Virus record (IMG/VR): IMGVR_UViG_3300042691_007762 | Span: 1-24,068 of that record | Strand: one strand, 5' to 3' | DNA length: 24,068 nucleotides | Source of the DNA: a virus | In this document: one piece after another, positions 1 to 24,068 of the stretch | Numbering within the stretch: position 1 is the first letter of the stretch | Layout: each line of letters starts with the position of its first letter | The notes under the pieces: generated by a model | What the model was told of the DNA's origin: nothing | Seen by the model: only the letters and a program-made list of their open reading frames with translations | The model's database searches: none | Program-made: the position numbers and the translations under genes

Positions 1-31
1 CGATACGACCGGTGCGCAGTGGCCAGAACAT
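1..31 (-). CDS. Start of a gene cut by the window edge, possibly an endolysin
   Basis: The ATG at 31-29 shares one base with the TGA of the upstream small membrane protein gene (TGATG), so it is translationally coupled. Only ten codons are visible, reading MFWPLRTGRI. That N-terminus resembles the opening of phage M23-type peptidase endolysins, in which a short WPL..G-I strand precedes the catalytic domain. The position just after two tiny membrane proteins would fit a lysis cassette. The assignment is inference from ten residues and context; only the start codon and frame are seen directly. Confidence 0.4.
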   Translation of the reverse strand, partial: MFWPLRTGRI

Positions 32-123
32 CAGTGCCACAGGCTCCAGAACGTCGCGGCGAGCACCGCCATGACGACGGCGTAGACGCCGAGCACCATT
101 GCGCTGGTGAGGATGTCACTCAT
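31..123 (-). CDS. Tiny membrane protein (30 aa), holin-like
   Basis: The ATG at 123-121 lies inside the end of the upstream small gene (8-nt overlap, ATGAGTGA), and the TGA at 33-31 overlaps the next ATG. The product is MSDILTSAMV followed by LGVYAVVMAVLAATFWSLWH, with one hydrophobic segment from about residue 6 to 26. Small single-span proteins between tail genes and endolysin in actinobacteriophages are often holins or holin partners. I do not recognise the family, and the function is inferred from size, hydrophobicity and position. The tight coupling on both sides supports a real gene despite its length. Confidence 0.55.
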   Translation of the reverse strand: MSDILTSAMVLGVYAVVMAVLAATFWSLWH

Positions 124-238
124 CGTTGGGCCAGTCATCGTCAGTGGTGAGTGCGCCGACGGCGCCGTAGATGAATCCTCCGGCCACGACGAACACGGCG
201 GCGACCGCGACGAGTGCGGCGCTAGCCAGAGCTTTCAC
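116..238 (-). CDS. Small membrane protein (40 aa), holin-like
   Basis: The GTG at 238-236 overlaps the TGA of the upstream SGNH-like tail gene (GTGA). The product begins VKALASAALVAVAAVFVVAG, has a membrane segment at about residues 4-30 and ends in an acidic tail (TTDDDWPNDE). With the next 30-aa gene it forms a pair of single-span proteins between tail fibre genes and a possible endolysin. That is a usual place for holins, but neither can be assigned by homology. A longer frame open upstream of this GTG runs antiparallel in meaning to the tail gene and looks like a shadow, so I chose the coupled start. Confidence 0.6.
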   Translation of the reverse strand: MKALASAALVAVAAVFVVAGGFIYGAVGALTTDDDWPNDE

Positions 239-1986
239 GACACCGCAGCCCAGAACGTCGAGTGGTTGGCGACTAGGTTGGCGCTGTTGATGGTGGCGGG
301 CGGTGCGGTGGTCAGCCCGCCGGGGTTGAGGTAGGCGTATCGCAGTGCGGGTCCGGTGTTGTGTGCGGAGATAGCGCCAACTCCGTTGCCGAACCGCAAG
401 GCGGTGTTGCCGTTGGCGTACCAGGCCACATAGGCCAGCCCGACGGAAGGGGTGACCGGAGCGGTCAGCGCCATAACCTTGGTTCCGCTCGTCGCCCATG
501 CGGTCGTCTGGTCGGCGGTAGCGGCCAAAAGACTGCCGCCTTGGTACAACGCCGCGAAGTTCCTGCCTGACGTGAGACCGCCATCGCCGGCAGTCAGATG
601 CAGGATGATGTTGGAGATCGGTGTCGTATCGGCGATGTGGATTGCGGCGACGTACAGAAATCCGGCGCTCACAGCCCCGCCGCCGTAGATCGCTACCGGG
701 TCGTATGTCCAGGCTTTCCAGTTGTAGTGCTTGGGAACCCACGCGCCCGTGCCAGGGATAGTGCAGTTGGCGAGATTACCGGATACCGGGGTGCCCAACG
801 CTGGGGTCAGCAACGTCTGGGACTTTCCGGTGCCCAGGTAGTCGTAGGTGGTGGCGAGATCCTGGCCGATGGGCGTGAAAGCCAGATCAGCCCACTTGGT
901 CAAGCCGGTCGCTGACGGGTAAAGGTTGCCGTTCATGTATCCGGCCGCGTTGGCGGCCGTAAAGCCGCCCACGCTGTCGTAAACGTCAATGACGGGCAGG
1001 CCGTAGGTGTCGGCCACTTCGCGGGCCGCGGCTGCCAGCGCCGGGTAGGCCGTGCCACTGGTGCCGGAATTGCCCTGAAACCCGATGTGAATGATCTTGT
1101 CGGAGTCGGGCCAGTATCCGATCAGAGTCACCAGATCGGCTTTAAAGTCGGCCACCGAGCGGTTGTAGAAAGCGTCGGCGAACAGGCCGGCGATGTGCAC
1201 GACATCGGGGTCGGGCATCAGGTTACGGGCCGCAAACCCACTCCCGCCGTAATTCGCCCCGGTGAAAGCGTTCAGCCCTGCACCGCCGCCCGCGATGGCG
1301 AAGTTATGCACCCTCAACCCCGACGTTTGCGATACTAAAAATGCCACGATGTAGGTGGTGGTTGTGGTCGTGGTGGTGACGGTGACCGTGTGTGTCGCGT
1401 TGGATAGCCCTGTCACAGCGTGCGTGCCTAATGTGCCTGCACCCGTCGGGGTTACGGTTACCGGCGCCCCGCCGTCGATGGTCACGGTGAACGCACCCGA
1501 GGTGTCGAGGTAGGCGACCGATACCTGGGTGCCTGCCACGTCGCTGGTAAACGTGAGTGTCGCACCAGAACTCGATGTGAATGCATAGGAGCCGGTGCCG
1601 CCGCCGCTGCCACCCCGTGACCACGATCCGGTGTCGCTGATCCGAGAGTCGTAGGTGTTTTCGGCGGGACGCACCCAACCAGTTCCGCCGGAGGGAACGC
1701 CGACCGTGCTGTTCAACCTTGCGGCCAACACACCGGGCCACACCGTGCCCTGCGACGACGCCCCGTACTGGGCGTTCCAGATCGCTGAGTGGCTGTCTCC
1801 GATCACCAGATGGTCGGAGTATCCGGTGCCGGCCACTGCCGCTGCCAGCGACCGCCGTAACCGGGCGGTGTTGCGTGCAGTCCATCCTCGCCCGAGGTAG
1901 GCGTCAACCTTGTCCATGCGTGGTGAGAGTGTCGCCGCGATCTCTTTCGGGTCGAGGATCGCACCCAACTCAGAAGCGAATGACAT
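235..1986 (-). CDS. Tail protein with degenerate SGNH-hydrolase domain (583 aa)
   Basis: The start is the ATG at 1986, preceded by AAAGGGG; the longer open frame upstream overlaps the previous gene and is rejected. Residues 1-60 hold a short helical linker. An SGNH fold starts at VIGDS (Ser65), is interrupted by a beta-sandwich segment (about 135-215) that ends in eight consecutive Thr, and resumes to about residue 380. The last 200 residues look like an added beta-rich C-terminal domain. It is a paralogue of the upstream 608-aa gene, but the equivalents of the oxyanion Asn and the catalytic Asp and His are Ala270, Gly353 and Tyr356. It is therefore probably a binding protein rather than an esterase. 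It should be a peripheral tail or receptor-binding protein acting at the host envelope. The stop overlaps the next gene by four bases. Confidence 0.85.
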   Translation of the reverse strand: MSFASELGAILDPKEIAATLSPRMDKVDAYLGRGWTARNTARLRRSLAAAVAGTGYSDHLVIGDSHSAIWNAQYGASSQGTVWPGVLAARLNSTVGVPSGGTGWVRPAENTYDSRISDTGSWSRGGSGGGTGSYAFTSSSGATLTFTSDVAGTQVSVAYLDTSGAFTVTIDGGAPVTVTPTGAGTLGTHAVTGLSNATHTVTVTTTTTTTTYIVAFLVSQTSGLRVHNFAIAGGGAGLNAFTGANYGGSGFAARNLMPDPDVVHIAGLFADAFYNRSVADFKADLVTLIGYWPDSDKIIHIGFQGNSGTSGTAYPALAAAAREVADTYGLPVIDVYDSVGGFTAANAAGYMNGNLYPSATGLTKWADLAFTPIGQDLATTYDYLGTGKSQTLLTPALGTPVSGNLANCTIPGTGAWVPKHYNWKAWTYDPVAIYGGGAVSAGFLYVAAIHIADTTPISNIILHLTAGDGGLTSGRNFAALYQGGSLLAATADQTTAWATSGTKVMALTAPVTPSVGLAYVAWYANGNTALRFGNGVGAISAHNTGPALRYAYLNPGGLTTAPPATINSANLVANHSTFWAAVS

Positions 1987-1991
1987 TGCAG

Positions 1992-3818
1992 TCAAACCCC
2001 TTTCAAGATCGTAGAGGCCACCAAGCGGCCCCAGTCGGCTTGCGCTACAGCGTTTGGGTGAATCGTGTCGCCCATCAGGCCGGCGGCGGCGGCGGCGGCG
2101 TAGCCGCCCGAACGCTGGTACAGGTCGATGAGGGGACAGTCGAGGGTGTCGGCCAGGGTGTAGAGCCGCGAGACGTAGTCGGCCCAGGTCGCGTCGGACG
2201 GCGGCGTCGGGACAGCCGCAGATGGCGACGGCGCATATTGCGCGTACAGGATGCGGTCGGCGTTGGGCCACAGGTTCGCCACTGTTTGCACGTTGGTTGC
2301 GGTCTCAGCCGGTGTGCGCGAATAGTTCAAATCGTTGACACCCAACGCGACGTGAACGACATCGGGGGTGATCCCGAGGCGTTGGGACAGCCAGGACCGC
2401 GACTCGCTTGCCGCTGCCGCCCACTGGTGTGCCGCCGTGCCTGACTGAGCGAGGTTGTGGATCTGCAAGCCGGACGTGCGGTAGCAGTTCACCGCGTAGA
2501 TCCACACCGTGCCGCTGGTGCGGGTGATCGTGACGGTGTGCGTCTGCTCCGACAGCCCGGTCACGGTGTAGAGGGCAACGTCAAGCGCGCCTCCCGCCGG
2601 GGTGACCGCCACCGCGGTTCCGCCGTCGATGGACACGGTGAACCCGCCTGATGTGGTGCGGTAGGCCACCGAGATCGCCGTGCCGGGAAGGTCGGAGGTG
2701 AATGTCAGCGATGCGCCCGAACCTGTCGTGGAGATGCCGCCGAACCCGACAGTCCATGTGCCGCTGGTGGTGTAGCGCGGGTCGATGGCCAGAGACGCGT
2801 CCGATGTTGTCGGCACCCAGCCCGTACCCGCAAGGGGAATACCTCGCGCCGACAGCGTCTGCCGCAGCACGTGAGGCCACATCGCGAAGTACTGCACCGC
2901 AGGGCCGGGGGTCGGGCCGACATACAGCGACGATTCCGAATCACCGATGACCAGATGCGACCCGGCGAAACCGGGCGTCATCGCCTTCGCCAGCGAGCGG
3001 GCCACCCGTTTGGTGTTCCGCGTCGAGAACCAGTTATAGACGTTGCCGATGTCGACGCCGAGCGCCTCGCGGCCCTGCACCGCCGTCCCGGTGACCACGG
3101 CGCGGCCCGCGGCAGTGGAATCGGTGATGTTGGCCGCGATGACCCGGTCGGAGATGCGCAGGTAGGTTGTGCCAGTCCACCTGTAGGCATCGCCGGTGTC
3201 AACAGCGACGTAGATCTTGCCGGTTTCACCCGTCGCAGGAAACGCCGCCACATTGGCAAATTGCAGGATGTCGTCGACGTAAGACGGTAAGTTCGCCGAC
3301 GGGACCGTCCCGGCCAGCTCCCAGAAATCCTCGGTGGTGCCGGTGAACAGCAGGTCGGTGCCGAACTCACCGGCGTCGAGGATGTCCTCGGTGTAGACCT
3401 TGGCCCGGACTTCCATGACCGGCTGGTATGGGTCGGTCATCACCTTGGTCAGCTGCAGCAGCGTGTCCGAGCTGGGCGCCGGAAAATACGTCGGCGGCAC
3501 AGGCACCGGGTCGCCGGCCAGTGTGGTCAGAGCGAAATCAACGCGGTAGGTCACGTGCCGAAGATTGAACAGCGGATCGTTGGCTACCAGCCTGCACGGC
3601 TGCGCCAGGGTCTGGTCGCGGTACAGATGACCGTCGGCGGCCAGCCAGCCGCGGCGCGGCGGCAGCTTGATCGACTGCGCGAGACCGGCGCTGGGATCGC
3701 GGTAACGGAAATCCCCCGGTGCGGTGCCGACCGAAAAGGTGATCCAGCCGATCAGCTGCTCGAAACCGATTTCAGAAGCGTAAGTGTGATCGTGGTCGAC
3801 GCTGAATTCGATAGCCAT
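1992..3818 (-). CDS. Tail fibre-like protein with SGNH/GDSL hydrolase domain (608 aa)
   Basis: The N-terminal 200 residues are a tail-attachment-like region. A short motif (GKIYVAVDTGDAYRW, from about 200) typical of actinophage fibres follows. An SGNH hydrolase then starts at residue 288 with VIGDS (Ser294). A beta-sandwich insertion occupies about 360-440, with SG at 459-460, GVND at 493-496 and DTIHP at 584-588 (Asp584, His587). All four SGNH blocks are intact, so an active esterase or deacylase is expected. In the family such enzymes act on acylated sugars or lipids, here plausibly at the mycolic-acid envelope; the substrate is inference. The start ATG is one base after the upstream TGA with AGGTGA ahead of it. 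A paralogue follows five bases downstream. Confidence 0.88.
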   Translation of the reverse strand: MAIEFSVDHDHTYASEIGFEQLIGWITFSVGTAPGDFRYRDPSAGLAQSIKLPPRRGWLAADGHLYRDQTLAQPCRLVANDPLFNLRHVTYRVDFALTTLAGDPVPVPPTYFPAPSSDTLLQLTKVMTDPYQPVMEVRAKVYTEDILDAGEFGTDLLFTGTTEDFWELAGTVPSANLPSYVDDILQFANVAAFPATGETGKIYVAVDTGDAYRWTGTTYLRISDRVIAANITDSTAAGRAVVTGTAVQGREALGVDIGNVYNWFSTRNTKRVARSLAKAMTPGFAGSHLVIGDSESSLYVGPTPGPAVQYFAMWPHVLRQTLSARGIPLAGTGWVPTTSDASLAIDPRYTTSGTWTVGFGGISTTGSGASLTFTSDLPGTAISVAYRTTSGGFTVSIDGGTAVAVTPAGGALDVALYTVTGLSEQTHTVTITRTSGTVWIYAVNCYRTSGLQIHNLAQSGTAAHQWAAAASESRSWLSQRLGITPDVVHVALGVNDLNYSRTPAETATNVQTVANLWPNADRILYAQYAPSPSAAVPTPPSDATWADYVSRLYTLADTLDCPLIDLYQRSGGYAAAAAAGLMGDTIHPNAVAQADWGRLVASTILKGV

Positions 3819-3819
3819 G

Positions 3820-4095
3820 TCAGTCAGTCACCTCGTCGTAGTTGGCGGCGGCCTCTGCGCTGGTGAGCAGGCGCAGACCCATGTCGTCGATCAGGTAGTC
3901 GCCGATCTCTGCGGTGATCTGGCGCTGCGGGTTGTCAGCGTTGAGTTCTAGGCGCAGAGTGCCGTTCTCGTCCGCGCTGATTCCGCCCCGCCAGCCGTGA
4001 GCACTGAGGTCGGTGAACGCCGCCATCATGTCGGCAGGACCGGTCAGGTGCCAGCCGTCAATGTCAACAGGTTTGCGGCGCAACGTAATTGCCAT
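3820..4095 (-). CDS. Small conserved-type tail-module protein (91 aa)
   Basis: The product begins MAITLRRKPVDIDGWHLTG and ends EAAANYDEVTD. It has no membrane segment or recognisable catalytic motif. It is predicted soluble and acidic, with alternating short strands (residues 40-65) that suggest a compact beta domain. It lies between a minor tail protein (18-nt gap) and the SGNH fibre gene (one-base gap), so it is cotranscribed with tail-tip genes. Small proteins of this kind are common at this point in actinophage tail modules, and their function is unknown to me. The ribosome binding site is weak (AAGGG, about 14 bases upstream). Confidence 0.75.
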   Translation of the reverse strand: MAITLRRKPVDIDGWHLTGPADMMAAFTDLSAHGWRGGISADENGTLRLELNADNPQRQITAEIGDYLIDDMGLRLLTSAEAAANYDEVTD

Positions 4096-4113
4096 AACTG
4101 GGGCGGCCCTTCG

Positions 4114-5136
4114 CTAGACGGTGGCGGGTAGGCGGTCGGCGGCAGACCAGACGTCAAGCTCGGCTGGCCGGGTCTGGTCGGTCAGAAAATTGCGTTCGGC
4201 GCACTGGCTGGCCAGGCCGACGTGGCTGTACTTGGTGCATGTGCCGGTGTGGTCAGCCACTGTGGCGTGCGCGTCCGAGCACAGCGCAGATGCGCTGGTG
4301 TCGGTGTAGGTGATCCGGGCAATGCCGTTCTGGCGCACGATGATCTCGCGGTCGTCGGTCGTCGTGCCGACAACCATCGTGAACTGGTCGCCCGGATTAC
4401 AGGTGATCGTCACGCTGGTGAACGCCGACCATGTGCTGCCGGCGCGCTTGCCGATCTCGAGGTTTCCGCGGCCGATGCGGCAGTACAGGAACGTGTCAGC
4501 GGCCGCATTGCAGCGAGCGATCAGGTAGGTGTAGGCGTCGGAGCCGATGCTGGGCGCTTCGGCGGGCTTGGCGATGACGACGAACAGCGCGACGTAGTCA
4601 GTCGCCAATGCCGTTGTGTTCCGGTCGATGTGGCGGCGCCACAGACCGCCGCTCTTCTTCCAGACGGCCTGACCGTTACCGTTCGGCCCGAAGTTGCCGG
4701 CGCCGGGGCCGTCGGAGGTTCGCGAGAACGACGCGCCGAGAGTGTTGGCCGACGCCCCGGTGAACGTCTCGGACAGGCTGATCCCGCCGGTCACGTTGGA
4801 TGCAAGCGCGCCGCCGGTCAGGATCGACAGCTGCGAGTTGGCATAGTTGGCGCTACCCTGCGCAATGGCCGCGTCGGTGAGAGCGTCCTGGGCGCGCTGC
4901 TCGAGGTCATTGGCCCACGCCGAGAGTTGCGCGCTGACCGCAGCGAGCAGCGGGACGCCGGACACTGAACCGGCCAGCGCGTAGAGCACGTCGGCGAGCA
5001 GGTGGTAGCGGATCGCCTCAGAGCGAGACTTGAGCTGCGCCTGCAGTTTCGCGTTGGCAGCCCGTACCGCCGAGGTGTCAGCCGGTGGCGCGTCGTGGAT
5101 ACCGGGCGCGCTGATCGGCTCCGGTCCGGTGGTCAT
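4114..5136 (-). CDS. Minor tail protein (340 aa)
   Basis: The ATG overlaps the upstream TGA by four bases (ATGA). Residues 1-110 are Ala-rich and helical (two probable coiled segments around 25-100), fitting a trimeric stalk. Residues 120-330 form a beta-rich, Cys-containing domain (Cys near 210, 220, 248, 286, 300 and 312) that resembles the concanavalin-like carbohydrate-binding domains of actinophage tail proteins. A role in tail-tip structure or host surface binding is likely. The family name is not certain from sequence alone, but composition, order and position next to the 285-aa minor tail protein are typical. Confidence 0.8.
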   Translation of the reverse strand: MTTGPEPISAPGIHDAPPADTSAVRAANAKLQAQLKSRSEAIRYHLLADVLYALAGSVSGVPLLAAVSAQLSAWANDLEQRAQDALTDAAIAQGSANYANSQLSILTGGALASNVTGGISLSETFTGASANTLGASFSRTSDGPGAGNFGPNGNGQAVWKKSGGLWRRHIDRNTTALATDYVALFVVIAKPAEAPSIGSDAYTYLIARCNAAADTFLYCRIGRGNLEIGKRAGSTWSAFTSVTITCNPGDQFTMVVGTTTDDREIIVRQNGIARITYTDTSASALCSDAHATVADHTGTCTKYSHVGLASQCAERNFLTDQTRPAELDVWSAADRLPATV

Positions 5137-5990
5137 ACCGGCTTGACGTCCACCGAGAACAGGGCGCGGCCATCGATGGTGTCGTAGGTCGCCAGGCCCG
5201 AGCCGACCTGCTCAGCGCGAAAGTAGATGACCTGCGAGACCCCTGCGGCGACCTCGCCGAGACCGGCCACACTGTTGACCGGCGGCGCGGCGGCCAGCGC
5301 GAGAATCTGCCGCGCACCGCCCGCCAAACCGAGGCCGCGGGCGATCACCGCGCCGTTGGTGGCGTTGAGGCGAGCGACGAGATCGACCTGCACGTCAGCG
5401 CCGTTCGGGGCGAGCTCGACTTGGCCGTGGCAGACCGGGCGGTAGGGCCACGGCTGCGCGGGGATCGTCACCGAGGCAAGCGGGTTGCTGCCGGTGGCGT
5501 TGTCGAGCACCGAGACCGCGGTCGGCCAGTAGGTGTTACCGGCCTTCTGTGCGACGAGCTCAACGCTATAGACACCGGCGACAGACTTGACGGCGAAGAT
5601 GTACCCGGCAGCGATCGGGTCGTCGTCCAGGTCGTCGGCGTCTAGCAGGTTCATGGTCGCCGCGGCGCCGGGCTCGCCGGCTCGCAGGGTCAACTCGAGA
5701 TCGTAGACCGGTGCCACGGTGGTCGATCCGGGGCTGACGATCGCGAACGAGGCCGACATGGGTGTGGGGTCGTCGTGCGCCAGTTCGATCACGTCGATGT
5801 TGCGGAACGATGGCGTTAACCCGTTGTCGCCCTTGGCGGCGGCGGGAAAGTTCGCGATCCCGCCAGGCGGGGCGACGGCGATGAATACGCCAGACTCCGG
5901 GGTCCAGTTCTTCGGGACGCGGAGCACGGTTTTCCATTGCCAGAATTCCTCGCCGTCGACGGTGACGACTTCAGGCGTCGGTGTTGTCAC
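5133..5990 (-). CDS. Minor tail protein (285 aa)
   Basis: The start is GTG at 5990-5988, with GAAAGG six bases upstream, 14 bases after the Gp37-like stop. The protein is almost entirely beta-rich, has no membrane segment, and begins MTTPTPEVVTVDGEEFWQWK. This N-terminal pattern (a short Pro/Thr leader, then a strand with EFWQWKTV) is familiar from minor tail proteins that follow the Gp37-like gene in mycobacteriophages. It is presumed part of the baseplate-like tail tip. No catalytic signature is visible. It overlaps the next tail gene by four bases, which implies coupled translation and probably similar stoichiometry. Confidence 0.82.
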   Translation of the reverse strand: MTTPTPEVVTVDGEEFWQWKTVLRVPKNWTPESGVFIAVAPPGGIANFPAAAKGDNGLTPSFRNIDVIELAHDDPTPMSASFAIVSPGSTTVAPVYDLELTLRAGEPGAAATMNLLDADDLDDDPIAAGYIFAVKSVAGVYSVELVAQKAGNTYWPTAVSVLDNATGSNPLASVTIPAQPWPYRPVCHGQVELAPNGADVQVDLVARLNATNGAVIARGLGLAGGARQILALAAAPPVNSVAGLGEVAAGVSQVIYFRAEQVGSGLATYDTIDGRALFSVDVKPV

Positions 5991-6004
5991 GCTGAGCCTT
6001 TCGG

Positions 6005-6547
6005 TTAGGCGGATCGCGGGGCGAGGGTCAAGACGTTGATGGCTTCCTGCAGGCCGCTGACGAACCGCTGGGTCTTGGCCAGTGGCGCCTCGATGGCTTT
6101 GGCGTCGCCGATCTGCACCATGATCTCGGCGCGCTCGCGGCGGTTGTCGCGCACGAAGATGTGTTCGACGTAGTCGACGTAAAGCTCGCCCTGGTGGGCG
6201 ATCCCCATCATCCCGCCGGGTACGAAATGCTGTCCCAGGCTGAACGGCTTGCCATTGCGGAATTTCGCGGTCCCTGACCGCCAGCCGCGAATATCGTGGG
6301 CGAGGTTCACAAACGTGAATATGGCCTCTATATTGTACGGGGCCGAGGCGGTCGGCAGGAATGTCTCGGGCCTGGCATACGGGCCGACAGAATCGCGGCG
6401 GTCATACATCTGGATCGTCTGAAATGCCAGGAATGCGTCATTCAAGAAACCGTCGAGCAGGTTCGATGGGACGCCCGTGATTCCGATGAATATCGTGATG
6501 GAATCAATGAGCCAGGATAGGGTTATGTTGATGAGATTGTTAACGCA
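6005..6547 (-). CDS. C-terminal part of the Gp37-like minor tail protein, no ATG/GTG start
   Basis: This frame is open from the TAA at 6550-6548 to a stop at 6005 and is in the same frame as the N-terminal part (6560-7777). From GTT at 6544 it reads VNNLINITLSWLIDS, then GITGVPSNLLDG and NDAFLAF, ending GLQEAINVLTLAP. As I know the Sipho_Gp37-like family, these are the expected continuation and C-terminus of one protein of about 570-600 aa. Joined after Trp392 of the first part, the product would be 571 aa. No ATG or GTG lies in frame before the conserved region. The first candidate is TTG at 6445, without a ribosome binding site and already inside conserved sequence. It is either made by a recoding event with the upstream gene or is a broken remnant. 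Confidence 0.8.
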   Translation of the reverse strand, partial: CVNNLINITLSWLIDSITIFIGITGVPSNLLDGFLNDAFLAFQTIQMYDRRDSVGPYARPETFLPTASAPYNIEAIFTFVNLAHDIRGWRSGTAKFRNGKPFSLGQHFVPGGMMGIAHQGELYVDYVEHIFVRDNRRERAEIMVQIGDAKAIEAPLAKTQRFVSGLQEAINVLTLAPRSA

Positions 6548-6559
6548 TTAGTTTGCCCT

Positions 6560-7777
6560 CTAGGCCGGTGCCCCGCAGCGATTAAGCCACGGGGCACCGA
6601 CCCAGGTTGGCGATCGTCCCCCGATTATCATGGTGTGCCCGCGAGGGTGATAGTCGTCGATGTCGAACTCGAAGAATGCGTTATCGGGGCCGTCGACCAG
6701 AATGGCGATCGGCTCCTCGAAGTCGACGCCGGCCAGCTTGGAGATGAACACACCCTCGGCCCCGGGTGCCTGTTTAATCAGGTCGCCGATCTCACCGAAC
6801 AGGTTGCCTGCGGTGTCGACCACGGTCTTGAGGATTGAGTCGAGCACGGTCTTTGTCGGGCCGGTCGTGTTGAGGCGGTCGCGCACGGTGGCGACATAGG
6901 TGGGCTTGGTCAGGTTGGCCCATTTGTCGGGCTGCGGGTCGCCGGGCTTCCACAGGTCGAGCCGGACGTCGACGCCGTAGGCGCGGGTCATGTCCTCGAT
7001 GACGGCGCTGAGCTTTTCCATGCGCACGGTGCGCGCGACCATCATCGAGGTGTCTTTGAACAATGGCGTGCGCACCACATATACCGGGGTCTTGAGCATC
7101 TGCAGGATATTGCCGCCGGACTGCAGAATGGTGCCGATCCACGCGCGCAGGTCCGGGTTGCCGCTGCCCGCCTGGTTGACGAATTCCCACAGCCCTAATT
7201 GCAGGCGCATCGCGGTCTCGGAAATCATGGATTCGCACACCGAGACGATGGGGCCGATATAGACGGCGTGGCTCACCGGCTGAGCCTGCAGCGGTAAATA
7301 CCACGACGGGACGACGTGCATATAGCTGAACACGTCGTAAATACCCAGGCAGTTCGCCAGCAATTGCCGTTTGCCGTCGCGGAATGAATACTTGGTATGG
7401 TCGACGTAGCCGGCCCAGCGCACCGAGCCGACCTCGGCGGTGATGCCGACCAGTTCCTCGCGGCAGCGGCGCAGCCGCGGAATGTGCGGGTCGGGCGAGG
7501 ACATCTGGCCGGTGGTGAACCCGTCGCCGCCCTTGAGGATGAAGTCGCACGTCGGTGTCTTGTTGCGCGGGATGTCCAGCGACAGCTCTGCGTAGTCGCC
7601 GATCTGGCCAACCTCGTCCCAGTATTTGTCGTGGACGGTGACGACGATGTCGGTCTGCTCCAGCGACTTGATCTCGGCCAGCCGGTGCGCCGCGTGCGCG
7701 CGTTCCTCGGCGGTCCCGGTGCGCAGCATCTGGTGCAGCACCTCAACCGACTCCGGTGGCAGCGTCGGCGCGGTCAT
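6560..7777 (-). CDS. N-terminal part of Gp37-like (Sipho_Gp37 family) minor tail protein, stopped early
   Basis: The ATG at 7777 follows a weak GAGG. Residues 1-50 are a helical leader, then the domain with SLDIPRNKTPTCDFILKG and VRWAGYVDHTKYSFRDGK is the characteristic first half of ReqiPepy6 Gp37-like tail proteins. The region near DYHPRGHTMIIGGRSPTW (to Trp392) is where the family normally continues without a break. Instead there are 13 further residues (from VGAPWLNRC) and TAG at 6562-6560, then TAA at 6550. The extra codons overlap a long hairpin (6566-6599). The protein should sit at the tail tip. Either a truncated 405-aa protein is made or it is extended by recoding into 6005-6547. 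Confidence 0.85.
   Translation of the reverse strand: MTAPTLPPESVEVLHQMLRTGTAEERAHAAHRLAEIKSLEQTDIVVTVHDKYWDEVGQIGDYAELSLDIPRNKTPTCDFILKGGDGFTTGQMSSPDPHIPRLRRCREELVGITAEVGSVRWAGYVDHTKYSFRDGKRQLLANCLGIYDVFSYMHVVPSWYLPLQAQPVSHAVYIGPIVSVCESMISETAMRLQLGLWEFVNQAGSGNPDLRAWIGTILQSGGNILQMLKTPVYVVRTPLFKDTSMMVARTVRMEKLSAVIEDMTRAYGVDVRLDLWKPGDPQPDKWANLTKPTYVATVRDRLNTTGPTKTVLDSILKTVVDTAGNLFGEIGDLIKQAPGAEGVFISKLAGVDFEEPIAILVDGPDNAFFEFDIDDYHPRGHTMIIGGRSPTWVGAPWLNRCGAPA
6566..6599 (-). promoter_or_regulatory. Strong RNA hairpin inside the Gp37-like gene
   Basis: CGGTGCCCCG (6599-6590 on the coding strand) pairs perfectly with CGGGGCACCG (6575-6566). The inner bases add two G-C pairs and two G-U wobbles, leaving a six-base loop TTAATC, so the stem is about 14 bp. 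There is no T-tract on either side, so it does not look like an intrinsic terminator. It begins at the third base of the GTC codon after Trp392 and ends three bases before the TAG stop. Its position between homologous halves of one protein suggests an RNA element that acts in translation, or an inserted palindromic repeat. Confidence 0.7.
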
Positions 7778-7805
7778 GGACGCCTCACGGCGGATTGGTT
7801 AAGAT
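7777..7805 (+). promoter_or_regulatory. Possible rightward promoter for the small plus-strand gene
   Basis: TGGACG (7777-7782) and TAAGAT (7800-7805) are spaced by 17 bases and each match four of six positions of the bacterial -35 and -10 consensus. The predicted transcript would begin near 7812 and reach the GTG at 7870. A separate promoter is needed because every other gene runs the opposite way. The match is weak and may be chance. Confidence 0.3.
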
Positions 7806-7869
7806 GTATGACGCAGCTCTCCGGCATTTCCGGGTGGGAGTTAGCTGACCGTCCGTAAGGGGTCGCCAA

Positions 7870-8163
7870 GTGTCCAAGACTGTCTTGCACTACAAGCGCA
7901 AGGTCGCAGCGAAGGCTGGTCCGCTCGCCACTGTTCGCGCATGGCGCGACGATGAGCTGGTAGGCCTCATTCATTACGAAATCAAATGTCGAGTTTGCAA
8001 AGACGCCGACATTAAGGCTTGGGCAGACTTTCGTGAGCGCCGCCGCCGCGGCGAACCCGTCGGGTTTCCCTGGCCGCTTCATCAAACCTGGCGCGTTACC
8101 GGCAGCCACGACTCTGCACTGGGCGCTTGGCGTCTTCATATAAACGGATCGCATACCACCTAA
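7870..8163 (+). CDS. Small rightward gene inside the tail operon (97 aa), unknown, moron-like
   Basis: The GTG at 7870 is preceded by AAGGGG with seven bases of spacing, and the TAA is at 8161. The protein starts MSKTVLHYKRKVAAKAG, contains CRVC at residues 40-43, is rich in Arg, Lys and Trp, and has no membrane segment. I recognise no family. It is the only gene on this strand and fills a gap of about 400 bases between two tail genes that normally adjoin. Its codons use A and T at third positions far more than neighbours (AAA, CAT, ATT, GTT, CTT are common), which suggests separate acquisition. Cargo genes of this kind can act in lysogeny, exclusion or host takeover; no specific function can be read. 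An antisense open frame exists but reads on from a shadow frame. Confidence 0.65.
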   Translation: MSKTVLHYKRKVAAKAGPLATVRAWRDDELVGLIHYEIKCRVCKDADIKAWADFRERRRRGEPVGFPWPLHQTWRVTGSHDSALGAWRLHINGSHTT

Positions 8164-8174
8164 TCGGAGCGCCA

Positions 8175-9830
8175 TCACTGCGGATACCTGCGCAGCGGTG
8201 TCAGCTGGGCCATGATCTTCGAGTCGGCATTGCCACCGGCGATCGAGCAGGCGACGTAGTGCGTCTGCACGCGCATGCCCGACTGCTTGGGCGGTATCGC
8301 GCACTCGCTGGTGAACCGGCCCGACATGCGGCGATACAGGGCGTCCGACGGGGTCGCACCGAACAGCGCCGAGGCTGTTTCGGCGCCGGTCAGTGCGGTG
8401 TAGTCGAACACGGCTTTGCGGCGCGGGTCGGTGCGAATGTGGGCGATCTCGCCGACGCCGAGCGGCCCGAACTCGACGACGTCGCGCGAACCGGGACCGT
8501 TGGCGATGGTGAACTTCGTCGCTGGGCCGTACAGCGTGTACTCGTCGTAGGCGGGCTGGTCGCCGGCGTTGTGGCGGGCCAGGAACCCTGACTGCGTCAC
8601 CGAGCTGTTGTCGCCCGCGCTGATCTTGCGCACGCTCGCCGGGGTGGCCTGGGTGATGAGCGCACCGGCGGCCTTCATGCCGAAACCGATACCGCGCCAG
8701 TCTGATCCGAGCCGCGACTGTGTGCCGACCTCGCGGTAGGTCAGCACCTCGCCGCCGTTGCGCAGGATCTTGAACAGCCGCGCACCGCCGTCGTACCCGG
8801 CGATCAGCGTCCATTTGTCGCCGATGAACGGGATGATCGGCAGCAGGTACTCGAGGGTCAGGCCGCGCACGGTGCGCGACCAGACCGGGTCGAAGTCGAC
8901 GAACGCGGTCAGCACGACGCGGCCCATGGTGATCCGCGCCCGCACGCCGTCGCCGTTCCAGCTGCCGTCGACGTTGCGGCCCATGCGCGCCCACAGGTCA
9001 TTGGCGCCGGACTCGGGCAGTGACCATTCCGGGGATGCGCCGATGACCATGTTGACGACCTGGTTATCGGTGGTCGTCTCGAAGTCCTTGTAGGGGCCGT
9101 TGACCACCTCGCGCGACCGCGTTGTGAACGTGTCGTCGGGATCGTCGCGCCACACGGCGCGGCTACCGTCGGCGTAGCAGTAGCCGCCGCCGTCGCCGTC
9201 GTAGTACTGCGGCCAGTCCTCGCCGAGGTCGCGCCACGGGCCGCGGTCGTAGTCGAACGTGTCGGTCGTGGCGATGTACTCAAACGCGAACGTGTCGATG
9301 TCCGGGTAGGACTGCCAGAAGGCGCTATTGGCGCGCAGCTGCAGCGTCCACGTCTGCCGGGTCGGGGTGCCGCTGTATTTGTCCGGCGGGCGCATCTGCC
9401 AGCGCACCGGCGCCCACCAGTAGCCCATCTCGTGCGTCATCCAGCCGAGCTCGCTGACCTGTTTGATGTCGAGGGACTCGAACAGGTGCCGCACAACGCG
9501 ACGGGTCGCTTTGGCGTCGCGGCCCATAGCGGTCACGCGGGCAGTGATGTCCATGGGGCCGTACAAGGCGTCGACGAAGCTCGAGCCGTCCTCGGTGGCG
9601 CCCTGCTGCTCGATGGACTCCCACGGCGGGATCAGTCCGGTCAGGCCGCCGTTGCGGTCGATCTGCACACACTCGGGCGCGTCGGCGCTGGCGATGGCCT
9701 GGCCGCCCATCAGCCAGAAGATCACCTGACCGTTGGGGCTCATCAGCGAGACCATGGGCAGGTCGCCCTTGCGAATGTGGTAGCGGCCCTGCGGTGTTAC
9801 CGGGCCGGCGGGGTAGACGATCTTGCTCAC
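8175..9830 (-). CDS. Distal tail (Dit)-like minor tail protein (551 aa)
   Basis: The GTG at 9830 overlaps the tape measure stop (GTGA), the usual arrangement for the first gene after the tape measure. The protein begins MSKIVYPAGPVTPQGRYHI. It has a beta-rich first 150 residues including DITARVTAMGRDAKATRR, a Trp/Tyr/Asp-rich middle (about 155-235) and a beta-sandwich C-terminal half with GFGMKAAGALI and VVEFGPLGVGEIAHI. Size, order and composition match the large minor tail protein that caps the tube and nucleates the tail tip in actinophages. It ends 11 bases before the convergent stop of the small rightward gene. Confidence 0.85.
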   Translation of the reverse strand: MSKIVYPAGPVTPQGRYHIRKGDLPMVSLMSPNGQVIFWLMGGQAIASADAPECVQIDRNGGLTGLIPPWESIEQQGATEDGSSFVDALYGPMDITARVTAMGRDAKATRRVVRHLFESLDIKQVSELGWMTHEMGYWWAPVRWQMRPPDKYSGTPTRQTWTLQLRANSAFWQSYPDIDTFAFEYIATTDTFDYDRGPWRDLGEDWPQYYDGDGGGYCYADGSRAVWRDDPDDTFTTRSREVVNGPYKDFETTTDNQVVNMVIGASPEWSLPESGANDLWARMGRNVDGSWNGDGVRARITMGRVVLTAFVDFDPVWSRTVRGLTLEYLLPIIPFIGDKWTLIAGYDGGARLFKILRNGGEVLTYREVGTQSRLGSDWRGIGFGMKAAGALITQATPASVRKISAGDNSSVTQSGFLARHNAGDQPAYDEYTLYGPATKFTIANGPGSRDVVEFGPLGVGEIAHIRTDPRRKAVFDYTALTGAETASALFGATPSDALYRRMSGRFTSECAIPPKQSGMRVQTHYVACSIAGGNADSKIMAQLTPLRRYPQ

Positions 9831-12800
9831 CGCGCTTGTCCTGCCATGGCCTGCGTGCCGAGGTGCGCCTGCACGACCTGGCCGGTGTAGTCCTCGGTCG
9901 CGCGCTGGTTGGTCACGGTGACGTTGTTGTTGATCGTGGTTCCGTTGCCGCCCTGGCCGCCCGCGTTCTGGGCGTCGGCGGCCTTCTGCGCCTCGGCCTG
10001 CTGCGGCGTGAGCGGCCCGGGCGGGCCTTTCTCGGCTTCGGCCTTCTTGCCTGCCTCAGCCATGTTGGGATTGGCAGCGCCGCCTTCCTTGCCTGCACTG
10101 TTGGGCAGCGACGGCCGGACCCCGGCGACGACGCCGGCCAGTTTGCCGAGCCACGACTTTGACGGGTCGCCGAGCGCGGAGTCGTTGAGCGAGAACGTCT
10201 CGAGGACACCGCCGGCGAGCGCGCCGGCGTACTGCGCACCGGCGCCGACCGCGCGTTGCAGTTCCTGAATGCCGATCTGGGCGAACGCGCCCGCGATGGC
10301 CGCGCCCGCCGATCCCCCACCGCCGCCGCCTGCGGCGTCAGCTGCCAGCCCTGCTGCGGCGATGCCGGTCTGCGCGGCGCTGGCGGCCAGACCGATCAGC
10401 CCGGAACCGCCGAACCCGAGACCGCCTGAGGCCGGGGTGCCCTGGCCGTAGGCGCGGCCGCCGATCACCGACTGCGACGGGTCGGCCGCCCCGCCCATAG
10501 CGAACGGCGATTGCGGCGCACCGGCGAGGCCGGGCAGCGCGGCTCCCGCGCCGGTGCCGCCGCCGAGCAGACGCGGCGTCGACAGTCCCGGGTTGGTCAA
10601 CTCGGCCTGCGTCATCGGCGCATATCCGCCTGCGCCGCCGCCGGTCATCGGCGGCAGCGATCCCGTGGCCGGTAGGCGGCTAGGCGATCCGGTGGTCATC
10701 GTCGTCGACGGCCGACCGGCAGAGGACATCGCGCCGCCACCGGCACCGCCGACGGGTCGGAAGAAATGCTGGGTGAACGACGGGTCGCCGAACGCGCCGA
10801 CCGCGCCCAGTGTGCCGCCCGAGGCCGCAGATGCGGCGTCGCCCCAGTTGAAATTGGTACCGCCCGGCAGGGTGGCCTCCATGTGGGCCTGCCCAGTCCC
10901 GTAGTCGTGCCGGAACCCGACATTCATCGCCCCGGGAATGTTGGCGCCCGTCGTGTTGGGCATGAACCCGCGCGAGGCCAGCCAGCTCGCCGCGTTGCCC
11001 GTCGACATCTCACGGCCCGCGGTAGGGCGGCCGTCCATCATGTTCACGAGATCCTCGACGGCGCTGGTGCAGTCGCCGAGACCCTTGGTCAGGTCGGCGG
11101 CCTGAATCTGCGCGTACTGGCCGCCCGGGACGCGAGACAGCAGCGCGGCGTCGCCCGCCCAGGTGCCACTGCTGCCGCTCATCGCACCGCCGGGCATGGC
11201 GCCGGCAACACCGCTGACCGCGCCCGCCGACCCGCCGACGATCGTCACTGGCAGCGGCAGCGGCAGACCGGCCAACGCGCCGCTGGGGATCGCGCCCGCG
11301 CGCGAACCGGTCGCGGCAGGACCGCCAGTGCCTGCGCTGGCGATGGACGAGGGAAGGCCGGATAGATCTGGGTTATACGGGGCGATCGTCGGCGCAATGC
11401 CGGGCGTGCGCGCGTTGTCGGCGGTTCTGCGCCCGAACGGCATCCCTGCGGCCAGTCCGGCGACACCGGCCAGCCCGGAGCCCATCGACGGGTCGTAGCC
11501 GCCGTTAGCCGCCTGCACGCCCTGCAGCGCGCCGAACACCGGGGCGAGCGCCAGGTTGCCCAAGAATTTCACAATGTTCTCGGCGATGCCGGGCAAGCCC
11601 TTGGATACACCGAAATCGGCGTCGAGTTTCATGCCGACGTCGGTCAGGCCCTCGGCGGCCAGACGCGATTTCTCGCTGCTGTCCTTGTATGCGTCCGACA
11701 GCCGCAGCGACGCCTCGTTCTCGGCGCGGGTGGCCGCGATGAGGTTGTTGTGCGCCTCGGCGAGCTCTGCGGTTGTGGCGACGCCGGACTGCTGCAGTTG
11801 CAGGTAGACGGCCTCGGCTTGCGCGCGTTTCTGTTGAGCCTCGTAGACGTTGCCCTCGGCGGCGTACTGGCCGGCGGTCTGCCCGGGCCGCGGGCCTTGC
11901 ATGTAGCCGTCAGGAAATGCCACGTCGGGCGTCGCGGCGGCCTGCTGCTGCAGCGACTGCAGATACCGCTGGGTCGTCTGCAGTTGCCGCATCTCTGCCT
12001 CGACGACAGCGTTCTTGGCGCTGATGATGTCATTGGCGGTCGCGGTCGTGGTCTGCTCGAGCTGGTTGAGCCGGGCGCGTTTCTCGGCGAGGTCGTGCTG
12101 CGCGGAAAGATCTGACATGCGCGCCGACCACTGCTCTTGTGTCTCACCGGGATTCGGACCCATGCCATAACCGGCGGGCAGCGGCAGCACCGGCGCGTCG
12201 GGCAGGCCAGCAGCGGCCTTGGCGTCCTCGGCCAACGCCGCGGCGATGTCCTGGGGCGGTGCGCCTGGGCCGACCGGAAGCCCTCGGCGTTCACGGGAGG
12301 CGTTGGGGCCGCCGCCGAGGCCGCCCGGGAATGTCATACCCGGCGATCCGCCGCCGGACCATGGCCCACCGACAATGGCGCCTGAGAAATCGCCCTCGAG
12401 CATTTTGTTCATGGCGCCGAGCACGTTGTTGACGGCGTCGAACAGCGGCCCGCCGAGCTTGCCCGCGAGGTTGTCGACCTTGTTGCTCAGGATGTCCCAT
12501 TGCTCGGACCAGTCTTGCGTTTGCTCGTTGAGCCGCGCAATGGTGCCGTCGGTGTTCTCAAGGCCGCCGCGCAGGGTTTCGACGTTGAGCGTTCCCTGGC
12601 GGATCGCGTCGACGAACCGCTGCGCCGAGCGTTCGCCGAACACCTTGTTCGCCAGGTCAATAGCGGCGGCCTCGTTGCCCGCGTCGATGAATCCGCGGAT
12701 CTGCGTGATGGTGTCGCGTAGGCCGGTCTGCAGGTTAATGCCGTTGTCGGCGAACTGTGCGACCGCCCGGTTAAGCCCCGCTGTGGTTTTGTCGGCGTCA

Positions 12801-13624
12801 ATGCCCGCCTTCTCAAACGCGGCGATCATCGCGGCCGAGGCGTTGATGTCCATCCCCATCGACCGCGCGACAGGGCCAAGGTTGGTCAGCGTCGACACCA
12901 GCTCGTTGATCGGGATGCCGGTGCGCTGCGAGGCGGCCATCAGCGCGTCGAGGTCTGAGCCTGCCTGCTGGGAATCTTCGCCGAAACCGCGCAGCAGCTG
13001 ACCGAACCGGCGGATGTTGAGGTTCTCGCCGGTCATGCGGTTGAGGTTGGCGACCTGCTGCGATAAGTCCTCGAGCGGTGAGCCGGACAGGTTCAGCGAC
13101 TGCGACAGCCGCGCCCCAATGTCGCCGATCTCCTCGAGCGAGCCCGCCGTCGAGGTGTAGACGTTGCGAATCGACTGGCTGAGCGCGTCGAGGTCTTGTC
13201 CCGCCTTGCCGGTGCGCACGGCGAGGTTGTCGAACACCGCGTCGAAGCGGGCGCCGACGCCGTAGAGCGCCTCGCCTGCCTTGACCGCGGCGACGGTGAT
13301 CGCGGCGATACCGGCGCTGGCGGCCAGTCCCGCAGCGGCGCCGTCGGTGCCGATGCCCTTAAGGACTGTGCTCAGGCCGCCCAGCGACCCGGAGATGCCG
13401 GGAATGCCGGAACGGATCGCGTCGCCGAACCCGCCCATGAACTCGGCGCCGGCCTGCTGCGCCACGCGCGGCAGTGTGCCGCGCAGCGAGGTGTCGATCC
13501 GGTCGGAGGTCTCCCGTCCGACGCTGTCCCCGACTTCGGCGAACTGCCGTTTGAGCTCGTCGGCGGCAGCCCGCGCGGCGCGCTCCTGCACGCGCGCAAC
13601 GACGTCGGCGTAGACAACTCCCAC
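9827..13624 (-). CDS. Tape measure protein with embedded NlpC/P60-like peptidase motif (1265 aa)
   Basis: The start is GTG at 13624, with GGAGGT seven bases upstream; the frame is open further up but overlaps the chaperone gene. Residues 5-60 are coiled-coil-like. A TP901-type tape measure core occupies about 125-350. Residues about 480-650 contain two related helical repeats, and long Gly/Ala/Pro-rich hydrophobic stretches follow (about 655-730 and 760-840). GDCTSAVEDLV with Cys852, and AHMEATLPGG with His914 then NFNWG, match the Cys-His peptidoglycan-hydrolase-like motif of mycobacteriophage tape measures. The protein sets tail length, guides DNA ejection and probably cuts cell wall at infection. 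The C-terminus is Asn-rich (TTINNNVTV). It is by far the longest gene, as expected. Confidence 0.93.
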   Translation of the reverse strand: MGVVYADVVARVQERAARAAADELKRQFAEVGDSVGRETSDRIDTSLRGTLPRVAQQAGAEFMGGFGDAIRSGIPGISGSLGGLSTVLKGIGTDGAAAGLAASAGIAAITVAAVKAGEALYGVGARFDAVFDNLAVRTGKAGQDLDALSQSIRNVYTSTAGSLEEIGDIGARLSQSLNLSGSPLEDLSQQVANLNRMTGENLNIRRFGQLLRGFGEDSQQAGSDLDALMAASQRTGIPINELVSTLTNLGPVARSMGMDINASAAMIAAFEKAGIDADKTTAGLNRAVAQFADNGINLQTGLRDTITQIRGFIDAGNEAAAIDLANKVFGERSAQRFVDAIRQGTLNVETLRGGLENTDGTIARLNEQTQDWSEQWDILSNKVDNLAGKLGGPLFDAVNNVLGAMNKMLEGDFSGAIVGGPWSGGGSPGMTFPGGLGGGPNASRERRGLPVGPGAPPQDIAAALAEDAKAAAGLPDAPVLPLPAGYGMGPNPGETQEQWSARMSDLSAQHDLAEKRARLNQLEQTTTATANDIISAKNAVVEAEMRQLQTTQRYLQSLQQQAAATPDVAFPDGYMQGPRPGQTAGQYAAEGNVYEAQQKRAQAEAVYLQLQQSGVATTAELAEAHNNLIAATRAENEASLRLSDAYKDSSEKSRLAAEGLTDVGMKLDADFGVSKGLPGIAENIVKFLGNLALAPVFGALQGVQAANGGYDPSMGSGLAGVAGLAAGMPFGRRTADNARTPGIAPTIAPYNPDLSGLPSSIASAGTGGPAATGSRAGAIPSGALAGLPLPLPVTIVGGSAGAVSGVAGAMPGGAMSGSSGTWAGDAALLSRVPGGQYAQIQAADLTKGLGDCTSAVEDLVNMMDGRPTAGREMSTGNAASWLASRGFMPNTTGANIPGAMNVGFRHDYGTGQAHMEATLPGGTNFNWGDAASAASGGTLGAVGAFGDPSFTQHFFRPVGGAGGGAMSSAGRPSTTMTTGSPSRLPATGSLPPMTGGGAGGYAPMTQAELTNPGLSTPRLLGGGTGAGAALPGLAGAPQSPFAMGGAADPSQSVIGGRAYGQGTPASGGLGFGGSGLIGLAASAAQTGIAAAGLAADAAGGGGGGSAGAAIAGAFAQIGIQELQRAVGAGAQYAGALAGGVLETFSLNDSALGDPSKSWLGKLAGVVAGVRPSLPNSAGKEGGAANPNMAEAGKKAEAEKGPPGPLTPQQAEAQKAADAQNAGGQGGNGTTINNNVTVTNQRATEDYTGQVVQAHLGTQAMAGQAR

Positions 13625-13652
13625 GCGGTCTACCTCCGATTCTGTCGTTGTG

Positions 13653-14150
13653 TCATGAGAAACCCATGGCGGCCTCGAACTCGGCCTGAGCGCGGGCGAT
13701 CCGCTCGGCTTCGGCGGCGCGCCACTTCTCGCGGGCCTCGGCCAGCACTGGGTCGACGAATTCCAGCGGCTCGGTGTCGAATCCGGCATCCTCGCCGCCG
13801 TTGACGACGTGATACGCCGACCGGAACCGATACGCCTCGTTAGCGACCTCGGCGAGCATCTGCTGCCAGCGCGGCCACTGCCCGCCGCGCTCGGCGGCCG
13901 ACTTGAACGCCGAAGTGTCGGGCAGATGCTCGATCAGCTCGAGCAGTTCATACGACGACAGCAGCAGGTCGCCGTCGTCGCCGCGGGTGCCGCGATGCCA
14001 GTGTTTGATGTGCGTGCCGGGATAGAACCGGCGCAGGTCGGCGGCGATCTGGCGCGGGAACTGCCGCCAGATCCACACGGCCGCCGTTATTTTGGGTCGG
14101 CGGCCCGCCGCTCGATCAGCCCCAGGTTTTGCTCGTTCCAGATCTTCCAC
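13653..14150 (-). CDS. Tail assembly chaperone, frameshift extension (GT product)
   Basis: This frame is entered by -1 slippage at CCCAAAA (14096-14090) at the end of the upstream chaperone. Codons from 14090 (ATA) give ITAAVWIWRQFP and run 145 codons to the stop at 13653. The fused product is 173 + 145 = 318 aa. The part upstream of 14090 in this frame only overlaps the first gene and has no convincing start. The extension is rich in charged residues and Trp, ending in a long helix (AREKWRAAEAERIARAQAEF). In phage lambda and relatives the ratio of G to GT products is set by this slip, and the GT part contacts the tape measure. The tape measure starts 28 bases downstream. Confidence 0.88.
   Translation of the reverse strand: MEDLERAKPGADRAAGRRPKITAAVWIWRQFPRQIAADLRRFYPGTHIKHWHRGTRGDDGDLLLSSYELLELIEHLPDTSAFKSAAERGGQWPRWQQMLAEVANEAYRFRSAYHVVNGGEDAGFDTEPLEFVDPVLAEAREKWRAAEAERIARAQAEFEAAMGFS
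14046..14073 (-). promoter_or_regulatory. Hairpin downstream of the frameshift site
   Basis: GATCTGGCG (coding strand 14073-14065) pairs perfectly with CGCCAGATC (14054-14046), a 9-bp stem with a 10-base loop. It starts 16 bases after the slippery heptamer. That is farther than the usual 5-9 bases for a stimulator, so a role in frameshifting is possible but not certain. Confidence 0.4.
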
Positions 14151-14608
14151 ACGTCGCCGGCGCTGCCGCGTTTGCCGTTGATCGTGCCGGCGCGCAGCTT
14201 GGCGTAGTCGTCCTCGCCGAGCACGGTCTGCACGACCCGCACCGAATGCGGCGGCGTCACCAGCTTGCCGTTCTTGCGGTACGGCACCAGCAGCGGGCCG
14301 GGCCGGGTCTCGGCGGGCAACGTGATCGGGTTACCAGCGCTGTCTTTGGCCTGCTGCTCGGGGATGTAGAAGTCCGGTCCGCGGTCGTAGGATTCGGCCT
14401 CGAACAGCAGCGCCTCGTAGTCGGCGAGGCGGTCGTCGTCGAGGATGCGCAGGTTCGGGTGCGGCGGCAGTTCGATGACCGTGCCGTCGTCGAGGACGAG
14501 GTCGGTCGATGCGAACGGCGAGTCGTACTCGCGGGCCTGCGCGGTGGCCTCGGCGGCGGCCTCCGGTGCGGTGGTCGGCAGGTTGAGCTGGGCGGGTTTC
14601 TCGGGCAT
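14087..14608 (-). CDS. Tail assembly chaperone (G product, 173 aa)
   Basis: The ATG at 14608 has AAAGGA eleven bases upstream. The protein starts MPEKPAQLNLPTTAPEAAAE, has an acidic middle (VLDDGTVIELPPHP, DDDRLADYEALLFEAESYD) and ends VWKIWNEQNLGLIERRAADPK just before TAA. The position between major tail protein and tape measure, the acidic composition and the frameshift signal at the very end identify it as the actinophage counterpart of lambda gpG. It acts in the cytoplasm during tail tube assembly and is not expected in the virion. Confidence 0.92.
   Translation of the reverse strand: MPEKPAQLNLPTTAPEAAAEATAQAREYDSPFASTDLVLDDGTVIELPPHPNLRILDDDRLADYEALLFEAESYDRGPDFYIPEQQAKDSAGNPITLPAETRPGPLLVPYRKNGKLVTPPHSVRVVQTVLGEDDYAKLRAGTINGKRGSAGDVWKIWNEQNLGLIERRAADPK
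14090..14096 (-). promoter_or_regulatory. Programmed -1 ribosomal frameshift site (CCCAAAA)
   Basis: In the zero frame the codons are CCA AAA TAA. Slipping back one base gives CCC AAA ATA and enters the downstream chaperone frame. The heptamer fits the X XXY YYZ rule and sits directly before the stop codon, where a slow termination step may favour slippage. Confidence 0.9.
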
Positions 14609-14678
14609 GGTCGGGCGATCCTTTCGGGCGGGTGAAGGTTACGCGGGCGTGCGCGAATTCCTGGGCGGGAGTAGGTGA

Positions 14679-14738
14679 CTCGCGGGGTCGGCGCCGCCCA
14701 GGACGACCGCGGAACGCGCCCAACGCCGACCCCGCGAG
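14679..14738 (-). terminator. 15-bp inverted repeat between major tail protein and chaperone genes
   Basis: CTCGCGGGGTCGGCG (14679-14693) and CGCCGACCCCGCGAG (14724-14738) are perfectly complementary across a 30-base loop. It occupies most of the 136-base gap between the major tail stop and the chaperone start. No T-tract follows in the leftward direction, but terminators of high-GC Gram-positive bacteria often lack one. It is probably a partial terminator or RNA-stabilising 3' structure that lets major tail protein be made in excess over downstream proteins. Confidence 0.65.
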
Positions 14739-14744
14739 GGTCTC

Positions 14745-15854
14745 CTAGGTGACGGTGATCGCGTTCGACGTCGGGGTCGTGGCGGTCGCGCCGTTCGTGC
14801 CGGTGACGGTGGCCCGGAACTTCTTCGAGCCCGCCGCGACGCCGGTCAGCGACAGGGTGACCGTGCCGCTGGCTGCTGAGACGCTGGCCGGGGTGATCGC
14901 CGCGCCCCAGGTGACGCCGTTGTCGCTGGAGGACTGCGCGGTGTAGCTCCACGGGTCGCCGGTGCCGGTCGGTGCGGTGAACGCCAGCGTCAGCGCGCCG
15001 GTCGTCGTGGCAGTGGCCACCGGTGCCGTCGCCGACAGGGTCGGCACGCCGCCCAGCGCGGTCCAGCCCGGGCCGCCGTACCACGTATGCATCAGCACCG
15101 GCTGGTACTCGAGCACGCCCTGGTCGTTGATCGCCATGGCCATCATGATCCCGTCGAGCTCGGGATCGTAGGACAGCTCGGCGGCCTCGGACTCTTTCTT
15201 GTCCTTCTTGCTGTTGCCGACGTCCATCAGGCGGGCGAGGCTGTAGCCGTCAACCTTGTAGACGGGTAGGCCGGACTTACCGCAGTTGAGCTCGCGGCAG
15301 ACCAGGAACTGACGGCCCGGGTTGCCACCGGACACCAGCCGGGAATAGCCGGCGTCGGCCTGGCCCGGGTCGGGGATGATGATGTTGCCGTTGGCGTCCG
15401 ACAGCCGCAGGTTGCGGCGCAGGTGCGCGACCGCCGGATTGGCGGTGTCGACCGGCGCGAACGAGAACGTCTCGCTCTCCTCGGTCAGCATCGTGTGATA
15501 CGGGAAGTTGTTCTGGATGATGCGGAACTGGTCGTTACGCACGCCGGGCTTGCTGGTGACGCCGGTGCCGTCCTTGAACGCGCCGAGCGTCAGGAAACCC
15601 TGATTGTCGTCGGACACGGTCACCCAGTAGCCATTAACCTTCCGGCGAGCCAGCAGGTCGCCGCGCCACTTGTTGTCCTGGGTGAACGGCGACCAGCGAA
15701 TGCTGCCGTCGCTGTTGTGCGGGCTGATGTCGGTGGCCTCGCCGCGGTGATCGCGGACGAGCACCTGCAGCGGGTTGCCCCGCTCGAGGAACTCGGGGCC
15801 GAGGTCGGCCAGTCCGGCGCCGTTCCATGTCGTGCCGGTTGCGGGTTGCGTCAT
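14745..15854 (-). CDS. Major tail (tube) protein with C-terminal Ig-like domain (369 aa)
   Basis: The chosen start is ATG at 15854, with AAAGGAA seven bases upstream; an upstream in-frame start would add 13 residues of untypical sequence. Residues 1-260 are the tube domain, with DLGPEFLERGNPLQVLVRD near the start and FSFAPVDTANPAVAHLRRNL in the middle. From about 270 to the end is a Thr/Ala/Ser-rich immunoglobulin-like domain (TLSATAPVATA, WSYTAQSSSDNGVTW, ATTPTSNAITVT). Such domains project from the tail tube and may bind surfaces weakly. The gene is set apart from neighbours by 105 and 136 bases with hairpins on both sides, which suits a highly expressed protein. Confidence 0.93.
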   Translation of the reverse strand: MTQPATGTTWNGAGLADLGPEFLERGNPLQVLVRDHRGEATDISPHNSDGSIRWSPFTQDNKWRGDLLARRKVNGYWVTVSDDNQGFLTLGAFKDGTGVTSKPGVRNDQFRIIQNNFPYHTMLTEESETFSFAPVDTANPAVAHLRRNLRLSDANGNIIIPDPGQADAGYSRLVSGGNPGRQFLVCRELNCGKSGLPVYKVDGYSLARLMDVGNSKKDKKESEAAELSYDPELDGIMMAMAINDQGVLEYQPVLMHTWYGGPGWTALGGVPTLSATAPVATATTTGALTLAFTAPTGTGDPWSYTAQSSSDNGVTWGAAITPASVSAASGTVTLSLTGVAAGSKKFRATVTGTNGATATTPTSNAITVT

Positions 15855-15882
15855 GATGACGTTCCTTTCCAGATGGGTTGAA

Positions 15883-15946
15883 CCGGAGCGCAATCCGGCG
15901 ATATTAGGGGCGGTACAGGGTGGCCACGGCCGGGATTGACCGTGGC
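15883..15946 (-). other. Two small hairpins in the leader of the major tail gene
   Basis: GCCACGG and CCGTGGC (15923-15929 and 15940-15946) form a 7-bp stem with a 10-base loop. CCGGA and TCCGG (15883-15887 and 15894-15898) form a 5-bp stem with a six-base loop. They fill the 105-base gap before the major tail protein. TAATAT lies between them, but I find no matching -35 element, so I do not call a promoter. They could stabilise the message or mark its processing. Confidence 0.35.
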
Positions 15947-15959
15947 GCGGCGCGGCAGG

Positions 15960-16379
15960 CTAGGCCGCGACGAAGGGGAGACCGATGCGGTATCGGCCGA
16001 CTTTGCGCAGGATCGTGTCGCTGTAGTACTCCCAGCGCGGCTGCTCGACGACCTCGAGGTACTGCACCGCGACGAGACGGCCGTCGGCCAGGGTGATCTG
16101 CGGATAAGTGAGCAGGCGCAGCATGCGCCGGTGGGTGGCGGCGGCGGCGTCGCGGGCGGCCGGTGCCCCGGCGGTCTTGTCGCACAGGGTATGGACGCTC
16201 ACAACCGGGTCGGACCAGCCCTCGTTAGCCGACTCGGTGCCGGTGACGTGGTTGACGAGCGTGAACGGCAGCGGATCACCTGGCTGGCGCTGGAATGCGC
16301 AGGCCCGCAACGGCTTCAGGTGGGCGATGAGGATTGTCTCGACGTCCTCGGGTGAGTAGTCGGCCAGCGGAACTGTCAC
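15960..16379 (-). CDS. Tail terminator protein (139 aa)
   Basis: The GTG at 16379 overlaps the upstream stop (GTGA). It starts MTVPLADYSPEDVETILIAH and contains RACAFQRQPGDPLPFTLV, a central SVHTLCD strand, a helical stretch with RDAAAATHRRMLRLL, and a final WEYYSDTILRKVGRYRIGL. The pattern of an N-terminal helix, a mid-protein strand describing H-T-x-C and a helix with A-x-x-A-x-x-x-H-x-R is characteristic of actinophage tail terminators (lambda gpU role). These cap the tail tube and join it to the head. Its place directly before the major tail protein agrees. Confidence 0.82.
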   Translation of the reverse strand: MTVPLADYSPEDVETILIAHLKPLRACAFQRQPGDPLPFTLVNHVTGTESANEGWSDPVVSVHTLCDKTAGAPAARDAAAATHRRMLRLLTYPQITLADGRLVAVQYLEVVEQPRWEYYSDTILRKVGRYRIGLPFVAA

Positions 16380-16678
16380 GACTGGCCGTTTCCGTTGAGC
16401 TGGGCGATGGTGCGCTCGACGGGTGCAAATTCTGGGGTGTCGTTGGTGCCGTACTCGATGAGATTGGCGTAGGGAACGGTCGCAGTGACGCGGCCCTTAC
16501 CCGCGGCCGCCGGTTTGGTGACCTTGATGGACTGCTTATAGTCGCCGGTATCCTCCGGTGAGTTAGAGACCCACGTCGGCACGACAGCGTTTTCCATGTA
16601 GGCGTCGACGTCGGCGTCGAATTCACCCGCGGCGATGGCCTCGGCGACAGCGGCGACGCCGTCGAATTCGTCGGCCAT
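16376..16678 (-). CDS. HK97 gp10-like neck/tail component (100 aa)
   Basis: The ATG at 16678 shares one base with the upstream TGA. It has an N-terminal acidic helix (DEFDGVAAVAEAIAAGEFDA), then WVSNSPEDTGDYKQSIKV and VPYANLIEYGTNDTPEFAPVERT. The sequence P-x-D-T-G-x-x-x-x-S-I followed by a strand and Y-A-x-x-I-E-Y-G-T is the signature of the HK97 gp10 family, small proteins required to complete the head-tail joint. The length is at the short end for the family. It stands between the stopper and the tail terminator, the usual order. Confidence 0.85.
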   Translation of the reverse strand: MADEFDGVAAVAEAIAAGEFDADVDAYMENAVVPTWVSNSPEDTGDYKQSIKVTKPAAAGKGRVTATVPYANLIEYGTNDTPEFAPVERTIAQLNGNGQS

Positions 16679-17130
16679 CAGTGGTCCGTTCTCTCACAGA
16701 GGCAGAAAACGTGATTGGGCCGGCCGCGGAGGTCTTGCTCGAGAACGGCATCGCCGCGCATCTGGTAGCTCAGCCCGTTATGCGTCAGCCGCGCGTTGGC
16801 GTTGACGGTGACCCGTCCATCGGTGATGAATGGCAGACTTACCGGGTTGTCGTCGTCGTCGATCGCCGGAATGGTCTGGTCGGCTGCGACGGGCAGGATG
16901 GCGAATGCCTTGATCCCGGTTGTGGTAATCATGTCGGTGTTTTCGGTCGGTGTCTGTTCCTCGAACAAAGCGCGATCAACCCACACGGTCGAGGACGTCA
17001 CCACCGGCGCGCCGAGCTCGTCGAACGTCGGTTCGTCGTCGCCGTTGAGCACCGCGGCGTCGAGGATGATCCCGACGCGCTGGTCTCCAATCGGGAACAC
17101 CTCAGTAGTCACCCAGGGTGAATGATCCAC
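16678..17130 (-). CDS. Head-tail stopper protein (about 140-150 aa)
   Basis: The frame is clear but the start is not. GTG at 17130 has no ribosome binding site. GTG at 17112 also lacks one. GTG at 17100 follows the upstream TGA by one base, with GGGTGA about seven bases upstream, and would give VFPIGDQRVGIILDAAVLNG. The protein is beta-rich, with PIGDQRVGI, SSTVWVDRALFEE, DGRVTVNANARLTHNGLSYQM and a final FCLCERTDH. Small beta-barrel stoppers with this order and composition close the connector and bind the tail. Assignment rests on position between the adaptor and the gp10-like gene, and on fold-like features, so it is less certain than its neighbours. Confidence 0.75.
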   Translation of the reverse strand: MDHSPWVTTEVFPIGDQRVGIILDAAVLNGDDEPTFDELGAPVVTSSTVWVDRALFEEQTPTENTDMITTTGIKAFAILPVAADQTIPAIDDDDNPVSLPFITDGRVTVNANARLTHNGLSYQMRGDAVLEQDLRGRPNHVFCLCERTDH

Positions 17131-17467
17131 GCGCGCCGACGTTTCCGCCCGCCAGGATGGCGAGGATGACCTTCTGCTTACTGGTCAGCAGGTCGGCCCG
17201 GTCGGAAAGTGTTCCGGACTCCTTGCGGCGGCTGGTTTCGTTGTCAAACTGCGACAGCCGCTCATACGGGCCATATAGCATGGCGTCGCGGACGACCTCA
17301 AAAACGACCTGGGCGGCCGCGTCGGTGTCGACGTCCGGCTTAACGGACCTGATGTAGTCGGACACCACCGCGAGCAGCCGGCTCGCCGTCGTCGATTCGC
17401 CATCGGAAAGCGCGCCCTGATACTCGGACGTGAATTCTTCGATACTGAGGAACGGCGAGCCGGCCAC
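17102..17467 (-). CDS. Head-tail adaptor / connector protein (121 aa)
   Basis: The GTG at 17467 has GAGGG six bases upstream, two bases after the previous stop. The product is mostly helical: SPFLSIEEFTSEYQGAL, then SRLLAVVSDYIRSVKPD, AAQVVFEVVRDAMLYGP, and a C-terminal tail ending GSFTLGDY. The helix-bundle layout with V-x-x-V-V-R-D-A and a C-terminal F-T-x-G-D-Y strand is typical of gp6/gp15-type connector proteins of actinophages, which attach below the portal. The stop lies within the start region of the stopper gene, so the two are translationally coupled. Confidence 0.85.
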   Translation of the reverse strand: MAGSPFLSIEEFTSEYQGALSDGESTTASRLLAVVSDYIRSVKPDVDTDAAAQVVFEVVRDAMLYGPYERLSQFDNETSRRKESGTLSDRADLLTSKQKVILAILAGGNVGARGSFTLGDY

Positions 17468-17469
17468 GA

Positions 17470-17730
17470 TCAGCCCTCGTGGGGCCGACGGCGCCGCGTG
17501 CGTCCCGGGGTCTCCGGATCGGTCGCGGTGTCAACGGCGTGGGTGGTGTCGGCGTCGTCGGTGACAGGCTCCGGTTCGGCGACGACAACGGCGGGCGGGT
17601 ACGGCACCAGGGTGCCGCTGACGATCAGGTCGGCGGCGGTCTCGTCGTCGACCTCGATCGGCTGGGCCGGGACGCGGACGTAATGAAACTGACCGACGAC
17701 GGCGGGGGCGAGGAGCGTGTAGAGGCTCAT
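17470..17730 (-). CDS. Small neck-region protein B (86 aa), paralogue of the upstream gene
   Basis: I chose ATG at 17730, which shares one base with the upstream TGA (TGATG), over a start nine codons earlier inside the previous gene. The first 45 residues (MSLYTLLAPAVVGQFHYV, then PIEVDDETAADLIVSGTLVPYP) follow the same pattern as the previous protein: an AP-V strand, a turn, a proline or glycine-acid segment, then a helix A-x-x-L-x-x-G-x-V. The rest is disordered, acidic (VAEPEPVTDDADTTHAVD) and ends basic (TRRRRPHEG). Function is unknown. The location between capsid and adaptor suggests a head-completion or chaperone role. Confidence 0.72.
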   Translation of the reverse strand: MSLYTLLAPAVVGQFHYVRVPAQPIEVDDETAADLIVSGTLVPYPPAVVVAEPEPVTDDADTTHAVDTATDPETPGRTRRRRPHEG

Positions 17731-18044
17731 CAGTTCACCGCCTCGATCATTGCCCATAGTTCGTCCTTGTTGTGCGGCTGCAGCGCCCCGGCGGTGTAGT
17801 CGCTACCGTCTGGGCGCACGGCGTTATCCACCAGCCAGGCGATCAGCTCGGCCTTGGTCGCCGCCGCGTGCGGTTTCGCGTCGTCGTCCGTCGGGTTATC
17901 GACGTCGACGACCAGCCCCTCGGCCAGGAATCGCGACCGCTGCTCCTCGCCCAGCCAGTCAATAACACCGCCCGCGTAGACGTGGTGGGTCTGGCCGTCG
18001 GGGTCGACGGCCAGAACCAGCGGCGCCACCACGCGATAGCTCAC
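17730..18044 (-). CDS. Small neck-region protein A (104 aa)
   Basis: GTG at 18044 overlaps the capsid TGA (GTGA) and has GGAG seven bases upstream, so I prefer it to the ATG at 18068. Residues 1-50 (SYRVVAPLVLAVDPDGQ, HVYAGGVIDWLGEEQRSRFLAEGLV) form a small beta-helix module shared with the next gene. Residues 60-104 (ATKAELIAWLVDNAV, then NKDELWAMIEAVN) look like a SAP or Rho-N-like helix-loop-helix often found in small actinophage head proteins. It could bind nucleic acid or another head protein; this is inference. Confidence 0.75.
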   Translation of the reverse strand: MSYRVVAPLVLAVDPDGQTHHVYAGGVIDWLGEEQRSRFLAEGLVVDVDNPTDDDAKPHAAATKAELIAWLVDNAVRPDGSDYTAGALQPHNKDELWAMIEAVN

Positions 18045-18982
18045 GCCGCGACTCCGGTGATTTTCCACGCGGCGGCCGGCTCCTGCACGATCGGCACAGT
18101 TACGCGACGGCAGCGGATGCGCCAGGTATCCGACTCATCCTCGCGGATGGTTTTGGCCTGAATGCCGACGCCGTCGGAGTTGACGTAACCGGGGCCGCCG
18201 AGGTTTTCGTCGACCATCGAGCCGAGCGCCTTGGAGTCGACGACCAGCGCATAGGCCGACGTGGTGCCCGCGCTGGTGGCGTTCGGCGAGGGCAGCACGG
18301 TCAGGCCGTTGATGACCGGGAAAACGCCGGTGTAGACCGGATTAGCCTGATTCTCCCGGCGCAGCAGGGTTGCCACCGAGCTGTCCGAAATCAGGTTGGC
18401 GTAGGTCGCGTCGTCCACGATCAGGTAATCGGGCTCGTAGCCCTGGTTCAGCTTGGCGATGTTGGCCACCGCTCGGGCCACGTCCCGCAGAATCTGCGGG
18501 GTCGATCCGGTGCCGGCCCATGACGCGATCGCCGCGGTGTTCTGTGTCACTGCGGAGTCGATCGCCGACATGGCCACGCCGTCGACGGTCTTGACGGTCT
18601 GGTTGACCAGCTTCGTCAGCGCCTTGTCGACCGGGTTGAACAACTGCCGCGCGATGGCCTCATCGGTCACCAGGGCGTCGTTGCCCCACTTGACGGTCTT
18701 CGCCAGCGAGGCGTTGCCGGTGCTGATGGGGGTCAGCGGGTATTCGGCCCCTGGCTGCACCGACTGCGGAGCGCGGTCGCTGTAGATCGTTTCGCCGGTC
18801 TCGTACAGCACCGACCCGCTCGTGGTGTTGATGCGGCCGGACAGTAGAACATCGGAGATGAACCGCTGCTCGGCAAGCGTTCGCAGACGGCGCGCGACCA
18901 GCGTCGGGTTGTTCAGGAATCGGCTGATGGTGAGGACGTCGCCCGACAGCGTCGGCTGCACGGGCGGGTAAAGGACTGCCAT
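18041..18982 (-). CDS. Major capsid protein, HK97 fold (313 aa)
   Basis: The ATG at 18982 has GAAAGAGAG upstream at long spacing. The protein starts MAVLYPPVQPTLSGDVLTIS, with an N-terminal arm, a spine-helix region (QILRDVARAVANIAKLNQGYEPDYLIVDD), a loop with GVFPVINGLTVLPSPNATS and a final beta strand pair (WRIRCRRVTVPIVQEP). These are typical for actinophage HK97-fold capsids that lack a separate long delta domain because the scaffold is encoded with the protease. It forms the icosahedral shell. It follows the decoration protein by 36 bases and overlaps the next gene by four. Confidence 0.93.
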   Translation of the reverse strand: MAVLYPPVQPTLSGDVLTISRFLNNPTLVARRLRTLAEQRFISDVLLSGRINTTSGSVLYETGETIYSDRAPQSVQPGAEYPLTPISTGNASLAKTVKWGNDALVTDEAIARQLFNPVDKALTKLVNQTVKTVDGVAMSAIDSAVTQNTAAIASWAGTGSTPQILRDVARAVANIAKLNQGYEPDYLIVDDATYANLISDSSVATLLRRENQANPVYTGVFPVINGLTVLPSPNATSAGTTSAYALVVDSKALGSMVDENLGGPGYVNSDGVGIQAKTIREDESDTWRIRCRRVTVPIVQEPAAAWKITGVAA

Positions 18983-19018
18983 GAGAGTTGCTCTCTTTCT
19001 TTCTTGTGCCCGTGCCGC

Positions 19019-19393
19019 TTAGCGGAACAGCTTCACGACGACTTTGTTGGAGGCGGCGTCCGACAGCGCAACACCGATGACCTGCACGGCGTTAGCTGCG
19101 GTGGCGCTGCCCTGTGTGGCGACGGCACCGGATGCGGCGGTGATTACCAGATCACCGGCCGAGATCGAACCGGACGCGGCCAGCTCGTGTACACCCTCGG
19201 TGATGACGGTGACCTCGGCGCCGGATGCGGCGGCGAAACCGGCGATGCCGACAAAGGCGGCCGAAGCGCCCGAGGACGCGGCCACGGTGTTACTGCCGGA
19301 CACGACGAGCGCCTGTCCGGCGGTCACCGCGCCCGAGGTGGTGCGGGTGAACGAGTCCCCGCAGTAAAAGATGGGGCTGTAGTCGGTTGCCAT
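19019..19393 (-). CDS. Capsid decoration (cement) protein, DUF2190-like (124 aa)
   Basis: The protein begins MATDYSPIFYCGDSFTRTTS and continues with repeated short strands: GAVTAGQALVVSGSNTV, FVGIAGFAAASGAEVTVI, GVHELAASGSISAGDLVI, and ends VIGVALSDAASNKVVVKLF. This Ala/Gly/Val-rich beta-barrel with G-x-V-T-A-G-x-x-x-x-V and a final G-x-A-L strand is the DUF2190 / capsid cement pattern. It should bind the outside of the capsid and stabilise it against DNA pressure. The gene lies six bases after the protease-scaffold gene and just before the capsid gene, as in many siphophages. Confidence 0.88.
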   Translation of the reverse strand: MATDYSPIFYCGDSFTRTTSGAVTAGQALVVSGSNTVAASSGASAAFVGIAGFAAASGAEVTVITEGVHELAASGSISAGDLVITAASGAVATQGSATAANAVQVIGVALSDAASNKVVVKLFR

Positions 19394-19399
19394 GATGGT

Positions 19400-19882
19400 T
19401 TAGGCGTCCTTTCCGAACAGCGCCGCGTAGATGGCGTCGTCCTCGTTGGTGATGTCGGCGGTAACGCCGTGGCCCTTCTCGGCGAGCGGGACCAGGCCGG
19501 GCTGCAGGGCGGCAAGCACGGCGGTGTGGCCGACGCGATCGGCGGCCAGGGCGGCGATGTGGTGATCGCGGCGGGCGGGCGCGATCTTCCCGGCGGCGAT
19601 GGCCGCGTCGACGACGCGCTCATCGGCCTCGCGGAGCTGCTGCGCGCGGGCATCCGCGCCGGCGCGCGCCTCGGACTGCAGCGCCTCAAGCGCCTCGACG
19701 GTGATCGTCGCCAGATCGGCCTTGGCCGCGACGGCGATCGCCTGCTCGAGGGTCGGCTCGACCTGCTCGGGTTCGGTGTTGGCGCGGTCGGCCAGTTCGG
19801 CGATCGCGGATTCGATGGCGGCCTCGTCGGCGTCGGCGTCGAGGCCGAGCTTCTGGAGCACGCTTTCACTCAGGGATGCCAC
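19400..19882 (-). CDS. Internal in-frame scaffold protein (160 aa), nested in the protease gene
   Basis: Within the protease gene, GTG at 19882-19880 (codon 236) is preceded by GGAAAGGAG (19897-19889) with six bases of spacing, one of the best ribosome binding sites in the window. Translation from here gives VASLSESVLQKLGLDADADE and the whole helical C-terminal region. This is the same layout as lambda C/Nu3 or Mu I/Z, where a protease gene contains a separately started scaffold gene. The scaffold would direct capsid assembly and be removed by the protease. The signal is seen directly; its use is inferred. Confidence 0.65.
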   Translation of the reverse strand: MASLSESVLQKLGLDADADEAAIESAIAELADRANTEPEQVEPTLEQAIAVAAKADLATITVEALEALQSEARAGADARAQQLREADERVVDAAIAAGKIAPARRDHHIAALAADRVGHTAVLAALQPGLVPLAEKGHGVTADITNEDDAIYAALFGKDA

Positions 19883-20587
19883 AACGGGCTCCTTTCCTAG
19901 GGTTACCTCGGCCTCGACGGTGGGCAGAGGGGTCTGGTGCGCCTGTGGGATGGCTGGCGCGGGGGCGTTCTGGCGCCCGGCGTGGGCGAAGATGGACAGG
20001 TCGAACTGGGCGGCGATGGCGCGGGCGTCCTGTGAGACTTGCTCGACTCGATCAGCCAGGCCCGCCTTAACGGTCTCCTCGGCGCTAAACCACGTTTCGG
20101 CGGCCATGATGGCGCGCCACTCATCAGCGGTGCCGCCAGCGCGCTCGGCGTAGATGCTGGCCACGTTGGCGTTGACGGCCTCGAGCCGGTCGGCCATCTT
20201 GCGCATGTCGTCGGCGCCGCCCATTGCGAGCGCGTGGCCGTTGTGAACCATCATTTCACTGTTACGGTTCATGACGATTTCGTCGCCGCCCATCGCGATA
20301 ATCGACGCGGCCGACGCGGCGATGCCGTCGACGACGACGGTCACCGTGCCGGGATGCGCGCGCAGCGCGTTGAGGATCGCGATGCCGTCGTAGACATTGC
20401 CTCCGGGCGAGTTGATGCGCACCGTTAGGGCTCGGTCATCGTCCAGTGCGGCGATGTCGCGGGCCAACTGCTCGGCAGAGACTCCCATCCACGAGTCGAT
20501 CTGGTCGTAGATCAGCACCTCAGCGGGTTCGGTGCCGCCCGGGGCGGCGTTGCGGATCTGATACCACTGCGGGCGTTCGGTCACCAT
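19400..20587 (-). CDS. Head maturation protease (ClpP-fold, S14-like) with scaffold tail (395 aa)
   Basis: ATG at 20587 overlaps the portal stop by seven bases (ATGGTGA). Residues 20-200 are a ClpP-like domain: VRINSPGGNVYDGIAILNAL, then DGIAASAASIIAMG with catalytic Ser92, EMMVHNGHAL with His115, and GLADRVEQ with Asp179. After an Ala/Pro linker (about 205-230), residues 236-395 are helical and acidic, with a conserved-looking end (DAAIAAGKIAPARRDHH, LVPLAEKGHG) found in protease-scaffold proteins such as the Mu I type. The protease cleaves scaffold and perhaps capsid protein inside the prohead. A strong internal ribosome binding site marks the scaffold boundary. Confidence 0.93.
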   Translation of the reverse strand: MVTERPQWYQIRNAAPGGTEPAEVLIYDQIDSWMGVSAEQLARDIAALDDDRALTVRINSPGGNVYDGIAILNALRAHPGTVTVVVDGIAASAASIIAMGGDEIVMNRNSEMMVHNGHALAMGGADDMRKMADRLEAVNANVASIYAERAGGTADEWRAIMAAETWFSAEETVKAGLADRVEQVSQDARAIAAQFDLSIFAHAGRQNAPAPAIPQAHQTPLPTVEAEVTLGKEPVVASLSESVLQKLGLDADADEAAIESAIAELADRANTEPEQVEPTLEQAIAVAAKADLATITVEALEALQSEARAGADARAQQLREADERVVDAAIAAGKIAPARRDHHIAALAADRVGHTAVLAALQPGLVPLAEKGHGVTADITNEDDAIYAALFGKDA

Positions 20588-21954
20588 AGCGTTGGCGCTC
20601 CTCGATCGGTCTTACGCATGCGGCCCGCCCGGGCGGTCGGCGGCATGGGTGGCGGTTCGGGTGCGGGCGGCGGCGCCGGTGGGCCATCAGGGTCAGGCGC
20701 GGGCAGGCCGGTGGCCTGGCGCACGAACAGTTCGAGGCGCTCGTCGGGCGTCAACAGGCCGGCGTTGACCAGCATTTGCAGAGCCGCAGCGGTGGCGTCC
20801 TGCCGCGATCCGATCTCGTCGAACACCAGCAGCGGTGCCGGTTCATCAGGTCCCCAGTTGAGGTCGACCAAGTCCTCAACGACGTGCGCCTGCGCGACGT
20901 CGCGAATGTCGTCGGCCACGGTCTGCACCGACTGCACGAACGTGTCAGCCTGCACCGACGCCAGCGCGTAGCTTCCGCCCTTGCCGTCGAGGTTGAGGAA
21001 GTGCGCCAGTGCAACCAGCGCCATCTGGTGATCGTGGTATTCGATCGCGCGGCGCGGGTCCATCGGCGTGCCCGTCGGCGACATGATCCCGGCTTCCTCG
21101 CCCGCGGTCAGCGCTAGGCCAGCCGACGCGCCGCCGCTGTACTTGCTGGCAATGGCGAGCAGGGCGTCCATGCGTTCCTCGTCCTCGGAATCGGACTCGT
21201 TGCCCTTGATCCACGGGACGCCAATACCGTGCCGGCGGGCGGCCGCAGCCTCGATGCGGATGAGTTCGTCCTTTAGCTTCCAGTGCTTGTACGCGGGGCG
21301 TAGCAGGCTGTTGCCGGTCCAGACGCCGGGGTCGGGGTCGCGGGTGTAGACCACCAGACGATCGACGCCGATCACGTCGCTCATTGACGTCGGCGCCGCA
21401 ACAAACATGCCTGGGGCGGTGAACGTACCCGCCGGCCACTGCTGCACACCGACCAGGCCGCCATCCGGGGCGACCTGCCAGTAGGCGATAGACGACTGCG
21501 GGCGCGGCGCCAGCTTGTGCAGCACCGCGCGGGCACTCGGGCCGCTGCCTTTAATGCGGTAAACCTGCTCAAACACCGCATGCCCGAACTGCTGGGCGGT
21601 GAGCGCCTGCTGCAAGTGCTGGCGCCACGAAAAGCGATCCCGCATGCGCGGTGTCGGCCGGTCCTCGCTGACACCTTCAACGGTCAGTCCGAGGTTGGTC
21701 GCGACGAACTCGGTCACCTCGTCGCGCGCACCGTTGGGCCGGATATGCCACCCGGTGCGCCGGATCGGCAGACCGATCGCCCGCAGCACCGAGGCAATAC
21801 GGGCGTCCTCGCGGGCCATCTTCGTGTAGGTCTGCACCGAATTCGGCCACTGCAGCTCGGGCACGATCTCGAATTGATCCAGCGGGCCGGCCCAGGACGG
21901 CTGACTGACCACGTAACCCTTCTCGGCGCGCGGTGCAGCGGTTTTCGGTGCCAC
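20581..21954 (-). CDS. Portal protein (457 aa)
   Basis: The start is GTG at 21954, with GGAAGGAG six bases upstream, 19 bases after the terminase stop. MAREDARIASVLRAIGLPIR followed by RTGWHI (residues 46-71) is the characteristic N-terminal motif of actinophage portals related to the DUF935 / Mu gp29 group. The central part has the clip and stem-like helices (YKHWKLKDELIRIEAAAARRH) and HDHQMALVALAHFLNLDGKG. The C-terminus is Pro-rich (about 425-445) then basic. It forms the dodecameric ring for DNA entry and exit. Gene order between terminase and protease confirms it. Confidence 0.93.
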   Translation of the reverse strand: MAPKTAAPRAEKGYVVSQPSWAGPLDQFEIVPELQWPNSVQTYTKMAREDARIASVLRAIGLPIRRTGWHIRPNGARDEVTEFVATNLGLTVEGVSEDRPTPRMRDRFSWRQHLQQALTAQQFGHAVFEQVYRIKGSGPSARAVLHKLAPRPQSSIAYWQVAPDGGLVGVQQWPAGTFTAPGMFVAAPTSMSDVIGVDRLVVYTRDPDPGVWTGNSLLRPAYKHWKLKDELIRIEAAAARRHGIGVPWIKGNESDSEDEERMDALLAIASKYSGGASAGLALTAGEEAGIMSPTGTPMDPRRAIEYHDHQMALVALAHFLNLDGKGGSYALASVQADTFVQSVQTVADDIRDVAQAHVVEDLVDLNWGPDEPAPLLVFDEIGSRQDATAAALQMLVNAGLLTPDERLELFVRQATGLPAPDPDGPPAPPPAPEPPPMPPTARAGRMRKTDRGAPTLW

Positions 21955-21973
21955 GTAACGCTCCTTCCAGGGG

Positions 21974-23575
21974 TCAAAACGCCATCGACATAGCGTCGGC
22001 GTCGCGGTGTGAATGTCGGGCTGCCCGGGCAGCGGCGTCGGTGCGGGCTCCGACGGTCTTGCGCCGCGGCGGTGCGGCGAACTTCAACAGTGCCCAGCGG
22101 GCCAGGGTGGCGCCCATCAGTTGCGGGTAGGTTGCCGGGTCGAATGCCTGCCAGACGAATCCGCCGGACGGCAGTTCGTGCTTGTAAGCGCGCGCTACCG
22201 CCTGCGCCAGACCGGCCTGGCCGGAATGCGACAGCGCGCCCGACAGCGCATCTGACAGGAATCCGCCGCATGCCTGGGCTTCCTCGGTGCGGTTGGGTGT
22301 CATCGGTTCGATGCCGAGCGCTTCCAGCTCGGGGACGACCTGCGCCGCGGCGCCGCGGGCCACCACGACCGCCGACGGGTTCCATGCGGTGACGACGTCG
22401 GCCAGCTTGCGCACCGCCGTCGACGCCGGCGCGTCATCGGTCCAGCCGACCTCAAGGTGGATGCGGCCATCAGCGGCGCGTTGCGCCGCGGTGATCGCCC
22501 ACCACTGCTCGCGGGTCAGCACGACGACGCGATGCCCGGAAACGTCAGCGCCGGGATTAAACAGCGATTGCCACTGCTCGGCGGGAATCTCCGACGGCCG
22601 CCCATTCTCCGGTGGCGGATAGTCGCCCCAGCCGAGCCAATCCGCATCGAACAGAGCCAGATCGGCCACGCCGGCATCGCGGGCGCCCTGTAGGTGCGCG
22701 TCCATCTCGCGGTCGTTGCCAACGATTCCGTAGGACGGCTGAGCCAGCGGATAGGCCGCCGGGTCGCCACGCTCGAAGCTGCGCGGCGCCCGGTACAGCG
22801 CGCCATAGAGCCCTGGCGCACCACCAGATTCGATGGTGCGGACCAGGCCCGCGAACCGGTGACAGTTCGGATGCTGGCTGATGACCGGCGGCGTCGAGGC
22901 GTAGATAGTCTGTGGATTCGGCGATGCGGCCTGCGCGCCGGTCAGGTTCGCGACTTCCTTGGGAACAAGGTCGTAAGCCTCATCCAGAATCAGGTCGTCG
23001 ATCTCGGTGAAACCGCGGGCGAAATGCTGGGTCCGCGGGCCGAAATTGGCCTTAACGACGTGCTTCTCGCCGGGCAGCGGCGCCAGCACGATCACGCCGC
23101 GATTGCCCGCCTTCGACGGGGTGGCCGCCAAACGCCGACGCAACGACGGCGTCCGGTCAATCACCGCGATCACCCGGTCGAAAACATCCTCGACAGTGGC
23201 CCACTGCTGCGCGGTGTAAACCACGCGGCGGCGATGCTTGAACAGCCGCCGCAGAATCAACAGCACCAACAGCCAGGTCTTACCCTGCTGCCGCGTGCAT
23301 TCCAACAGCGCCACGCGATGCGTCCAGACCTGCTCGCCGTACTCGTCCGGCTCAGCCACCGACGACAGCGCCCGAATCACCATCCATTCCCACGGCATCA
23401 TCCGCAGACCGACACGGGCGCCAAATTTCGCCATCGCGTCGCCCTCGGACTCGTCACCCGGGTGCCAGCATTCGACCTCCGGGCGCTGGCGGCCGGTCAG
23501 CCGCGACCAATCGCCCAGCCACGACGGCCAAGAATCCGGCCAGTGTCGCTTAGGTGTCGTCGTCGAGGACATCAT
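21974..23575 (-). CDS. Terminase large subunit (533 aa)
   Basis: The start ATGATG at 23575 overlaps the small upstream gene by 26 bases. The ATPase domain shows a Walker A-like ECTRQQGKT (residues 92-100), Walker B LILDEA (195-200) and motif III IYASTPP (224-230). The C-terminal RNase H-like nuclease begins near ADVSGHRVVVLT (about 343), with Asp344 as a likely metal ligand. The position that in many relatives is VVVD is VVVA (Ala406), so the second acidic ligand may lie elsewhere. The enzyme cuts concatemeric DNA and pumps it through the portal. The order TerS-TerL-portal is standard. Confidence 0.94.
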   Translation of the reverse strand: MMSSTTTPKRHWPDSWPSWLGDWSRLTGRQRPEVECWHPGDESEGDAMAKFGARVGLRMMPWEWMVIRALSSVAEPDEYGEQVWTHRVALLECTRQQGKTWLLVLLILRRLFKHRRRVVYTAQQWATVEDVFDRVIAVIDRTPSLRRRLAATPSKAGNRGVIVLAPLPGEKHVVKANFGPRTQHFARGFTEIDDLILDEAYDLVPKEVANLTGAQAASPNPQTIYASTPPVISQHPNCHRFAGLVRTIESGGAPGLYGALYRAPRSFERGDPAAYPLAQPSYGIVGNDREMDAHLQGARDAGVADLALFDADWLGWGDYPPPENGRPSEIPAEQWQSLFNPGADVSGHRVVVLTREQWWAITAAQRAADGRIHLEVGWTDDAPASTAVRKLADVVTAWNPSAVVVARGAAAQVVPELEALGIEPMTPNRTEEAQACGGFLSDALSGALSHSGQAGLAQAVARAYKHELPSGGFVWQAFDPATYPQLMGATLARWALLKFAAPPRRKTVGARTDAAARAARHSHRDADAMSMAF

Positions 23576-23867
23576 CGTCGTCGAACGCGATGGGCAGGCC
23601 GGCGCGCTGTTTGTGGATTTCGGCCAGCAGGTGCCGCAGTTCGGTGGTCAATTGGCGACGCTCACGCACAACATCGCTGATCTTCACCTCGATCACCTGA
23701 TCGGAGTTCACCCGGACATGCATCCATGCCGCACGCTTGCCCGAAATCAGCTCGTCGCAGCGTTCGATCAGGTCCGCGAACTGCGCGGCGTGGCCGATGA
23801 GTTCGCGGATGGTGATCGAATCGCCGTCACGGGCCAGTTCCTCGGCCAGACGCTCGCCAGCACTCAC
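23550..23867 (-). CDS. Probable terminase small subunit (105 aa)
   Basis: I chose GTG at 23867, which has AGAAGG seven bases upstream; the frame is open to 23933 but the extra residues (CRKASRLLAVCWD) look non-coding. The protein is helical: SAGERLAEELARDG, ELIGHAAQFADLIERCDELI, then VRVNSDQVIEVKISDVVRER and a last helix RQLTTELRHLLAEIHKQ, with an acidic end (DDDDVLDDDT). Position directly before the large terminase, small size, helix-rich oligomerisation-like part and acidic C-terminus fit a small subunit that recognises the packaging site. Homology is not recognisable, so the name rests mostly on context. Confidence 0.6.
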   Translation of the reverse strand: MSAGERLAEELARDGDSITIRELIGHAAQFADLIERCDELISGKRAAWMHVRVNSDQVIEVKISDVVRERRQLTTELRHLLAEIHKQRAGLPIAFDDDDVLDDDT

Positions 23868-23894
23868 GAAAACACCTTCTGACCTGCATATATC

Positions 23895-23963
23895 CCAGCA
23901 AACAGCCAGCAAACGGGATGCCTTGCGGCACAACCGGATTCGGAGTTAGCTGCAGTTTGCTGG
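23895..23963. repeat. Three copies of CCAGCAAAC upstream of the terminase genes
   Basis: CCAGCAAAC occurs at 23895-23903 and 23906-23914 (11-base spacing, one helical turn) and inverted as GTTTGCTGG at 23955-23963. They lie 28-96 bases upstream of the first gene, in a non-coding stretch. Such spaced repeats could be binding sites for the small terminase or for a regulator of late transcription. Confidence 0.6.
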
Positions 23964-23972
23964 CGGTGCAGG

Positions 23973-24000
23973 TTTATGCATGAAATGCATAGTGCCGCAA
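23973..24000 (-). promoter_or_regulatory. Perfect palindrome overlapping a possible leftward late promoter
   Basis: TATGCAT and ATGCATA (23975-23981 and 23985-23991) form a perfect inverted repeat with a three-base centre. On the leftward strand TTGCGG (24000-23995) and CATAAA (23978-23973) are spaced by 16 bases and could be -35 and -10 elements, so the palindrome would be an operator between and over them. The palindrome is certain; the promoter is a weak consensus match. Confidence 0.4.
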
Positions 24001-24068
24001 CGGTTTTCGCGTTTTGCGCGCGTTTGCGGCCCTCTGACCAGGGGTTTTGCGAAAATAAAAATTCCTGA

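Follow-up and report, generated by a model that had tools for sequence, protein, structure and literature searches.

How can a phage make its minor tail protein from a gene that is interrupted by a hairpin and two in-frame stop codons? The gene in question is a Gp37-like minor tail gene on the minus strand of the window, by which we mean the whole stretch of 24,068 nt analysed here. Along that strand, TGG (6604-6602) is followed by GTC (6601-6599), a hairpin, TAG (6562-6560), TAA (6550-6548) and GTT (6544-6542), which opens VNNLINITLSW in the frame of the N-terminal part after a gap of 57 nt. Unshifted reading past Trp392 adds 13 residues and then meets the TAG at 6562-6560. The original prediction, that ribosomes might bypass the segment, held that both gene halves share one frame across the 57 nt, that removing these leaves 571 aa and that homologues are uninterrupted. 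Minus-strand reading confirmed the shared frame, the two halves sum to 571 aa (392 + 179), and homologous genes continue exactly across the junction. The features of the window are as follows.

6602..7777, minus strand: first 392 codons of the Gp37-like minor tail gene (N-terminal part), up to ...GGRSPTW (reading frame and a weak Pfam Sipho_Gp37 match)
6611..6616, minus strand: CGATCG, read as CGA TCG (Arg-Ser), an upstream motif that every carrier of the insert has and that is co-acquired with the insert
6609..6611, minus strand: predicted outer helix, 5' side GCC (RNAalifold consensus and single folds)
6602..6604, minus strand: TGG, Trp392, proposed take-off codon with both G at the stem base (comparison and folding)
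6545..6601, minus strand: 57-nt coding gap (the insert), from TGG to GTT, missing from near-identical empty genes of relatives
6586..6603, minus strand: 5' arm of the 18-bp hairpin (folding and covariation)
6580..6585, minus strand: hairpin loop UUAAUC (folding)
6562..6579, minus strand: 3' arm of the 18-bp hairpin (folding and covariation)
6560..6562, minus strand: TAG, first in-frame stop within the gap (reading frame)
6555..6557, minus strand: predicted outer helix, 3' side GGC, overlapping a Shine-Dalgarno-like AGAGGG (RNAalifold consensus and single folds)
6548..6550, minus strand: TAA, second in-frame stop within the gap (reading frame)
6546..6548, minus strand: ATG one frame out, with TAA after two codons; not conserved and not a start (sequence and comparison)
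6545..6547, minus strand: TGC, proposed landing triplet, at the place of TGA in 21/23 carriers and of TGG in L124 (carrier comparison)
6005..6544, minus strand: remaining, C-terminal part of the protein, with 179 aa and stop, resuming at GTT, Val (frame, homology and selection)

The uninterrupted homologue Ramsey gp17 matches Sipho_Gp37 (PF14594) above the cut-off over residues 68-538, with the site at 390, so the insertion point falls inside one Pfam domain; the match of the N-terminal part of the window alone was below the cut-off. An AlphaFold model of one uninterrupted homologue had a pLDDT of 39.6, and the PDB contained no chain matching either half of the protein of phage Mycofy1, whose virions are the subject of cryo-EM work cited in PMC12886913.

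Recurrence of the insert and its empty sites

A search for the 57-nt segment in relatives showed that 23 deduplicated loci, comprising 19 distinct sequences, in phages and prophages of mycobacteria have a matching structured insert at this position. This total came from a homologue survey, DNA pattern scans, a covariance model over 396 Mycobacterium-group genomes, and phage records. Fourteen carriers are named isolates (Sbash, Mycofy1, Renaud18, ThetaBob, Cornie, Sabbb, Spartacus, LunaBlu, Guppsters, Kersh, Pollywog, MadMen, Lang and MOOREtheMARYer), and the carriers include isolates that form plaques on M. smegmatis. In every carrier the insert lies at one and the same codon junction of the Gp37-like minor tail gene, between the Trp codon TGG and a Leu/Val codon. 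Its lengths (49, 50, 52, 53, 54, 55, 57 and 58 nt) represent all three frames; the nearest relative of the window, L002 (80% aa identity), has an insert of 55 nt at the same place with the C-terminal part in a different frame. Judged by these lengths, the in-frame layout of the window is a coincidence.

Close relatives with 93-97% flank identity have an empty site, that is, one continuous gene from which the insert is absent. The flanks were 95% and 93% identical between Pollywog (insert) and Ramsey (empty), approximately 95% between MOOREtheMARYer (insert) and Pinnie (empty), and 95-97% between Lang (insert) and Angel (empty). Spartacus (insert) and Ramsey were 97% identical except next to the insert, where identity dropped to 75% in the last 24 nt before it and 73% in the first 30 nt after it. 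In the carrier of each pair TGG and CTC are separated by the insert; the empty partner reads TGG|TTG or TGG|CTC, a direct comparison that fixes the borders of the insert. Given the same position in 23 deduplicated loci and the clean absence in close relatives, recurrence of the insert is, on the sequences compared, far beyond chance.

The distribution of the insert is patchy. A tree of 47 proteins requires 13 changes of carrier label, nine or more of which are forced by well-supported branches, and this points to a horizontally moving cassette. Mean identity was 0.80 for the element compared to 0.62 and 0.65 for its flanks, and reached 0.97 between Sbash and L031/L071 although the flanks are only 61-65% identical. 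Together, these comparisons suggest that a sharply bounded cassette moves between phages. No homing endonuclease gene adjoins the site in MOOREtheMARYer or Lang, whose annotations list no more than an HNH gene at the right end and RuvC-like genes; in Lang, a RuvC-like resolvase gene (L118:22924-23244) lies in the tail gene region, distant from the insert site. The balance of this evidence tips slightly toward a self-contained bypass cassette, a hairpin with short flanks of about 100 nt in all, that recurrently enters one exact mycobacteriophage tail-gene site and is harmless since ribosomes skip it.

Pattern scans of MOOREtheMARYer, Lang and the window found the complete element in one place each and nowhere else in the genome. 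A near-identical stem core (GGGCYGGTGCC.../...GGCACCRGCC) occurs outside the tail gene at L077:2683-2718, L094:5358-5395 and about position 1500 of L126. These stem-like palindromes stand in other contexts and were not counted as carriers; a terminator-like palindrome of this kind could be the origin of the element.

Translation of the C-terminal part

Purifying selection acts on the C-terminal part in its own frame, beginning with codon 1, as seen between the window and L078 (dN 0.091, dS 1.18), between L031 and L074 (dN 0.005, dS 0.41), and between Pollywog and the empty Ramsey (dN 0.021, dS 0.34). Its residues align with uninterrupted genes from residue 1 (LNDLMNATFAW, VNNLINITLSW). The triplet directly before it is TGA in 21 of the 23 carriers, which closes the C frame there, TGC in the window and TGG in L124. 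The claim that this part has no in-frame start before its conserved region also held, the first ATG/GTG/TTG being codon 12 for L078, codon 26 for Lang, codon 34 for the window and codon 43 for Sbash. Codons 1-4 are variable (GTT/GTC/CTC/CTG, then AAC). With the C frame closed and no usable start, neither frameshifting nor an ordinary start explains all carriers; −1/+1 frameshifting and stop readthrough were ruled out by the TGA before the C-terminal part together with the occurrence of all three frame classes. The ATG at 6548 with AGAGGG upstream, previously put forward as the possible start of a second gene, does exist one frame out. It was rejected as a start, being out of frame and not conserved, with no ATG in L078, L020, L031, Sbash or Lang.

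It is unlikely, in our estimate, that two separate proteins are made, the first stopping in or after the gap and the second beginning by a non-standard start or by re-initiation aided by the hairpin and AGGG. Such a reading would agree with the annotation of the gene as split in Renaud18, Kersh, Spartacus, Guppsters and MadMen, with the AGGG-like sequence found ahead of the junction in most carriers, and with frame 0 of the 53- and 54-nt carriers, which stops 10 nt or less from the junction; for the tape measure gene of Corndog, a non-canonical start (ACG) is among the options that have been considered (PMC4351075). Relatives carrying the two parts as independent genes, which the original prediction held would speak against it, exist on paper only, the second ORFs annotated in Renaud18, Kersh and Spartacus beginning at arbitrary internal TTG/ATG codons. 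Carriers share no conserved start, and an ATG at codon 5 is just as common in genes without the insert (12/16 empty genes vs 10/16 carriers). Canonical starts would remove 11-42 conserved residues in nine carriers. In most 49-, 52-, 55- and 58-nt carriers frame 0 continues for 50-172 codons, making translational coupling impossible there, and the position of the site inside one Pfam domain likewise argues against two proteins.

The hairpin and the candidate take-off and landing codons

Folding of the window gave a stem of 18 bp, longer than the approximately 14 bp first estimated, with 6603-6586 paired to 6579-6562 around a 6-nt loop (6585-6580) and an energy of −39.0 kcal/mol. The stem opens with both G of TGG, and its last 3' base is the T of TAG. 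Covariation was assessed in 16 aligned elements (15 distinct) over 17 pairs. All 255 of 255 pairing cells were formed, with double-sided changes at 6 stem pairs, and the covariation score was 0.360 compared to 0.141 in shuffled alignments, none of 500 shuffles scoring as high; sliding the pairing partner abolished the signal. Lang, L123 and L125 have extra double changes within the otherwise fixed stem core. These compensatory changes would also fit a palindrome maintained at the DNA level. The loops are either GNRA-type tetraloops (GAAA, GCGA, GUAA) or (U)UAACC-like (L065, L066, L096, L078, L118, L031 and the window). Both the RNAalifold consensus and single folds contain a short outer helix in which GCC, shortly before the take-off codon, pairs with GGC close to the gap end. 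This predicted helix would enclose the take-off codon together with most of the gap, bringing both coding parts near each other. The AGGG-like sequence that precedes the junction in most carriers, but not in L124 (CAGCCTCA), may serve pairing rather than a Shine-Dalgarno role.

In 16/16 unique carriers examined, the fourth and third codons ahead of Trp are CGA and TCG, a combination seen in no empty gene. Empty genes of the distant cluster G phages encode Lys (GGAAAGTCG), whereas MOOREtheMARYer and Lang, which carry the insert, have Arg and the CGATCG motif. As the motif is gained or lost with the insert, it is either part of the element or carried along.

Removal at the RNA level, with the 49-58-nt hairpin excised from the mRNA and the ends joined, would account for the exact insert boundaries in all carriers, for lengths independent of frame and for the compact, symmetric structure. 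We regard it as quite unlikely, since 49-58 nt is far below the size of group I or II introns, Rfam returned no intron or ribozyme match (a scan of 6400-6750 gave just one unrelated sub-threshold match), and we know of no bacterial enzyme that excises such hairpins from mRNA.

Every in-frame codon was then compared with every C-frame triplet in the 23 carriers. The only pair matching in the first two bases in 23/23 carriers was UGG with the triplet before the C-terminal part, which is UGA in 21, UGC in the window (a poor match) and UGG in L124, the match being exact in 1/23. A ribosome taking this route would yield exactly the protein of uninterrupted relatives. The codon after TGG is GTC, GCC or GCT in all carriers and never a stop codon. 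Pairs suggested earlier fared less well: GTC/GTT is not conserved and fits the window and, among the other carriers, only its close relatives L002 and L078, the rest having GCC/GCT and then CTC, and neither AAT/AAT nor TGC/TGC is universal among carriers.

A bypass from an Asn codon in the loop to the AAC at codon 2 of the C-terminal part, adding about 7 residues, matches in the first two bases in 18/23 carriers and exactly in 14. It appears very unlikely, failing in 5 carriers, pairing AAT with AAC in the window, and adding residues absent from uninterrupted homologues. Decay, mis-sequencing or a passive palindromic insertion, some of which the original prediction had listed as alternatives and which the two stops of the window copy might suggest, is practically untenable given that the insert occurs in independent, separately sequenced isolates, that its structure is conserved with compensation and that the C-terminal part is under strong purifying selection.

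Programmed ribosome bypassing is the sole mechanism considered that accounts for all carriers, in support of the original prediction. It is favoured because of the occurrence of all three frames, the uninterrupted homologues across the junction, the lack of a usable start and the covarying hairpin at the take-off codon. The insert is thus probably a programmed bypassing element with UGG as take-off codon and UGA/UGC/UGG as landing triplet. From comparison we infer that bypassing occurs, which codons serve for take-off and landing, and what roles the parts play. The ribosome would translate the tail gene up to Trp392 (UGG), where the 18-bp hairpin with its base in UGG, possibly together with CGAUCG or the nascent chain, would release Trp-tRNA from the codon. 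The gap, folded into the hairpin, would pass undecoded, and the peptidyl-tRNA would pair again with the UGN triplet that directly precedes the resumption codon (UGC in the window, usually UGA). Translation would resume at GUU (Val), giving a protein of 571 aa, the one that relatives with an uninterrupted gene make directly.

Implications and comparison with known systems

To our knowledge, efficient natural bypassing in phages is known biochemically from essentially one gene, T4 gene 60, so the rules for bypass signals rest on one example. The element described here supplies 19 distinct sequences, all naturally occurring and with compensatory changes among them, in phages that form plaques on M. 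smegmatis, alongside near-isogenic phages that do not have it. The roles of the stem, CGAUCG, the Trp codon and the landing triplet are therefore directly testable, as are the requirement for a stop codon and the reason for the spread of the element. If the cassette is mobile, it would be to phages what the byp elements are to yeast mitochondria, and would stand as a second bypass system in nature that needs no stop codon at take-off. A practical consequence concerns annotation, the tail gene being mis-annotated in many mycobacteriophage records, either split or extended by up to about 170 wrong residues. In GenBank, the gene is extended past the insert in the wrong frame in Mycofy1 (L052:733-2394), Sbash (L054:856-2517) and MOOREtheMARYer (L117:16898-18277); in Sbash and Mycofy1 this frame is open for 167 codons.

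In T4 gene 60, ribosomes bypass a coding gap of 50 nt with GGA as both take-off and landing codon (PMC5009743). The tail-gene element resembles it in having a non-coding gap of similar length (49-58 nt) within one phage gene, a take-off codon at the base of a gap-opening stem-loop, and frame-independent resumption. It differs in that there is no sequence relation, the genes (tail vs topoisomerase) and host groups are different, no stop codon stands right after the take-off UGG, landing is on UGN rather than on an exact match, the stem is 17-19 bp, and CGATCG is fixed upstream. No KKYK motif occurs among the 30 residues before Trp392, though a nascent-peptide signal unrelated to KKYK might still act in the tail gene. 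Lacking a stop after take-off and KKYK, and with a partial landing match, the element is not classed with T4 gene 60; unlike that gene, it is known from comparison across many phages.

Our literature search, with most subscription journals outside its coverage, found T4 gene 60, the yeast byps, Hau3 and Corndog, and nothing on the tail-gene element. The Hau3 terminase and Corndog tape measure genes are actinophage structural genes with suggested bypass, both unresolved (PMC5009743, PMC4351075), and the Corndog gene is the nearest mycobacteriophage case. In contrast to both, for which none of these was found, the tail-gene element has a conserved gap, empty-site pairs and covariation.

Like the frameshift of tail assembly chaperones, the element would place recoding in a phage tail gene cluster. 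That frameshift displaces the ribosome by 1-2 nt; here the displacement would be 49-58 nt and the C frame is blocked by TGA, so a simple frameshift cannot reach the C-terminal part. The window also contains two overlapping ORFs on the minus strand (14087-14608 and 13653-14150, within 13653-14608) just upstream of the tape measure gene, the usual place of the frameshifted chaperone pair in tailed phages.

The byp elements of Magnusiomyces capitatus occupy 81 positions in one relaxed mitochondrial system (PMC5009743). They share with the tail-gene element the character of short, bypassed, tolerated inserts in protein genes whose take-off and landing codons are sometimes imperfectly matched. Unlike them, the tail-gene element occupies a single fixed site of one gene, with one copy in each genome tested, in a setting of bacterial translation and with a covarying hairpin.
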